From an uncultured delta proteobacterium (GTDB lineage: Bacteria; Desulfobacterota; Desulfovibrionia; Desulfovibrionales; Desulfovibrionaceae): 64,000 nucleotides of DNA. Of this stretch, positions 1 to 64,000 are shown piece by piece. The notes below the pieces were generated by a model. It had not been told where the DNA came from. It saw only the letters and a program-made list of their open reading frames with translations, and searched no databases. Both the position numbers and the translations under genes were made by a program. Position 1 is the first letter of the stretch; every line of letters begins with the position of its first letter. The stretch lies in the NCBI GenBank assembly GCA_900079685.1, contig LT599019.1, forward strand, positions 357,864 through 421,863, read 5' to 3'.

Positions 1-2284
1 GCGGCGCGTCCTGCTTGTGGGGGGAATATTCGGGCAGGGCGTCGGTATGGCCGTGCAGGAGGGTCATAATGGAGTCGTAGAGATACGACTTGTTGATGGG
101 CTTGTAGAGCACACCCGCCGCGCCCGCCTTCACGGCCTGGGCCAGAGTTTCGTCCCGGCCGAAGGCGGTGACGATTATCACCGGCGGCGGGTTCTTGAGG
201 CCGAGCTTGTTGCGCAGGACGTAAGTCGCCTCCACGCCGTCCATGACCGGCATGCGCCAATCCATGAAGACCAGACTGTAGGGCCTGCCCTCTTCTTCGG
301 CCTGGACCAGCATGGCAAAGGCTTCTTCGGCGGAGGAGGCGGAATCGCCCGACAGCATGAGGTCGTTCAGCAGCGAGAGGAGAACCTCGTTGGCGCTCGG
401 GTTGTCGTCCACGATGAGCGCCCTGGTGGCTTGCCCCACGTTCCCGATCCGCGGCGTCTGTTCCTTGGACAGCTGGTACCCCAGAACGATGGTGAAGGTG
501 AACGTGGAGCCTTTCCCGTAGGCGCTTTCAACGCTGATGTCGCCGCCCATCATCTCCAGAAGCCGTTTGGTGATGGTCAACCCGAGGCCCGTGCCGCCGA
601 AGCGGCGGGTCGTGGAACCGTCCGCCTGGCTGAACGCCTGGAACAGTTTATCCTGCTGTTCCGTGGTGATGCCTATCCCGGTATCGCGCACCACAAACCG
701 CAGCCGGACCTTGTCCCCGAGGTTCTCGACCAGGGAACAGCTGATGACGATCTCGCCCTTTTCCGTAAATTTCACGGCGTTGTTGGCGAGGTTCGTCAAA
801 ATCTGGCTGAGGCGCAGAGGGTCGCCGATCAGGGTCATGGGAATGTTTTTGTCCACCCGGAACAGGATTTCCAGTTCCTTTTCCTCGGCTTTCTGGCTGA
901 TTATGGCCGCGAGGTTGTCCAGAAGATCCTCGAGCCGGAACGGCGCGTGATCGATATGCAGTTGCCCTGACTCGATTTTTGAAAAATCGAGGATGTCGTT
1001 GATGATGCCGAGGAGCGTGTTCGCGGCGACGTAAATCTTGCTGACGTAGCTTTGCTGCCGTGGGGAAAGCTGGGTTTTGAACGCAAGGTAGGCCATGCCG
1101 ATGACCGCGTTCATGGGGGTGCGGATCTCGTGGCTCATGTTGGCGAGGAATCCGCTCTTCGCCGTGTTGGCCGCGTCGGACGCGGCTTTCGCCCGTATAA
1201 CCTCCCGTTCGCGCGTCTCCATGCCGGTGGCCATATCGTCAAAGGCCTGCGCAAGCCGGCCCATTTCGCCCTGCATGGCGTGCATGTCCGTGCGCACGGA
1301 AAAATCGCCCCGTGCAAGCTGCCGGGTTATGGACAAAAGCTCGGCCACCGGGCGGGTGATGATCCTGCCGCCCGCGAAAATCATAATAATCCACGCCGCC
1401 AGACAGGCGAAGCCGAGCAGCAGGACGTTCGTGATAAGATCATTGTCTCCCTGCGCGTACACGGCCCGTTCCGGCATGGCCACGGTCACGATGAGGCAGG
1501 GGGCCTCCTCCGGCGCCATGCGCAGACGCTCGTAGGCGACAAGGGATACCCCTCTCGCGTCCTTCTCCACCGTCGGCACGGAAATCACGCCCAGGTCGTC
1601 CTTTTTCGCGGAAACGGCCGCCCAGACATCCAGCGCGCTCCGGCCGGCGGCATCTTCCTCCGGCAACACGAACATGCCGCCGCTGCAGTCGAAGAGCCGC
1701 CGGACGGCAGGCCCCTGAAACTGCCCGAGGGAGCCGGGGAGCGCCTCGGAGGGGTTCCGGATGCCGCCCAGGAGGACGCCGACCCTGGCCCCGGAACCGT
1801 CGAAAACCGGATGGGCTACCCGCAGCGCGCGGGCGTCGCGGCCGATATCCGTGGTATAGATGCTCACCGCGAACCCGGTGGCGCTCATGCCGGTTTTGAA
1901 CTCGGGCTCGTCCGCCAGCGACGTATTGTCGGGAATGGGCCTGGCGCTCACCAGAACCCGGCCCGAGGTGTCCGTGAGGAGCAGGTTGGAATAAAACGGG
2001 TACCGCTGCACAAGGTCGCGGAGCAGCGCGCCGCATTCCTCCAGGTTGCGGTTCCTGACGTCGTCCAGTTGCGCGATGGTGGTGAAGAGCACGCTGGTGC
2101 TCTCCAGCACCAGTTCCTTCTGGCTCGCGAGGTCGTGAACGGCTTCGAGGAGCTGCTCTTGCGCGAGCTGCATGGAATGTTTCCTGGCCCCGAGGCCGGA
2201 ATACAGAATGCCCGCCAGCGCGGGCAAAAGCGCCAAAAGCACCACCGCATGCAGCGTTTTACGCACGGAACCGACAAGGAACAT
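1..2284 (-). CDS. Cache-type hybrid sensor histidine kinase, 3' end outside window
   Basis: Membrane-bound two-component sensor that would autophosphorylate and pass the phosphate to its own receiver. Reading from ATG at 2284 the first residues are [10 protein letters not shown] with one N-terminal membrane segment (about 10-28), an extracytoplasmic sensing region and a HAMP-like linker. An H-box SHEIRTPMN follows (phospho-acceptor H385). The ATPase domain is canonical, with N-box [12 protein letters not shown] and G2 box GGTGLGL. A receiver domain carries the acceptor in [10 protein letters not shown] (D675). The frame is still open at base 1, so the C-terminus is missing (761 codons seen). 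It lies 70 bases downstream of a second hybrid kinase on the same strand and is probably co-transcribed with it. The ligand is unknown. Confidence 0.9.
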
Positions 2285-2354
2285 GGCTAGTTCCCCCCTT
2301 CCCGCAACGGGAAACCGCGCCCGGTATGGAGCCCGGTATTGCGAAAACCGGCTG

Positions 2355-5312
2355 TCATGCCTTTTCTCCTCCGGCCGGTCCCACTCCCGCCAGTTCCGCC
2401 GCGAGGGCCTCAAGCGCCGCGAGCGATGCGGCCGCCGCTTCCGCGTCGCCTTCCGTCAGGTCCACCCGGAGAATGCCGATACGCCCCTCACGAAGGACCG
2501 GGATCAATGTTTCCAGCAACGCTTCCAGCTCTTTCCGCGAACCGTAATCCCGCTTGCCGGCGAGAGAACGCAAAGAGGGAACAGCCTCCGCCAGAACGGC
2601 CGCGTCCTTCGCGCGCGGCGGCAGCCAGCGCCGGATCGTGGCCAGGAATTTGTCGATAATGATGGGTTTGCCGGTGTGGTCGTTCATGCCCGCATCGAAA
2701 CAGGCGGTTATCTCCGCGATATCCGAATGGGCGGTCATGGCGATGATGGGCAACCGCAACGGGTGGAACGCGTCCATTTTCCTGAGCGCCCGGGTGGCGG
2801 CAAAACCGTCCATGACCGGCATCTGCAGGTCCATCAGAACGACATCGAACCGTCGCGGCGTTCCCTGCGTGAGAAGCGCTATCGCCTCTTCGCCGTTGTC
2901 GGCGCAAGTGAGCCGGATATTTTCGCTTTCGAGGATCTCCCCGGCTATCTGCTGGTTGACGGCGTTATCCTCCACCAGGAGGACCGCGAGGTTCGCCAGC
3001 TCCGCCTTTTCCTCCTCGCTTTCTTCGGGGGCGAAAGGCGACGTGCCCTTCTGCGTGCCGAGCAGGTTCATGATGGTGTCAAAGACCAGCGACTCGTTGA
3101 TCGGCTTGGGCAAAAGGGCGTCGATCTCGATCTCGTCAAGCGAGGCGGGCAGATCCGTCCGCCCGGAGGCCGTGGTCAGCACCAGGGGCGGCGGCAAGGA
3201 CAAAGAGGCATCCCGCAGCTGCGTGACGAGGGAAGCCATGTCCGCGGAAGAAGGCCGCCAGTCCATGAAAACGATGGCAAAGGGATTGCCGTCCTTCTGG
3301 GCCGCGTTCAGGGCGTCCAGCGCCTGGCCGGCGCCGGGAACGCACGTAACCGTGAAGCCGAACAGGGTGAGGACGTCCACCAGTTCCTGGCGCGAAATCT
3401 CGCTGGCATCCACGACAAGCGCCTTTTTCCCTTCAAAGAGCTTGTCCGGCTTGTACAAATCGCCGGCGGCATAGCCGAACCTGGCCCTGGCCGTGAACAG
3501 AACGCCTTCCCCGAAAACGCTGGCAACCTCCACGCGGCCGTGCATCATCCGGAACAGGCGGTTGGCTATGGCAAGGCGCAGGCTGGTTTTGTCCAGGGTT
3601 GTCGGGGCGTCTTCCGTGTCGTTGGCGAAAAGCTCGCGCATCTCGGCGAGTTGCGCCGGGGTGAGCCCCACGCCAGCGTCACGGACGGCAAACTGAAGGG
3701 TGATGTTGTCCACGTCCTGCTCGACCACGGAACAGGTAAGGGAGAGCGTTCCCCGCTCGCTTCTGTTCACCGCGTCGTCGACCAGCACCATAAGCGCCTG
3801 GGACACGCGCAACGGGTCGCCGACCAGGTGGTCCGGCACGCCGTGGCTGATTTGCATGTCAAAGCCGAGTTGCTTCTCGCCGAGCCGCGCGGCGGTCTCG
3901 CTCCGGACCGACCCCAGGATGCGGCGCAAAGAAAAGCTGATGCTCTCCATGGACATTTTCCCGGCTTCCATTTTGGAAAAGTCCAGGATGTCGTTGATGA
4001 CCCGCAAAAGCGCGTTGGCGGCGGCCAGAAGTTTTGAAATGTAGCCGCGCTGCTGGGCCGTCAGGTCCGTTTTCAGGACAAGGTAGGCCATGCCGAGAAT
4101 GGCGTTCATGGACGTGCGTATTTCATGGCTCATATTGGCCAGGAACTCGCCCTTGGCTGTGCGGCTGAGTTCCGCCTGGTCCCGCGCGGCGGAAAGTTCC
4201 TGGTCGCGCTTGTCAAAGGCGACGGCCATGGCGTTGAATTCCCGGCACAGCATGCCGATTTCCCCGCCCACGCCGCGCTCCGGCACGCGCACGCCCTTCT
4301 CGCCCCCGCCCACGCGCGCGGCGGCGTCGAGCAATGCGCCCCAGGGGCGCCGTACGGTGACATAACACAACCCTATCGCAGCGGCCAAAGACAGGAGAAC
4401 AACCGAGGCGAACAGCCCCAGATCGCGGTACAGCATGCCCGCCGCGTAATCCTCGGCGAACTGCGCGGGTTGTATGTACAGAATATGGAAGTACGGCGAG
4501 GGGCTGCCCCGCAGGAAGAGCTTTTGGTAGGTCACATCATACTCGGGAGCCTGAGCGTCTTTTCGCACGGTCACCCGGCCCGACGGACCGGCTGCCCGCG
4601 AGACGGCGTCCCAGAGAACGGGGCCCAGCTTTTCGCCCACGGCGGCGGCACCGGCCTTGGGATACGCCGAAGCGATCGTACCGGCGCCGTCCACAAGGAA
4701 AACCGCCGCGTTTTCCGGCAGGGCCAGCCCGGAAAGGTTCTTTTCATACCCGGAAAGCCTGAAGGCGACGCAAACGATGCCGGCTCCCTCCACGCCGTTC
4801 AGGGCCATGGGCGCGCCGAAGTACAAAACCGGCTCCTTGGTTGCGGGAGAAAGGGCCATCTCCCCGACGCCGAAGGCCCGGAGGGAAACGACGTCCTTAA
4901 GAAACGAGGAGCCGGAAAAATTGAAATTCCGCTCCTCCGGCAATGCGGAAGCCAGAACGTTCCCGGCCTTGTCGAGCAGGTATATGTTGGCATACTCGTC
5001 GGAGGTAGCAAGGAGATTGCGGAGCAGAGGCGGCGCGGTTATCATATCCGCCTCGCGCATGTCGCGCAGGCGGCCGAGCGTCAGCACGAAGGTTTCCATG
5101 ACCTGCGTCGTCTGCTCCTGGTGCAGCGCCAGGGAATGGACGAAACGCTCTCCCCGGGTGTCGGCCGTTTTGAGTTCGTCGTTATACCGCACCGCACCAG
5201 TACCCGCGACAATACCTATCGCGGGAAGGATTGAAAGCAGAACCACGCTGATGGCGGTCCGCATGATATTCGCGGCAAAAAAACCCTTCACGTCCCGGAG
5301 CTCCCCACTCAC
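2355..5312 (-). CDS. Hybrid sensor kinase with degenerate ATPase domain and two receivers
   Basis: A 985-residue hybrid kinase. Order: membrane segment (about 17-37), periplasmic double-Cache-like region, second membrane segment near 310-330, HAMP, H-box [11 protein letters not shown] (H396), ATPase-like region, receiver 1 (D684 in MDWRPSSAD), receiver 2 (D828 in [10 protein letters not shown]). The N-box is altered ([10 protein letters not shown] where LLNNAVKFT is expected), no F-box is visible and the glycine-rich G2 box is replaced by KTSLRLAI, so ATP binding is doubtful although DAGVG of the G1 box remains. Receiver 1 lacks the usual MPxMDG. Start: GTG at 5312 gives the longest frame; GTG at 5291 is a good alternative because GGGGAG lies just before it. 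Probably in an operon with the intact kinase downstream. Confidence 0.88.
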
Positions 5313-5606
5313 AATCAGGCATCAAAAGCGTATCTCCAGGCCGACACGCGCGCACGTCCCCGCGTTTGCACCGCAAGCATATTAGAGGCCTTATACCAAG
5401 GGAAATCAATAGTGCCAATGGAAAAAAGACCACCGCCCGTTTAGTGCGATACGGCGGCAGCCGCGTCCCATGCAAAACGTATGTACCACCTTAATATATC
5501 GCGCCATGGAGACTCATTGTCATTGCCGACGCGCGAACCGGACCTCAGTCAGAAGAATACCGCATGTGAAAAAAAAGAAAACTACTTTCCATCGCGGCAT
5601 ACATTA
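5313..5606. other. Intergenic region, partly AT-rich
   Basis: About 294 bases between the GDYXXLXY gene (which ends at 5607) and the start of the degenerate kinase. The stretch 5480-5610 is more AT-rich than its surroundings and could hold the promoter of the kinase operon. I could not pick a convincing -35/-10 pair and see no credible short gene. Confidence 0.3.
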
Positions 5607-6185
5607 TTATTCCCCGCGCGCCGGGCGAAGGTCCCGGCCGGCATCGTCACACAGCGCAAAGAGCAGCGTTTTGCCGTTCCCGTCAACCTTTACCCTGCCG
5701 TAACGGGCCCGTTCATAGACGCGGGCATCCCCTTCCTGAAAATAAAACGCGGGCGCGGCCGTAATGATGCGCATCCCCCGCAGCTTGAACGCGAGCAGCA
5801 GTTCATCCTGAGCGAGCGGCGTTCCGTCATCCAGGCGGACGAAAACCACGGCCGGGAAAGGCGCCGCCGCTCCCGGCCCGCCACGCCCGTCGCCCGGAGC
5901 CGCCCGCTTCATGACGGCCTTGCCCTCCGCTGACGCTCCGGGCTCATAATACGATCCCGGATGCCGCGAGTCGCCTTCCTTCCGCCGCAAGGCGTCCCAT
6001 ATGGCGTCGTTGGCCGCGTAATCCAGCGCCATGTAATCGCCCATCAAAAGGGCGCGGGGGTCCACCGGCGCGAGCTGCAAAAGCGCGTCGGCCCCATCGG
6101 CGCGCAGCCGCTCCATCCGCGCGACGGAAAAACCGAACCCCGCGAAAAAAACCGCGAGAATGACAAGAATACCTATCTTACGCAT
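5607..6185 (-). CDS. GDYXXLXY family protein
   Basis: A 192-residue protein with an N-terminal hydrophobic anchor or signal (MRKIGILVILAVFFAGFGFS) and the signature GDYMALDY that names the family. The rest looks extracytoplasmic. Function is unknown. In many bacteria members sit next to DUF2157/DUF4401 membrane proteins, and that is the case here: its ATG (6183-6185) overlaps the end of the DUF2157 gene by eight bases, so the two are translationally coupled. An upstream in-frame extension to 6365 exists but its residues are out of character and overlap the neighbour, so the start at 6185 is preferred. Confidence 0.85.
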   Translation of the reverse strand: MRKIGILVILAVFFAGFGFSVARMERLRADGADALLQLAPVDPRALLMGDYMALDYAANDAIWDALRRKEGDSRHPGSYYEPGASAEGKAVMKRAAPGDGRGGPGAAAPFPAVVFVRLDDGTPLAQDELLLAFKLRGMRIITAAPAFYFQEGDARVYERARYGRVKVDGNGKTLLFALCDDAGRDLRPARGE

Positions 6186-8532
6186 GGCGTTCCTCCCGCG
6201 TTCCCACGCGTGGCCCGAACCGGTCCAGGCATAGGGCAAGAACAAGCAGCACCGCGCCCGTGGCCGCCAGAAGCAGCGACTTGTGGAGCAGCGATATGCC
6301 CAAAAAATAATAATAATACACCATGTACGCGAAGAGAAACGCGCACGTGACGCCCTGCATGACAAGGCTGCCCCAGTATCGGCTCAAGGCGAGGCCGAAG
6401 GCGGCCAGAGCGGCGCCCGGCAAATACCAGCCGAGCGGCAGGGCGAGAGCCGCGCACCCGATGACAAACATCCCTTTGAACGGCGTCCGGCCGCCCGCCA
6501 CAAGAGCGTTCACAAAATAAACAAGCCCCACGGCGGCGCCAAGTCCCACGGTGTACGCGGCGGAGGGGAAATACACGTTCCCCAGGCCCAGATGGCGAAG
6601 ATCCCCCATACCGCCGACCTGCAAAGCCAGAGCGCTTATCAGATATACCAGCATGCCGCCGTACGCCCCGGCGAAAAACGGCTCCAGGTGCTTCCCGCCG
6701 GGCAGAGCGCGCCAGGCGCCCTCGCGCAGCCGGAAGACGGCAAGCGCCAGGGCAACCGCCGCCCACCAGATAACCGTCACATACAGCATGCGGCGGTAGG
6801 AAAAAATCCATTCCGCTTCGCCCGTGCCGCCCCAGCGATGCAGCTCTCCAACACCTGCGTAAATGATTCCCGCCGCGACGCATTGCACGATGCACAGCGC
6901 GGCGAGAAACCTGTATGGCGCGCTGTTCATGGCGTAACACAGACCTATCAGGACGGCGGCATATAAAAACGGCGTGAACGTCCCGAACTCGAGCATCCAG
7001 CCGAGCCCGCCGCAGGCCCCCGCCGTCCCGGTAAGCGCCAGGGAGAAGCCGAAATTCCGGAGAAAAATGCCGGGGCACCGTAAACAGACGAAGGCCACCC
7101 CCAGGGGAATGAGCGAGGCAAAAAGCAGGGTCGCGCCCTCGTTGTCGCGGATGCGCAGGGTCATGAACAGGAACAGGCCCATGAATACCAGGAACACCAC
7201 CGCCGCGATCCAGCCGCCGACGGCCAGGATGGTCCGCACGTACCAGGGGGACGCCGCGGCTGCCTTTTCTTCCGGCTGCCGGGGCAACGGCGCGTCCGCG
7301 GCGAGAAGTTCCGCCGCTGCAAGGTGATTCCGGAGTTCGTCCCACCCCGGCACGCGGCGGGCCGGGGCGAAAAACTCCATCAAGGCCGTGCCGGGACGCT
7401 GCTTCGGCGATTTTCCCTCAGCCCCTTCCATCGAGCGCTGGAGGGAAAGCAGAATTGCCGCGACCCCGGCTGTCAACCCCACGATTATCAACCCCCAGAT
7501 GAAAATCGCGCCGACTCCCGCTTCAAAAAGAAACTCCGCTCGCAGGAGGACCGAGGCAAAAAGGACCGCGCAGGCGGAAACCAGACAGGCGAGCATGAAG
7601 AGATCCGGCGTTTTCTTGCGGTGCCAGTAGCAGGAACCGCCCGCCACAACCAGGGCGAGAGCCGGCAGGATGTAATGGGGAAGCGCGAACTCCAGCATAT
7701 GGCGTATGCCGTATGGATCGAAGATTATGAGGCACAGATAGACCGTGAGGCGCACCGTCAGGTCGAAAAAGAGGAGCCGGGGCAGCCAGCGCGATTGGAG
7801 CCAGCCCTGTTGCCGGGATACATTCCCGCCCCGCTCCTTCCGGCGGGCGTTGTACGCGGCGCATTCCCAGGCCGCCACGGCGAGCGCCAGGCCGAGAACG
7901 CATTCCGGCAGCAAACTGAACATGCCGAGGGCCTCGAGGGGGCTGTCCATGGAGCGGCCCAGCCAGAGTATGACGAAAATATTGGCGGCAAGCCAGGTCG
8001 TGAACCAGAGAGCCGCCTGCCTGCCCGCCAGGGCAAGGGCGAACAGAACCGCCGTCCAGACGCGGAACAGTTCCCACAGTTCCGCGCCGGTCTGGTACGT
8101 CTGGCCGAACACGGCCAGCAGCGGGCCGACGCTGATGCCGCAGGACAGCAGCAGCACCTTGCCCAGGTTCGTATCCGGCCCGAGCCACACCGCGCAGAGG
8201 CCGGTAACGGCCACAATGCCCCCCACCAGCGCCATGCGGGCGAAGTGGTGCATGTCACCCCAGTTCCAGGCGATGAAAAAGATAATCCCGGCCACAAGAA
8301 ACAGCGCGCCGCCGAGCAGCAGAATATGCTGCCAGTACAGGCGCCATTCCACGGCTCCCGGCCGGAAGCCGCAAAAATCCATGGCCGCTTCCCAGGCGTC
8401 CCTGGAAAAAACGCCCCGCTCCCTCAGCCCGGCAAGGCCCGCGCGGGACATTTCCGGCACGCGGCAAGGCGCTTGCCGCGTCGCGGGAGAAGCGGACACG
8501 TCCGCATTGGGTGATAATGGTTGATTTTCCAT
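6178..8532 (-). CDS. DUF2157/DUF4401 polytopic membrane protein
   Basis: About 784 residues. After a soluble N-terminal region with GLRERGVFSRDAWEAA, typical of DUF2157 entry sequences, the protein is almost entirely hydrophobic with many membrane segments from about residue 70 to the C-terminus. A soluble linker lies near residues 375-430. The C-terminal half matches the DUF4401 type seen with GDYXXLXY partners. No enzymatic motif is visible. The chosen ATG at 8532 has AGGGAT upstream and lies four bases after the M48 peptidase stop; an in-frame ATG at 8568 would overlap that gene. Function unknown; a structural or transport role in the inner membrane is only a guess. Confidence 0.82.
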   Translation of the reverse strand: MENQPLSPNADVSASPATRQAPCRVPEMSRAGLAGLRERGVFSRDAWEAAMDFCGFRPGAVEWRLYWQHILLLGGALFLVAGIIFFIAWNWGDMHHFARMALVGGIVAVTGLCAVWLGPDTNLGKVLLLSCGISVGPLLAVFGQTYQTGAELWELFRVWTAVLFALALAGRQAALWFTTWLAANIFVILWLGRSMDSPLEALGMFSLLPECVLGLALAVAAWECAAYNARRKERGGNVSRQQGWLQSRWLPRLLFFDLTVRLTVYLCLIIFDPYGIRHMLEFALPHYILPALALVVAGGSCYWHRKKTPDLFMLACLVSACAVLFASVLLRAEFLFEAGVGAIFIWGLIIVGLTAGVAAILLSLQRSMEGAEGKSPKQRPGTALMEFFAPARRVPGWDELRNHLAAAELLAADAPLPRQPEEKAAAASPWYVRTILAVGGWIAAVVFLVFMGLFLFMTLRIRDNEGATLLFASLIPLGVAFVCLRCPGIFLRNFGFSLALTGTAGACGGLGWMLEFGTFTPFLYAAVLIGLCYAMNSAPYRFLAALCIVQCVAAGIIYAGVGELHRWGGTGEAEWIFSYRRMLYVTVIWWAAVALALAVFRLREGAWRALPGGKHLEPFFAGAYGGMLVYLISALALQVGGMGDLRHLGLGNVYFPSAAYTVGLGAAVGLVYFVNALVAGGRTPFKGMFVIGCAALALPLGWYLPGAALAAFGLALSRYWGSLVMQGVTCAFLFAYMVYYYYFLGISLLHKSLLLAATGAVLLVLALCLDRFGPRVGTREERHA

Positions 8533-8536
8533 ACGG

Positions 8537-9667
8537 TTATCCCTGTTTGCCGCTCTTTTTCGCGGCATGCGCTTTCAGAAGGCTCCACGTGTTCGCGTCA
8601 AGGGCCGGCGTGAACGGCCCGGAAAACTGCGCGGCCTCGAGCCGCATATATTCCTGGCGGTCCTGGATCAACGGGTGCGAGTCGAAGTAGCTGAATCGCT
8701 CCTTGGACTCGTTACGCGAAACACCCGCAAAAAACGACGCGGTACCCTCCGGGTCGATGCCCGCCCGGGCGAGGCGGCGAACCCCGAGGATATCGGCCTC
8801 GCGCTCGGCCTCGCGGCTGAATTTGCTGCTCACCACGGCGTTCCCGGCGGTTTTGGCAAGCCCCGCGATATCGCCGCCGCCCGTCACCAGTTGCAGCGCG
8901 AAAGCGAGAAACTGGTCGCGGACAAGGGCGCGGGTATTGTGCCGCTCCGTGACGTGCGCCATCTCGTGCGCCAGCACCCCGGCCAGTTCGTCCGGCGTGC
9001 GGCATTGCCTGATAAGCCCCGTGGTCACCACGATGAACCCGCCCGGCAGGGCGAAGGCGTTCACCAAGTCCGCGTCCAGCACGCTGACGCTGAACGTATA
9101 GCCCGCCGCGTCACCCGCGCCGTCGCCTGCCCCATCGCCTGCGCGGGCAAGGCGCGCGACCAGTTCTTGCAAGGCGTCATAGCCCGGTCCGGCGTCGCGC
9201 CAGGGCCCGTCGCCGCCGTCCGTCTCGCCGAGAGCCCGGCCCACGGTGCCGCGCACCTGCTCGCCCAAGGCGCGTTCCCAACGGTAGGGGATCATGTCCG
9301 CGACGAGATTGACCGCGTGGGGAAACCCCGCCCAGGCAAGGGCCAGAAGCAGCCAGACGGTGACCGTGCCCAGAATCCAGCGGGTGCGGGTCTTGGCGCG
9401 TTGCCGGGCAAGAGCCGGGCCGAGCCATTCCCGAAACAGGGCAGCGGCCCCATCGTCGCGCACCACGAGACGCTCGCCCGCGCTGGCCGTATGCCGCAGC
9501 CGCAGGGGAAGTTTACCGGGAGAATCAGCCAGAACGCCGTCCCGCGCCCAGACCGCCAGCTTGTCCCCGTTCAGGGAACGCACTTCCAACATGTCTCCGA
9601 GAAAGGCGCAGACCGCGGGATGCGTGAGCGCGTTTACGCCGTCGTTAAATTCCGCTTGCAGCTGCAT
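8537..9667 (-). CDS. M48 family membrane metallopeptidase
   Basis: A 376-residue zinc peptidase. The N-terminal 90 residues resemble the small domain (DUF7092 type) that precedes some M48 enzymes. A membrane segment follows (WILGTVTVWLLLALAWAGF), then the catalytic domain with HEMAH in LAHEMAHVTERHN (two zinc ligands and the catalytic Glu). The downstream REAEREADILG supplies the third ligand. The family degrades misfolded or regulatory membrane and periplasmic proteins. The ATG at 9667 has a GGAGG-rich ribosome site. It lies 18 bases after the DUF898 gene and four bases before the DUF2157 gene, so it belongs to a four-gene operon. Confidence 0.9.
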   Translation of the reverse strand: MQLQAEFNDGVNALTHPAVCAFLGDMLEVRSLNGDKLAVWARDGVLADSPGKLPLRLRHTASAGERLVVRDDGAAALFREWLGPALARQRAKTRTRWILGTVTVWLLLALAWAGFPHAVNLVADMIPYRWERALGEQVRGTVGRALGETDGGDGPWRDAGPGYDALQELVARLARAGDGAGDGAGDAAGYTFSVSVLDADLVNAFALPGGFIVVTTGLIRQCRTPDELAGVLAHEMAHVTERHNTRALVRDQFLAFALQLVTGGGDIAGLAKTAGNAVVSSKFSREAEREADILGVRRLARAGIDPEGTASFFAGVSRNESKERFSYFDSHPLIQDRQEYMRLEAAQFSGPFTPALDANTWSLLKAHAAKKSGKQG

Positions 9668-9685
9668 GGCCCCCCTCCCCCGGAC

Positions 9686-10864
9686 TCAGATGGCGAGGTC
9701 CACGTCAAGAGCGTCCAGCAGGCCTTCGCCGCGCGAGCGTTCCGGCAGGGTGTCCTGCAAAAGATCCCGCAACCGGGGATCCCCGGCATAGCGGATGCTG
9801 GACAGAAAAAACCGCAGGGTGCGGATTTCCGTCCAGGGGTAGGCTATGCCCAGCGTGAACAGCAACAGCAGGGCGTTGCCGAGCATCAGCTTGAACAGGC
9901 CCCAGGCCCTGTAGTGTTTGGCGTCAAACCGCATGTCCCCGAACGTCAGGTTGCCGAAAAGCCAGCGGACCACGGCGGCCCTGTACAGGATGGTGAAAAG
10001 GCCCGCCAGGGCCAGCACGCCGAAGGAAATGACGAAAAAGCCCAGCACCAGGGGCATGATGTCTTCGGCGGCGGGGGTCGACACGTCATCAATCCCCACG
10101 CCGTAGAGCACGAGCGCGGCCCCCGCGCCGAGCAGCGCCAGCAGGATGTAGGACTTCAACCAGGACGCGAACAGTGGTTTGGCCCTGCCGGAAAACCCCA
10201 CCCTCCGGCTGCCGAAAAACGAGGCGTTCAACCGTTTCGCGGTCAGCCGCGCCGTTTCGAGCGGCATGCAGATGAACAGCGTCAAGAGAGTCAGCAGGGA
10301 GTAGCCGGACCCGGCGGCGGCGTACCTGGCGGCCCCGCCGTCCATATTACCCCGGATGCCGTGCCAGCGGGTGCGGGTCAGCCGGTAGCGCAAGGCCTGG
10401 TACGAGGCAAAATGCCCCACCGGCACAAGAATGACGGGCACGATGAACGGAGCCGCGAGGGGAACAAGCAGCATGCAGGCGTAAACAGCGGCCATGCCCA
10501 GGCCGCCGAGCAGCATGACCACGAGGAAGCTTTTGAACAGCTCGCCGCCCGTGCCCGTGTACTCCAGGTTTTCCCCAAGCAGAACGGTGTTCTCCCACAG
10601 GTATTTGCGGACCCTGACCCTGGCCCAGAAAGAATACACGCCAAGGGTCAGAATCGTTAGGATATAATTCCGGATATGAATTTTAAAGAGATCCCAGCCG
10701 GACCCGGTGAACACCGTCAGCGGCCGCATCTGCCCGCCGCTCGCGGCGTAATCCTCGGGCCGGGCGGCGCCGGCGGGAGCCGTCACCGGCCCGGACGCCG
10801 GAAAAGTACCGGCCGGACCCCGATCCACGGCGGCCGGACCGCCGGTAACGCGTGCATCCTCCAT
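9686..10864 (-). CDS. DUF898 (YjgN-like) membrane protein
   Basis: A 392-residue membrane protein of the YjgN/DUF898 family. About 45 low-complexity N-terminal residues rich in Gly, Ala and Pro are followed by the conserved entry FTGSGWDLFKIHIRNYILT and LGVYSFWARVRVRKYLW. A repeated half follows later, ending in GIAYPWTEIRTLRFF. Around six to eight membrane segments are visible. Function is unknown. The ATG at 10864 follows GGGGGGAAAT. It is the first gene of the minus-strand set DUF898, M48 peptidase, DUF2157, GDYXXLXY and is divergent from the sigma-54 regulator. The frame stays open upstream to 12904, but that part is antisense to the regulator and not believed. Confidence 0.87.
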   Translation of the reverse strand: MEDARVTGGPAAVDRGPAGTFPASGPVTAPAGAARPEDYAASGGQMRPLTVFTGSGWDLFKIHIRNYILTILTLGVYSFWARVRVRKYLWENTVLLGENLEYTGTGGELFKSFLVVMLLGGLGMAAVYACMLLVPLAAPFIVPVILVPVGHFASYQALRYRLTRTRWHGIRGNMDGGAARYAAAGSGYSLLTLLTLFICMPLETARLTAKRLNASFFGSRRVGFSGRAKPLFASWLKSYILLALLGAGAALVLYGVGIDDVSTPAAEDIMPLVLGFFVISFGVLALAGLFTILYRAAVVRWLFGNLTFGDMRFDAKHYRAWGLFKLMLGNALLLLFTLGIAYPWTEIRTLRFFLSSIRYAGDPRLRDLLQDTLPERSRGEGLLDALDVDLAI

Positions 10865-10985
10865 ATTTCCCCCCACACAATGTCGCTGCGTTGCGCCGCG
10901 CACGGCGCAAAGCGCCCTGTCAGGCTGGCGTATAGTATCCAAAACAGCGGTAAAGGGAAAGAATAAACGATTTTTCGAAAAGTAC

Positions 10986-11039
10986 GCACAAAAAATGTGC
11001 CGAAGACGACGGCTTGTTCTTTGATGCATAATGATGCAT
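10986..11039. promoter_or_regulatory. Candidate operator cluster upstream of the sigma-54 regulator
   Basis: Two patterns lie in the divergent intergenic region. One is a perfect inverted repeat GCACA-aaaaa-TGTGC at 10986-11000. The other is two direct copies of TGATGCAT at 11022-11029 and 11032-11039, exactly ten bases apart, each containing the palindrome ATGCAT. Helical-turn spacing upstream of a regulator gene suggests a protein-binding site, perhaps autoregulation. The binding protein is unknown. Confidence 0.4.
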
Positions 11040-11077
11040 TCTTGCGCGTGCAACATTCTGCCGCGCATGGAGGCGTC

Positions 11078-12982
11078 ATGCTCAAAATCCTGTTCCTGTT
11101 CCCTTCGGAATACATGGCGGAGTTCGCCCGTCCCGTGCTCGCTGACCTCTGCCCGGAAATCATCGTGGACCACTGCCAGCCCTCCAAAACGCTGGAGGTT
11201 GTCGCCCGGTACATGGCCAAAGGCGTCGGCATCGTGGGCGCGCGCGGCGGCATCAACCAGGTTCTGCTGGAAAACAAGGTCGACATCCCGGTCGTGGATA
11301 TCCCGGTCACGGCGTTTGACAGCATCAAGGCCGTCACCAGGGCCAGGAGCCTGGGCAAGAACATCGCGGTGCTGGCGCTTTCGCAGATGGTGGAGGGCAT
11401 CCAGTTTCTGGCCTCCTCCCTGGGGATCGCCGTGACCCAGTACACGGTCACCCACAACCAGGATTACGACAAGGCCGTCCGCGAAGCCGTGGCAAACGGG
11501 GCCGAGGTCATCGTGGGCGGCGTTCTGGCGACGGAAGCGGCCAAGCGGTTGGGGGTCGCGAACTCCTTGCTGCAATTGGGCGAGGAAAGTTTGCTCCGCG
11601 CGGCGCGGGAGGCGCTCCGCCTCCAGGAGGCCCTGGATCTGGAATCCGCCAAAAGCGATCTTTTCCGCGTGGTCATGAACGCCTCGCGCGAGGGCATCCT
11701 CGTTATCGACGAGGCCGGGATCATAACCGGCGCCAACGGAGCCGCCGGGGAGATATTCAAGGGGCGCGCGCTGCCGGGCCGGTCCATCGCCCAGATAATC
11801 CCGCAATTGGGGCGCGGTGGAAAAAAAGTCGTACCGCAGAGCCCGGAGCAGTTTCTCGTCTCCGTGGGCAAAGAGACGCTGGTCTGCGACGCCGTGCCCA
11901 TCCGCCGCGACAAAAAAGTGTACGGGGCTGTTTTCACCTTCCAGCAGACCAGCCGCATCCAGCAAATGGAAGCCATGATCCGCGAGGGCCTTTACGCGCG
12001 CGGGCATGTCGCGCGGTTTCGCTTTTCCGATATCATCGGCGACGGCGAGGCCGTCAGGAAGGCGGTGGAACTGGCCGGGGATTACGCGGAGACCAACTCC
12101 GGCGTCCTGATCCTCGGGGAAACCGGCACCGGCAAGGAAGTTTTCGCCCAGAGCATCCACAACGCCAGCAAGCGCGCGTCCGGCCCTTTTGTGGCGGTCA
12201 ACTGCGCGGCCATCCCCACCCAGCTCCTGGAAAGCGAACTGTTCGGTTACGTGGGCGGCGCGTTCACCGGCGCGAGCAAGGAAGGCAAGCCGGGACTTTT
12301 TGAAGTAGCCCACGGCGGCACCATCTTCCTCGATGAAGTGGCGGAAATGGATTACGCCAACCAGAGCCGTCTTTTGCGGTTCTGCCAGGAACGCGTGGTG
12401 GTGCGCCTGGGGAGCTACAAGGTCGTTCCCGTGGACGTGCGGATTATCGCGGCGACGAACAAGAACCTGGAAGAATTCGTGCGCGGGAACAAGTTCCGCG
12501 ACGACCTCTACCACCGGCTCAACGTCCTTCGCCTCACGCTGCCGCCGCTGCGGGAGCGCGGGAGCGACATCCGGCTCTACGCCGAAGCCTTCCTGCGGCA
12601 ATTTGCCGAGGACTCGGGCCGGAGCCTCTCCCTTTCGCCCGGCGCGGTACGTATTTTGGAGCAGTATTCCTGGCCCGGCAACGTCCGCGAGTGCCAAAAC
12701 GTCATGGAACGGGTGGCCGCCCGGCTGAAAAACGGCGCCGTGACGGCGGCCCTGCTGGAGGAAATGCTCGGGCCGCAGTTGCGCTTCCCGCCCGCCGCGC
12801 CGTGCCTCGCGGATGCCCTGCCGCGGAAAACCGCCCCCTCGCCCAGGGCAAACCGCCAGACGCGGGAAATCCTGGCGGCGCTCGAAGCGAGCAAAGGCAA
12901 CCACGGCGAAGCCGCCAACGCGCTGGGGATCGACCGCAGCACCTTGTACCGGCGCATGAAGCGTCTGGGCCTGGAGTATTGA
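11078..12982 (+). CDS. Sigma-54 activator with PrpR_N sensing domain
   Basis: A 634-residue enhancer-binding regulator. An N-terminal PrpR_N domain (about 1-180) is followed by a PAS-like segment with [19 protein letters not shown]. The AAA+ domain has Walker A GETGTGKE near residue 346, the sigma-54 contact loop GAFTGA and Walker [10 protein letters not shown] Fis-type helix-turn-helix ends the protein ([20 protein letters not shown]). The ATG at 11078 has GGAGG five bases before it; an upstream in-frame ATG at 10997 is less likely. It precedes an acetate kinase homologue by about 100 bases on the same strand and may control it. The effector is unknown; PrpR itself senses 2-methylcitrate, but no methylcitrate-cycle genes are here. 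Confidence 0.93.
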
Positions 12983-13079
12983 GCTTGGCCTGCGGCGGTT
13001 CCCGGCGTATACTGCATTTCACGCGGGTCTTCCCGCCCCGACACAGAGACAAACGGACGAATGCAACATCGGAGGAAAT

Positions 13080-14282
13080 ATGGCCTATATTCTGGTTGTG
13101 AACATCGGCAGCACGTCCCTCAAGTACCGTCTGCTGGAAATGGACAACGAAGAAACCCTTGCCAGAGGATATATCGAACGCATCGGGAGCGAGAAGTCCC
13201 CCGTGAGTTTCACCAACGGGAAGGAAACCCGTTCACTTGAAATGGATACCCGCGAAGGGTACGACGCGGCCATCCAGGCCATGCTCGACGCCATGATCCG
13301 CCCGCTGGACGGCATGCCGCGCGTGCTTGACGACCCCTCCCGCATCGCGGCCATCGGGTTCAAAGCCGTGCATGCGGGCATGAAATACCGTGGGGCGTAT
13401 GAACTGACCGAGGACGTACTGGCGGAAATGGAAAAATTCTCCGGCGTCATGCCCGCCCACAACCCGCCCTATATCAACGCGGCCAGGCGGTTCAGAAAAA
13501 TGCTCCCCGCCATTCCGCTCGTCGGCGCGTTTGAAACGGCTTTTCATAAAAACATGCCCGACCACGCCGCCGTTTACGGCATCCCCTGGGAATGGACCGA
13601 GGATTTCGAAGTGCGCCGCTACGGCTTCCACGGCGCGTCGCACCGCTACGTTTCCGAACGGGCGGCGGAGCTGTACGGCAGGCCGCTTAAAGAACTGAAA
13701 CTCATCACCTGCCACCTCGGCGGCAGTTCCTCGCTCGCCGCCGTCATGAACGGTACAAGCGTGGACACCAGCATGGGTTTCACCACCCAGAGCGGCGTGC
13801 CCATGGCCAAACGCTCCGCCGACATGGATCCCTTTGTGCTGCCGTATCTCGCCGAGGCGACCAAGCTGAGGGAGGAGAAGGTGCTGCATGAATTTGTGAC
13901 GCGGGGCGGCCTCGCGGGCATTTCCGGCCTGTCCGGCGACATGCGCGACCTTGAGGAAGCTTACGACACCAACCCCAGGGCCAAACTCGCCGTCAAACAC
14001 TTCGTCCACGAGGTGAAAAAATACATCGGCGCGTATTGCGCGGTGATGAACGGGCTGGACGGCATCGTGTTCACCGGCGGCATCGGGGAAAACGCGATCA
14101 AGGTCCGCTCCCGCATCTGCGCGAACATGGATTATCTCGGGATCACCCTTGACCCGGCCCGCAACGTGACGCAGCGCGAGGAAGCGACCATTTCCCCCGC
14201 CGGGGCCAAAGTCCGCATTTTCGTCATCCCCACCAACGAGGAAATCATCGTGGCCCGCGAAGCCCTGAAGTGCCTGAAGTAG
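13080..14282 (+). CDS. Atypical acetate kinase family protein
   Basis: A 400-residue ASKHA-fold carboxylate kinase related to AckA, which makes ATP from acetyl phosphate and ADP in the cytoplasm. Conserved parts include NIGSTSLKYRL, FHGASHRYVS, SGLSGDMRDL, FTGGIGENA and IPTNEEI. Compared with well-studied AckA several key positions differ. The Arg of the GHRVVHGG motif is Lys95 (GFKAVHAG), the catalytic Asp of FDTAFH is Glu152 (FETAFH), HLGNGxS is HLGGSSS and GTRxG is AKRSA (R245 kept). It may prefer another carboxylic acid or be slow on acetate. It follows a PrpR_N sigma-54 regulator; no phosphotransacetylase is adjacent. GGAGG precedes the ATG. Confidence 0.85.
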   Translation: MAYILVVNIGSTSLKYRLLEMDNEETLARGYIERIGSEKSPVSFTNGKETRSLEMDTREGYDAAIQAMLDAMIRPLDGMPRVLDDPSRIAAIGFKAVHAGMKYRGAYELTEDVLAEMEKFSGVMPAHNPPYINAARRFRKMLPAIPLVGAFETAFHKNMPDHAAVYGIPWEWTEDFEVRRYGFHGASHRYVSERAAELYGRPLKELKLITCHLGGSSSLAAVMNGTSVDTSMGFTTQSGVPMAKRSADMDPFVLPYLAEATKLREEKVLHEFVTRGGLAGISGLSGDMRDLEEAYDTNPRAKLAVKHFVHEVKKYIGAYCAVMNGLDGIVFTGGIGENAIKVRSRICANMDYLGITLDPARNVTQREEATISPAGAKVRIFVIPTNEEIIVAREALKCLK

Positions 14283-14293
14283 AAAGGGATAAC

Positions 14294-14344
14294 GCCTCAT
14301 ACGACACAACGCCCGCATGATGCGGGCGTTGTGTCGTATGAGGC
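14294..14344. terminator. Very long perfect palindrome, likely bidirectional terminator
   Basis: Two perfect 25-base arms (starting GCCTCATACGACACAACG) around a single central base. It lies between the converging acetate kinase homologue and cupin genes, so it can end transcription from both sides. No clear U-run follows. Confidence 0.75.
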
Positions 14345-14359
14345 TGAAGGGCTACCGGC

Positions 14360-14803
14360 CTATTGCTGGGCGATAACGTCCAGGATAACCAGCGGTTCGG
14401 TTCCCGTGTTCTTCATGCCGTGGGCCTCACCCTTCCGGGCGATGGTGGTGTCCCCGGCCTTGACCGGAATTTCCTTGCCGTCGCCTCCGATAAAGACGCC
14501 GCTCCCGGAAACGACGATGTACGCGTCCTCGTTTTTATCATGCTTGTGCACGCCGATGCTCGCCCCCGGCGGCAGCGTCAGCCAGGCTATTTCCTTGACC
14601 GCCTGGTCGGCCAGAGCCTTGTCGCGCGGGAAAGCGTACTCGCAATGGACTTTTCCCTCCCCGGTGCCGCCGAGCTTTTCACGCTCTTTCACGACGTAGC
14701 CCGATTTAGGATATACCTGCGGGAAATCGTCCGCCGCGAACGCCGCGCCGGTGAACGCCAGACAACACACCAGAGCGGTAACGGCCACAAACACCTTGCG
14801 CAT
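14360..14803 (-). CDS. Periplasmic single-domain cupin protein
   Basis: A 147-residue exported protein with a signal peptide ending near AFTGAAFA-A. The mature part is a small beta-barrel cupin: motif 1 is around PPGASIGVHKHDKNEDAYIV (metal-type His, His and Glu residues) and motif 2 around GDTTIARKGEAHGMKNTG. Such proteins bind small ligands or metals; no specific substrate can be read. GGAGG lies upstream of the ATG at 14803. The promoter region contains an inverted pair AGTAT/ATACT near 14838-14850. It converges on the acetate kinase homologue and shares the palindromic terminator. Confidence 0.85.
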   Translation of the reverse strand: MRKVFVAVTALVCCLAFTGAAFAADDFPQVYPKSGYVVKEREKLGGTGEGKVHCEYAFPRDKALADQAVKEIAWLTLPPGASIGVHKHDKNEDAYIVVSGSGVFIGGDGKEIPVKAGDTTIARKGEAHGMKNTGTEPLVILDVIAQQ

Positions 14804-14888
14804 ACACTACCTCCATCGATTTTAGGATATTGGGAACACCTAGTATCCTATACTACACATCCCGGGCGAGGACACAACAAAAAAAATG

Positions 14889-15473
14889 TCAGCCCACGCC
14901 GCCCGCATCCAGCAGCAAGGCGAGTTCGCGCAGGGTTTCCCGCGCCGCCGCCTCGCGGACCTCGGCCCTGGACCCCTTGAAATGATGCGGGATAGCCGCG
15001 ATAACGATGGAAAGGTCCTCCGCCTCCAGCCGGATGGCGTCCGGGAAAACCCGGCGCAGATTTGCGAGATCGACCGCGCAGGCGCCCTTCTTCTCCCGGA
15101 CGGCCACGGCCGACCACACGCACCCCACGGGCTTCAGCTCCGTGCCACCGCCGGGCCCCGCAACGCCCGAAACCGCGACAACGGCCTCGGCGCCCATAAC
15201 GTGAAGCGCCCCCAGGGCCATATGCCGCACAACCTCGCCGCTGACGGCCCCGTGTGCCGCAATGACCGCCCCGGGCACGCCGAGCACATTTTTCTTTATT
15301 TCGTTGGAATAGGCCACAATGCCGCCGGTGAACCAGTCGGAACTGCCCGCCACGTCCGTGCAGAGCGCGGCGATCATGCCGCCGGTGCAGGATTCCGCCG
15401 TTGCCATCCGGTACCCGGCCCGGGTAAGCAAACCGGACAATCTGCCGATAAGATCCTCATGAGAATGTTTCAT
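14889..15473 (-). CDS. pncC: Nicotinamide-nucleotide amidase (PncC/CinA C-terminal)
   Basis: A 194-residue protein of the CinA C-terminal family, which hydrolyses nicotinamide mononucleotide to nicotinate mononucleotide and ammonia for NAD salvage. Seen motifs are TAESCTGGMIAAL near the N-terminus, WFTGGIVAYSNEIKKNVLGV, and VSGVAGPGGGTELKPVG. It is a little longer than the usual 160-170 residues because of a C-terminal helical extension. The ATG at 15473 has AGGAG at suitable distance. The longer open frame upstream (to 15971) is antisense to the next gene and rejected. It has no N-terminal CinA domain. Confidence 0.9.
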   Translation of the reverse strand: MKHSHEDLIGRLSGLLTRAGYRMATAESCTGGMIAALCTDVAGSSDWFTGGIVAYSNEIKKNVLGVPGAVIAAHGAVSGEVVRHMALGALHVMGAEAVVAVSGVAGPGGGTELKPVGCVWSAVAVREKKGACAVDLANLRRVFPDAIRLEAEDLSIVIAAIPHHFKGSRAEVREAAARETLRELALLLDAGGVG

Positions 15474-15588
15474 ATTCCGGCGTCTCCTGTACGCACCGCG
15501 CCGGCCGCCCGCGCCCCTGAAAAGGGACCGGTGGCAAGGGCGGCCGGATTGTGATAGGTTTTCTCCAGCCTGTTCCAAGGAGTACTGC

Positions 15589-16761
15589 ATGATCCGCAAG
15601 GTCTTCCTTTTCGCGGTCTTTGTTTTTTCCGGCATTGCCGCGGCCCATCTTCCCGCTGTCTTTGGTGACGAGGCCTTTGCCGCGTCCAGGCCCGTCCGGG
15701 TGATATACGGCTTTGACCGGGAGTTCGCCCCGTTTTCCTTTGAGGACCCGGGCGGCAAACCCGTGGGGTTCGAGGTGGAGATCGTCGAGGCCATTTTCAG
15801 CGGCTCCGCGAGCCTTGTGTCGCGCCCCCTGCAATGGGACATCATCCCGGTCGAACTCGGCCAGGGCGTGGTCACCATAACATCGGGCATGGTGAAAACG
15901 GAAGAGCGGACCAAATCTTTTCTCTTTTCCGATATGCCCACCCTCTCATTGCAGGTCAGGCTGTTTACCAAAAACTACAACCGCTACCCCAACGCCACGT
16001 TTTTGCGCGGCCAGCGCGTTGCCGTCGAGCAGGGGTCATACCAGCACCGGCTGCTGCAAAACTTCGGCGGCATCAACATCAAACCGTTCAAGGACAAGGT
16101 CACGCCGCTCAAAGCCCTGTTCAACGACGAGGTGGAAGCCTACTGCGGCCCGGTGCAGAGCGCTTATTATTATATGGGCAAGCTCGGGTACTCCGGCATG
16201 TCGACGCTGGGAACGCCGCTCGGCATCACGGAGCTGCGCATCGCCGTCAACCGCGACCGGGGCGATATCCTGCGCATGGTCAACGACGGCATGAAAATGC
16301 TGGTGGAAAGCGGGGAGTACGACCGCATTTACCGCAAATGGTTCGTGCAGGACCTCAACGCCGACGAAAGCCTGAAGCTGTTGAACGCGGCCAAGGAGGC
16401 GACGCTTCCCGCCTACACCCCCTATAGCCGCCAGACGCGCGGCGCCGCCGTGCTCACCGCCACCGGGCAGATTTACAAGGGCAGCGCCGTGGAAAACAGC
16501 GACAAGGCGCTGTCCGTCACGGCCGTGACCGCCGCTCTCGCCAACGCCATAGGGTCGGCGGACATAGAAATCAAGGCCGTCATCTGCGTTGACGCCGACG
16601 GCAGGCCCGTGCCCGTTTCTCCGGAGGAACGCCAGCGGCTGCTTGAATTCGGCCGGGGCATTCTTGTTCTGAACTTTGACGAAGCGGGCCTGCTCACCGG
16701 CACGATGGCGGGCGCGGGCCTGCCGCCCGCGGGCGCGCCCGGCCCGCGCGCGGCCCTGTAA
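15589..16761 (+). CDS. Exported solute-binding protein fused to a dead cytidine-deaminase fold
   Basis: A 390-residue protein. A signal peptide (about 1-32) leads into a family-3 extracellular solute-binding domain (about 36-255: YGFDREFAPFSFEDPGG, GFEVEIVEAIF, TEERTKSFLFSDMP). From residue 275 the sequence follows cytidine deaminase: AYTPYS, GAAVLTATGQIYKG, VEN, SVTAVTAALANAI, PVSPEERQRLLEFG. Every catalytic position is changed: the zinc Cys and Glu of the CAE motif are T311 and V313, and the PCxxC cysteines are E346 and Q349. It is therefore probably a non-catalytic ligand-binding module outside the cytoplasm. No ABC permease is adjacent, so it may be a sensor or scavenging protein. It is three bases upstream of miaA. 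Confidence 0.88.
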   Translation: MIRKVFLFAVFVFSGIAAAHLPAVFGDEAFAASRPVRVIYGFDREFAPFSFEDPGGKPVGFEVEIVEAIFSGSASLVSRPLQWDIIPVELGQGVVTITSGMVKTEERTKSFLFSDMPTLSLQVRLFTKNYNRYPNATFLRGQRVAVEQGSYQHRLLQNFGGINIKPFKDKVTPLKALFNDEVEAYCGPVQSAYYYMGKLGYSGMSTLGTPLGITELRIAVNRDRGDILRMVNDGMKMLVESGEYDRIYRKWFVQDLNADESLKLLNAAKEATLPAYTPYSRQTRGAAVLTATGQIYKGSAVENSDKALSVTAVTAALANAIGSADIEIKAVICVDADGRPVPVSPEERQRLLEFGRGILVLNFDEAGLLTGTMAGAGLPPAGAPGPRAAL

Positions 16762-16764
16762 CGC

Positions 16765-17712
16765 ATGAGCGCCGCGCACGAGCACCCCATCCCGGTCATC
16801 GTGATCGCAGGTCCCACGGGCACGGGCAAAAGCGCCCTGGCCCTGGCTGTTGCGCGCGCGCTGGACGGCATCATCATCAATGCCGATTCCCGCCAGGTGT
16901 ATGCCGATTTTCCCATTATCACGGCCCAGCCCTCCGTGCGGGAATTTGTCCAGGTCACCCACAAACTCTACGGTTTTCTCCCCATCAGGAAAAAACTGAG
17001 CGCGGGGGCTTACGCCCTCTTGGCAAGGGGAGAAATCGCCGCCGCGCATAAGAGCGGGCGCATGCCCATCCTTGTCGGCGGCACGGGGCTGTATCTGCAA
17101 TCGCTCCTTTCCGGCATCGCGCCCATTCCCCCGGTGCCCCCCGCCATTTCGCAACGCTGGCAGGAGGAATGCGAAAAACAGGGGCCCAAGGCCCTGCACG
17201 CCCTGTTGCTGCAACGCGATCCGGAATCCGCCGCGCGGCTGCACCCCAACGACAGCCAGCGCATCACCCGCGCGCTGGAAGTGCTGGAAGGCACCGGGCA
17301 CCCGCTCGGTTACTGGCATTCGCTGCCCCTGCCGCCGTCCCTCTACCGCCCGCTTTCCTTTTGCATGGATCTTTCGCTGGAGGCCATAACGCCCCGCCTG
17401 GCGGGCCGCATCACCGCCATGCTGGAGGCGGGCGCCATCGAGGAAGCCCGGAAAGCCCACGGACGCTGCCCCGACCCAGTGGCTCCCGGCTGGTCCGGCA
17501 TCGGCTGCGCGGAGTTGTTCAAATACATCACCGGGCAGACGGACCTGGAAACCTGCAAGGCCGTCTGGCTGCAAAATACCCGCGCCTACGCCAAACGCCA
17601 GATAACCTGGTTCAAGCGGCACGCGGAAATGATCCGCTGCACCCCGGACGATGCCGAGCGCGTGCTGGAAATGGCGGCGGAGACCTTCGGGAAACGCGCC
17701 AAATCCGCCTGA
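16765..17712 (+). CDS. miaA: tRNA dimethylallyltransferase
   Basis: A 315-residue enzyme that adds a dimethylallyl group to A37 of tRNAs reading UNN codons. The P-loop is GPTGTGKS (16-23). The family signature INADSRQVY follows, then PILVGGTGLYLQSLL and the C-terminal region KRQITWFKRH. Length and motif order match MiaA. It starts three bases after the solute-binding/deaminase-like gene and is followed by a strong terminator, so these two genes form a transcription unit. Confidence 0.96.
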   Translation: MSAAHEHPIPVIVIAGPTGTGKSALALAVARALDGIIINADSRQVYADFPIITAQPSVREFVQVTHKLYGFLPIRKKLSAGAYALLARGEIAAAHKSGRMPILVGGTGLYLQSLLSGIAPIPPVPPAISQRWQEECEKQGPKALHALLLQRDPESAARLHPNDSQRITRALEVLEGTGHPLGYWHSLPLPPSLYRPLSFCMDLSLEAITPRLAGRITAMLEAGAIEEARKAHGRCPDPVAPGWSGIGCAELFKYITGQTDLETCKAVWLQNTRAYAKRQITWFKRHAEMIRCTPDDAERVLEMAAETFGKRAKSA

Positions 17713-17730
17713 TCCCCCTCGCGTGAACAC

Positions 17731-17773
17731 AACGGCCCGCAAGCATGAAGTAACCGGGCGCGGGCCGTTTTTT
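17731..17773 (+). terminator. Rho-independent terminator after miaA
   Basis: Ten-base arms AACGGCCCGC (17731-17740) and GCGGGCCGTT (17760-17769), followed by a run of six T ending at 17773. Confidence 0.85.
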
Positions 17774-17891
17774 GCCGGGGCTGCGTGCCGCCCGGGAAAC
17801 ATCCGCTTGTCAGTTACAGGCATTTCTGTATACCTTTTTGCCGTATTCCCCGAAGAAGTGGCTTTATCATTCTCCGGCAAGGATAATTACC

Positions 17892-18683
17892 ATGATTGCC
17901 TATTTCTCCGTGGCGCTTGCGGCGCTGTTTGTTTCCTGCCTGACGTTTTACTCCGGGTTCGGTCTCGGCACCATGCTCATGCCTGTTTTCGCTCTTTTTT
18001 TCCCGGTCCAGAGCGCGGTTGCAGCCACTGCCATGGTGCATGGAGCCAATAATATTCTGAAAGTTTTCGTCGTGGGCAAGCATGCCGACCGGGGCGTTGT
18101 TCTGCGGTTCGGCCTGCCCGCCATGCTGGCCGCCTTTGCCGGGGCGGCGGCGCTTGGATACGCCGCCCGGTTCGCCCCCGTGGCAACCTATACGGTCGGC
18201 TCTTTCCCGGCGTCGATAACGCCGTTGAAGCTCCTGATAGCGGGTCTGATGGTCATCTTCGCGATGTTCGAACTCGTGCCGAAGCTGAGCAGTTTGCGGA
18301 TCGACCGCAAATACCTGGTCCTGGGCGGGCTGTTATCCGGTTTTTTCGGGGGATTTTCCGGAAACCAGGGCGCGTTGCGCGCCACTTTTCTCACCAAGAT
18401 GGATCTTTCCACGGAAGCGTTCGTCGGCTCAAACGCCATGATCGCCTTCATGGTGGATGTGGCCCGCATAACGGTTTACGGCATGGTGTTCTGGCTTTCG
18501 CCGGAAACGGCCGGATTGACGGCCGGACAGGCGCCGCTGATCGTTACCGGGGGAATCGCGGCGTTCGCGGGAACCTTGCTGGGAAAACAGTTTTTGCACA
18601 AGATCACAATGAACTACGTGAAAAACCTCACCGGCGCGCTGCTTCTGCTTATCGCCGTTCTTTTGGGGGCGGGGCTGGTGTAA
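17892..18683 (+). CDS. TSUP (TauE/SafE) family membrane permease
   Basis: A 263-residue integral membrane protein with about eight hydrophobic segments. Family features include the N-terminal TFYSGFGLGTMLMPVFALFF and the repeat half beginning LGGLLSGFFGGFSGNQGALR. TSUP permeases move sulfite, sulfoacetate, taurine-related or other small organic anions, which would suit a sulfur-metabolising organism, but the substrate cannot be read. The ATG at 17892 has AAGGAT nine bases upstream; earlier in-frame starts lack support. It is flanked by the miaA terminator and the convergent glk. Confidence 0.88.
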   Translation: MIAYFSVALAALFVSCLTFYSGFGLGTMLMPVFALFFPVQSAVAATAMVHGANNILKVFVVGKHADRGVVLRFGLPAMLAAFAGAAALGYAARFAPVATYTVGSFPASITPLKLLIAGLMVIFAMFELVPKLSSLRIDRKYLVLGGLLSGFFGGFSGNQGALRATFLTKMDLSTEAFVGSNAMIAFMVDVARITVYGMVFWLSPETAGLTAGQAPLIVTGGIAAFAGTLLGKQFLHKITMNYVKNLTGALLLLIAVLLGAGLV

Positions 18684-18722
18684 GCGTACTGTTGCGGCAG
18701 GCCGTTCACCCGCCGTTCCGGG

Positions 18723-19769
18723 CTACACCCGGCCTTCCCGCAACAGAAGAGCGGCATAGGCGGCACTGCCCCACAGACCGAGGTCGTGGTTGCGCACGTG
18801 CATGACCGGGATGGCCCCGAGGCTCCTGCCCATGGGGTTTTTCTCCCTGAGTTCCGCCGCGAAGGACGGATGGCCGAGAACGCCCGGCAGATTGGCCGCC
18901 AGGCCGCCGGTAATAAAAATCCCTCCTAGCGGCAGGGTGTTAAGGACGTAATGCGCAACGGCCCGGCCATACAGCCTGGCGATAACCTCCATGACTTCCG
19001 GGTTCGCGGCGGCCAGCGGGGCTACCTCGTGCGCGGGAATCTTCTCCCCGGTGCAATAGGCGTACAGGTTGGAAAGTCCGTTGCCCGCAACGGCCATATC
19101 CCCGCTTATCCGGTCCGTGCCGTGGAGTTCCGCCAGATACCGGTAGAGGTCTTCCTCCTCCCTGGTGAAGGGGAACAGGGTATGCCCGGCCTCCGCCCCC
19201 GCCACGACGGGCACGGGTCCCGGCAGGATGCAGCAGTGCCCCAGCCCGGTGCCCGCGCCGATCACCGCGCGGGGAAAGCCCGGCCTGTCTTCGCCCGCCA
19301 GCACGGTCACGGCGTCGATGCGGTGCGGCAACAGGGCGCAGGCAAAGCCGTTGGCGACGAAATCGTTGATAAATCGCACCGGTGCGCCTTCCAGCGCGTC
19401 CATCACGGGCCGCGCCTCCAGGGGCCAGCGGATGTTGGGACAATAGCAGACCTCTCCCTCCGGCGGCGCGATGGAGGCGTCCGCCACGGCCGCCGGGCCG
19501 GGAATGCCGAGAACCGCGGCATCCACATGCACGGGTTCGGACGACGCGGGCAGGAAGAAGCCGCCATCGTCCCCGGCGGACGCGGCCAGGGTGCGCATCA
19601 TGTGGCCGGTGTCCGTGCTGGCGGCGGTGGAAAAGCGCACCCGACGCACGAGACGGAGCGTGGCCAGAGGATCAGGAGAGCGCGGGTCGAGCCGGAACAG
19701 CGCGAACCGGCTGTGGGTGCCGCCGATGTCGGCGGCCAGGATGGTTTTCATGGAGGGAGCGTCGGTCAT
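18723..19769 (-). CDS. glk: Glucokinase (Glk family)
   Basis: A 348-residue sugar kinase that phosphorylates glucose with ATP to feed glycolysis. Motifs: phosphate loop ADIGGTHSRFALF, INDFVANGFA (sugar-binding Asn-Asp), GAGTGLGHC and the C-terminal GGIFITGGLAANL. Length agrees with bacterial Glk. The start at 19769 has AAGGA upstream; ATG at 19751 is possible. It converges with the TSUP gene. Confidence 0.9.
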   Translation of the reverse strand: MTDAPSMKTILAADIGGTHSRFALFRLDPRSPDPLATLRLVRRVRFSTAASTDTGHMMRTLAASAGDDGGFFLPASSEPVHVDAAVLGIPGPAAVADASIAPPEGEVCYCPNIRWPLEARPVMDALEGAPVRFINDFVANGFACALLPHRIDAVTVLAGEDRPGFPRAVIGAGTGLGHCCILPGPVPVVAGAEAGHTLFPFTREEEDLYRYLAELHGTDRISGDMAVAGNGLSNLYAYCTGEKIPAHEVAPLAAANPEVMEVIARLYGRAVAHYVLNTLPLGGIFITGGLAANLPGVLGHPSFAAELREKNPMGRSLGAIPVMHVRNHDLGLWGSAAYAALLLREGRV

Positions 19770-19872
19770 GGCGATTCCTTGCGGGAAGGTTCCCGATTAA
19801 GGAATAGCACACAATCTCCGGCGGCAAAAGACCGTTAGGGGTGGGGCAACGACCGGCAATCCTCTCTAGGTG

Positions 19873-20400
19873 CTAGTCGTCGCCCAGCATCTTCGCGGGC
19901 GTAAACGGATGGCCGAATTTCTGCAGCAGCCGCTCGCGGACGATCTCCGGCACCATCCCCTCGATATTGCCGTTGAGCCGGGCAGCGGACTTGACGCTGC
20001 TCGAGCTGATGAACAGCCAGCGGGCGTCCGTCATGAGGAACATGGTCTCAACGCCCGGATCGAGCTTGCGGTTGAGCAGCGCGAGCTGCAACTCGTAATC
20101 GAAGTCGGAAACGGCCCGCATGCCGCGCAAGAGCACCTTGGAACCGCACTGGCGGGCGAAATTGACCGTCAACCCGCTGAACGCCGTGACATGCACGTTG
20201 GGCCTGTCCCGGAAAACTTCCCGTGCCATCTCCAGCCGTTCCTCGGTGGAAAACAGCATGTCTTTCCCCGTTTCCTCGGCCACGGCGAAGATAACCGAAT
20301 CAAACATGCCGCAGGCCCGGCGCGTCAGGCTCACATGCCCGAAGGTCAGGGGGTCGAAGGTTCCGGGGTATACCGCGATGCGTCCGCTTAAAGAGTCCAT
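19873..20400 (-). CDS. coaD: Phosphopantetheine adenylyltransferase
   Basis: A 175-residue nucleotidyltransferase that makes dephospho-CoA from 4'-phosphopantetheine and ATP. The nucleotide-binding motif is in YPGTFDPLTFGH (T/HxGH type, residues 19-22) and the second motif is ISSSSVK. Conserved LLRGMRAVSDFDYELQLA is also present. Its ATG at 20400 lies inside the end of rsmD (13-base overlap), the usual rsmD-coaD arrangement, so it is translationally coupled. Confidence 0.95.
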   Translation of the reverse strand: MDSLSGRIAVYPGTFDPLTFGHVSLTRRACGMFDSVIFAVAEETGKDMLFSTEERLEMAREVFRDRPNVHVTAFSGLTVNFARQCGSKVLLRGMRAVSDFDYELQLALLNRKLDPGVETMFLMTDARWLFISSSSVKSAARLNGNIEGMVPEIVRERLLQKFGHPFTPAKMLGDD

Positions 20401-20948
20401 AACACCACCCGTGTCTGTCCGTATTCTCTGTCCGCGATGCACTCCAGGGGCGGGAAATCCGCGTCCGGGTCAAGGTCGATGCCGCGCTCGACCTCGGCAT
20501 TGATGATGCCGCCTTCCCGCAGCCAGTGCTTGCGCAAAACAGCCGTCATGCTGGAGGATAAAAAATTCCCCCGGTATGGCGGGTCGATAAATATAACATC
20601 AAAGGGGTCCATGTCACGCGTTGCGAGGAAGGTCCGCGCCTCCTGCTGCCGGATGGCGTACCGGCTCCCGTCCAGCCCGAACCGCTCCGCGTTGTCGCGG
20701 ATGATGTTGGCCGCTTTTTTATCCAGTTCCACGAAGCAGGCGTAAGACGCGCCCCGGCTCAGGGCTTCCAGCCCGAGGCTCCCGCTGCCCGCGAAAAGAT
20801 CCAGCACCCGCGCCTCGGGCCAGATCACGCCCCGCGCTTCCAGCATGGAAAAAATGGCGCCGCGCACCTTGCTCATGGCCGGGCGGTAGCCCGGCCCCAC
20901 GCTGGTTTTGAGTTCGCGTCCCTTGAACGCCCCGGCAATGATGCGCAT
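20388..20948 (-). CDS. rsmD: 16S rRNA (guanine966-N2)-methyltransferase
   Basis: A 186-residue SAM-dependent methyltransferase. It shows the SAM-binding motif DLFAGSGSLGLEALSRGAS, the N-terminal RIIAGAFKGRELKT, and the catalytic DPPY in FIDPPYRG. It modifies the small ribosomal subunit. It sits between the beta-CASP nuclease gene (15-base gap) and coaD (overlap). Confidence 0.94.
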   Translation of the reverse strand: MRIIAGAFKGRELKTSVGPGYRPAMSKVRGAIFSMLEARGVIWPEARVLDLFAGSGSLGLEALSRGASYACFVELDKKAANIIRDNAERFGLDGSRYAIRQQEARTFLATRDMDPFDVIFIDPPYRGNFLSSSMTAVLRKHWLREGGIINAEVERGIDLDPDADFPPLECIADREYGQTRVVLWTL

Positions 20949-20963
20949 AATTCCGCTCCGGAG

Positions 20964-22580
20964 TTAGGCCTGCGAGGCGAACCGCGCCAATTCGCTGTTG
21001 ATTTCGAGAAGTTTGTCCCGGAATTCCGCCTGCACGGCCCAATCGTGTTGCGAGAGGCTGTCCTTGCGGGACTGGGCGAGATCCATCGTGTTCCGGGTAA
21101 GCGCGAACAGCGTATCCCAGTTGATCGCGGGCATGGCCTTGTCCAGGGCGACTGCGGGAACGATGGCCGCCTCCTTGCCCGGAATAAGAGCCAGTTCCTC
21201 AAGGTAGCCGGGGATGACCACCTTCAGGCCGAACCGCTCTTCAATCAGCCCGGAGAGCACGGTCTGGGCTTTTTCCTCGCCGTGGATGAGCACGACCGTC
21301 ATCTCCGGGTGCGTGAATTTTTCGACCCAGGCAAGGAGCTGGCTTTGGCCCGCGTGGGCGGAAAAGCCGCCGATGGTGAAAATCTTGGCCTTGACCGCCG
21401 TGTCCTCGCCGAGAAGGCGCAGGCTCTGCGCCCCGTCAACGAGCTTCCGGCCGGGGGTGCCGATGGCCTGGTAGCCGACGAACACAACGCTCGCCCCTGG
21501 CCGCCACAAATTGTGGCGCAAATGGTGTTTGACCCTGCCCGCGTTGGCCATGCCGCTGGCGGAAATGATGACCGCCGGGCCGCTGACCGCGTTGATCGCC
21601 TGCGATTCCTGCGTCGTGGGCGTGAACCGCAGGCCCGGCACGTCGAACGGGTCTTCGCCCGCGTTGACCACGGCGCGGGTTTCCTCGTCATAGTATTCCG
21701 GGAATTTGCGGAATATTTCCGTCGCCTTGATGGCAAGGGGACTGTCCACGTAGATGGGCAGATTGGCGGGCAGCATGCCGCGCTTATGCAGTTTGTGCAG
21801 CGTGAACAGGATTTCCTGCGTCCGCTCAACGGCAAAGGCCGGGATGATGACCTTTTCCCCGCGCGAATGGCTGTACTTGATGGCCTCCGCAAGTTCCTCA
21901 AGGCTCGAACTTTCGTTTTTGTGGTCCCGGTCGCCGTACGTGGATTCCATGAACAGGTAATCGGGTTTGAGCTCAGGCACTTCCGCGTCTTCCACGATAA
22001 GCGCGTCGGGCCGGCCGAGGTCCCCGGAAAAAATCAGTTTGTAGGTGTCGCCGTTTTTGGCCACGACCAGTTCCAGAAAAGCCGCCCCAAGAATGTGCCC
22101 CGCGTTTTTATAGGTCACCTGCACGCCCGTGGCGGGCTGGAAGCTCTTGTCATAGCTGATGGGCGAAAGCATGGACACGACTTTCGCCGCGTCTTCCTGG
22201 GTATACAGCGGTTCCACGGGTTTGGCGCCGCGCCGCTTCTGTTTGCGCGTCGCCCATTCCGCCTCCATTTCCTGGATGTGGGCGCTGTCCGCCAGCATGA
22301 TCCCCAAAAGGTCGGCCGTGGGTTCCGTGCAGTAGACGGGACCGGAAAACCCTTCCCTGACCATGCGCGGCAACAGGCCGGAGTGGTCGATATGGGCGTG
22401 GGTCACAAGGAAAAAATCGATGTCGCCGGGCCGGTAGAGCTCGGTGTCTTCGTTGCGCTCCTCAATGGCCGCGTTACCCTGGTGCATGCCGCAGTCAACG
22501 GCAAAGCGCGCGTTGTCGGTTTCCACGACATAACATGAGCCGGTAACGGTTTTGGCGGCGCCGAGAAAAGTGATTTTCAT
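20964..22580 (-). CDS. MBL-fold beta-CASP RNA metallo-hydrolase
   Basis: A 538-residue cytoplasmic metallo-beta-lactamase-fold enzyme of the beta-CASP/RMMBL group (RNA processing nucleases). The metal motif is THAHIDHSG. Further ligands are in HILGAAFLEL and FSGDLGRPDAL, the beta-CASP region includes IPAFAVERTQEIL and SASGMANAGRVKHHL, and FSAHAGQSQLL marks the C-terminal RMMBL part. A roughly 65-residue tail is helical. It heads the group nuclease-rsmD-coaD. The exact RNA substrate is unknown. Confidence 0.92.
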   Translation of the reverse strand: MKITFLGAAKTVTGSCYVVETDNARFAVDCGMHQGNAAIEERNEDTELYRPGDIDFFLVTHAHIDHSGLLPRMVREGFSGPVYCTEPTADLLGIMLADSAHIQEMEAEWATRKQKRRGAKPVEPLYTQEDAAKVVSMLSPISYDKSFQPATGVQVTYKNAGHILGAAFLELVVAKNGDTYKLIFSGDLGRPDALIVEDAEVPELKPDYLFMESTYGDRDHKNESSSLEELAEAIKYSHSRGEKVIIPAFAVERTQEILFTLHKLHKRGMLPANLPIYVDSPLAIKATEIFRKFPEYYDEETRAVVNAGEDPFDVPGLRFTPTTQESQAINAVSGPAVIISASGMANAGRVKHHLRHNLWRPGASVVFVGYQAIGTPGRKLVDGAQSLRLLGEDTAVKAKIFTIGGFSAHAGQSQLLAWVEKFTHPEMTVVLIHGEEKAQTVLSGLIEERFGLKVVIPGYLEELALIPGKEAAIVPAVALDKAMPAINWDTLFALTRNTMDLAQSRKDSLSQHDWAVQAEFRDKLLEINSELARFASQA

Positions 22581-22683
22581 GCAATCTCCTCATCGCGAGA
22601 ACGGCGGATTGAATCCATAAGCGGTGTCGGTGGCTTGGATAGCGTTCTTATGACGCGCCTCGCCCCCCAGCGCAAGTCTTTTT

Positions 22684-22811
22684 CGGAAGCGATCCAGTTT
22701 GGCGTGATCCTGCGTCAGGCTCCGCTTTTATCCTCGGTCATGGACCAAAGAGTCCATTCCCTGCGGTAAAAGCGGGCCTTCCTTGGCTGACGCCAAACTG
22801 AATCGCTTCCG
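22684..22811 (+). repeat. Nested-hairpin repeat, copy A
   Basis: An intergenic 128-base element that folds on itself. Outer arms of 22 bases at 22684-22705 and 22790-22811 differ at one position. A middle stem pairs CCGCTTTTA (from 22722) with TAAAAGCGG. The inner perfect hairpin is ATGGAC-caaaga-GTCCAT at 22740-22757. Its core is nearly identical in sequence to the minus strand of the element at 45174-45357, so it belongs to a dispersed family. Confidence 0.8.
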
Positions 22812-22866
22812 GACGTCCCGGTTTAGTGTATGGAAAAAACCCTTGTCCGTATGGGGCATGAAAAGC

Positions 22867-22895
22867 TTGTTTCGCGGAAAGTCCCCGTATATAGT
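22867..22895 (+). promoter_or_regulatory. Candidate sigma-70 promoter for the LOG gene
   Basis: TTGTTT at 22867-22872, 17-base spacer, TATAGT at 22890-22895, about 29 bases before the gene's ATG. The rest of the 343-base gap 22581-22923 holds the nested-hairpin repeat. Confidence 0.5.
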
Positions 22896-22923
22896 CCCCT
22901 TCTATTTCGCAAAAGGAGCACCC

Positions 22924-23577
22924 ATGACTGCTACTGAGTACGTTCTCGAAACACTGTCCAATCAGGACTCCTGGCGGCTGTTCAAAATCATTTCCGAAGT
23001 TGTGGAAGGGTTTGAAACGTTGGGCGGCATGCGTAAATGCGTCTCCATCTTCGGTTCCGCTCGGGCGCAGGCCGACTCCCCCACATACAAGGCGACGGAA
23101 GCCATCGCCGCCCAGCTCGTGAAGGCCGGGTACGGCATCATCACCGGCGGCGGGCCGGGCCTGATGGAAGCCGCCAACAAGGGCGCAACCGAGGCCGGCG
23201 GGGAATCCGTCGGGCTGCACATCCACCTGCCCCACGAGCAGCAGATCAACCCGTATGTGAAAACCCGCTGCGATTTCCGCTATTTCTTCGTCCGTAAACT
23301 GATGTTCGTCAAATACGCCATGGCCTACGTCGTCATGCCCGGCGGCATGGGCACCATTGACGAGCTTTCCGAAGCCTTCGTGCTCGCCCAGACGAACAGG
23401 ATCAAACCGTTTCCCATCATCCTGTACGACAGTTCCTACTGGACCGGCATGGTCGACTGGCTGAAAGACGTCATGGTCCGGGAAGGCTATATCCGCGAGG
23501 AGGAACTCGGCCTCATGGTCATGAAGGACACCCCCGAAAGCGTGGCCGAATATATCCGCAGGCACGTCATCATCTAA
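22924..23577 (+). CDS. LOG-family Rossmann-fold protein (TIGR00730 type)
   Basis: A 217-residue protein with the LOG signature PGGMGTIDE and the GITGGGPGLMEAANKGA nucleotide-binding region. Family members release the base from nucleoside 5'-monophosphates (cytokinin-activating phosphoribohydrolase in plants). Bacterial substrates vary and the old label lysine decarboxylase is misleading. The ATG has AAAAGGAG upstream. It is followed by tadA. Confidence 0.9.
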   Translation: MTATEYVLETLSNQDSWRLFKIISEVVEGFETLGGMRKCVSIFGSARAQADSPTYKATEAIAAQLVKAGYGIITGGGPGLMEAANKGATEAGGESVGLHIHLPHEQQINPYVKTRCDFRYFFVRKLMFVKYAMAYVVMPGGMGTIDELSEAFVLAQTNRIKPFPIILYDSSYWTGMVDWLKDVMVREGYIREEELGLMVMKDTPESVAEYIRRHVII

Positions 23578-24177
<600 letters not shown>

Positions 24178-24307
24178 GGCGAACGTTTTCCGAAAGGAAA
24201 ATTAGCGAAAATCGTTGTTTTTATGGGATTCACCACTTGCCTGTTGGGCTTTGCGCTGATATGTGGATTCGACCGCCATAGCGGTATTCTTAATGGAGTA
24301 AATCACC

Positions 24308-25888
24308 ATGTCTGAAAACACACCCGTCCAGCCTGAAGGGGCCATGCAGCCGGAAGAAAACATCCCGGCCGCCGCGGAGGCCCCGGCTCACCCTGCAGTT
24401 GTCCGGCAGGAAGTTCCGACCGCGCCGCAAAAAACACCGGCCGAAGCGGAAGATGAAAATTTCGCCGCACTCTTTGAAGCTCAAAGCGCGCCGGGCGCGC
24501 ACCTGTCTCCCGGGCAGCGCGTCACGGTTACCGTGGTCGCCGTTACGTCGGACACGGTTTTCGTCAGCACGGGCAGCAAGGTTGACGGCATTGTGGAACG
24601 GAGCGAACTGGAAGAGGACGGGGGAGCGACGCCCGCGGTCGGCGATACGCTCGATTTGTACGTGGTCACGGTATCGTCTCAGGAAGTGCGCTTGTCCAAA
24701 ATGATGCGCGGTGCCGGCGGCCTTGCCGCGCTTGAGGAAGCCAAAGACGCCCGTCTGCCCGTGGAAGGCAAGATCCAGGCCATAGTCAAGGGCGGGTTCG
24801 CGGTGGAAGTCATGAAGCGCCGCGCGTTCTGTCCTTTGGGGCAGATGGATCTGCGCCCCGTTGAGGATCCCGAGTCTTTCATCGGCAAAACCCTGCCCTT
24901 CATCATCACCAAACTGGAAAAAGGCGGGCGGAACATCGTGCTTTCCCGCCGCGTGATCCTTGAGGAAGAACAGGCGGAAAACCGCGAAGCGTTCCTTTCC
25001 TCCGTGGCCGTCGGCGACGTGCTGGAAGGCACGGTGGTGCGCCTTGCGCCCTTTGGCGTGTTCGTGGAGTTGGCCACGGGCGTCGAAGGCCTGATCCACC
25101 TTTCCGAACTGGCCTGGGGACGCGTCGCCCAAGCTGACGAAGTGGTCAGCGCCGGCGACAAGATCCGGGTGAAAATTCTCGACATCGCCACTACGGACAA
25201 GGGCCCCCGCATCTCCCTGTCCTCCCGCCAGGTGATGGACGACCCCTGGAAAACCGTGGAAGGCCGCCTTACAGAAGGCGAAGTCGTTACGGGCAAGGTC
25301 GTGCGCAACGCGGCCTTCGGGTCCTTTGTGGAAGTTCTGCCCGGCATTGACGGGTTGATCCATATCTCCGAGCTGTCATATGAAAAACGCGTGAACAAGC
25401 CTGACGAGGTTCTTACCGTCGGCGAAACGGTCACCGTTAAAATCAAGGGCATCGACCTGGAGAAAAAACGCCTCTCCCTTTCGCTCCGCGACGTCGGCGG
25501 CGACCCCTGGGAAGGCGTGGCGGAAGATTTCCCCATCGGGGAAGAGGTCACCGGCACGGTGGAAAAACGCGCGCCCTTCGGCGTTTTCATCTCCCTGCGC
25601 CCCGGCGTGACGGGCCTTTTGCCCGCTTCCGCCATCAGTTCCTCCCGCGGCAGGAGCGGCATTGAGAAAGCCAACGTGGGCGACGCCGTGAAGGTGTTCG
25701 TGCGCGAGGTGGATACCGCTGGCCGCAAGGTGACCCTCGGCCTTGCCGACAGCGGCGAAAAACGTGAAGGCGGCAGAGAAAGGGAAGACAAGGACTGGAA
25801 AAAGCACGCGCCCAAACCCGCCCAGCCCGGCGAGTTCGGCAACGCGCTCGGCCTGGCCATGCAGGCCGCCCTGACCAAGAAAAAATAA
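24308..25888 (+). CDS. S1-domain RNA-binding protein (ribosomal protein S1-like)
   Basis: A 526-residue protein. An acidic, Pro/Ala-rich N-terminal 55 residues are followed by five S1 repeats, the second being the most divergent. Clear S1 signatures include APFGVFVELATGVEGLIHLSEL, AAFGSFVEVLPGIDGLIHISEL and APFGVFISLRPGVTGLLPAS. The C-terminus is charged and basic. It probably binds mRNA leaders as S1 does; with five repeats it is shorter than the six-domain E. coli protein, so it may be the S1 orthologue or a relative. It is followed by a strong terminator. Confidence 0.88.
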   Translation: MSENTPVQPEGAMQPEENIPAAAEAPAHPAVVRQEVPTAPQKTPAEAEDENFAALFEAQSAPGAHLSPGQRVTVTVVAVTSDTVFVSTGSKVDGIVERSELEEDGGATPAVGDTLDLYVVTVSSQEVRLSKMMRGAGGLAALEEAKDARLPVEGKIQAIVKGGFAVEVMKRRAFCPLGQMDLRPVEDPESFIGKTLPFIITKLEKGGRNIVLSRRVILEEEQAENREAFLSSVAVGDVLEGTVVRLAPFGVFVELATGVEGLIHLSELAWGRVAQADEVVSAGDKIRVKILDIATTDKGPRISLSSRQVMDDPWKTVEGRLTEGEVVTGKVVRNAAFGSFVEVLPGIDGLIHISELSYEKRVNKPDEVLTVGETVTVKIKGIDLEKKRLSLSLRDVGGDPWEGVAEDFPIGEEVTGTVEKRAPFGVFISLRPGVTGLLPASAISSSRGRSGIEKANVGDAVKVFVREVDTAGRKVTLGLADSGEKREGGREREDKDWKKHAPKPAQPGEFGNALGLAMQAALTKKK

Positions 25889-25957
25889 AAACGTCCGGGC
25901 CGCCCGCCCCGTCGCGGGTACCCCGTTCATTGCCATTATAACGCCCGTGACGGCGTT

Positions 25958-25999
25958 CATGAAAAATCCTCCCGCCCTATGGCCGGAGGATTTTTCATG
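25958..25999 (+). terminator. Terminator after the S1 gene
   Basis: Perfect 15-base arms CATGAAAAATCCTCC (25958-25972) and GGAGGATTTTTCATG (25985-25999) with a 12-base loop; the right arm carries a five-T run. Confidence 0.85.
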
Positions 26000-26072
26000 T
26001 CAAAAACCTATTGATTCAGCATGAAAAACATGTCGACATTAGACTTTCCCCTTGTAAGTTGCCAAAAAGGGC

Positions 26073-26101
26073 TTGACCCGACTGGCTAAAGAAGACATAA
26101 C
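26073..26101 (+). promoter_or_regulatory. Promoter and leader hairpin of the symporter gene
   Basis: TTGACC at 26073-26078, 17-base spacer, CATAAC at 26096-26101. Downstream in the leader is a perfect hairpin CCTGAGCC/GGCTCAGG at 26158-26180, which could affect transcription or mRNA stability. The remaining AT-rich leader up to 26225 shows only the ribosome site AAGGAGTGAGAG. Confidence 0.55.
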
Positions 26102-26225
26102 CGACTTATTATCTTATGTGGTTTATTCGATTTCCTTTTTCGATTAGCGGTAGCGCCCCTGAGCCGGAAGCAGGCTCAGGAATGCCCTGACAATTCAGAA
26201 ACACTTGTATTTCAAGGAGTGAGAG

Positions 26226-27548
26226 ATGGCTGCACAAACATCGGGCAAGTCTGGATTCCTGGGGTGGTATTTTGGCTCAAATCTTCTGGTCCGAATTATG
26301 ATCGGCCTCCTGCTCGGCGCCATTGTCGGGATAGCGCTCGCCTTTTCCGATCCCGGCACGGCACAAACCTTTGTCGGGTACACGAAATTCTTGGGTGACA
26401 TCTTCATCAGGCTCCTGCAGATGATCGTCGTCCCGGTCATCTTCCTCTCCCTGATCGCTGGGGCCGCCAGCATCGCCCCGGCCGAACTGGGGCGGGTGGG
26501 CGCCAAAACCCTGCTGTATTATTTAATCCTGGTCATTGTCGCCATCACCATCGGCCTTGTTCTGGCCAACATCTTCAAGCCCGGCGACGGCCTTAACCTC
26601 ACCGGCGCGGCCGACCTGCAGGGCAAGGCTTCCAACGCGCCGCCGCTGTCCACCGTTCTCCTGGCCATCATTCCGACCAACATCATCGACTCCCTGGCCA
26701 AAGCCGCCGTGCTGCCGATCATCTTCTTCGCGCTCTGCTTCGGCGTGGGGCTTTCCTACCTGCGCGACTCCAAGGATGCCGACCTGTCCAGGAAAGGCGC
26801 CATGCTGTTCGACATTATTTCCGCGGGCGCGGAAGTTATGTACAAGATCGTGCGCGGCATCATGGAATACGCGCCCATCGGCGTGTTCTTCCTGATCGCG
26901 GGCGTGTTCGCCGTCCAGGGTCCCAAGGTTATCGGACCCCTGGTGTTCGTCATGGCGCTGGCCTATGTCGGCTACATCATCCACGTCATCGTGGGCTTCG
27001 GCGGTTCCTTGACCCTCTTCGGGCTTAACTTCATCACGTTCCTGCGCGGCGCTCAGGAAGCCATGATCACGGCCTTCGTGACCCGTTCCTCCAACGCCAC
27101 GCTCCCCATTTCCCTGCGCGTGTCCGAAGAAAACCTGGGCGTTCCCCGCTCCATTTCCTCCTTCACCCTGCCCATCGGCGCGACCATCAACATGGACGGC
27201 ACGGCCATTTACCTGGCCATCGGCTCCATGTTCATCGGCTTTGCCGTGGGCAAGCCCCTCTCCATGGACCAGCAGCTCGTTGTGATGATCACCGCGACCC
27301 TGGGCGCCATCGGCGCGGCCGGCGTGCCCGGCGCGGGCGCCCTCATGATGCTGCTGGTGCTTGAATCCGTGGGCCTGAAAGTGGAAGCCGGCACCGCCGT
27401 TGCGGCCGCTTACGCCATGATCCTCGGCGTCGACACCGTGTTCGACATGGGCCGCACCTGTCTGAACGTCACCGGCGACATCGTGGCCGCGACAGTGGTC
27501 TCGAAAACCGAGGGCGAGCTTGATATGAGCAAGTGGAAGAAGGCATAG
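26226..27548 (+). CDS. Dicarboxylate/amino acid:cation symporter (DAACS)
   Basis: A 440-residue inner-membrane carrier. Seen features: LLQMIVVPVIFLSLIAGAAS, the serine-rich re-entrant loop region TAFVTRSSNATLP, TLPIGATINMDGTAIY (the substrate and sodium-binding NMDGT motif), and GVPGAGALMM. It takes up glutamate, aspartate or C4-dicarboxylates with sodium or protons; which one cannot be decided. It is a single-gene unit with its own promoter and terminator. Confidence 0.93.
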   Translation: MAAQTSGKSGFLGWYFGSNLLVRIMIGLLLGAIVGIALAFSDPGTAQTFVGYTKFLGDIFIRLLQMIVVPVIFLSLIAGAASIAPAELGRVGAKTLLYYLILVIVAITIGLVLANIFKPGDGLNLTGAADLQGKASNAPPLSTVLLAIIPTNIIDSLAKAAVLPIIFFALCFGVGLSYLRDSKDADLSRKGAMLFDIISAGAEVMYKIVRGIMEYAPIGVFFLIAGVFAVQGPKVIGPLVFVMALAYVGYIIHVIVGFGGSLTLFGLNFITFLRGAQEAMITAFVTRSSNATLPISLRVSEENLGVPRSISSFTLPIGATINMDGTAIYLAIGSMFIGFAVGKPLSMDQQLVVMITATLGAIGAAGVPGAGALMMLLVLESVGLKVEAGTAVAAAYAMILGVDTVFDMGRTCLNVTGDIVAATVVSKTEGELDMSKWKKA

Positions 27549-27577
27549 CGCCTTTTCCACATCCCCCATACGTTAAA

Positions 27578-27603
27578 AGGCCCGCTGCAACCGCAGCGGG
27601 CCT
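27578..27603 (+). terminator. Terminator after the symporter gene
   Basis: Perfect 11-base arms AGGCCCGCTGC and GCAGCGGGCCT around AACC; a short T-containing stretch follows. Confidence 0.8.
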
Positions 27604-27631
27604 CTTGATATATTGGTAAAATCTTAACGCG

Positions 27632-27904
27632 TCACATTCCCGGCAGGAACAACGCCCAGAAGAGCGCCAGCCCGTAAACCAGCCCCATGAAAATACGCCG
27701 CGCGGACAGCCGGTGCTCCCGCAAAAAACGGCAGCCGGACGCCAGCGCGTCCCTGCCCCGTGCGGACAGGCCGCAAGCGGTGCGTATTCCCAGGCTGTAA
27801 AGAACCGAGAAAAGAAACAACAGGACGGAATGGATACCGCTGCAAACGGAGAAAACCTTGGCCCCGGCGTCCTTCAGACGCCGCACCAAAACGCTTCTGC
27901 TCAT
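27632..27904 (-). CDS. Small hypothetical membrane protein
   Basis: A possible 90-residue protein with two hydrophobic stretches (VCSGIHSVLLFLFSVLYSLGI and, at the C-terminus, IFMGLVYGLALFWALFLPG) joined by a basic linker. No family is recognised. The start at 27904 (MSRSVLVRRL) is a guess because no ribosome site is clear; an earlier ATG at 27943 exists. It converges with the symporter terminator. Confidence 0.5.
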   Translation of the reverse strand: MSRSVLVRRLKDAGAKVFSVCSGIHSVLLFLFSVLYSLGIRTACGLSARGRDALASGCRFLREHRLSARRIFMGLVYGLALFWALFLPGM

Positions 27905-27970
27905 ATACGCTTTGTATGGACAATGAATAACACTGTCAAGCATCCCATCCCTAACGCGCCGGGGCAGGCC

Positions 27971-28558
27971 TCAGAAGGCGGGGGGCAGGCCGAGCTCCTC
28001 CGCCGTCACGTCCCGGAGCACCCGGCAGGGATTGCCCACGGCGACGGTGTTTGCGGGGATGCTTCTTGTCACGACGCTTCCCGCGCCGACGACCACGTTG
28101 TCCCCCACGGTCACGCCGGGCATGAACACGGCGTTGCCGCCTATCCAGACGTTGTTCCCGATGGCGATGGGGTAGGCGTATTCCAGCCCCTGGTTGCGCT
28201 GGATCACGTTAAGCGGGTGCCCCGCCGTGTAAAAGCCGCAAGTCGGCCCGATAAACACGTTGTCCCCGAAGACGACCGGTGCCGCGTCCAGAATGACGCA
28301 GTTCACGTTGGCGAAAAACCGCTCGCCGATCGTTATGTTGTAGCCGTAATCGCAATAAAACGGCTGCACGATCAGAAAATCATCGCCGGTTTTGCCGAGA
28401 AGCTCGCGCATAACCGCCCGCTGCTCCTCCCGGCTGCCCGGCGGCAAGGTGTTGTACCGTTGGCAAAGGCTCGCGGCGTGAATGCGCTCCGCCATCATGC
28501 CCGGTTCGTAGTTGCCGTCGTACAGCAGACCGGCGGCGGCTTTTTCTTTTTCTGTCAT
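27971..28558 (-). CDS. Maltose/galactoside O-acetyltransferase family protein
   Basis: A 195-residue left-handed beta-helix acetyltransferase using acetyl-CoA. The N-terminal MAC-type helix region (MTEKEKAAAGLLYDGNYEP) precedes hexapeptide repeats (VFGDNVFIGP, AIGNNVWIGGNAVFMPGVTVGDNVVVGAGSVV) with the catalytic His in YTAGHPLN. Maa-type enzymes acetylate sugars. The ATG at 28558 overlaps the stop of the upstream DUF2007 gene and has AAGGACG upstream, so the two are coupled. Confidence 0.9.
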   Translation of the reverse strand: MTEKEKAAAGLLYDGNYEPGMMAERIHAASLCQRYNTLPPGSREEQRAVMRELLGKTGDDFLIVQPFYCDYGYNITIGERFFANVNCVILDAAPVVFGDNVFIGPTCGFYTAGHPLNVIQRNQGLEYAYPIAIGNNVWIGGNAVFMPGVTVGDNVVVGAGSVVTRSIPANTVAVGNPCRVLRDVTAEELGLPPAF

Positions 28559-29022
28559 GGTTCGTCCTTTTTCGCGTCTTTTTGCCCGTCGCGCCATTTA
28601 TGGCCGCAGACGCCGCACGTGTAAAAAGTTTTCCGGCTCGCCAACGGCAGGCCGAAAAAAAGGTATGTTACGGCCATGAGCGCGCGGCGCAGGGAAAATT
28701 GTTTCACGTCGGTGGAGCCGCAGCGCGGGCACGCGCAGTCCGGCTCAAACAGGGCTTCTTCCAGGTCCGGCGCCAGCGCCCGGTCTTCCGGGGCCAGTTC
28801 CAGGCGGGACAATTGCCCGGTAAGCAACTCACGGGCCACGGCCTCGTCGCGTTCCGGCACGATAAGGTCAATGCCCCCCACCATGTTGGCATAGAGGTTG
28901 TTAATCCCCACCAGATACTCGTTGGTCAGGCGGCAGGGGATGCCCGCGCTCTCCAGTTTGCCTTTGGCAATGTAAGCCAGGGGCAAATCGTCAAACGACG
29001 CTATAACGGCCTGTTTTTCCAT
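28555..29022 (-). CDS. DUF2007 domain protein with zinc ribbon
   Basis: A 155-residue protein. The N-terminal DUF2007-like region contains FDDLPLAYIAKGKLESAGIPC and GGIDLIVPERDEAVARELL. The C-terminal half has two CxxC pairs (CPRCGSTDVKQ and CGVCGHKW) around a hydrophobic helix, a zinc-ribbon arrangement. The family is described as a putative signal-transducing domain but no role is established. The start ATG is 29022; the longer open frame above it is antisense to the SGNH hydrolase. Confidence 0.8.
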   Translation of the reverse strand: MEKQAVIASFDDLPLAYIAKGKLESAGIPCRLTNEYLVGINNLYANMVGGIDLIVPERDEAVARELLTGQLSRLELAPEDRALAPDLEEALFEPDCACPRCGSTDVKQFSLRRALMAVTYLFFGLPLASRKTFYTCGVCGHKWRDGQKDAKKDEP

Positions 29023-29166
29023 ACTCCGGCTCCGGCGGTTCCTGAACGCTGTTTCTTTGTATGCCGAATACAGTAAAAAGACAGCCCCCGCTATTTGAAT
29101 TGTGCCCGGTTTCGTGCTATATGCCTTCTCCCGCAGCGAAACCGCTTTGGGATAAAGGAAGGTACC

Positions 29167-29757
29167 GTGGCGATTCTCTGCTTGGGCGACAGCCTGACTT
29201 ACGGGTACGAGGTGGACCGGAAACACGTCTGGCCCGCGCTCGCGGAAAAGGAACTCGGCGTCCCGGTCCTGAACAAGGGCGTCAACGGCCTCATGACCGC
29301 GGGCATGCTCAGCCTGTGCACGCAAAAAGCCGTCAGCGCGGCGGCAACGGCCGTTATGCTCCTGGGCGGCGCCAACGACATCCTGTCCGGCCTTGATCCG
29401 GCAGAACCCCTCGCCAACATGGCGGCTCTGATCGACAGGGTGCGGCATATGGGCGGCACGCCGCTGTGCGGCATCCCCATCCCCTTTTGCCCGCCCATCC
29501 GGGAAGACTGGGCGGCCATGGCCGATTTCCCGGAACGGACCCCGGTATATGAAGAATATGTAGCGCGCCTCCGCGCGCTGGCCGGGGAAAAAGACTGCCC
29601 GGTTGTGGATTTTCGCGCCGGTCTGGCCGGGCATGCCGCCGGCATCGCCCTGCCGGTCCGGGCATTTTACAGCGACGGCATTCACCTGAACAGGGAAGGC
29701 CACCAGGTGTTTGCCGCCATTTTTGTCAGCGCGCTCCGGGAGCGCGCGTTCGTATGA
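29167..29757 (+). CDS. SGNH/GDSL hydrolase (arylesterase-like)
   Basis: A 196-residue hydrolase with block I CLGDSLTYG (nucleophile Ser), block III GANDI and block V SDGIHLNREGH (catalytic Asp and His). Related to TesA/arylesterases that cleave esters or thioesters. The start is GTG at 29167 with GGAAGG upstream. No export signal is seen at this start. It is followed 18 bases later by lplA. Confidence 0.88.
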   Translation: MAILCLGDSLTYGYEVDRKHVWPALAEKELGVPVLNKGVNGLMTAGMLSLCTQKAVSAAATAVMLLGGANDILSGLDPAEPLANMAALIDRVRHMGGTPLCGIPIPFCPPIREDWAAMADFPERTPVYEEYVARLRALAGEKDCPVVDFRAGLAGHAAGIALPVRAFYSDGIHLNREGHQVFAAIFVSALRERAFV

Positions 29758-29775
29758 ACGATAAAGGATTTTTTC

Positions 29776-30768
29776 ATGATGTATTACATTGAAAGCGACG
29801 CAACCGATCCGCACTACAACCTTGCCCTGGAGCAGCACGTCTTTGACACCCTGTCAAAGGAACACAGCATTTTCATGCTCTGGCGGAACGACAACGCCAT
29901 TATCGTGGGCAAGCACCAGAACACGGTGGCGGAGATCAACGCCTCCTACGTACAGGAAAAAGGCATCCGCGTGGTGCGCCGTCTTTCCGGCGGGGGCGCG
30001 GTGTACCACGACCTCGGCAACGTCAATTTCACGTTCATCGTCGCGGCCGGGAACATGGCCGCTTTTGACTTCGCCTCCTTTTGCCGCCCGGTGGTAAAAG
30101 CCCTCGGAGAATTGGGCGTCACGGCGGAAATCAACGGCCGCAACGACATGACAATCGACGGCAAGAAATTTTCCGGCAACGCCCAGTACTGCAAACGGGG
30201 CCGGGTCATGCACCACGGCACCATCCTCTATGATTCCGATCTTTCCGTGGTCGGCGCGGCCCTGGTGGTCCCCAAGGACAAGATAGAATCCAAGGGGTTG
30301 AAGTCCGTGCAAAGCCGCGTCACCAACGTCAAGGCCTACATGCGGGACGACATCCCGGTGGAACGCTTCATGGAAGCCCTGCGGGACGCCATGTTCCGCG
30401 AGAACGCCATGGTGCCGTATACGCTGACAGAGGAAGACAAGGCCGCTGTGGCTACCCTGAAAAAAGAGGTGTACGACACCTGGGATTGGAATTACGGCGC
30501 ATCCCCGGCCTACAGCATCAAGAAAGAGCGCCGCGTCGAAGGCTGCGGTAAAATCGAAGTCCATATGGACGTGGACAAGGGCATTATCAGGGACATCGCC
30601 TTTTTCGGCGACTATTTCGGCAACGCGGACGCGTCCGCCCTGGCCCCCGTCCTGGCCGGGCGCCGGGTGGAGCGGGCGGAACTTGCCGCCGCCCTCGCCG
30701 CCGTTACGATCGGCGACTACTTCCACAACCTGGATATGGACGCCTTTCTCGACATCCTGACGCAATAG
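29776..30768 (+). CDS. lplA: Lipoate-protein ligase
   Basis: A 330-residue enzyme that activates lipoate with ATP and attaches it to lipoyl domains (for example glycine cleavage H protein). Motifs: NAIIVGKHQNTVAEIN, RRLSGGGAVYHDLGNVNF and KFSGNAQYCKRGRVMHHGTIL, with the C-terminal accessory domain present. It lies between the SGNH hydrolase and thpR in a tight plus-strand run. Confidence 0.94.
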   Translation: MMYYIESDATDPHYNLALEQHVFDTLSKEHSIFMLWRNDNAIIVGKHQNTVAEINASYVQEKGIRVVRRLSGGGAVYHDLGNVNFTFIVAAGNMAAFDFASFCRPVVKALGELGVTAEINGRNDMTIDGKKFSGNAQYCKRGRVMHHGTILYDSDLSVVGAALVVPKDKIESKGLKSVQSRVTNVKAYMRDDIPVERFMEALRDAMFRENAMVPYTLTEEDKAAVATLKKEVYDTWDWNYGASPAYSIKKERRVEGCGKIEVHMDVDKGIIRDIAFFGDYFGNADASALAPVLAGRRVERAELAAALAAVTIGDYFHNLDMDAFLDILTQ

Positions 30769-30779
30769 GAAGGAACGCC

Positions 30780-31340
30780 ATGCCGGACGCCCCCGGCGGG
30801 AAAACACGCCTGTTCGCGGCCGTCGCCATCCCGGACGGCGTAACCGCGCGCATGGCGGCCTTGCGGGCCGATATCCCCGGCTGCCGCTGGCTCACGGCCC
30901 ATCACCTGACCCTGCGGTTCATCGGCGAAGTGGAACAGGATCAGGCCACGGCAATCCGTGCCTCGCTCCGGGAGGTAACGGCCGCTCCCTTCTCCCTTGC
31001 CGTCCGGGGGCTGGGCCTGTTCGCCCAAAGCCGCCAGACCGTTGTCTGGGCCGGGCTGGAGCCGTCGCCTGCGCTCTTCCGCCTCAAGGAAGGAATTGAC
31101 GCTGCCCTGGCGGGCGGGGCCGGATTGCCGGAGCCGCGGGGGCGATTCACGCCGCACATCACCCTCGCCCGGCTGAAAACAGCGCCCCCGGCCGCGTTGC
31201 GCGCCCATGTCAGGGAAAATGCCGCGACCGGGGCGGGTGCATTTTCCGTTGCCGCCTTCGGCCTGTACAGCAGCATCCTCGCGCCGGGCGGGGCCGTGCA
31301 CACGTTGGAAGAAGCGTACCCGCTTGTTGTGAGTGAGTAG
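30780..31340 (+). CDS. thpR: RNA 2',3'-cyclic phosphodiesterase
   Basis: A 186-residue 2H phosphoesterase. The two HxTL-type motifs are HLTLRF and HITLAR, and the N-terminal RLFAAVAIP is typical. It opens 2',3'-cyclic phosphates on RNA. It starts 11 bases after lplA. Confidence 0.92.
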   Translation: MPDAPGGKTRLFAAVAIPDGVTARMAALRADIPGCRWLTAHHLTLRFIGEVEQDQATAIRASLREVTAAPFSLAVRGLGLFAQSRQTVVWAGLEPSPALFRLKEGIDAALAGGAGLPEPRGRFTPHITLARLKTAPPAALRAHVRENAATGAGAFSVAAFGLYSSILAPGGAVHTLEEAYPLVVSE

Positions 31341-31424
31341 AAACACTGGCGCTTCGCGAAAGAGTGCTTATATCCAACCGTGCCGGGACCGGCACGCCTT
31401 AAATATCCCGGAACGGAGAACGCC

Positions 31425-32309
31425 ATGCGCTACGAAGGCACCGTGTACAGGCCCCCGTCGGAGGGCGACAGCGTCATCATCCAGGCAACGGTGGGCTGCC
31501 CGCACAACCGCTGCCGCTTCTGCCGCCTGTACAAGAGGAAGAAATTCAGAATCCGCCCGGTCGCGGATATCCTCGAGGATATCGCCACGGCCGGGGAATA
31601 CTACCCGCCCGCCTACGTACGCACCGTGTTCCTGGCCGACGGCAATACGGTCGTCATGCGCACGGCCCAGCTTTTGGAAATTCTTGCCCGCATCCGCGAG
31701 GTTTTCCCCCGTGTCGAGCGGGTCACTTCTTACGGCGCGGCCCAGTACTTCACCCGCAAAAGTCCGCAGGAATGGCGCGAACTGCGGGAGGCCGGGCTTT
31801 CCCGCATCCATTGCGGCATGGAAACGGGCCATGACCCGCTCCTCGCCTTGACGAACAAGGGCTGCACCAAGGCCGTGTATATCGACGGCTGCCGCCGCGT
31901 GCGGGACGCCGGGATCGAACTCTCCATGTACTACCTGACCGGCCTCGGCGGCACGGCGTTGTGGAGGGAGCACGCCCTGGACAGCGCGGCCGTCCTGAAC
32001 GCCGTCAATCCGGAGTTCATCCGCATCCGCACCTTCACGCCCATGCCGGGCACCCCCATGGGCGACGAATTCCTGGCCGGGACGTTCGGACTCCCGGAAC
32101 CGCACGCCGCCTTGCGCGAGCTGCGCCTGCTGGTGGAAAACCTTGATGTGACAAGCCGCTTTTACAGCGACCACTGGCTGAACTTCGCGGACATCCACGG
32201 CATTCTGCCGAACGACAAAAACCGCATGCTCGCCGCCATCGACAAGGCCCTGACCCTGCCCCGCTCCGCCTTCCGGGAAGTGGGCATTTTACCGAAAGAC
32301 TCACTCTGA
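31425..32309 (+). CDS. Radical SAM protein with Cx4Cx2C cluster motif
   Basis: A 294-residue radical SAM enzyme. The cluster motif reads GCPHNRCRFC, that is C-x4-C-x2-C and not the usual C-x3-C-x2-C; a related HNxCxFC form is known in one COG1032-like group. Further barrel motifs are RTVFLADGNTVVM and HCGMETGHD. The substrate is unknown. The ATG at 31425 has GGAGA upstream. It follows thpR by 84 bases. Confidence 0.85.
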   Translation: MRYEGTVYRPPSEGDSVIIQATVGCPHNRCRFCRLYKRKKFRIRPVADILEDIATAGEYYPPAYVRTVFLADGNTVVMRTAQLLEILARIREVFPRVERVTSYGAAQYFTRKSPQEWRELREAGLSRIHCGMETGHDPLLALTNKGCTKAVYIDGCRRVRDAGIELSMYYLTGLGGTALWREHALDSAAVLNAVNPEFIRIRTFTPMPGTPMGDEFLAGTFGLPEPHAALRELRLLVENLDVTSRFYSDHWLNFADIHGILPNDKNRMLAAIDKALTLPRSAFREVGILPKDSL

Positions 32310-32648
32310 GGCGATCGCCTGGCCGCTTTCCGATGCCGGGGGCGCGGCCCCGTGGCCGGACCGTCCTGGGCCGGAAAAGAAATCTCGCGTTGCCCACTAG
32401 AATATCTTTGCGCATCGTGATAAATGCTGGGCGTGTGTCATTTCGCCGTGTGCAATTGGATTCGCCAATGCTGTTAGTGCGGTTTTTCCCATACGCTCCG
32501 TGTTCCGGCCAGTCCCTGCCCGGAACACGGGGCGTTTCCCGTCTGTTTCGCCGCGAAAAGCGGCACGGCGGGCCGGAGAACCGGCAGCCATCCTCCGGAC
32601 AGCACGCCCCTTCCCTTATATGACAACCGATCCCCCAGAGGTTTTACC
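32310..32648. other. Intergenic region with one hairpin
   Basis: The 339-base gap before the surface-sugar cassette. It contains an 11-base perfect inverted repeat CCGTGTTCCGG/CCGGAACACGG at 32498-32530 that could be a terminator, without a T-run. A more AT-rich stretch near 32390-32470 could carry the promoter of the cassette, but no convincing -35/-10 was found. No believable gene. Confidence 0.45.
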
Positions 32649-33023
32649 GTGATACGCGCAATGGATCATCTTTACATTTTCGCCATGCTGTTTTTCAGCG
32701 TGTACAGCCAGATCATCATCCGCTGGCAGGTATCCCTCGCGGGACCGCTGCCGGAGAGCCTGGAAGGCAAGGTCATGTTCGTGCTGCGCCTCCTGCTCTC
32801 ACCCTGGGTCATCACCGCGCTGGCAGCCACCTTTTTCAGCGGCATATCCTGGATGCTGGCCATGACCAAATTCGAGATCAGTTATGCCTACCCCTGGGCA
32901 AGCCTCAACTACGTGTTCATGCTCACGCTCGGCGTGCTGCTGTTCGGCGAACAGTTCAGCCTGGGCAAGCTGGCGGGCACGCTCCTGATTGTGGCGGGCA
33001 TTATTGTCGTGGCCAGGCATTGA
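32649..33023 (+). CDS. Small four-TM EamA/ArnE-like membrane protein
   Basis: A 124-residue protein with four hydrophobic segments, the half-size EamA/SMR architecture. It has SYAYPWASLNYVFMLTLGVLLFGE, as in ArnE/ArnF-type flippase subunits that move undecaprenyl-phosphate sugars. The start is GTG at 32649 behind AGAGG; ATG at 32661 is possible. It is first in a six-gene run with sugar enzymes and a membrane GT2, supporting a lipid-linked sugar flippase role (inference). Confidence 0.78.
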   Translation: MIRAMDHLYIFAMLFFSVYSQIIIRWQVSLAGPLPESLEGKVMFVLRLLLSPWVITALAATFFSGISWMLAMTKFEISYAYPWASLNYVFMLTLGVLLFGEQFSLGKLAGTLLIVAGIIVVARH

Positions 33024-33077
33024 GCCGCGCAGGCCGTTGCCGCGAAGCGTTCTGCAAACGTTTTACCGGGAGAGTGT

Positions 33078-34214
33078 ATGGGCATACGGGTGGATTTCAA
33101 CAAGCCGTATATGACGGGCAAGGAACTGTACTACATAGCGGATGCCCATTTCGGCCGCAAGCTGGCCGGAGACGGCCCCTATACCCGGCGATGTCACGCC
33201 TGGCTGGAAGAGCGCCTTGCCTGCCGCAAAGCCCTTTTGACCCACTCCTGTACCGCCGCCCTGGAAATGTTCGCGCTGCTTCTGGACATAGGGCCCGGCG
33301 ACGAGATCATCATGCCGTCCTACACCTTTGTCAGCACGGCCAACGCCTTTGTGCTGCGCGGCGGAACGCCGGTGTTCGTGGACATCCGGGAAGACACCCT
33401 GAACATTGACGAACGGTTGGTGGAAGCGGCCATAACCCCGCGCACCAAGGCCATTGTGGCCGTGCATTACGCCGGGGTCGGCTGCGAAATGGATACGCTC
33501 GCCGCCATCGCCGCCCGCCACGGCCTGGCTCTGCTGGAAGACGCGGCCCAGGGACTGCAGGCCACATACAAGGGCCGCCCCCTCGGGAGCATCGGCGACC
33601 TGGGCGCCTTGAGCTTCCATGAAACCAAAAACATCATCTGCGGGGAAGGCGGCGCGCTGCTCGTCAATTCTCCCCGTTGCATCCAGAACTCGGAAATCAT
33701 CCGGGAAAAAGGCACGGACCGCAGCCGCTTCTTCCGGGGGGAAGTGGACAAATACACCTGGCAGGCGGCCGGGTCCTCGTATTTGCCGGGCGAGGTGACG
33801 GCAGCCTTCCTCTGGGCCCAGCTCGAAGAGGCGGACGCCATCAACGCGCGGCGGCGGGAAGCCTGGGACCGCTACCACGCCCTCCTGGCCCCGCTGGAGG
33901 CGCGCGGCCTTCTCCGCCGCCCGGTTATCCCGGACGGGTGCGAGCACAACGCCCACATGTATTACGTTCTCCTCGCGCCGGGCATTGCCCGCCAGGCTGT
34001 GCTGGATCACCTGAAACAGAACGGCATTTACGCCGTGTTCCATTACGTGCCCCTGCACTCCTCCCCGGCCGGGCAGCGGTTCGGCCGCGCCCACGGCGAT
34101 CTGGCGAAAACGGACGACCTTGCCGAACGGCTCATCCGCCTGCCGCTCTGGGTGGGCTTGTCCGAAACGGACCAGACGCTGGTCGCGGAAACCCTCCGCG
34201 ATGCGCTTTCCTGA
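33078..34214 (+). CDS. DegT/DnrJ/EryC1 sugar aminotransferase (RffA/WecE-like)
   Basis: A 378-residue PLP enzyme. The catalytic Lys is in SFHETKNIICGEGG, and other family motifs are HSCTAALEMFALLL, PSYTFVSTANAFVLRGG and EDAAQGL. It most resembles dTDP-4-amino-4,6-dideoxygalactose transaminases (RffA/WecE), which aminate a 4-keto-6-deoxy sugar nucleotide. Followed 20 bases later by a WbqC gene. The exact sugar is not determined from sequence. Confidence 0.9.
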   Translation: MGIRVDFNKPYMTGKELYYIADAHFGRKLAGDGPYTRRCHAWLEERLACRKALLTHSCTAALEMFALLLDIGPGDEIIMPSYTFVSTANAFVLRGGTPVFVDIREDTLNIDERLVEAAITPRTKAIVAVHYAGVGCEMDTLAAIAARHGLALLEDAAQGLQATYKGRPLGSIGDLGALSFHETKNIICGEGGALLVNSPRCIQNSEIIREKGTDRSRFFRGEVDKYTWQAAGSSYLPGEVTAAFLWAQLEEADAINARRREAWDRYHALLAPLEARGLLRRPVIPDGCEHNAHMYYVLLAPGIARQAVLDHLKQNGIYAVFHYVPLHSSPAGQRFGRAHGDLAKTDDLAERLIRLPLWVGLSETDQTLVAETLRDALS

Positions 34215-34234
34215 CCGCCCCGCGCGAAACCGCC

Positions 34235-34921
34235 ATGAAAAAAGTAGCCATCCTGCAATCGAACTATATCCCCTGGAAAGGGTATTTTGACATCATCGCC
34301 AGGGTGGACGAGTTCATCCTGTACGACGAGATGCAGTTCACCAAAAACGACTGGCGCAACAGGAACATCATCAAGACGCAACAAGGGCCGCTCTGGCTGA
34401 CCATTCCCGTGGGCCAGGACATCAACCGGCGCATTTGCGACGTGCCCCTGCCGGGCGGGCCGTGGCGGATGAAACACTGGAAAACCCTGGTCCAGAACTA
34501 CTCCCACGCCCCGTGCTTCAAGGAGACGGCCGCATGGCTCGAACCCCTGTACCGCGAAACGCAGACGACGCTCTCCGCCCTGAACCGGCGGTTCATCGAG
34601 GAAATCTGCCGGGTTCTGGGCATCCGCACGCTGATCCGCGATTCCTCGGAGTACGTCCTTGGCGAGGGCAAAACCGAGCGCCTGGTCAATCTCTGCCGCC
34701 AGACCGGGGCGGACGAGTACGTGTCCGGCCCGGCGGCCCGGGGTTACCTGGATGAGCGCCTGTTCGCGGACCAGGGCGTCCGGGTGACCTGGATGGACTA
34801 CGCAAACTACCCGGAATATCCGCAACTGCACGGAGCGTTCACCCACCAGGTCAGCATTCTCGATCTTCTGTTCAACCGCGGGGCGGATGCGCCCCGCTTC
34901 ATGAGGCATGTGCGGCCATGA
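34235..34921 (+). CDS. WbqC family protein
   Basis: A 228-residue soluble protein of the WbqC family, found in O-antigen and other surface-glycan loci. It begins MKKVAILQSNYIPWKGYFD, with conserved DEMQFTKNDWRNRN and the C-terminal SILDLLFN. Its biochemistry is poorly known. Its end overlaps the GT2 start (ATGA type, 34918-34921), so translation is coupled. Confidence 0.88.
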   Translation: MKKVAILQSNYIPWKGYFDIIARVDEFILYDEMQFTKNDWRNRNIIKTQQGPLWLTIPVGQDINRRICDVPLPGGPWRMKHWKTLVQNYSHAPCFKETAAWLEPLYRETQTTLSALNRRFIEEICRVLGIRTLIRDSSEYVLGEGKTERLVNLCRQTGADEYVSGPAARGYLDERLFADQGVRVTWMDYANYPEYPQLHGAFTHQVSILDLLFNRGADAPRFMRHVRP

Positions 34922-35847
34922 AACTGTCCATAGTCACCACGCTGTACCGGTCCCGGTCGTATATCGCGGAATTTTATGCCAGAGCCTCGGCCGCCGCCAG
35001 GGCCCACGCCGGGGACGACTACGAAATCGTCATGGTTAACGACGGCTCCCCGGACGACAGCCTGAACATTGCCGTGCGCCTGGCGGAAGAAGACCCGCAT
35101 GTCACGGTGGTGGATCTTTCCCGCAATTTCGGGCACCACAAGGCCATCATGACCGGCCTGGCGCATTCTGTCGGGGACCACGTATTCCTGCTCGACGTGG
35201 ATCTGGAAGAGGAACCGGAATGGCTGGCGGAGTTTGCCGCCGCCATGCGCGAAAAAGGGTGCGACGTGGTCTTCGGCGTGCAGAAAGCGCGTAAGGGCGG
35301 CTGGTTCGAACGCTGGTCCGGGCATTGTTTTTATACGGTCATGGATGCCATCACGGGCCTGAAAATGCCCGCCAACGCCGTGACCGCCCGCCTGATGACC
35401 AGGCGCTACGTGGACGCGCTGTTGCTGCACAAGGAGCAGGAACTGTATATTGACGGCCTTTTCTGCAGCGCCGGGTTTGAGCAGGCGGCATACACGGTGA
35501 CCAAGCACAGCCTCAGTGCCAGTACCTATACGTTCCGGAAAAAAATGGCCCTGCTGGTCAATTCCGTCACCTCCTTCAGCAACGCGCCGCTGGTGGTCAT
35601 TTCCTACATCGGGTTCGCCATCTCGCTTTTTTCCTTTGTCTACATGCTGCACCTCATCATCCAGCGCGTGATATTCTCCTGCATAACCGACGGCTGGACC
35701 TCCATCATGGCTTCCATCTGGCTCATGGGCGGGCTGATTATTCTCTTCATCGGCGTCGTGGGCGTTTATGTTTCCAAGATATTCCTGGAAACCAAGCAAC
35801 GGCCGTATACCATCATCAGGCGGGTTTATGGACAACGACGTCAATAA
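34918..35847 (+). CDS. Membrane-anchored family 2 glycosyltransferase
   Basis: A 309-residue GT2 of the DPM1/GtrB/ArnC type that loads a sugar on a polyprenyl phosphate at the cytoplasmic face. Nucleotide-binding VNDGSPDDS and the metal motif LDVDLEE are present, and conserved LSRNFGHHKAIMTGL is typical. Two C-terminal membrane helices follow (about 225-295). It overlaps WbqC upstream and the methyltransferase downstream by 20 bases. Confidence 0.92.
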   Translation: MKLSIVTTLYRSRSYIAEFYARASAAARAHAGDDYEIVMVNDGSPDDSLNIAVRLAEEDPHVTVVDLSRNFGHHKAIMTGLAHSVGDHVFLLDVDLEEEPEWLAEFAAAMREKGCDVVFGVQKARKGGWFERWSGHCFYTVMDAITGLKMPANAVTARLMTRRYVDALLLHKEQELYIDGLFCSAGFEQAAYTVTKHSLSASTYTFRKKMALLVNSVTSFSNAPLVVISYIGFAISLFSFVYMLHLIIQRVIFSCITDGWTSIMASIWLMGGLIILFIGVVGVYVSKIFLETKQRPYTIIRRVYGQRRQ

Positions 35848-36460
35848 TAGCGCATTGCGGGACATTCCCGGCTACTTCGCGGAAACGCTGCGCCAGCACG
35901 GCGCAACGGCCAAAGGCGTGGACTGGAACGGCGAGGAGAGCCAGCGGGTTCGCTTCCGCCAGCTTTCCAAGATCATCGCCGGGGAAGACGCTTTTTCCCT
36001 CAACGACCTGGGCTGCGGCTACGGCGCGTACTATGACTTCCTGGCCGGGCGGTATGCGGATTTTTCTTACGCGGGCTTCGATATCACGCCGGAGATGCTC
36101 CAGGCCGCCGAAGGCCGTTTGGCCGGGAAGAAAAACGTCCGCCTCGCCCTGGCGGCGGAACCGGATACGGAAGCGGACTACACCGTGGCCTCGGGCATCT
36201 TCAACCTGCGGCTCGGCGTTTCCGACGCTGACTGGCTGCGCTATATCGAGCGCGGCCTGGATATCATGGCCCGCGCCAGCCGCCTCGGATTCGCCTTCAA
36301 CTGCCTGACGGCCTACTCCGACCCGCCTAAAATGCGGCCCGATCTTTACTACGCAGCCCCCTGCGCCCTGTTCGACCGCTGCAAGCGGCTGTACTCACGC
36401 AACGTGGCCCTGCTGCACGACTACAGCCTGTATGAATTTACCATTTTGGTACGGTTGTGA
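35828..36460 (+). CDS. Class I SAM-dependent methyltransferase
   Basis: A 210-residue enzyme with SAM motif I NDLGCGYGAYYDFLA and post-I region YAGFDITPEMLQAAE. By position it probably methylates the amino sugar or lipid-linked intermediate (inference). ATG at 35828, inside the end of the GT2 gene; AGGCGGG just upstream serves as ribosome site. Confidence 0.85.
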   Translation: MDNDVNNSALRDIPGYFAETLRQHGATAKGVDWNGEESQRVRFRQLSKIIAGEDAFSLNDLGCGYGAYYDFLAGRYADFSYAGFDITPEMLQAAEGRLAGKKNVRLALAAEPDTEADYTVASGIFNLRLGVSDADWLRYIERGLDIMARASRLGFAFNCLTAYSDPPKMRPDLYYAAPCALFDRCKRLYSRNVALLHDYSLYEFTILVRL

Positions 36461-36472
36461 GGGAATGACCCC

Positions 36473-38236
36473 ATGACGCGCCGCACGGGCCTTTGGGCCG
36501 CCAGCCTGCTTCTGTTTGCCGTTCTGCTCGCCTTTCACGTCATGAGCCCGCTGGTTCTTGACGATTACGGTTTCCTGGCCCGGCTGGAAAAAGCCTCGGA
36601 TATCCTGGCCATGTCCGTGCATCAGTACTTCACCTGGGACGGCAGGATCACGGGGTATATCCTCAACCACTGCATCCTGTTCATGCCGACGGCCGCCGCC
36701 AATATCCTGCTGGCGCTCTCCCAACTGGGGCTCGTCTGGGTCATGGCCATGCATGTGCTGGGCAGGGACTGGAAAGAGCGCGTGACCGGGGTGCACCTCC
36801 TGGGCATCGCCTGCCTGCTCTGGCTTTCGATCCCCAACGTCGGGCAGGCCTTTTTCTGGAAAACCGGCACTCCCTATATAACCTTTCCCACGCTGTTCCT
36901 GTTGCTTCTCTGGCCCTACCGGGCACTGGCGGAATGGGGCGAATACCGGGCGCGGGCGTTTTACGCGCTCATCCCCCTGGCTGTCTTCTGCGGCCTGGGG
37001 GACTTTCACGAAACCGTGGCGGCCGCCATCCTGATAGCGGCCATGAGCGCGTGGGCCATGCGGCAAAGCGGGCGGTGGCGCGTCCTTCCTTTTATTCCCC
37101 CGGTCCTGCTGCTGGTGTGCTTTGCCGTCATTTACAAGGCTCCGGGGAACATGGTCCGCATCCAGGGCCTGAACCCGGAATTCATCAACCGCGCATGGTT
37201 TGACGGGCCGCTGGAGCATCTGGCCGGCCAGGGAATGATCCAGGCGTATTTCGCCTGGGAATACGCGCTCGCCGCTCTGGCGCTGTTTGTGCTCCTGCGC
37301 CGGGATACGGGCTCCACGCGGCCCCCGGGCAGCCCCCTTGTCATGGCCGGGGCATTTTTTCTATTGGCCCAGGCGGCGCAAATGGTTTTCATGTTCTCCC
37401 CCTCCCCGGCGGCCCGCGCCTATACCGCCTCGGCCATCTTCATGATTGTGGCGGCGCTCATTCTTTTTGACCAGGCCCGGACGCACACGGCAGACCGGTG
37501 GAAAACGCCCTTCCGCATCTTTTGGGCCGCCGCGTCGGCCGTCTGCCTGGCCGGTCTGGTCACGACGGGAATCATGTACGCGGAGACCAGCGCTTACGCC
37601 GGTGCGGTGGAAAAACTGGCGCGGGAAGCGCGGCCCGGGTCCGATATTGAAGTCCCGCCCGCTCCATACTGTGTCGGGCCGTATCTCTTTTACGGCAGGG
37701 AAAACGGCATCCAGGCGGACCCCGAGGACTGGGCGAACGAGCAATTCGCCGCTTGCTTCAAGCTGCGCTCGATAAAACTCATCCACGAACGGTTTGACCT
37801 GGTTTCCGGGGACCAGGCGGCGGGCGCCTTTCAGGGAACAGTCGACGGTTCGGAGTTAACGTTCCGGTACACGCCCGCCGGGGAAAATGCGGCCCTGCCG
37901 TTTTACCTGGCGTTCCCCATGGACCCGGAGACGTTCTGGCAGAAACACGGCGCGCCGTTTCTGGACGGGCAGGCCCAGGATTCGTCCCTGTTCCGCTATG
38001 GGCTGCGCCTGAACTACGACCACATTCATCCCGGCAAGACGTCCGGACCGGGCGGCATACAGGGCCATGCGGTCCTGCCCTCGCCGGATCTCGCCACGCG
38101 GGGCTATATCGTGCACTACCGGGGCGATGAAGATGCCGTGGCGGCCGTGGTGCCGCTGCGCGTCAAAGCCGGGAGGCAGTTCGCAGACCGCGCGAGAGGT
38201 TCCGCCCTTATGCAAAAGTGGGGGGAGCGCCAATGA
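36473..38236 (+). CDS. Polytopic DUF6056-like protein, probable GT-C-type transferase
   Basis: A 587-residue membrane protein with about ten to twelve hydrophobic segments up to roughly residue 375 and a C-terminal periplasmic-looking domain of about 200 residues. The first loop has LDDYGFLARL and a WDGRITGY motif, an acidic loop as found in lipid-sugar-dependent GT-C enzymes and DUF6056 proteins. Following a flippase-like protein and a lipid-linked GT2, the likely job is transfer of the sugar on the periplasmic side. Acceptor unknown. Confidence 0.75.
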   Translation: MTRRTGLWAASLLLFAVLLAFHVMSPLVLDDYGFLARLEKASDILAMSVHQYFTWDGRITGYILNHCILFMPTAAANILLALSQLGLVWVMAMHVLGRDWKERVTGVHLLGIACLLWLSIPNVGQAFFWKTGTPYITFPTLFLLLLWPYRALAEWGEYRARAFYALIPLAVFCGLGDFHETVAAAILIAAMSAWAMRQSGRWRVLPFIPPVLLLVCFAVIYKAPGNMVRIQGLNPEFINRAWFDGPLEHLAGQGMIQAYFAWEYALAALALFVLLRRDTGSTRPPGSPLVMAGAFFLLAQAAQMVFMFSPSPAARAYTASAIFMIVAALILFDQARTHTADRWKTPFRIFWAAASAVCLAGLVTTGIMYAETSAYAGAVEKLAREARPGSDIEVPPAPYCVGPYLFYGRENGIQADPEDWANEQFAACFKLRSIKLIHERFDLVSGDQAAGAFQGTVDGSELTFRYTPAGENAALPFYLAFPMDPETFWQKHGAPFLDGQAQDSSLFRYGLRLNYDHIHPGKTSGPGGIQGHAVLPSPDLATRGYIVHYRGDEDAVAAVVPLRVKAGRQFADRARGSALMQKWGERQ

Positions 38237-38300
38237 AGGCGCCGCCTGCCATCACCGCGCCGCCCGCCATGGCCCTGCATCGTTCCGGGAACTTTCGCCC

Positions 38301-39188
38301 GTGCGCCTGACAGGCCGCTCCGTCGCCGTCCTGCTTGCGGCGGTCGTGCTGGCCTGGGGCGTCAACTGGACGGTGACGAAGATCATCGTCTCCATGATGC
38401 CCCCCATCTGGGCAACCGCCGTCCGGGCCGCCATCGCGACCGTGGCCCTTCTTGCTCTCCAGACGGCGGGCCGGACCTTGATCATCCCCAAAATGCGGGA
38501 TCTCCCGGCGGTCTGCATCGTCGCCATTTTCCATATGGTTCTTTTCGCGGTGCTCATGGCCATCGGCCTGCAATACATTTCCGTGGGGCGCTCGGTCGTG
38601 CTGGCCTACACGACGCCCTTGTGGGTCGCGCCCTTTTCCCGGCTGTTCCTGAAAGAACCCATGCCGCCCGTGAAGGTTCTGGGGATCCTCATCGGCCTCG
38701 CGGGGCTGGCCGTTCTGCTCAACCCCATGGCCCTCGACTGGAACGACCGGCATGCGCTGATCGGCAGCGGCATCCTCCTCTGCGCCGCGCTCTCCTGGGC
38801 GGTATCCATCGTCTGCGTGCGGGCGATTACCTGGCATTCCACCCCCTTCCAGCTCGTGCCGTGGCAAAACCTGCTGGCCGCTCTGATCATGACCGGCGTC
38901 GCCCTTGCCGTTGAAGGTCCGCTCCATATCACGCCGACATGGGAACTGAGCGTAGCCATGGCGTACAACGCGCTCGTCGCGACGGCGTTCGGCTTCTGGG
39001 CCATCACGGTCGTGAACACGTACTATTCCGCCACCACGACTTCGCTCGCGCTGCTCGCCACGCCCATCGTCGGCGCGGTCAGCTCCCTGATCATGATCGG
39101 CGAGGCGATCGACCTCCCGCTTGTCGTCGCGGGGGCGATGATTCTGTTGGGGATCGCCTTCGGCACCATGGGGAAGAGCGGCAAGTGA
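38301..39188 (+). CDS. EamA/DMT family transporter
   Basis: A 295-residue membrane protein with ten predicted helices in two EamA halves; YISVGRSVVLAYTTPLWVAPFSR and TATAFGF-like segments near the end of each half are typical. Likely exports a metabolite; substrate unknown. The start is taken as GTG at 38301; the open frame extends upstream but overlaps the preceding gene. It probably is not part of the sugar cassette. Confidence 0.82.
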   Translation: MRLTGRSVAVLLAAVVLAWGVNWTVTKIIVSMMPPIWATAVRAAIATVALLALQTAGRTLIIPKMRDLPAVCIVAIFHMVLFAVLMAIGLQYISVGRSVVLAYTTPLWVAPFSRLFLKEPMPPVKVLGILIGLAGLAVLLNPMALDWNDRHALIGSGILLCAALSWAVSIVCVRAITWHSTPFQLVPWQNLLAALIMTGVALAVEGPLHITPTWELSVAMAYNALVATAFGFWAITVVNTYYSATTTSLALLATPIVGAVSSLIMIGEAIDLPLVVAGAMILLGIAFGTMGKSGK

Positions 39189-39229
39189 CGGTTGACGCGG
39201 TCGCGTTTCCGCCGGACGACAGCCACGCC

Positions 39230-39284
39230 GCAAACGCAAGGGCCGGAAATCGCATCATGTGCGATTCCAGGCCCTTGCGTTTGC
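39230..39284. terminator. Bidirectional hairpin between EamA gene and tRNA-Ser
   Basis: Outer perfect 15-base arms GCAAACGCAAGGGCC (39230-39244) and GGCCCTTGCGTTTGC (39270-39284), with inner pairing ATCGCA/TGCGAT. Suits termination of the EamA transcript and of tRNA-Ser from the other side. Confidence 0.75.
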
Positions 39285-39288
39285 TTGC

Positions 39289-39378
39289 TGGCGGAAGGGG
39301 AGGGATTTGAACCCCCGGAGGGCGCAAACCCTCAACGGTTTTCAAGACCGCCGCATTAAGCCGCTCTGCCACCCTTCC
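39289..39378 (-). tRNA. tRNA-Ser (UGA)
   Basis: A 90-base gene on the minus strand. The acceptor stem GGAAGGG pairs with CCCTTCC, the anticodon loop reads CTTGAAA with anticodon TGA, a long class II variable arm follows, and the T-loop region is GGTTCAAATCC. The CCA end is encoded at 39289-39291. Confidence 0.96.
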
Positions 39379-39511
39379 GTGCAGGAACTATGTACATGAC
39401 AGTCGGCGGGAAGGCAATCCGATATCAAAGCCGGTACGGCGGAAGGAGCGGATGAAGCCCTGCCGGGATTCAGGCGCAACCCGGAGCGGCGGGCGGGCCG
39501 CATGCGGATGC

Positions 39512-40018
39512 TTACTCCGCGTCCATGCGGAAATCGACCTTGATCTTGTATAGCCGCTCTGCCGGAAGGTTGACCGCCCGGATGCCCGTGGCCGCGCAAA
39601 TCCGGTCCAGGGCGGCCTCGATCGCTTCCGGGGAAGGCCCGATGTAGGTGAACCAGATATTGTAGGCGTGATCCCGCAGATAGTTGTGCGTCACGCCGTT
39701 TTCCGCGTTCACGGCCGCGATGAAGGCATCGAGCTTTTCCGGCGGGACCTTGGCCGCGCAGAGGGTGCTCTTGAACCCGATCTTGCCGGACTGGAAATTC
39801 GCCCCGATGCGGCGGACAATGCCGCGCCGCCGTAAAGAGCGCACCCTGTCCAACGCCTCCCGCTCGCCGATCCCGGCATGCTCGCCGATGACGGCAAAGG
39901 GCCGGGATTCCAACGGGAATCCGGACTGGATCAGGTCCAGGATCTTGCGGTCAACGGTGTCCAGGCTGGCGTCCGGCGTGGCGGAAAGGTGGGCGCCGTC
40001 CGCAACGGGCATATCCAT
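39512..40018 (-). CDS. Siroheme decarboxylase subunit (AhbA/AhbB, AsnC-like)
   Basis: A 168-residue Lrp/AsnC-fold protein. Motifs: DRKILDLIQSGFPLESRPF, VRRIGANFQS, THNYLRDHAYNIWFT and NLPAERLYKIKVDF, all typical of the Ahb siroheme decarboxylase rather than of DNA-binding regulators. It removes two acetate carboxylates from siroheme in the alternative heme route. AhbA and AhbB work as a pair; I cannot tell which this is and only one is in the window. GGAG precedes the ATG. It is last in the ahbC-hemB-ahbD set. Confidence 0.9.
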   Translation of the reverse strand: MDMPVADGAHLSATPDASLDTVDRKILDLIQSGFPLESRPFAVIGEHAGIGEREALDRVRSLRRRGIVRRIGANFQSGKIGFKSTLCAAKVPPEKLDAFIAAVNAENGVTHNYLRDHAYNIWFTYIGPSPEAIEAALDRICAATGIRAVNLPAERLYKIKVDFRMDAE

Positions 40019-40082
40019 CGCAAACTCCTTTGGATAACGGCTCTATTCGTGCGCCTGACGCGGCGTCAGTCGCAGTGCCCCG

Positions 40083-41267
40083 CTATATGCCTTTGCAAGG
40101 GGCAAGGCCCGGCCCGCGGCCGTGGGCCGGAAGGTCCTCACCGCCGCGCGGCGCATAGGTGCAGAGCGGTTCCTCCGCCATGTAGTCGCCGGTCAGGCTG
40201 TGGGCGCGGGCGCGGCATCCGCCACAGACCCGGTGGTATTCGCAGGGGCCGCACTTGCCGCCATACGCGTTCTTGTCCCGGAACCGCAGGAACGGTTCCG
40301 CCGTTCGCCAGATTTCCGGAAGCGGCGTTGTGAAAACGTTGCCGCAGTCAAGTTCCAGATACCCGCAGGGCTGCACCTGCCCCACGTGGCTGACGAAACA
40401 GAACCCGATGCCGCCGAGGCACCCCCGCGTCATGGCGTCCATGCCGAAGGTGTCCGGCGTGACCGCAACGCCCTCCGCTCTCGCCCGCTGCCGCATAATC
40501 CGGTAATAGTGCGGCGCGCAGGTGGCCTTGAGGTGCATGGAAGTTGTTTTGCGAAAATCGTACAGCCAGTTGAGCGTTTCCTCATACTCACCGGCAGTGA
40601 TGACCTGGTCGTGCAGATCCGAGGCCCGGCCCATGGGGACCAGCAGGAAAATATGCCAGGCGGCCGCGCCGAGCCGGTCCGCCAGGGAGAATATCTCCTT
40701 AAAATGCGAGAGGTTGCCCTTTGTCACCGTGGTGTTGATCTGGAACGGGATACCCGCCTCGCGCAAGTAGGCGATGCCCTGCATGGCCCCGTCAAACGCG
40801 CCGGGAACGCCCCGGAACAGGTCATGGTGCGCGGCGTCCGCGCCGTCGATGGATATGGAGCAGCGCTGGATGCCCGCTTCCTTCATGAGTTTTGCGTTTG
40901 CCGGGGTTATCAGGGTGCCGTTGGGCGCCATGACGGACCGCAGGCCCTTGTCCCGCGCGTATGATGCCAGTTCGAAAATGTCGCCGCGCAACAGCGGTTC
41001 GCCCCCGGTGAAAATGATGATGGGGCTGCCCACGTCCGGCAGGGTGTCGATAAACGCCTTGGCCGCCTTGGTGTCGCATTCGCCGGGGTACGGTTCGCTG
41101 TGTGCTTCCGCCCGGCAGTGCCTGCAGGCGAGGTTGCAGGAGCGCGTCACTTCCCAGGCCATCAGGCGCATGGACGGGGAACCGTCCGGCAAGGTGCGCG
41201 GGCCGTGGACAAGGGGTTTGCCGCCGCCCGCCCCGCTGCCGTGCGGCGGGACTGTTGCATGGGTCAC
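40083..41267 (-). CDS. ahbD: Heme synthase AhbD (radical SAM)
   Basis: A 394-residue radical SAM/SPASM enzyme that oxidatively decarboxylates Fe-coproporphyrin III to heme. The N-terminal cluster motif is RSCNLACRHCRAE and the SPASM-type C-terminal cysteines include CGPCEYHRVCGGC. The start is GTG at 41267, overlapping the hemB stop (GTGA). The frame stays open upstream to 41882 but that part is antisense-like to hemB. Identification rests on the operon with hemB and ahbC. Confidence 0.9.
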   Translation of the reverse strand: MTHATVPPHGSGAGGGKPLVHGPRTLPDGSPSMRLMAWEVTRSCNLACRHCRAEAHSEPYPGECDTKAAKAFIDTLPDVGSPIIIFTGGEPLLRGDIFELASYARDKGLRSVMAPNGTLITPANAKLMKEAGIQRCSISIDGADAAHHDLFRGVPGAFDGAMQGIAYLREAGIPFQINTTVTKGNLSHFKEIFSLADRLGAAAWHIFLLVPMGRASDLHDQVITAGEYEETLNWLYDFRKTTSMHLKATCAPHYYRIMRQRARAEGVAVTPDTFGMDAMTRGCLGGIGFCFVSHVGQVQPCGYLELDCGNVFTTPLPEIWRTAEPFLRFRDKNAYGGKCGPCEYHRVCGGCRARAHSLTGDYMAEEPLCTYAPRGGEDLPAHGRGPGLAPCKGI

Positions 41268-42235
41268 TGAACAAGTCCTTTTTCCAGAAGTTCCACGGTA
41301 AAATAGGTGATGATCATGTCCGCGCCCGCGCGTTTGATGCCTATCAGCGATTCCTCGATGGCCGCCTGCTCGTTGATCCAGCCGTTCTGCCCGGCCGCCC
41401 GGATCATGGCGTATTCGCCGCTCACCTGGTAGGCCACGAGGGGCAGGTTGCAGGCCTCGCGCGTCTTGGCCAGAATATCCAGATACGGACCCGCGGGTTT
41501 CACGATAATCATGTCCGCGCCTTCCTCGATATCCGCCGCCAGTTCGCGCATGGCCTCGCGCGCGTTGGCCGGGTCCATCTGGTAGGTTTTGCGGTTGCCC
41601 ACCTGCGGCGCGGATTCCGCCGCCTCCCGGAACGGCCCGTAAAAAACGGAGGCGTATTTGGCCGAATAGGACATGACCGGGATATGCGCGTATCCCGCCG
41701 CGTCCAGAGCCTTGCGGATAGCCGCCACCCGGCCGTCCATCATGTCGGAGGGCGCGACGATATCCGCCCCGGCTTTGACGTGGGAAACGGCCGTGCGGGC
41801 CAGCAGCTCCACGGTGGCATCGTTGCGCACCATGCCGGAGGGATTCAACAGGCCGCAATGCCCGTGGGACGTATATTCGCACAGGCAGACGTCCGTTATG
41901 ACGAGCAGTTTTGAAAAGCGCTTCTTCAGCATGGCCGTCGCCCGCTGCACGATGCCGTCTTCCGCGTACGCTTCGGAGCCGGTTTCATTCTTGTGCGCCG
42001 GGATGCCGAACAGCAGGCACGCGTGCAGCCCGTTGTTCACAGCCTTTGCCACATCCTCTTCCAGGGCGTCGATGGAAAGCTGGTACTGGCCAGGCATGGC
42101 GGAAATCGGTTTGCGCACGATTCCCGGCTCGTCCACGATAAAATACGGCATAATCAAATCCCTGGCGCTCAGGGAAGTTTCCCGGACCATGGCGCGCAGG
42201 GTGCCCGTGCGGCGCAAACGTCTGCCTCTGAACAT
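41264..42235 (-). CDS. hemB: Porphobilinogen synthase
   Basis: A 323-residue enzyme condensing two 5-aminolevulinates to porphobilinogen. The zinc-type cysteine motif DVCLCEYTSHGHCG is present. Schiff-base lysines are in MSYSAKYASVFYGPF and IIVKPAGPYLDI. The ATG at 42235 has GGAG upstream. Its stop overlaps the ahbD start. It is separated from ahbC by about 140 bases that hold a strong hairpin. Confidence 0.96.
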   Translation of the reverse strand: MFRGRRLRRTGTLRAMVRETSLSARDLIMPYFIVDEPGIVRKPISAMPGQYQLSIDALEEDVAKAVNNGLHACLLFGIPAHKNETGSEAYAEDGIVQRATAMLKKRFSKLLVITDVCLCEYTSHGHCGLLNPSGMVRNDATVELLARTAVSHVKAGADIVAPSDMMDGRVAAIRKALDAAGYAHIPVMSYSAKYASVFYGPFREAAESAPQVGNRKTYQMDPANAREAMRELAADIEEGADMIIVKPAGPYLDILAKTREACNLPLVAYQVSGEYAMIRAAGQNGWINEQAAIEESLIGIKRAGADMIITYFTVELLEKGLVQ

Positions 42236-42251
42236 GATGGCTCCTTGAAGA

Positions 42252-42307
42252 CCGGGGGAAGGGGAAAGGCCCTTTTTGGAAAAAGGGCCACTTTCCCCTT
42301 CCCCCGG
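42252..42307. repeat. GC-rich extended hairpin between ahbC and hemB
   Basis: A 56-base structure. Perfect outer 16-base arms CCGGGGGAAGGGGAAA (42252-42267) and its complement (42292-42307) enclose a second perfect stem GGCCCTTTTT/AAAAAGGGCC with a two-base loop. It lies inside an apparent operon, so it may be an attenuator, an mRNA-stability element or a REP-like repeat. Confidence 0.7.
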
Positions 42308-42374
42308 ACCCCCATCCCCTTTCCCCAAAAACTTTTATTTTGAGGGAGGTTGGGATCAAAACATCCCGCTTTCC

Positions 42375-43562
42375 TTAGTCCTTTACAGCTATCTCTTCGT
42401 CCGTCAGGTAACAGGCCGGGTCTTCCGCCCAGATGTCGCCGTATTTGGCCTCGGCCCGCGCGCGGAAGTTGCCGCCGCAGATGGCCAGGAACCGGCATTG
42501 CGCGCAACGGCCCTTGATGTGCTTGTGTTTTTCCTTGAGCTGCATGAGCATCGTGTTTTCCGGGTCGGTCCAGATCGCCGAAAACGGACGGTTAAGCACG
42601 TTCCCGAAGGTATGGTTCCGCCAGAACTGGTCCGCATGCACGGCCCCGTCCCAGGAAATGCAACCGATGCCCCGGCCGGAGTTGTTGCCCTCATTGTATT
42701 GCAACAGTTCCTCGACCTGCTTCGCCCGTTCCGGGTCCTCGCGCAAGAGGCGCATCCAGAGGTACGGCCCGTCCGCGTGGTTGTCCACGGTCAGGACTTC
42801 CTTGGTCAGGCCCGCGTCGAACAGAGCCCGCGTGCGGTCGAGGATCAAGTCCACCATGGCCCGCGTCGCGGCGTGGTCCAGGTCCTCCTTCATCAGCTCG
42901 GAGCCGCGCCCGGAGTACACCAGATGATAAAAACAAATACGGGGGATCTCAAGGTCGCGCACCAGGTCGAACAGCAGGGGCACTTCCGTGGCGTTCCGGC
43001 GGTTGATGGTGAACCTGAGGCCCACTTTCAGCCCTTCCGCCTGGCAGTTTTCAATGCCCTTGAGCGCTTTTTTGAAGGAACCGGGAACCGCGCGGAACTT
43101 GTCGTGCACCTCTTCCCCGCCGTCCAGGGAAATGCCCACATAGGACAGCCCCACGGCTTTCAGCTCCTTCGCCTTCTCCCGCGTGATCAGCGTGCCGTTG
43201 GTCGAGATGACCGCGCGCATGCCCTTGGAGGTCGCATACGCGGCCAGTTCCGGCAGGTCCTCGCGCACCAGCGGTTCCCCGCCGGAAAACAGCATGACCG
43301 GCGAACCGAAGGCGGCCAGATCGTCAATGATGGCCTTGCCCTGCGCCGTCCCTATTTCGTCCCTGCCGCGTTCATCCACGGCCTGGGCGTAGCAATGCAC
43401 GCATTTAAGGTTACATCGCCGCGTCATGTTCCAGACGACGACGGGCTTTTTGTCCGCCGAAAATTGCAGGAGATGGGAAGGGAGTTTCCCCGAATGCCGT
43501 CCGTACCGCAGTGCGTCCGACGGCTCAACCTGGCCGCAGTAAAGTTTTGATATACCGATCAT
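42375..43562 (-). CDS. ahbC: 12,18-didecarboxysiroheme deacetylase AhbC (radical SAM)
   Basis: A 395-residue radical SAM/SPASM enzyme converting didecarboxysiroheme to Fe-coproporphyrin III. The N-terminal MIGISKLYCGQVEPSDALRY is typical for AhbC. The cluster motif is TRRCNLKCVHCYAQ and the C-terminal cysteines CAQCRFLAICGGNFRARAE. It is first of the heme set. Its promoter region contains a perfect 10-base palindrome ATGGTACCAT at 43601-43610, a possible operator. Confidence 0.93.
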   Translation of the reverse strand: MIGISKLYCGQVEPSDALRYGRHSGKLPSHLLQFSADKKPVVVWNMTRRCNLKCVHCYAQAVDERGRDEIGTAQGKAIIDDLAAFGSPVMLFSGGEPLVREDLPELAAYATSKGMRAVISTNGTLITREKAKELKAVGLSYVGISLDGGEEVHDKFRAVPGSFKKALKGIENCQAEGLKVGLRFTINRRNATEVPLLFDLVRDLEIPRICFYHLVYSGRGSELMKEDLDHAATRAMVDLILDRTRALFDAGLTKEVLTVDNHADGPYLWMRLLREDPERAKQVEELLQYNEGNNSGRGIGCISWDGAVHADQFWRNHTFGNVLNRPFSAIWTDPENTMLMQLKEKHKHIKGRCAQCRFLAICGGNFRARAEAKYGDIWAEDPACYLTDEEIAVKD

Positions 43563-43617
43563 GGTGTCCCGTTCAGTGTACTCTATAAAACGCTTCTAAC
43601 ATGGTACCATAAATGAA

Positions 43618-43673
43618 CGCATGCCTCCGGCAGGGAAGGAGGGCCGCCCTCCTTGGGTCACCGGAGGCATGCG
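43618..43673. terminator. Double-stem terminator after the M20 peptidase gene
   Basis: Outer perfect 13-base arms CGCATGCCTCCGG/CCGGAGGCATGCG at 43618-43630 and 43661-43673, with an inner stem AAGGAGGG/CCCTCCTT around CCG. It lies downstream of the M20 gene and upstream of ahbC. Confidence 0.7.
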
Positions 43674-43689
43674 AATACCAACGACGATC

Positions 43690-44934
43690 TTACTTCAGCT
43701 TGATGGGCTCTGTCACGCCTTTAAGGCCCGCCAGGGCGAACGCCATGAGCAGGGAAGTTTTCACGCCTTCCTGGCTGCCTCTGGGATCGAACCATTCTTC
43801 CAGGGCGTGCTCGCCGCCCGCGTCCCCACCTGTCCGCAGCACGACGCCCGGAACCTTGCGGCTGATGGCCGCGTTGGCGTTGGTGCTGGAAGGCGGCAGG
43901 AGTTTGGGTTCCTTGCCTATGGCCGTGATGGCGGCCCACAGGGCCTGCACGATGGGCGCGTCTTGCGGCTGGTCCCCGGCCGGACGGTCGCCTATTTTTT
44001 TCTTTTCCACGGTGACAGCCGCGCCGCTTTCCTTGCGGAAAAAATTCTCCTCGGCCACGGCCGCGTCAACGAGTTTGAGCATGGTTTTTTCAAGATCCGC
44101 CAGGGCATCCATGGACATGGACCGCATGTCGAGCTTCATCCGCGCTTCAAGGGCGATGGAGTTTACGGACGTGCCGCCCGTGACGGTACCCACGGTATAG
44201 GTTGTTTTGGGTGTGGCGGGCGGGTCGATATCCGCCATTTTGGCAATGGCCCGGCCCATGGCGTGGATGGGGCTGGGCAGCCCGAATTTGGACCAACTGT
44301 GCCCGCCGGGTCCCCTGAAAATAAACTCGTACCGCCGCGACCCCACCGCGCCGAACACAATGTTGCCGGTGGAGCCGGGCTCCACGTTGACCACCGCCGC
44401 GATATCCTTGTGGTCGTCCAGGAGCCCCTTGATGCCCCGGATATCCCCTTCGCCCTCCTCGCCGGCGGTGCCGCCGAGCATGAGGGTTCCCACGGGCTCA
44501 AGCCCGGCGTGTTTTATGGCGCGAAGGAGCGCGAGCACGTTGGCGAGGCCCGCCGTATCGTCGCCGATGCCGGGGCAGTAAATGCGGCCGTCTTTTTCCG
44601 TAATTTTGAGCGGGGTTTCCTCGGGGAACACCGTGTCCAGGTGGCCTTCGAAAACGATCAACGGGCCGGAGCCGCCGCGAACGTAGCCGAAAGCGTTGTC
44701 GTGCTTGTCCATGAAGCAATCGGCCGCGCCGTATTTTTCCAGCTTTTCCTTGTACATGGGTGAGCGTTTTTCCCGTTCCTTGAACGGCGCGCCGTGCACC
44801 AGGGTCATTTCCTTCTGTTCGGCGACCTTGTTTTCATGATCCTTGTCAATGAACGCAAAAGCCTTCCGCACCAGGGGGTCGGCCAGAAGTTTCTCAAAAA
44901 CGGCCGTGATGGCGGGATCAACCGTATATTCCAT
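43690..44934 (-). CDS. M20 family metallopeptidase
   Basis: A 414-residue dizinc aminoacylase/carboxypeptidase-type hydrolase. Metal and catalytic motifs are EGHLDTVFP, GIGDDTAGLAN, GTAGEEGEGD and VEPGSTGNI. GPGGHSWSKFG marks the dimerisation-domain His. It probably hydrolyses a peptide or N-acyl amino acid in the cytoplasm (no signal peptide). The ATG at 44934 has GGAG upstream; the longer frame to 45096 has atypical residues. Confidence 0.9.
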   Translation of the reverse strand: MEYTVDPAITAVFEKLLADPLVRKAFAFIDKDHENKVAEQKEMTLVHGAPFKEREKRSPMYKEKLEKYGAADCFMDKHDNAFGYVRGGSGPLIVFEGHLDTVFPEETPLKITEKDGRIYCPGIGDDTAGLANVLALLRAIKHAGLEPVGTLMLGGTAGEEGEGDIRGIKGLLDDHKDIAAVVNVEPGSTGNIVFGAVGSRRYEFIFRGPGGHSWSKFGLPSPIHAMGRAIAKMADIDPPATPKTTYTVGTVTGGTSVNSIALEARMKLDMRSMSMDALADLEKTMLKLVDAAVAEENFFRKESGAAVTVEKKKIGDRPAGDQPQDAPIVQALWAAITAIGKEPKLLPPSSTNANAAISRKVPGVVLRTGGDAGGEHALEEWFDPRGSQEGVKTSLLMAFALAGLKGVTEPIKLK

Positions 44935-45360
44935 GATGCGCTCCTTCGGCGTTGGCGACTTTCCGGCGGCGGCAGCGCCGCGCCGGTCCGGCGTCGCGTT
45001 ACTAAAGATATAATGTTCCATCTTTACGCCACAGCAGGAGGGAATGCAAACGCCCGAACTCTCACACGGTAAAGTCGCGGAAAACGATACGGGCAATGCG
45101 CCGTAAAAGGCAAGCGGGAAGAAGCGGCAAGGGAAAACGGTTTTGCTGATAAGGCGAGCCTGGCACAGCCCAGGCGGCTCAGTTTGTTCTCAGGCAAGGA
45201 AGGCTCGCTTTTGCCGCAGGGAGGCCGACCCGAAGGGCTTGTGCCCGTTGGGCGAGCCCGCGAGCCCTTACGGGCATCGAGAGCAACGATGGGCTCTTTG
45301 GCCCATGACCGAGGACAAAAGCGGAGCCTGACGCAGCATGAGGGCAAAATGAGCCGCTGC
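44935..45360. other. Intergenic region mostly filled by a hairpin repeat
   Basis: The 426 bases between the M20 gene and the CoA-ligase gene. The part next to M20 (44935-45120) includes an AT-rich stretch near 45000-45020 that may hold its promoter. A small hairpin GCCTGG-cacag-CCCAGGC precedes the repeat copy B at 45174-45357. No gene supported. Confidence 0.5.
45174..45357 (-). repeat. Nested-hairpin repeat, copy B
   Basis: A 184-base element, minus orientation relative to copy A at 22684. Outer arms GCGGCTCAGTTTG (45174-45186) pair with CAAAATGAGCCGC (45345-45357). The minus strand carries CTGCGTCAGGCTCCGCTTTT and TCCTCGGTCATGG almost as in copy A. It has an extra middle module of about 65-85 bases containing TTGCTCTCGATGCCCGTAAG and CCCTTCGGGTCGGC, which recurs in the element at 55397-55665. 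Confidence 0.8.
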
Positions 45361-46665
45361 CTAGTCCGCGCCTTCGTCGAACCGCCTGTCCGTCACGCGC
45401 TTGGACTTGCCGAAGGAGCGCGGCAGCGTGCCGGGATCGACGATTTCCACGTCCGCCGCGATCATGACCTTGGCGTGCAGCCTGCGGGCGACCCGCGACG
45501 CCACGGCGTCGTCCAGGTCGCAGGAGAACCCGCTCCGGCGCTCGATCTTCAGGGCCATCTCGTCGCGGCCGCCTTTGCGCGTCAATTCCATATGGTACTC
45601 GGAACCGAGTTCCGCCACTTCCTGGAGCACGTCGGCGATCTGGCCGGGGTAGATGTTGACGCCCCGGAACACGATCATGTCATCGGACCGGCCCAGGATA
45701 TGGTCGTGGCGCGGCATGGAGCAGCCGCACGGGCATTCGCCGGGCAAAAGGCGGGTCAAGTCCCGCGTCCTGTAGCGGATGAGCGGCACGGCTTCCTTGC
45801 AGAGGCTCGTGGCGACAAGTTCGCCGATTTCGCCGGGTTTGACGGGCACAAGCGTGACGGGGTCGAGAACTTCCAGGATGAAAAGATCGCCCCAGTAATG
45901 GATGCCCGCATGCGCCGCGCACTCGATGCCGCTGCCGGGGCCGTACATCTCCGTCATGCCCGCGATATCGTAGCTGCCGTCCGTCAGGCCGAGGTTGGTC
46001 TCAAAGGTTTTGCGCATCTTTTTGTTGTGGCCCTCGGCCCCGAAAACGACGCGTTTGAGCTTGACCTTGTCCATCAACCCGTTGCGCTGGACTTCCTCGC
46101 CCATGAGCAGCGCCATGGACGCCGTGGACCCGAGACAGGTTGTGCCCATGTCCACGAGCATCTGCAAATGCGCTTCCAGGTTGCCCGCGCCCACGGGCAC
46201 GGCCATGGCCCCGAGTTTTTCTATCCCGCCCTGGAACCCTACCCCGGCCGTCCACAACCCGTACCCCACCGCGACCTGGACCCGGTCGCGGTCCGTGACG
46301 CCAGTCAGTTCAAAACAGCGGGCCATCTGGGTGTTGAACATGTCCACGTCTTTGGCCGTGTAGGCGAGGATCTTGCGTTTGCCCGTGGTGCCGCTGGAGG
46401 CGTGGATGCGGACGACGTCCTTTTCCGGCACGGAGAGCAGCGGCAAAGGGTAGCCTTCCCGCAGATCCTCCGTGGTGGTGCAGGGAAGACGCGCGAGATC
46501 CGCCGCGCTTTTGATATCGGCTGGGGTGACGCCCGCCGCCTCAAGCTTGGCCCGGTACTGGGGGCTGTTTTTCCAGACGTGGTCCAGCGTCCAGGCCAGC
46601 CCCTTGTTTTGCACGTCCAGTAACGCGTCCGCCGAGTAACCGGGAATAAAGCGATATGATCCCAT
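45361..46665 (-). CDS. Phenylacetate-CoA ligase family protein
   Basis: A 434-residue AMP-forming acyl-CoA ligase of the PaaK type. The nucleotide-binding motif is HASSGTTGKRKILAYT; AGMTEMYGPG and GRSDDMIVFRGVNIYPGQI are further adenylation motifs. The PaaK group activates phenylacetate or related aryl acids. In anaerobes it often accompanies aryl-pyruvate ferredoxin oxidoreductases; here a kor cluster is a few kilobases away but separated by plus-strand genes. ATG at 46665 follows GGAGGAT. Confidence 0.9.
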   Translation of the reverse strand: MGSYRFIPGYSADALLDVQNKGLAWTLDHVWKNSPQYRAKLEAAGVTPADIKSAADLARLPCTTTEDLREGYPLPLLSVPEKDVVRIHASSGTTGKRKILAYTAKDVDMFNTQMARCFELTGVTDRDRVQVAVGYGLWTAGVGFQGGIEKLGAMAVPVGAGNLEAHLQMLVDMGTTCLGSTASMALLMGEEVQRNGLMDKVKLKRVVFGAEGHNKKMRKTFETNLGLTDGSYDIAGMTEMYGPGSGIECAAHAGIHYWGDLFILEVLDPVTLVPVKPGEIGELVATSLCKEAVPLIRYRTRDLTRLLPGECPCGCSMPRHDHILGRSDDMIVFRGVNIYPGQIADVLQEVAELGSEYHMELTRKGGRDEMALKIERRSGFSCDLDDAVASRVARRLHAKVMIAADVEIVDPGTLPRSFGKSKRVTDRRFDEGAD

Positions 46666-46962
46666 GCCATCCTCCATGCCGAAAAAAAGAAAACCGCTAC
46701 AGGAATACTGCCGCGGTTCTGGTGTGCATCGTATGGTTGCTGAATGCGCGTTTACGCCACGGCTCCGGTTACGGGAGCCGCCACCACAGACCTTCGAAAG
46801 TAGGGTTCGTGCGCGGATTCATGGCTGTGTAAATATACCGTCCGGACGGCAGCGTCAAGAAAAAGGGGTAACCCCGGTAACGGCCCGGTTTGCCGTATCT
46901 TGTAAACCCACCCTTTTTTGTATATCGTCGGAACCCGTTCAAAGTACCACCCCGGAGGCTCC

Positions 46963-48237
46963 ATGCGCATTCTCATTATCGGGTCCGGCGGGCGCGAACA
47001 CGCCCTTGCCTGGAAGATCCGCCAGAACCCGAACGTTTCGGCCCTGTTCATCGCCCCCGGCAACGGCGGCACCGCTTCGGAAGGCGAAAACGTGCCTCTT
47101 GCGGACAGCGACATTCCCGCGATCATGGCGTTCATCAAGGAAAATGCCATTGATTTCGTGGTGCCGGGGCCGGAGCTCCCGCTCGTGCTCGGCATTGCCG
47201 ACGCCTGCAAGGCCGCGGGCGTCCCCTGCTTCGGGCCGTCGCAATACGCGGCCCAGCTCGAGGGCTCAAAGTCGTTCTCCAAAAATATCATGCGCGAATC
47301 CGGCGTGCCCACGGCCGATTTCGCCGTGTTCACCAATCCGGTTGAAGCCAAGGCCTACATTGAAAAACACGGCGCGCCCGTCGTGGTCAAGGCCGACGGC
47401 CTGGCCGCGGGCAAGGGCGTGGTGGTCGCCAAGACCGTTGCCGAAGCGCTTGCGGCGGTGGACGACATGATGGTCAAAAAAATCTTCGGCGCGGCGGGAG
47501 AAACCGTGGTCGTCGAGGATACCCTGGTCGGTGAGGAAGTTTCCTTCCTCTGCATCTGTGATGACGAAACCGTCATCCCCCTGCCCTCGGCCCAGGACCA
47601 CAAGGCCGCCTACGACGGCGACACCGGCCCCAACACCGGTGGCATGGGCGCTTACAGCCCCGCGCCGATTTTGCCGGAAACAGACTACGCTGCCATGGCG
47701 AACAAGGTTATCCGGCCCATCCTGCGCACGTTGAAAAAACACGGGCACCCCTTCCGGGGCATCTTGTACGCGGGACTCATGATGACCAAAACCGGCCCCA
47801 TGGTCCTGGAATACAACGTACGCTTCGGCGACCCCGAATGCCAGCCCCTGCTCATGCGCCTTGAAGGCGACCTCCTGGAGGTCATGAAGGCCTGCACCGA
47901 GGGGCGCCTTGATACGGTGACGCTCACCCACAAAGCGGAAACCGCCATCTGCGTGGTCATCGCGGCCGAGGCCTACCCCGGCGCGTACGAAACCGGCATG
48001 CCCATCACCGGACTGGATGCGGCCGAGGCCGTGGCGCCCGGCATGGCCAAGGTCTTCCAGGCGGGCACGGCTGTTACGGATGGGAAACTCGTCGCCAAAG
48101 GCGGGCGCATCCTCGGGGTGACCGCGCTCGGCGCAACGCTGCGTGATGCCCAGAAAACCGCTTACGCCGCCGCCGCCAAGGTGGCAATGGCCAAAAGCCG
48201 GTACCGCAAGGACATCGGCGACAAGGCCCTGCGGTAA
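46963..48237 (+). CDS. purD: Phosphoribosylamine-glycine ligase
   Basis: A 424-residue ATP-grasp enzyme of purine synthesis (GAR synthetase). Motifs: ILIIGSGGREHALAWK at the N-terminus, VVKADGLAAGKGVVVA, QDHKAAYDGDTGPNTGGMGAY and YNVRFGDPECQPL. GGAGG precedes the ATG at 46963. The roughly 285-base gap upstream contains a small hairpin CGGCTCC/GGAGCCG at 46760-46780 and no gene. It heads the plus-strand run purD, DUF1444-like, purE, lipoprotein. Confidence 0.96.
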   Translation: MRILIIGSGGREHALAWKIRQNPNVSALFIAPGNGGTASEGENVPLADSDIPAIMAFIKENAIDFVVPGPELPLVLGIADACKAAGVPCFGPSQYAAQLEGSKSFSKNIMRESGVPTADFAVFTNPVEAKAYIEKHGAPVVVKADGLAAGKGVVVAKTVAEALAAVDDMMVKKIFGAAGETVVVEDTLVGEEVSFLCICDDETVIPLPSAQDHKAAYDGDTGPNTGGMGAYSPAPILPETDYAAMANKVIRPILRTLKKHGHPFRGILYAGLMMTKTGPMVLEYNVRFGDPECQPLLMRLEGDLLEVMKACTEGRLDTVTLTHKAETAICVVIAAEAYPGAYETGMPITGLDAAEAVAPGMAKVFQAGTAVTDGKLVAKGGRILGVTALGATLRDAQKTAYAAAAKVAMAKSRYRKDIGDKALR

Positions 48238-48243
48238 CGCGCC

Positions 48244-48804
48244 ATGGATTTTGACGATATCCGCGACCGGATCTTCCCCTGGATAAAAGCCGCGATTCCC
48301 GATACGGCGGACGGCGGGCCGGAAGGGGAGGCGCCAGCGGTTGGCCTTGTCGTCATGGACTTCCTGGCGGATCTGTGCATCACCTTCGCGGTGGACGACG
48401 GCGACGCTTTTTCGCTCCTGCAATGGAGCGACGTGCCCGAAGACATGGACGCGGACGCGCTCTACGCCCTGGCCAAAAAGAATCTGGCCGGACAGGTCGA
48501 GTTCAACCTGACCGGCACCAGTTACGGCGGGTACGGCATCCTGGCCGGGGGCGATCATGAGGCCGGCGCGCTCTGCCTGGAGTTCATCTGGGACGCGGTG
48601 GCGAAAGAAGCCGGGGAAAACCTGGTGGTGGCCGTGCCCGCCAAGGATTGCCTCTTTATGGCGCTCGCCTCGGACGCGGCGCAAATTGAAGCCATGGCCG
48701 CCATCGCCAAGGATATTTTCGAAAACGGCGAGCGGACGCTGACCAACACCCTGTTCCTTTTCGATATCGCGGAGCGCGCGTTTTCCGTGTACGGAACGTT
48801 TTGA
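48244..48804 (+). CDS. DUF1444-like hypothetical protein
   Basis: A 186-residue acidic soluble protein between purD (six-base gap) and purE (16-base gap). It has mixed alpha/beta character with FAVDDGDAFSLLQWSDVP and ENLVVAVPAKDCLFMALASD, which resembles DUF1444-type proteins. No catalytic motif or export signal is seen. Its place inside a purine operon may be only positional. Confidence 0.7.
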   Translation: MDFDDIRDRIFPWIKAAIPDTADGGPEGEAPAVGLVVMDFLADLCITFAVDDGDAFSLLQWSDVPEDMDADALYALAKKNLAGQVEFNLTGTSYGGYGILAGGDHEAGALCLEFIWDAVAKEAGENLVVAVPAKDCLFMALASDAAQIEAMAAIAKDIFENGERTLTNTLFLFDIAERAFSVYGTF

Positions 48805-48820
48805 GCTGGAGGAGAAAACC

Positions 48821-49318
48821 ATGACCAAAGTCGCCATTTTTATGGGCAGCCTGTCGGATGAAGCCAATGTCCGCCCCTGCGCGGACGTGCTGGAGTCCTT
48901 GGGCATCAGCTACGTCTTCACCGTGACCTCGGCCCACAGAACGCCCGAACGCACGGAAAAACTCGTGGACGAACTGGAAAGGGGCGGGTGCGAGGTCTTC
49001 ATCTGCGCCGCCGGCATGGCCGCCCACCTTGCCGGGGCCGTGGCCGCCCGCACCATCAAGCCCGTGATCGGCATCCCGGTGACGGCTTCCAGCCTGAACG
49101 GCATGGACGCCCTGCTCGCCACGGTCATGATGCCTCCGGGTTTCCCGGTGGCCACCGTGGCCCTGGATAAAGCCGGCGCGCGCAACGCCGCCTGGATGGC
49201 CGCCCAGATCCTGGCCCTTGCCGACAAGAGCCTGGCGGAAAAAATCCGGCAGGCCCGCCAAAAATTCAAGGACGACGTGGAAAAAGCCGCCGCGTCCTTG
49301 CAGCAAGGGAAAAGCTGA
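48821..49318 (+). CDS. purE: N5-carboxyaminoimidazole ribonucleotide mutase
   Basis: A 165-residue enzyme of purine synthesis. Motifs: FMGSLSDEANV (normally GSxSDxxxM), TSAHRTPER (catalytic His) and the long MPPGFPVATVALDKAGARNAAW. With purD upstream it is in the same pathway. Length fits class I PurE, though a few substitutions could reflect a class II AIR carboxylase. GGAGGAG before the ATG. Confidence 0.93.
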   Translation: MTKVAIFMGSLSDEANVRPCADVLESLGISYVFTVTSAHRTPERTEKLVDELERGGCEVFICAAGMAAHLAGAVAARTIKPVIGIPVTASSLNGMDALLATVMMPPGFPVATVALDKAGARNAAWMAAQILALADKSLAEKIRQARQKFKDDVEKAAASLQQGKS

Positions 49319-49323
49319 CCCGC

Positions 49324-49809
49324 ATGGTCCGGCGTCTCCTGCTTTTGGGCTGTATCGCCGGTCTTGCCGGTTGCGGCGGCGTCTATACGCCCACCGTGCG
49401 GCTGGCGCTGGACGGGCCCCCGCTCGCCATCGTCATGCACGGGGATAGCTCGTCATGGGAAGGTCTCATGGACCGGGGCTGCATGGCGGGGTTCGGCGAC
49501 ATAACAATACGCGATCTGGACGGCGTCACCTGCCAGGGGCACATGGACCACCCGGCGAACGACAAGGGGCGTTTGTACGCGGACCTGAGCTGCGCCAACG
49601 GCGACACCATGACGCTGGTCTTCCGCAATCTTGGGCCGGATCAGGGCATGGGGCTCGGCCGGATGAATCCCGAGGCGGAGGACGGAGAGCAGACCACCCT
49701 CTTCTACCACCCTTCCCAGGATGAAGCCTGGCGGCGGCTCGGCGAAGTCCGCCAAGAGATCGCCGACATGCTTGAAAAAAGGCAGGGGAACGCGGCTCCG
49801 GGAGAGTGA
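49324..49809 (+). CDS. Small hypothetical lipoprotein
   Basis: A 161-residue protein with a lipoprotein signal (MVRRLLLLGCIAGLAGCGG, lipobox LAGC, Cys17). The mature part includes VRLALDGPPLAIVMHGD, DGVTCQGHMDHP and LSCANGDTMTLVFRNLGPD. No family was recognised with certainty. It starts five bases after purE and is likely read with it. Confidence 0.75.
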   Translation: MVRRLLLLGCIAGLAGCGGVYTPTVRLALDGPPLAIVMHGDSSSWEGLMDRGCMAGFGDITIRDLDGVTCQGHMDHPANDKGRLYADLSCANGDTMTLVFRNLGPDQGMGLGRMNPEAEDGEQTTLFYHPSQDEAWRRLGEVRQEIADMLEKRQGNAAPGE

Positions 49810-49838
49810 ACCGCCCGCCGTAAACACGAAAAAGGCAT

Positions 49839-49938
49839 CTGGATTCCCGCCTTCGCGGGAATGACGGATGCCTTTGTGGTGCTTGCGGAACAAACATTTT
49901 TTTACCCGCACGTCATCCCCGCGCAGGCGGGGATCCAG
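49839..49938. repeat. Pair of inverted REP elements
   Basis: Two 28-base copies of the consensus CGTCATYCCCGCGNAGGCGG+GRATCCAG in opposite orientation at 49839-49866 and 49911-49938. Each has a perfect 8-base stem (ATTCCCGC/GCGGGAAT and ATCCCCGC/GCGGGGAT). The first is extended by arms AAAGGCAT/ATGCCTTT (49831-49875) and can serve as terminator of the purine operon. Confidence 0.85.
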
Positions 49939-49969
49939 TGCATTTGGACTTTGTCAGCAGTCTGGAACA

Positions 49970-50003
49970 CGAAAAAGGCCCCGAAAATTCGCGGCCTTTT
50001 TCG
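49970..50003. terminator. Terminator of the kor operon
   Basis: Perfect 11-base arms CGAAAAAGGCC (49970-49980) and GGCCTTTTTCG (49993-50003). Read on the minus strand it follows korC and ends in a T-run; it can also stop readthrough from the plus strand. Confidence 0.8.
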
Positions 50004-50020
50004 TTGTATGGCGTTCCGTC

Positions 50021-50575
50021 TCAGCAGATTTCGACGGCCGCCTGCTTGGCCAGTTCAATACCCAGCGCAAGCGCTTTTTTGTTGTTTTCCTGGAACCGCG
50101 CGTCAAAGCGCTCGGCCAGGGTTTTTTCCAGCGCGGAAGGCGCGACCACGCCCGTCAGCTGCAAAAGCGCGCCCAGCACGCAGATGTTGAACACCTGGGG
50201 CTTGCCGAAGGTTTCCATGACTTTTTCGTACATGGGCAGTGCATAGTGTTCCGCGTCGATCCGCCCGGTCGGCTTCACGAAATGCGAATCGGTCAGGAGC
50301 AGCGCCCCGGGCTGGAGGTACTGGATGTAGCGGGCGAGCGCCTGGTCCGTCAGGGCCACCATGGCGTTGGCGGTCTGCACTTTGGGGTAGTAGATGGGCT
50401 TGGAGGAGATGAGCACGTCGCACCGGGTCGCGCCGCCGCGGGCTTCCGGCCCGTAGGACTGCGACTGGATCGCGTTGAGCCCCGACTGCAGGGAGGCAGT
50501 CTCCGCAAGGAGGATGCCCATGGTGATCACCCCTTGCCCGCCGGAGCCGGAAAGTAAAAAGCGGGTATATTCCAT
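50021..50575 (-). CDS. korC: 2-oxoacid:ferredoxin oxidoreductase, gamma subunit
   Basis: A 184-residue gamma subunit. Typical sequence: SGSGGQGVITMGILLAE, QSQSYGPEARGGATRCDVLIS. With the other subunits it oxidises 2-oxoglutarate (or the reverse) to succinyl-CoA, CO2 and reduced ferredoxin. Two bases downstream of korB; last in the operon. Confidence 0.9.
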   Translation of the reverse strand: MEYTRFLLSGSGGQGVITMGILLAETASLQSGLNAIQSQSYGPEARGGATRCDVLISSKPIYYPKVQTANAMVALTDQALARYIQYLQPGALLLTDSHFVKPTGRIDAEHYALPMYEKVMETFGKPQVFNICVLGALLQLTGVVAPSALEKTLAERFDARFQENNKKALALGIELAKQAAVEIC

Positions 50576-50577
50576 GA

Positions 50578-51387
50578 TTATCCTCTCTTTGCGCTCGCGC
50601 GGGCGATGGTTTCCGCGTAGGCGTCGGTGTATTCGGGAAGCTGTTCTTCCACGAAGATGCCGCGCGGGATGAGCGTCGGATCTTCCTCGAGTTTGGGGGA
50701 CCCCACCGGCGCGGTGTGGTCCTTGAACCAGCCCAGCATGTCCGGAGCTTCGCCCATCTTGTTCTTGCGGCCGAAGTAGGTCGGGCAATGCGTAAGAATT
50801 TCCAGCAGGGAGAAACCGTTGTGCTCAATGGCTTTTTTCATGAGCTTAGCAATTTCCTGCACATGGAAGGCGGTGGTCCTGGCGACAAAGGTCGCGCCCG
50901 CGCCCGCCGCCATTTTGACCGTGTCGAATTCGCGGTCAATGCTGGAATACGGCGCGGTGGTTGCGGCAATGCCCACCCCGGAGAGAGGCGAATACTGTCC
51001 GCCGGTCATGCCGTAGATGCGGTTGTTCAGCACCAGGGCGGTGATGTTGATGTTGCGGCGGGCGGCGTGGATGAAATGGTTGCCGCCGATCGCCAGCGCG
51101 TCGCCGTCGCCCATGGGCACGATGACGTTCAGTTTCGGGTTGGTCATCTTGATGCCGGTCGCGAACGCCAGGGCACGGCCATGCAGGGTGTGGAGCGTGT
51201 TGTAATCCAGGTAGCCGGAAATACGGGCGGAACACCCGATGCCGGAAACCACCATGACGTCGTTCTGGTCAAGCCCCATCTCCTCGATGGTGCGGACCAG
51301 GTTGTTCAGCACCGTGCCGTGGCCGCAGCCGGGGCACCAGATGTGCGGAAAAAACCGCTCGCGGATGTGTTTTTTGGTCTGGCTCAT
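50578..51387 (-). CDS. korB: 2-oxoacid:ferredoxin oxidoreductase, beta subunit
   Basis: A 269-residue thiamine-pyrophosphate-binding subunit. Cluster and TPP motifs: WCPGCGHGTVLNNL, SGIGCSARISGYLDYNTLHTLHG and GDGDALAIGGNHFIHAARRN (GDG motif). The sequence GMTGGQYSPLS is typical for KorB. It starts just after korA (the codons are separated by one base). Confidence 0.93.
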   Translation of the reverse strand: MSQTKKHIRERFFPHIWCPGCGHGTVLNNLVRTIEEMGLDQNDVMVVSGIGCSARISGYLDYNTLHTLHGRALAFATGIKMTNPKLNVIVPMGDGDALAIGGNHFIHAARRNINITALVLNNRIYGMTGGQYSPLSGVGIAATTAPYSSIDREFDTVKMAAGAGATFVARTTAFHVQEIAKLMKKAIEHNGFSLLEILTHCPTYFGRKNKMGEAPDMLGWFKDHTAPVGSPKLEEDPTLIPRGIFVEEQLPEYTDAYAETIARASAKRG

Positions 51388-51388
51388 C

Positions 51389-52540
51389 TTACATCCCCCT
51401 TCCGTCAATAACGCGGACGAACGTGTCAATGTCCGCGGGCGTAATCAGCATGCCGTCGATGCGGTTCGCGAGAAACACGCGGTCCGGGTCGAACACGGCG
51501 GCTTTCACGCTGGGAACCAGCTGGCCCATGTTCATTTCAACAACCATCACCGTGTGGGCGTTGGCGGTTTTTTCACGGACAAGTTCCACCGGGAAGGGCC
51601 AGATGGTCTGCAGTTCAAGCAGGCCGACTTTCCGCGTGCCTTCAGCCCGGCACTTTTCCACGTATTCCAGGGCGCTTCTGGCGGAGGAGCCGTAGGAGAT
51701 CAGCACCGTTTCCGCGTCCTCGAGGTGGTACTCCTTCCAGCGGGCGAGTTCCACGCGCTTGCCTTCAATCTTGTCCACCATGCGGTGGAGGGCTTTTTTC
51801 ACGAGGTCCGGATTTTCCGTGGGGAAGCCGTACATGTCGTGGAACAGGCCCGTCACGTGGAAGCGGTGGCCCGCGCCGTAATCGGACATGGGCAGGCGGC
51901 CGTCTTCACGCGGCAGGTAGGGGTGGTAGTCTTTGCCGATCGGCACGGTGGTGCGAAGGCGTTCGACAACTTCCCGCCCGCCCTTGTTCGGGACGATCAG
52001 CTTTTCGCGCATGTGGCCCACCACTTCGTCAAACAGCAGAATGACCGGGGTGCGGTATATTTCCGCCAGGTTGAAGGCTTCCACGGTCACGTCAAACACG
52101 TCCTGGATGGTGGATGCGGTCAGCGCGATAATGGCGTGGTCGCCGTGCGTGCCCCAGCGGGCTTGCAGCACATCGCCCTGGGCGACTTTCGTCGGCAGGC
52201 CGGTAGCCGGGCCGCCGCGCATGACCGTTGCGATCACGCAGGGCACTTCCGCGATAACGGCGTAGCCCAGCGCTTCCTGCATGAGGGAGAAACCGGGGCC
52301 GGAGGTGGCGGTCATGGTTTTGGCGCCCGCGAGCGAGCCGCCGATGATCGCGCAGATGGACGCGATTTCGTCTTCCATCTGGATGAATTTGCCGCCGTTC
52401 TCGGGGAGCAGTCCGGCAAGGATTTCCGCGATTTCAGTGGACGGGGTGATGGGGTAGCCGGCAAAGAAGCCGAGGCCCGCGTACATGGCGGCTTCGGCGC
52501 AAGCGGCGTTGCCCTGTACAAATTTGGTTACGCTGCTCAT
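51389..52540 (-). CDS. korA: 2-oxoacid:ferredoxin oxidoreductase, alpha subunit
   Basis: A 383-residue alpha subunit. Conserved FVQGNAACAEAAMYAGLGFF, GYPITPSTEIAE, MEDEIASICAIIGGSLAGAK and TSGPGFSLMQEALGYA. Best fits 2-oxoglutarate rather than pyruvate enzymes, and sucCD elsewhere in the window fits that pathway. Overlaps korD by four bases (ATGA). Confidence 0.93.
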   Translation of the reverse strand: MSSVTKFVQGNAACAEAAMYAGLGFFAGYPITPSTEIAEILAGLLPENGGKFIQMEDEIASICAIIGGSLAGAKTMTATSGPGFSLMQEALGYAVIAEVPCVIATVMRGGPATGLPTKVAQGDVLQARWGTHGDHAIIALTASTIQDVFDVTVEAFNLAEIYRTPVILLFDEVVGHMREKLIVPNKGGREVVERLRTTVPIGKDYHPYLPREDGRLPMSDYGAGHRFHVTGLFHDMYGFPTENPDLVKKALHRMVDKIEGKRVELARWKEYHLEDAETVLISYGSSARSALEYVEKCRAEGTRKVGLLELQTIWPFPVELVREKTANAHTVMVVEMNMGQLVPSVKAAVFDPDRVFLANRIDGMLITPADIDTFVRVIDGRGM

Positions 52541-52794
52541 ACCGCCTCCTTCTTCGCCTTGCCGCTCGTAACGGCAACCCAGCCGCAACTGGGGCCGTCG
52601 TTCGCATCTTCTTCCCGGACCTCTATGGCAAGGTCGGGACAGCGCAGCCCGCAAAGATTGCACTGGATACAGTCATCCGGATTTTTCGCGTACACTTTGT
52701 CCTCGGCGTCGATATCGAGCACCTTTTTGGGACAAAACGTCACGCACACCCGGCACCCTTTACACCACTTCCGCTGAATGAAAAGCTTCTTCAT
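52537..52794 (-). CDS. korD: 2-oxoacid:ferredoxin oxidoreductase, delta (ferredoxin) subunit
   Basis: An 85-residue ferredoxin-like subunit with two 4Fe-4S motifs, CKGCRVCVTFCPKKVL and CIQCNLCGLRCPDLAIEV, that carries electrons from the enzyme. First gene of korDABC. ATG at 52794 behind GAGGGC. The frame is also open upstream to an ATG at 53028, but that extension looks non-coding. Confidence 0.92.
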   Translation of the reverse strand: MKKLFIQRKWCKGCRVCVTFCPKKVLDIDAEDKVYAKNPDDCIQCNLCGLRCPDLAIEVREEDANDGPSCGWVAVTSGKAKKEAV

Positions 52795-53041
52795 GGGTTG
52801 CCCTCGTGATAATGTGGATACCCGGCCCGGCATCGGCCGCAACCGCCGCCGCGCATGCGCTTTGGCCGCCCGCGGTCTGCCGTGCCTTTTCCTGCCGTGA
52901 AAACGCTCAAACCGGGTCTGACGGGCGCCGCGCGCTGCCGCGCGCAAACGCACACTCCCGGCCGCACCGTTTCCCCCTTCCGCGCCGTGGAATATAAATC
53001 CGCACAGCGCAAAAGCCATCGGTTTCATGCACCGTCAACAG

Positions 53042-53070
53042 TTTATAGGATAGTCCTTTCTCAATGACAA
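53042..53070 (-). promoter_or_regulatory. Candidate sigma-70 promoter of korDABC
   Basis: On the minus strand TTGTCA (53070-53065), 17-base spacer, TATAAA (53047-53042). Transcription would begin near 53035, giving a leader of about 240 bases. The leader (52795-53041) is GC-rich with no recognised riboswitch. The 454-base gap 52795-53248 otherwise holds the CRP/FNR-type site and AT-rich DNA. Confidence 0.65.
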
Positions 53071-53109
53071 CCTATTTTTGACAAATTTCACGAGCAAAAA
53101 TATTTTTAT

Positions 53110-53127
53110 TTGTGATATAAATCACTA
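53110..53127. promoter_or_regulatory. CRP/FNR-type (HcpR-like) palindrome upstream of kor
   Basis: TTGTGA-tataaa-TCACTA, close to the TTGTGA-N6-TCACAA pattern of the CRP/FNR family such as HcpR in sulfate reducers. It is centred about 83 bases upstream of the inferred kor start point. Binding protein inferred only. Confidence 0.5.
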
Positions 53128-53248
53128 ATATAATATTATTGAATATTTTTTTATGTTTTTTCGGATCGCGCGTGTATTCGGCGGAACGGCGGATCAGGGC
53201 GGGCAGTCCCGAAAGCGGGTCGCGGGCGGGCGGCAAAAACCGGAGCCG

Positions 53249-54295
53249 CTACCCCCGGGCGAGCCAGCAGCGGGAAAAATGTCCCGGACCGACTTCTTCA
53301 ACCGGCGGCGCCGCCGCGCATTGCGCCATGGCCATGGGGCAGCGGTCGCGAAAAGCGCACCCTTCCAAGCGCGACAGCGGGTTGGGGACGACGCCGGGGA
53401 TGGACGGCAGCCGCTCGTGCCGGGCGGCGGGGTCCAACCGGGGCCGGGAGAGCATGAGCCCCCTGGTGTAGGGGTGCGAGGGGGCGGCGAACAGGTCTTT
53501 CACCGGCGCCTCCTCCACGATTTTCCCGGAGTACATGACGGCCACCCGGTCCGCCGTCTCGTACACGACCCCGAGGTCATGGGTAATGAGCAGGAGGGAG
53601 TTGCCCCTGTCCCGCGTCAGCCGGGTCAGGAGTTGCAGCACCTGCTTCTGGACCGTCACGTCCAGGGCGGTGGTGGGTTCGTCCGCGATGATGCATTCCG
53701 GCTCGCAGGCGACGGCCATGGCGATCATGACGCGCTGCCGCATGCCGCCGGAGAGCTGGTGCGGGAAGTCGCGCAGGCGCTTCGCGGCATCCGGGATGCC
53801 CACCTCGTCCAGGAGCGCGGCGGCTTTTGCCAGGGCTTCGGCCCGTTTCATGCGCCGGTGCACGCGCAACGGCTCCGCGATTTGCTCCCCGACCCGGAAA
53901 ACCGGGTTCAGGGAAGTCATGGGTTCCTGGAACACCATGCCGATGCGGTTCCCCCGGATATGCTCCAAATCCCGTTCCGCCATGGCGGTCAGATCCTGCC
54001 CGTCAAAGACCACCCTGCCCCCCGCGATCCTGCCCGGCGGTTCCGGGATGAGCCGCAGGACGGACATGGCCGTCGCGCTTTTGCCGCAGCCGGATTCGCC
54101 CACCAGGGAGAGCACCTCCCCCCTGCGCAGGGTGAAGGAAACCCCATCCACGGCAAGAGCCTCGCCCCGTTCCGTGGCAAAGGCCACGGACAGGTCGTCC
54201 ACGCGCAACAGCGCGTCATGGGAAGTGTCATGGGATGCGTCATGAGATGCGTCATGAGATGCATCATGGGGGGCGGAACGGTCGTGCTCGGTCAT
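53249..54295 (-). CDS. DppD-type peptide/nickel ABC transporter ATPase, orphan
   Basis: A 348-residue ATP-binding subunit. Walker A GESGCGKSAT, Q-loop FQEPMTSLNP, signature LSGGMRQRVMIAM, Walker B IIADEPTTALD and switch His in LITHD are all present. The C-terminal oligopeptide-type extension includes CAFRDRCPMAMAQC. The N-terminus carries a tandem HDAS repeat (about residues 9-28). No permease or binding-protein gene is next to it. An in-frame ATG at 54313 is upstream, but the ATG at 54295 is preferred. Confidence 0.9.
   Translation of the reverse strand: MTEHDRSAPHDASHDASHDASHDTSHDALLRVDDLSVAFATERGEALAVDGVSFTLRRGEVLSLVGESGCGKSATAMSVLRLIPEPPGRIAGGRVVFDGQDLTAMAERDLEHIRGNRIGMVFQEPMTSLNPVFRVGEQIAEPLRVHRRMKRAEALAKAAALLDEVGIPDAAKRLRDFPHQLSGGMRQRVMIAMAVACEPECIIADEPTTALDVTVQKQVLQLLTRLTRDRGNSLLLITHDLGVVYETADRVAVMYSGKIVEEAPVKDLFAAPSHPYTRGLMLSRPRLDPAARHERLPSIPGVVPNPLSRLEGCAFRDRCPMAMAQCAAAPPVEEVGPGHFSRCWLARG
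54213..54272. repeat. Five tandem 12-base repeats coding HD(A/T)S
   Basis: Five copies of a 12-base unit (GCGTCATGAGAT and variants) at 54213-54272 inside the start of the DppD-type gene. Each encodes His-Asp-Ala/Thr-Ser. The unit length is a multiple of three, so copy-number change keeps the frame. Confidence 0.85.
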
Positions 54296-54431
54296 GGCGG
54301 CACTGTAGCCCAAGGCGGCGGCAGCGTCCAGCGCGACGGGCCGCTGTTAGAGACGCAATTTTATCCAAGAAGAAGTTTGCGCTTTGCTGTATATATGGGG
54401 GAAATTCATCGGCGTATATCCCGGAGACCTT

Positions 54432-55364
54432 ATGCACCACTCCTTTTTGCGCAGCCAGGCATACGCTTTTTGCACCGTTCTCCTGTGGGCGTCCACGTAT
54501 GTCTTCACCAAGATCGTGCTGGAATCTTTTTCCGTTTCCGCCGTGGCGTTTTTGCGCTGTCTCACGGCATCGCTCTTTCTGGCCGCCGCGCTCGCGGTCA
54601 CCAGGACCGGCATCCCGCCGCTGCGGGCGGCCGTCCCGCAATTTCTGCTGGTCGGGTTGGTGGGGTTCGCGCTCTACCTGCCTGTCTTCAACAAGGGCTC
54701 CCTGGCTCTCAACCCCACCACGAGCTGCATCGTCATGGCGACCACGCCCATCGTCACCGCCCTGCTGGCCCGGCTGCTGTTCAAGGAAATGCTGAACGTG
54801 CGGCAATGGCTGGCCATCACCCTCGCCTTTGGCGGCATTCTGGTCATGACGCTCTGGAACGGCACCCTTGTCGTGACGCTGGGGATTGTCTGGATGCTGC
54901 TCGCGTCCTTCCTGCTCAGCGCGCACAACATTTTGCAGCGGGGCCTCACGCCGCGCCACGGCTCCCTGCGCGTAACCGCCTACGGTTTTTTCGTCGGCGC
55001 GCTGCTCCTCCTCCCGCTTTCCCCCGAGGCCGCCGCGCAGGCGCAAGCCGCCCCAATGACGCAGACCGTCCTGGTCTGCTTTCTCGGCGTTTTTCCCGGC
55101 GCCGTGGCCTACCTGCTCTGGGCGAGAGCCATCACCCTGGCGGAAAAAACCAGCAGCGTCACGAACTACATGTTTCTGACGCCGTTCCTTACGCTCCTCT
55201 TGGACTATGCGGTCACGGGGAATCTCCCCGCGGCCGAGACCTTCGCCGGGGGCGGGATCATCCTCGCCAGTCTGACGCTGTTCGCCATGGCGAGGGAAAA
55301 GCCTGCAACGCTCCCCGCCATCCCGCAAAAAACGCGCTCCCGGCAACCCGGAAGCGCGTTGTAA
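54432..55364 (+). CDS. EamA/DMT family transporter
   Basis: A 310-residue membrane protein with ten helices in two EamA halves (VLLWASTYVFTKIVLESFSV, NPTTSCIVMATTPIVTALLARLLFKE, TSSVTNYMFLTPFLTLLLDY). Probable metabolite exporter; substrate unknown. ATG at 54432 with GGAGA upstream. A MITE is inserted about 30 bases past its stop. Confidence 0.88.
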   Translation: MHHSFLRSQAYAFCTVLLWASTYVFTKIVLESFSVSAVAFLRCLTASLFLAAALAVTRTGIPPLRAAVPQFLLVGLVGFALYLPVFNKGSLALNPTTSCIVMATTPIVTALLARLLFKEMLNVRQWLAITLAFGGILVMTLWNGTLVVTLGIVWMLLASFLLSAHNILQRGLTPRHGSLRVTAYGFFVGALLLLPLSPEAAAQAQAAPMTQTVLVCFLGVFPGAVAYLLWARAITLAEKTSSVTNYMFLTPFLTLLLDYAVTGNLPAAETFAGGGIILASLTLFAMAREKPATLPAIPQKTRSRQPGSAL

Positions 55365-55396
55365 GGCCTGTGCGAGCATCTTCGGCAACCGCGTTA

Positions 55397-55665
55397 GGGA
55401 CTGTTCACACTACGGTCTTTTTGCCCTCCGCCTGCGTCAGAAAGCTTTTTTATTCCAGTCACGTATGCCTGTATACGTTCCTTCCATAAAAAAGCTTTCT
55501 TCCTTCCCTTAGCCGTTAGGCGAGTCTGCCGACCCGAAGGGCGCGAACGCAGTGAGCGTGGCTGTTGGCCGGAGGCCTTACAGCCATCGAGAGCAAAGCC
55601 GAGCCTTACGGATAAGGAGAGCAGAGATGGCGGAGGGCAAAAATCCTCGAAGTGTAAACAGTCCC
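55397..55665. mobile_element. MITE-like element with TA target duplication
   Basis: A 269-base non-coding element. Terminal inverted repeats start GGGACTGTT, continue with ACACT and later TTTTTGCCCTCCGCC, about 37 bases with a few mismatches. It is flanked by TA on both sides (55395-55396 and 55666-55667), as expected for IS630/Tc1-mariner transposition. Inside are a 14-base perfect stem GAAAGCTTTTTTAT/ATAAAAAAGCTTTC, an ACGTAT/ATACGT hairpin and the module with GACCCGAAGGGC and CATCGAGAGCAA shared with copy B at 45174. Confidence 0.75.
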
Positions 55666-55946
55666 TAGGCCGCGCCGTAAATGCGCACTTCGGGCGCTCC
55701 GTCCAGGTACGGGCTGAGGCCTGTCACCACATCCTTATTGAAAAGATCGCTCTTGAGGTACGCGGCGGCATCGGCAACGGAAGCAAAACCGTGCAGGACC
55801 TGCACGTCCTCGTCCCGGACGAGCAACTCCTTGGATTGCGCGCCTTTGACTTCCTTCAGAAATTGCCCCTTGTACTTGCTGTATACTCCGGCGGCGGCGG
55901 GACGGTTGGCGGCGGACACTTTCAGGGTGATTTCGAGATAGGCCAT
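55665..55946 (-). CDS. Small ABM/EthD-like hypothetical protein
   Basis: A 93-residue soluble protein beginning MAYLEITLKVSAANRPAAAG, with a short ferredoxin-like alpha+beta look (dimeric alpha/beta-barrel proteins) but no active-site motif I can name. Its TAG stop uses the TA next to the MITE and the first G of the MITE, so the insertion may have changed the C-terminus. It is divergent from a LysR gene that may regulate it. Confidence 0.65.
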   Translation of the reverse strand: MAYLEITLKVSAANRPAAAGVYSKYKGQFLKEVKGAQSKELLVRDEDVQVLHGFASVADAAAYLKSDLFNKDVVTGLSPYLDGAPEVRIYGAA

Positions 55947-56074
55947 TGTCTTTCTCCTTGTAAGGATTTAGTGTTGCGCGATAGTGCGGATTGCTGTTGT
56001 TGCGACAATACCCGCCGCGGCATCCCGGGAGAAATTCTCTTTTCACATATGATTTATTGCCAGAGACTATAAGT

Positions 56075-56959
56075 ATGAACACAAGCCAGTTGCGGTACGT
56101 CATGGCCGTCGCCGAGACGCGCTCCTTCACCCTGGCGGCGGAACGCTGCTTTGTGACCCAGCCCACGCTGTCCAACGGAATCGCCCAGCTTGAGGAAGAA
56201 TTCGGGGACCGCCTGTTCACCCGCACGACGCGCGCCGTTTCCCTGACGCCCTTCGGGGAGCGCATCCTGCCGTTCGTCGGCAAGGTTCTTGACGCCCAGG
56301 CCGAGCTGCTGCGCGAAGCCGGAAGTTTCGTCCACCCTTCCCGCATGGCCGTGCGCATCGGCACCTCCCCCCTCATCCGGGCGGACTGGCTCGCGTCCAT
56401 GCTCGAGACCTTCCGGAAAACCCATCCGGACGTGGAAGTCATCCTGCACGAGCAGAACATGGCGGACTTGTACCGGATGCTCGACGAGGACCTGCTCGAC
56501 TTCGTGTTCGGGGTGGCGGACGCGCAAAAGCCCTCGTGGGGAAGGGCGTTTCTCTACAGGGAGCCGCTGTACTTCACCCCGCGCGGGGAGAACGGCCCCG
56601 GCCCGGATGAAACCGTGCCGTTCGCGGATATCGCGGAAGAAACCTTTGTGATGGTCCCGAACGTCTGCGGCCTGGCCCGGGCCACCCGCGCGCTGTTCAG
56701 GAGCCACCGGCGCAAGCTCACCGAATACCCCGGGGAGGCGCTGAGCTACCAGGTGCTGGAGGAATGGGCGGCTCTCGGCCTCGGCGCGGCCATTTTACCC
56801 CAGTCCAAACTGCGGGCAACGGGACGCCGGGCCTATGCCCTGACGGACAAAAAGGGAAACGGGCTGACTCTCGATTTTGAGGCGGTCTGGCTGAAAGCGC
56901 CCCAGCGGCCCGCGCACCTGGAACGGTTCACGGAGCACCTCGCTAAGCCCGGGGAGTAA
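56075..56959 (+). CDS. LysR family transcriptional regulator
   Basis: A 294-residue regulator. The N-terminal winged HTH reads [45 protein letters not shown]. The C-terminal ligand-binding half includes [13 protein letters not shown] and [11 protein letters not shown]. The HTH resembles the OxyR side of the family, but redox cysteines are not clear. The ATG at 56075 follows the motif of other LysR starts. Divergent from the 93-residue gene. Confidence 0.9.
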
Positions 56960-56992
56960 TTCCCGCCGGGCTGCCCGGGCCGCATCCCGGTG

Positions 56993-57318
56993 TTACACAT
57001 TGTTCAAGAAAAAGAAGGATTCCCGATACTGCCGGGGCGTGATGCCGAGAGCCCGGTTGAACCAGCGGTTGCAGTGGCTCTGGTCGCAGAACCCCGCCCG
57101 CAGGGCCACCTCGGCAATGGACGCCGGGCCTGTGAGCAATTTCTTGGCTTCGCGGATGCGGCTCTGGATCAGGAACTGGTGCGGGGTAAGCCCCGCCTCG
57201 CTCCTGAAACGGCGGATAAACCGGGACGGGCTTTCTCCCGGCGCGCGCGGCCCGAACTGAATACGAACTCCAGCCCGTCCTTGGCGGCAAGATGGAAGAA
57301 GAGTTCCGTCCTGTCCAT
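56993..57318 (-). pseudogene. AraC family regulator remnant, frameshifted
   Basis: From ATG 57318 one frame reads [20 protein letters not shown] and then runs to a stop in a wrong frame. From about 57245 a second frame encodes an intact C-terminal AraC half: [39 protein letters not shown], ending at 56993. The two pieces are joined by a shift in a CG-rich run. The ligand-binding domain and first helix are absent, so this is a decayed fragment. Confidence 0.65.
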
Positions 57319-57403
57319 GGGTATACTATTACGGACCGGGCGGCGGATGTAAAGCGGGCGGCAATGAGAAAGGGGAAGCGGCTGCCGCTTCCCCCTTTCC
57401 GTG

Positions 57404-58280
57404 CTATTTCCCCAGCGCCTTGGCGATGGTGGCGCCAAAACTGCCGAGTTCCCTGATAACCGTGATGCCCGCATCCTCCATGGCCGCGATCTTGTCTTCC
57501 CCACGGCCTTTGGAGCCGCTGATGATGGCCCCGGCATGCCCCATGCGCTTGCCCGGCGGCGCGGTCAGCCCGGCGATGAAGCCGAAGACCGGTTTCGGGT
57601 ACTTGCTTTCCTTGATGTAGGCCGCCGCTTTCTCCTCCCGGTCGCCGCCGATTTCCCCCATCAGGGCGACCGCTTCGGTCTGCGGGTCGTCGCGGAACAT
57701 TTTCAGGAGTTCCAGGAAGGAGAGCCCCGGAACCGGGTCCCCGCCGATACCGATGCAGGTGCTCTGCCCCAAGCCCGCTCATGGTGATTTGGTGCACGGC
57801 CTCGTAGGTCAGCGTGCCGGAGCGGCTGATAAGGCCGACGCTCCCCTGTTTGTGGATATAGCCGGGCTGGATGCCGATCTTGCACTTGCCCGGGCTGATG
57901 ATGCCGGGGCAGTTGGGGCCGATGAGCAGCGTGCCCTTGCTGTTCAGGTAGCTCTTGCAGCGGACCATATCCAGGACCGGGATGTGCTCGGTGATGACGA
58001 CCACCAGCTTGATCCCGGCGTCCGCCGCCTCGCAGGCCCCGTCGGCGGACGCGGAGGCCGGCACGAACACCACGCTGGTGTTGGCCCCGGTTTCTTTCAC
58101 CGCCTCTGCCACGGTATCGAACACCGGCACGCCCAGGACATCCTGGCCGCCCTTGCCCGGCGTAACCCCGGCCACCACGTTGGTGCCGTATTCCATCATC
58201 TGGTTCGCGTGAAACATGCCTTCGCGGCCGGTCAATCCCTGCACGACAAGACGGGTGCTTTCATCCACTAAAATACTCAT
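57404..58280 (-). pseudogene. sucD: Succinyl-CoA ligase alpha subunit with one-base frameshift
   Basis: Normal SucD up to HQITMSGLG, then the frame shifts. An extra G in a run of four (57767-57770, CCCC on the plus strand) breaks it. Removing one G rejoins [18 protein letters not shown] and the rest, including the phospho-His loop [12 protein letters not shown], ending at 57404. Without the shift it would be about 291 residues and normal. It may be a sequencing error in a homopolymer or a real mutation. ATG at 58280 overlaps the sucC stop. Confidence 0.85.
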
Positions 58281-59449
58281 GAGCGCACCTCCTTGGTCAT
58301 GTCGGCTATTTTCCGGGCCGCTTCCGTCATGGTGGCGGCGGTGGTGATGTTCAACCCGCTCTCCGCGAGTATTTTGCGCCCGGCGTCCACGTTGGTGCCT
58401 TCCATGCGCACCACCAGCGGGAGTTTCAAATCCATGTCCCTCGCGGCCTGGACCACGCCCTCGGCCACGATGTCGCAGCGCAGAATGCCGCCGAACACGT
58501 TGATGAGGATACCGCGCACATTGGTATCCGAGAGCATGACCTCAAACCCCTTTTTGACCATTTCCACGTTGGCGCCGCCGCCCGCGTCCAGGAAGTTGGC
58601 CGGTTCCGCCCCGGCCTGCTTGATGGCGTCCATGGTGGCCATGGCGAGCCCGGCCCCGTTGACCATGGTGCCCACATACCCGTTCAGGCGCACGTAATTG
58701 ACGCCCAGTTGCGCGGCCTTGCGCTCCAGCGGGTCGGCTTCGTCCGGGTCTTCCAGGGCCTGGATGTCCGGGTGCCGTTTCAGGGCGCTTTCGTCAAAAT
58801 TCATTTTGGCGTCCAGGGCCAGGAGTTTCCCCTCCCTGCTGACGGCGAGCGGGTTGATCTCCACCTGGGTCGCGTCCTTGTCCACGCACAGCCGGACCAG
58901 GTTGGTGATAAAGGCCACGCCCTCCCCGACCTGCTGCGGGGTAAGATCGCAGCCAAACAGGAGCTGGCGGGCCTGGAACGCCCAGATATGGTGGCCGCCG
59001 TCCAGCCGGGTGGTGAAAATGCGCTCCGGGTGTTTTTCCGCGACTTCCTCAATATCCATGCCGCCGTCCGGCGAGGCCATGACCGTCAGGCATTCCGCGC
59101 CCCGGTCCAGCACGATGGCGAGGTACAGTTCCCGCTCGATGTCGGTGCCCTGCTCCACCCAGACCTTTTTCACCTTTTTGCCTTCGGGCCCGGTCTGGTG
59201 GGTCACGAGCTGCATGCCGAGGATGGCTTTGGCCGCCGCCGTCACCTCGTCCATGCTTTTGCAGACCTTGACGCCGCCACCCTTGCCCCGGCCGCCCGCG
59301 TGAATCTGCGCCTTGACCACCCGGACCGGGCCGGGCAGCGCGTTCGCCACGGCTACGGCCTCTTCCGCCGTATCGGCCACCCCGCCTTGCGGCACAGGCA
59401 CGCCGTACGCGGCCAAGAGTTCCTTTGCCTGGTACTCATGGATATTCAT
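58277..59449 (-). CDS. sucC: Succinyl-CoA ligase (ADP-forming), beta subunit
   Basis: A 390-residue ATP-grasp subunit converting succinyl-CoA, ADP and phosphate to succinate and ATP. Motifs: [54 protein letters not shown], and the C-terminal [18 protein letters not shown]. First of sucCD; pairs logically with korDABC. GGAGG precedes the ATG. Confidence 0.96.
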
Positions 59450-59691
59450 AGTTCCTCCTTGAGAGTGGTGGGTTCTACTATGTCATACCCAGCACGGAAA
59501 AATATGTAAACTAAGTACTTCACGGCACAAGCTGCCCTTGGCGGCAAAAGGCGGCCGCGGCAATACGCGGGAAAAACAATAAGTCCCCGAAGGGATACAA
59601 AAATCAGAGAGGTGCCCCGCGAAATCGAGAGGATACGGGCAGGCCCGCTCCGGCGCGGAACGGAAAATTTTTATGGGGGGCTGATTCGCCG

Positions 59692-60168
59692 TCAGGCGAT
59701 GAGGTCCGCCAGGGTCGCGTTGGCCGCGGTCAGAAGGTCGCCCGGCGCGAGCAGAATCTGCACGCCGCGCACCCCGGCGCTGACGTACACGGATGCGTGC
59801 TCTTCCGCGCTTTCATGGAGGTACGTGGGAAAGGCCTTTTTCATGGCCAGGGGGGAGCAGCCGCCGCGCATGTAGCCGGTGACCGCGACAAGGTCTTTCA
59901 TGGGGATCATGGCGGCGCTCTTGTTGCCGGAAACTCTGGCCGCCTTTTTCAGGTCCACTTCCGCATCCCCCGGCACGACGCAGACGAAGTAACCCGTTTT
60001 GTCGCCCCGCAGCACCAGGGTTTTAAACACCCGTTCAACGGCCTGGCCCAGTTGATCCGCGAGGTGCCGGGCGGAAAGATCGTTCTCGTCGACGGTGTAG
60101 GGGATAAGTTCGTAGGTGATGCCGGTTTTGTCCAGCAGGCGGGCGGCGTTGGTCTTGTGCGCTTTCAT
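59692..60168 (-). CDS. ybaK: Cys-tRNA(Pro) deacylase YbaK
   Basis: A 158-residue YbaK/EbsC-fold editing protein that removes cysteine mischarged on tRNA-Pro. Conserved MKAHKTNAARLLDKTGITYE, VFKTLVLRGDKTGYFVCVVPGD, KKAARVSGNKSAAMI and GYMRGGCSPLAMKK. Single gene; the 242-base gap before it (59450-59691) has nothing recognisable. Confidence 0.92.
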   Translation of the reverse strand: MKAHKTNAARLLDKTGITYELIPYTVDENDLSARHLADQLGQAVERVFKTLVLRGDKTGYFVCVVPGDAEVDLKKAARVSGNKSAAMIPMKDLVAVTGYMRGGCSPLAMKKAFPTYLHESAEEHASVYVSAGVRGVQILLAPGDLLTAANATLADLIA

Positions 60169-60230
60169 GGTCGGTCCGGAGATGCGTTTGAAACGGGCAA
60201 AACAGAACCGGGTTTCCCCGGTTCCGCCGA

Positions 60231-60413
60231 TCAGTGTTTATGATGGCCTTTGCAGCAGGATTTTTCACCGGCAGCGTTGGTTTTGGCGGCTTCTTCCTCG
60301 GGGCTGCATTTTTCCGCTATGGGACGGCCGCAGCAGCGGCGTCCGCCGGGGTGCGCGTGCCCGTGGGGCGCGATGGGGAGCTGGTTGTCCTGCAGGGTTT
60401 TCGAATCGCTCAT
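60231..60413 (-). CDS. Small His/Cys-rich protein
   Basis: A 60-residue protein beginning MSDSKTLQDNQLPIAPHGHAHP and ending KSCCKGHHKH, with CC pairs (RRCCGR and SCC) and many His. Composition suggests metal binding (inference). GGAGG stands six bases before the ATG, a good sign that it is translated. It lies between ybaK and the divergent AlaX gene. Confidence 0.7.
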   Translation of the reverse strand: MSDSKTLQDNQLPIAPHGHAHPGGRRCCGRPIAEKCSPEEEAAKTNAAGEKSCCKGHHKH

Positions 60414-60571
60414 GGCGTTCCTCCTTGTTGTAACCACGGAGAAGATAGGCCCGTGGAGACCTTATGGCAAGGGGGTAATTGATAAAAGCATTCATAGTAA
60501 AAAGGATTGAATTGCCCTTGAATCGGGAGGGGTGTACATTCCGCGCCGGAATCAGACTCCAAGGAGCAACC

Positions 60572-61030
60572 ATGGCAAAAGACTACGATCCGCACATGCA
60601 CACGGCCGAGCACGTGCTCAACCAGACGATGATACGCCTTTTTGGCTGCGGCCGCTGCTATACCTCGCACCTCAATCCCGGCAAGGGACGGTGCGATTTT
60701 TCCTTTGACCGCGACCTCACCGCCGAGGAAGCGGTTGCCGTGGAGGCGACGGTCAACGAGGTCCTGGCGCAAAATTTCCCGGTACAAGAACGGGAACTCC
60801 CCCGCCGGGAAGCCGAAAAGCTGGTGAACCTGTCAAAGCTGCCCGCGTCCGTCGGGCCGGAAACGCCCATCCGCATCGTCACGGTCGGGGAATATGACGT
60901 CTGCGCCTGCAGCGGCGAGCACGCAGCGGCGACCGGAGAGGTCGGTTCATTCCATCTCGCCTCGCACGACTTTGTGCCGGACGCGGGCAAGGGGCCGACG
61001 CTGCGGCTTCGCTTTAAAGTGGAAAAATAA
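60572..61030 (+). CDS. AlaX-type tRNA editing domain protein
   Basis: A 152-residue protein containing only the second additional domain of alanyl/threonyl-tRNA synthetases. Zinc ligands are H10 and H14 in HTAEHVL and the C-x3-H pair in CACSGEHAA. Such proteins hydrolyse Ser or Gly mischarged on tRNA-Ala. It is shorter than full AlaX. Start: ATG 60572 with AAGGAG upstream. Editing proteins YbaK and AlaX are neighbours here. Confidence 0.85.
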   Translation: MAKDYDPHMHTAEHVLNQTMIRLFGCGRCYTSHLNPGKGRCDFSFDRDLTAEEAVAVEATVNEVLAQNFPVQERELPRREAEKLVNLSKLPASVGPETPIRIVTVGEYDVCACSGEHAAATGEVGSFHLASHDFVPDAGKGPTLRLRFKVEK

Positions 61031-61054
61031 AAGAAAAAGAGAAGAAGGGTGTGC

Positions 61055-61187
61055 CGGGTCTGCGGTTTTCTTTCGCGGCCTTCCCCTCCGATTTTTATGT
61101 CGGCGGACCACGAACATACGCCTGCCACTCCCTGAACGCCGACGGAAAAATCTCCGGGAAAGGCCGCGAAAGAAAACCGCAGACCCG
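61055..61187. repeat. 133-base long hairpin element
   Basis: Arms of 51 bases at 61055-61105 and 61137-61187 pair with 45 of 51 matches. The outer 28 are perfect (from CGGGTCTGCGGTTTTCTTTC). Loop of 31 bases. It is downstream of the AlaX gene; it can act as a terminator, and the size suggests a palindromic mobile remnant. It is not similar to the family at 22684/45174. Confidence 0.75.
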
Positions 61188-61226
61188 CACCAGGCTTGCT
61201 GACTCACAGGATAAAAACATATGGAA

Positions 61227-61262
61227 CACGACGCGCCTGCCGGTTACAGCGGGCGCGTCGTG
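61227..61262 (-). terminator. Terminator after the CobD-like aminotransferase
   Basis: Perfect 11-base arms CACGACGCGCC (61227-61237) and GGCGCGTCGTG (61252-61262). On the minus strand it is followed by TGTTTTTAT. Confidence 0.7.
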
Positions 61263-61287
61263 CGTAAATATGCTTTCTTTGGGTTCG

Positions 61288-62427
61288 TTACCAGCCCCTT
61301 TCGCCGTGCCAGTCGAGGATATCGAGGAGGACGCGGCTGTCCGCCTGCGGGCGGATCTGCATACGGAGGTAGCCTTTGGGCATGCCGGGGATGGTGTCGC
61401 AGTCCCGCACGATGACTCCCCGGTGCAGGAGCTTCTCCCGCGCGACGGACGCGGGGACCCCATGGGCCAGGGCCGCCGTGATGAAGCTCGCGCCGAGAAA
61501 AACCCGGTCCGGGTCAAAACATCCGTTGCGGCGCAAATGGAGCGCCATGGCTTCACCCTGGCGGCGCATGGGGTGGAGGGCGTCGCGGTAAACGCCGATA
61601 TGCTCAAGGAACAGAAGGCCCATGATTTCCGCGAAGGGCGAAAGCATCCAGGGCGGCCTGTGTTTCGCCATGCGGGAGAGCGTTGTGGCATCCCCCACAA
61701 GGTAGCCGAGCCGCAGGCCGGGGCAGGCGAAAAACTTGGTGAAGCTGTTCATGGAAAAAACGGATACACCCGTCCGGGCGTAGCGGGTGTAAGCCGCGTG
61801 GGTGTTGGCCTCGTATTCCGGCCAGCCGTGCAGGAACTCGCGGTAAGTGTTGTCCACCAGCACGCGCGGAATCCGCAGCACTTCAAACAGTTCCTGGATG
61901 TTGCGGTAGGTGACAGCGCCGGGGTTGTTGGGCGTGCAGAGCACCGCAAGGTCCGCGTTGCTGTCCCATATGGCGCGCAGCTCCTTGGGGCCGCAGGCGA
62001 AGTCCTGGCCGTCCGGCGGAGTGACGATGGCGTGCTCGATCCCGAGGAGCATGGCGCAGCGCACATACTCGGAAAACATGGGGCCGAGGAACAAAATCTT
62101 GCGCGGCGCCAGCTCCCTGAGCGCCAGCCAGATCAGTTCCGAGGACCCGTTGCCCGGCAGGACGTTGGCCGGGGAACAGTTCTCGTGCGCGGCGATCACT
62201 TCGCGTAAGACGGCGGCGTCGTTGTCCGGGTAATGCTCGAACGGATACGGCGTGCCGTTGATGAGGCTCCGGGTGACGTGGGCCGCAAAGACATGGGTGT
62301 TGCTGGAAAAATCGATGAAGTCCGAAACGTCTTTGCGCAGCCTGCGGGCAACGGCATAGACGTCCCCGCCGTGTCTGGCGAGGTCGTCTTCAACCCGGCG
62401 GCGCCCGGAAGGCGTGACAAGATCCAT
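61288..62427 (-). CDS. PLP aminotransferase-fold protein, CobD-like
   Basis: A 379-residue class I/II aminotransferase-fold enzyme. N-terminal RHGGDVYAVARRL and FSSNTHVF resemble threonine-phosphate decarboxylase CobD and histidinol-phosphate aminotransferase. The PLP Lys is in NSFTKFFACPGLRLGYLVG and the PLP-stabilising Asn in CTPNNPGAV. Could be CobD for cobalamin side chain or a HisC-like aminotransferase; undecided. ATG at 62427 has AAGGAGG; an upstream ATG at 62445 lacks it. Downstream of mqnD. Confidence 0.82.
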   Translation of the reverse strand: MDLVTPSGRRRVEDDLARHGGDVYAVARRLRKDVSDFIDFSSNTHVFAAHVTRSLINGTPYPFEHYPDNDAAVLREVIAAHENCSPANVLPGNGSSELIWLALRELAPRKILFLGPMFSEYVRCAMLLGIEHAIVTPPDGQDFACGPKELRAIWDSNADLAVLCTPNNPGAVTYRNIQELFEVLRIPRVLVDNTYREFLHGWPEYEANTHAAYTRYARTGVSVFSMNSFTKFFACPGLRLGYLVGDATTLSRMAKHRPPWMLSPFAEIMGLLFLEHIGVYRDALHPMRRQGEAMALHLRRNGCFDPDRVFLGASFITAALAHGVPASVAREKLLHRGVIVRDCDTIPGMPKGYLRMQIRPQADSRVLLDILDWHGERGW

Positions 62428-62466
62428 TCTGCCTCCTTCATTCATTTTTCCGGCAGGCAACGGGGG

Positions 62467-63312
62467 TTACGGGCGTGGCGCGAACATCGGCTTCCCGTGG
62501 GGAAGAAGCACGCCCCGGAGGTCGGCGGCTTTGGTCACAAGCCGCTCCACCGCGAACCTGCCCTCGTCGCCCAGGTCCAGGCTGAATTCGTTGACAAAGG
62601 CCGCTATGTGTTTCGCCAGGACGTTCTCGTCCATTTCCTGGGCATGGGAGCGGACAAACGGGCGCCCGGCGGCCGGGTCGGCGTTGGCGGCGTTGAGGCT
62701 GGCCCGGATGCAGGCGGTGATGCGGCGGAGCGTGTCCTCCCCCAGGCTGCGTTTGGCGACGATAACTCCCAGGGGGATGGGGGCGCCGGTGGTTTGCTCC
62801 CACCACTCCCCAAGATCGAGCACCAGATGCAGCCCGTGCGCCGCATAGGTAAACCGGCTCTCGTGGATGATAACCCCGGCGGCGTACTCGCCGCGCGTCA
62901 GGGCGGGCATGATCGCGTCAAAAATCAGCTCGCGGCGAGGCCCGGCAAAAGCCCCGTGCAGGGAAAGCAGCATATTGGCCGTCGTCCGCGCGCCGGGAAT
63001 GGCGATGGTCTCATTGCGCAACGCTTCCGGCGAAGCGGGCCGGGAAGCCACCAGCAAGGGGCCGCAACCGCGCCCGAGCGCCCCGCCCGAATGCAGCACC
63101 GCGTATTCGTCAAGGATGTCCGCCACCGCGGCGACGGAAACCTTGGTCACGTCAAGGCAGCCTTCCCTGGCGAGCGCGTTAAGCTCCTCCACGTCGGCAA
63201 ACCGCGTCACGAGCGGCCCCAGATATTCGGGCAACGGCACACGGCCTTCCACAAGCGCGGAAAAAATGTAGGTATCGTTGGGACAAGGCGATATGCCGAG
63301 TTGCAGAGCCAT
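62467..63312 (-). CDS. mqnD: 1,4-dihydroxy-6-naphthoate synthase
   Basis: A 281-residue enzyme of the futalosine menaquinone pathway. The family start motif is LGISPCPNDTYIF; other parts are CLDVTKVSVAAVADILDEY, GVIIHESRFTYAAHGLHLV and DLGEWWEQTTGAPIPLG (all MqnD features). Start ATG at 63312 with AAGGAG upstream. Implies menaquinone made without isochorismate. About 40 bases upstream of the CobD-like gene. Confidence 0.93.
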   Translation of the reverse strand: MALQLGISPCPNDTYIFSALVEGRVPLPEYLGPLVTRFADVEELNALAREGCLDVTKVSVAAVADILDEYAVLHSGGALGRGCGPLLVASRPASPEALRNETIAIPGARTTANMLLSLHGAFAGPRRELIFDAIMPALTRGEYAAGVIIHESRFTYAAHGLHLVLDLGEWWEQTTGAPIPLGVIVAKRSLGEDTLRRITACIRASLNAANADPAAGRPFVRSHAQEMDENVLAKHIAAFVNEFSLDLGDEGRFAVERLVTKAADLRGVLLPHGKPMFAPRP

Positions 63313-63574
63313 AAGGAGCCTTCCTGAATGAAGAGTGTAATCCGGTAAAGCGTTCCAATATACCTCCGCCGCCAAAAGGCCGTCAACCACGACATAGCGG
63401 GGAGCGGCCCTGTTTGCGCATCTGTCCGCGCGCCGTTTCGAGCCCGGCGGGTTTCACGCCGCAAGGAGCCGCACCCCCGCCTTGCGCTTTGCGCCCGCCG
63501 CGGCTATGCTCAGACCGACGTTTGCCGGACGGGGCGCGCTCCGCCCGGCCATGCAGTTTTTTTCCGGAGGCCCG

Positions 63575-64000
63575 ATGCCGTCCATTCTTTTCGTCAGCTC
63601 CGACCACGGTCGCGTTGCCTATGCCCGCACCATTTTCGCGGAAGAGTACCCCGACATCCTCCCGATGCACACCCCGCCGGACAGCGACGGCAGCGATATT
63701 ACGGCCGCCGTCATGGAGCACGGCATCGAGGTCGTCATCGGGCGCGGAGCCATCCATTCCCGCGTCAAGCGGCTCGATCTGCCGGTTACCGCCCTGGAAG
63801 CGCCGGTTACCGCCCTGGATACGCTCCATGCGTTACGCATCGCCAAAATCCACGGCTCGCGTGTTGCCGCCGTCGCTTCCCGCAGCGTCATCACCGGCGT
63901 GCACGAGCTTTCGGAACTTCTGGGCATAGACCTCAGGGTCTACCTCATGGACGGCGGGCGCGACCCGCGCCCGCTGGTGGAAAAAGCCATCGAGGATGGG
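63575..64000 (+). CDS. PrpR_N domain regulator, 3' part outside window
   Basis: The first 142 codons of a protein starting MPSILFVSSDHGRVAYARTI, with the PrpR_N receptor-domain layout (SDITAAVMEHGIEVVIGRGAIHSRV, HALRIAKIHGSRVAAVASRS). By analogy with the gene at 11078 it is probably a second sigma-54 activator, but the AAA+ part is not visible. GGAGG precedes the ATG at 63575. The 262-base gap before it shows no clear operator. Confidence 0.78.
   Translation, partial: MPSILFVSSDHGRVAYARTIFAEEYPDILPMHTPPDSDGSDITAAVMEHGIEVVIGRGAIHSRVKRLDLPVTALEAPVTALDTLHALRIAKIHGSRVAAVASRSVITGVHELSELLGIDLRVYLMDGGRDPRPLVEKAIEDG

Follow-up and report, generated by a model that had tools for sequence, protein, structure and literature searches.

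A secreted-type family-3 solute-binding protein fused to a catalytically dead cytidine deaminase domain in Desulfovibrionaceae

A cytidine deaminase-like domain on an export-type protein

What would a cytidine deaminase (CDA) fold do on a protein that appears to be built for export? The question is raised by a gene in the window, a stretch of 64,000 nucleotides from an uncultured delta proteobacterium of the Desulfovibrionaceae. The gene occupies positions 15589-16761 (+) as a single open frame of 390 codons plus a stop, and encodes a 390-amino-acid protein with the following features:

15577..15582, + strand: RBS-like AAGGAG, 6 bases 5′ of the ATG, read directly
15589..15681, + strand: signal-peptide-like N-terminus, residues 1-31, from a hydropathy scan
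15703..16347, + strand: family-3 solute-binding domain, residues 39-253, from Pfam PF00497 (6e-20) and structure comparison
16369..16725, + strand: catalytically dead CDA fold, residues ~261-379, from profiles, sequence matches and structure comparison
16492..16494, + strand: E302, equivalent by alignment of the CDA ribose-binding Glu
16519..16521, + strand: T311, first zinc Cys position by alignment, immediately preceding a helix in both models
16525..16527, + strand: V313, catalytic Glu position by alignment
16618..16620, + strand: S344, second zinc Cys position by alignment, immediately preceding a helix in both models
16627..16629, + strand: E347, third zinc Cys position by alignment, third residue of the helix starting at 345

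The frame is uninterrupted both in the window and in full-length relatives, ruling out a frame artefact. A scan of 15300-17800 found no sigma-70 promoter, although such a scan says little for this organism.

The first-pass annotation had described a signal peptide followed by a family-3 solute-binding domain. The former stands as a signal-peptide-like, export-type N-terminus recognized by hydropathy scan only, with a mean of 2.73 across the best 12 residues in the window protein. Of the 42 homologues with enough N-terminus, 41 have a comparable hydrophobic stretch ahead of the solute-binding domain, by a threshold of 1.8 that was set by ourselves without a control set. The latter is borne out by the SBP_bac_3 match at residues 39-253 (E 6e-20), together with a match of fold.

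The C-terminal domain has the predicted fold of a cytidine deaminase

Profile searches placed the C-terminal region near the CDA family and outside its curated limits. Pfam PF08211 matched residues 261-335 at 5e-9, while PF00383 reached just 0.07. NCBIfam cytidine deaminase models matched within residues 261-361 (best 2e-14), all of them under their curated cut-offs, such that the protein falls short of both TIGR01354 (45.9 bits against 113.65) and NF004064 (53.5 against 74). The isolated C-terminal sequence found the solved CDA 2d30 as its best match at 1.6e-11, and a profile built from 18 relatives matched the same structure at 6e-29.

AlphaFold2 models were computed for the mature protein (31 sequences; pLDDT 92.3, pTM 0.88) and for the CDA-like domain alone (18 sequences; pLDDT 91.9, pTM 0.83). 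Comparison of the whole protein returned only solute-binding-fold entries among its best 50 matches, because one domain filled all of them; the CDA domain was modelled and compared separately. Here the closest structure was the Mycobacterium marinum CDA 4f3w_D, with a Z of 20.2, an rmsd of 1.4 and 119 of 120 target residues aligned, and the top 28 matches (Z 20.2 to 16.5) were all small single-domain CDAs or blasticidin deaminases. The models therefore confirm a CDA fold across the full C-terminal domain. A C-terminus lacking this fold would have contradicted the first-pass annotation, and the structure comparison gave the opposite result; chance resemblance is ruled out by the 2d30 match, the profile match and the structural Z taken together.

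The domain most resembles the tetrameric-type CDA (Cdd; TIGR01354; 1jtk, 2d30, 4f3w), with which it shares the whole fold and the motif order PYS, GAA.L, VEN. It differs in showing EFGRG, a motif peculiar to it, at the place where most of the aligned CDAs read E[FL]AP, in having lost the zinc and catalytic residues in every fused homologue read, and in sitting C-terminal to an export-type solute-binding domain.

Zinc and catalytic residues are lost in every homologue read

Forty-four distinct fused sequences were compared after dropping duplicates (L001-L006 and L011-L013, plus L123, whose protein is identical to that of L056). Denominators vary between 42 and 44 because the solute-binding domain is cut short at its front in L062 and L014, as is the CDA domain at its end in L049.

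The first zinc ligand, Cys53, and the catalytic Glu55 were each kept in 0/44 of these homologues, and Cys86 and Cys89 were each kept in 0/43 readable ones. At the first zinc position the sequences have S (31), T (8), G (4) or Q (1), a Ser or Thr in 39/44. The catalytic Glu is replaced by L (28), I (5), M (4), V (3), T (2), P (1) or F (1), hence by an aliphatic residue or Phe in 41/44. The second zinc position holds S (16), T (10), A (10), G (4), D (2) or N (1), and the third D (26), E (15) or V (2), acidic in 41/43; the pattern [ST]xx[DE] occupies the PCxxC site in 26/43. As read from these alignments, the C-terminal domain is a catalytically dead CDA.

For the window protein, the first-pass annotation had reported all four metal or catalytic positions as lost, and non-CDA residues do stand at each of them. 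It correctly named T311 and V313; its E346 and Q349 need replacing, as the ungapped alignment gives S344 and E347.

In both AlphaFold2 models helices start at residues 312 and 345. The first and second lost cysteines lie immediately before these helices and the third lies three residues further, an arrangement in which the residues replacing the zinc cysteines look mostly like helix caps. Counting against capping, the second position is Ala, a poor helix cap, in 10/43.

Dead deaminase domains have precedents as structural partners, in the C-terminal domain of the E. coli-type CDA and in ADAT3. The former, which is structural in the dimeric enzyme, likewise has a CDA fold without zinc ligands, and its S-P-L in place of C-A-E is much like the S-A-L of the present protein; there, however, the dead domain is fused to an active-type CDA domain rather than to a solute-binding one. 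ADAT3 and other dead deaminase subunits also keep a dead deaminase fold for a non-catalytic job, but as intracellular partners of active deaminases, unlike this protein.

The fusion recurs across a family of bacteria

The fusion was found in 14 of 59 genomes, its own included, and in one of these it is split across two contigs. Scanning named genomes turned up 79 loci: 30 are fused (L036-L065), and the other 49 match mainly or solely over the solute-binding part. By title, 22 fused loci belong to Desulfovibrio, Halodesulfovibrio or Desulfovibrionaceae, including D. cuneatus DSM 11391 and H. spirochaetisodalis JC271; the remaining titles are five Deltaproteobacteria, one Proteobacteria, one Syntrophaceae and one Methanosarcinales bin. 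L064, the last of these, is a dead-CDA fusion whose contig, LUYE01000053.1, was assigned to a Methanosarcinales archaeon, a placement that would reflect either mis-binning or transfer.

When 288 genomes of the family were searched with a profile of the domain, 88 had a match. Forty-seven of these, from 16 genera, were fusion-like and 41 had what look like other CDA-like genes, a division resting on score and frame length with part of each group read, and with one of the 47 cut by a contig end. The two-domain order that the first-pass annotation had picked out in a single polypeptide is thereby found again in related genomes, and most of the 47 match the profile from end to end. A search of 297 genomes of the order showed the fusion in this family only; 12 other genomes of the order had a match, seven of which were read and five judged by frame length. 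A sample of 395 genomes of the phylum contributed one further fusion (G362), identified by frame length and a reading of the few long frames. Locus L134 is a fusion from outside the family. Searches of openly licensed literature found no description of this architecture.

The fusion and the other CDA-like genes were found in 47 and 41 genomes, respectively, and none had two matches. The indication that the two exclude each other is weak, because candidates were only partly scored in many genomes and because one genus (g5) accounts for 32 of the 41. With all candidates scored, each of the 14 fused genomes has one TIGR01354 match and 6 of 45 others have any. In the genome from which the window comes, the CDA profile finds no further match, and PF00383 marks three more genes of the deaminase superfamily.

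The dead domains group together

In an unrooted tree with eight genuine CDAs (43 rows, L049 omitted), the dead domains fell on one side of a branch supported at 100/99. With both halves of four dimeric CDAs added, the dead group (20 dead rows, again unrooted) was recovered at 93/99, under the tool's star threshold. Descent from the dead C-terminal domain of the dimeric CDA is not favoured, despite the similar S-P-L, as that domain falls outside the dead group (93/99). We infer that the family probably goes back to a single fusion event between a tetrameric-type CDA domain and a secreted family-3 solute-binding protein.

The solute-binding half has an altered pocket and looks like an orphan

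The model of the N-terminal half superposes on GlnPQ SBD1 (4la9_A) with a Z of 25.6 and an rmsd of 1.9 over 217 aligned residues, and its fold is held in common with family-3 solute-binding proteins of the GlnH, ArtJ and LAO type (Z ~25). R107, which we take to be the Arg holding the ligand carboxylate, is also shared with these proteins and is kept in 41/42 fused homologues. In contrast, the Asp that presumably holds the ammonium group of an amino acid is absent in 44/44, with Pro (27), Ala (10) or other residues (7) in its place; the same position in 55 control solute-binding proteins is Asp in 40, Asn in 8 and neither in 7. The fused proteins further differ in having R44, kept in 40/42 and Ala in both reference proteins. 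The pairing of carboxylate Arg with ammonium Asp that would mark an amino-acid pocket is thus missing here, as the Asp is from 15/55 of the controls. Loss of the Asp together with the presence of R44 makes an amino-acid ligand doubtful on sequence grounds; that the ligand is anionic is a guess.

Beyond the additional C-terminal domain, the fused protein is set apart from these family-3 relatives by having no permease close by. No cognate ABC permease gene was found near the gene, the nearest PF00528 match in the window's genome lying ~28 kb off; at 22 other loci, 128 flanking ORFs were scanned and 2 of them matched PF00528. As far as its neighbours tell, the binding protein looks like an orphan.

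Neighbouring genes

Three genes near the fusion were assigned in the window:

14889..15467, - strand: CinA (PncC) family gene, the divergent neighbour, Pfam PF02464 at 2e-45
16765..17712, + strand: miaA-like gene
18723..19769, - strand: glucokinase gene, Pfam PF02685 at 3e-47, here not directly downstream of the fusion

Neighbour families were checked against Pfam for representatives. Of the 160 ORFs found to flank 22 loci other than the window's, 128 were scanned for their families. At 27 of the 39 loci with at least 0.8 kb of upstream sequence, a divergently oriented homologue of cinA/pncC is present no more than 1.2 kb upstream. The miaA-like gene begins, as the first-pass annotation stated, three bases past the stop (ATG at 16765). 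Any meaning in this adjacency is not borne out: of 44 loci, just the window and L036 have miaA behind the fusion gene, and a general link to miaA is rejected.

Directly downstream, on the same strand and within ~150 bases, glk is found at 11 of the 43 fused loci with downstream sequence. These operon-like arrangements of glk behind the fusion gene occur in distant lineages (L115, L116, L117, L121, L061, L065, L039-L041, L045 and L050).

Possible roles of the dead domain

The reading that we favour, though it remains somewhat short of probable, is that of an exported pseudoenzyme fusion in which the dead CDA serves as a zinc-free module for structure or assembly on an orphan, altered receptor. 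A tetrameric-type CDA domain would have become fused, probably in a single event, with a secreted family-3 solute-binding protein, would then have lost zinc and catalysis, and would have been retained as a zinc-free structural module. In place of the zinc cysteines before the two helices there would be mostly helix-capping residues, and the aliphatic residue in place of the catalytic Glu would fill and plug the old active site. The most likely job of such a module would be assembly, by CDA-type self-association or by docking of a partner, holding in the periplasm a solute-binding receptor that looks like an orphan and whose pocket may no longer be that of an amino-acid binder. A broader proposal, unlikely as it stands, sees these proteins as a family of periplasmic receptors built on a CDA oligomer that has given up zinc and catalysis and now acts as a scaffold of many valences or as another sensor, displaying altered solute-binding domains that possibly bind an anionic, non-amino-acid ligand between R44 and R107. 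The family clearly illustrates how a nucleoside enzyme of the cell interior has become part of an export-type protein and persists there as a dead domain in many genera, and shows column by column how the fold of a zinc enzyme may be stabilised after loss of the metal.

The main rival, that the dead domain binds nucleosides or related molecules as a sensor or capture module, seems to us rather unlikely, and it turns on what is left of the old pocket. We take the CDA nucleoside site to consist of Phe24 (B. subtilis numbering), which stacks on the base, Asn42 and Glu44, which bind the ribose, and Tyr48. In the window protein Phe24 has become Gln, Asn42 Ala and Tyr48 Lys, with Val at the catalytic Glu, and E302, the equivalent of Glu44, is the sole one of the four pocket residues kept. 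Across the 44 fused homologues Phe24 is kept in one and Tyr48 in two, whereas Asn42 is kept in 26 and Glu44 (E302) in 42. Neither of the first two residues is invariant in the eight genuine CDAs of the alignment (Phe24 6/8, Tyr48 5/8, against 8/8 for both Asn42 and Glu44), which means that Tyr48 is no strict marker.

The pocket is better preserved in two outlying sequences: L134 keeps Phe24, Asn42, Glu44 and Tyr48, and L064 keeps Asn42, Glu44 and Tyr48 with Tyr at the Phe24 position. At the other extreme, even the Glu44 equivalent is gone from L116 and L117. Every sequence read has thus lost catalysis, and some lineages still retain parts of the pocket. The first-pass annotation had proposed nucleoside sensing or capture, an idea that fits poorly with a window protein retaining just E302 of the canonical pocket and better with L134 (4/4) and L064 (3/4). 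The retention of E302 and Asn42 would be explained by a pocket still in use as well, and to that extent argues against a purely structural role. Conversely, the aliphatic residue or Phe found at the catalytic Glu in nearly all homologues would narrow the site, and conservation is no higher in the site columns than elsewhere in the domain: ten old-active-site columns averaged 1.58 bits against 1.72, with 32% of random sets as low. An alternative set of 11 columns appeared a little more conserved, at 1.33 against 1.75 bits with 8% of random sets as low, but omitted the variable Phe24 column. Column conservation strongly favours neither the structural nor the nucleoside-binding reading.

It is also conceivable, if improbable, that the CDA part acts within one chain, stabilising its own solute-binding domain or tuning its opening and closing. 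The short linker between the domains and the confidence of the full model as a whole (pTM 0.88) would suit such an arrangement.

It is very improbable that the domain is merely decaying and serves no purpose today. Nine close pairs were chosen from 25 aligned sequences, and in eight of them the dN/dS of the dead domain was 0.07-0.29; the ninth was undefined, its dS being saturated, and the domain dS exceeded 1.5 in two further pairs. The dead domain is under purifying selection in the pairs tested. Decay is further contradicted by the AlphaFold confidence of ~92 and by the profile matching the length of the domain in most of the 47 genomes of 16 genera, and also in L134 outside the family. What speaks for it is confined to the end of the protein, where the stretch past residue 361 evolves faster in most pairs (dN/dS up to 0.52) and an LLP motif is altered in the window protein.

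Least probable of all is continued chemistry at a different metal site made of Ser/Thr and Asp/Glu, for although an acidic residue stands at the third zinc Cys in 41/43, the general-base Glu is absent in 44/44 and the first zinc ligand is now S, T, G or Q.

Other CDA-like proteins

Several further CDA-like proteins were met in these searches. L137:960-2132 (+), L141 and L142 (G051, G320 and G326), from other families of the same order, are E. coli-type dimeric CDAs with intact HAE and PCGYC motifs and an N-terminus that by eye is signal-peptide-like; judged by sequence they are apparently exported and possibly active. L118:682-2061 and L119:712-1959 (G096 and G156) combine an N-terminal part that is GrpB-like by eye with a CDA-like domain having intact CAE and PCGAC. 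In L135:956-2314 and L136:2064-3476 (G321 and G334), an N-terminal part that resembles a nucleoside phosphorylase by eye precedes a CDA domain with intact CAE and PCGRC.
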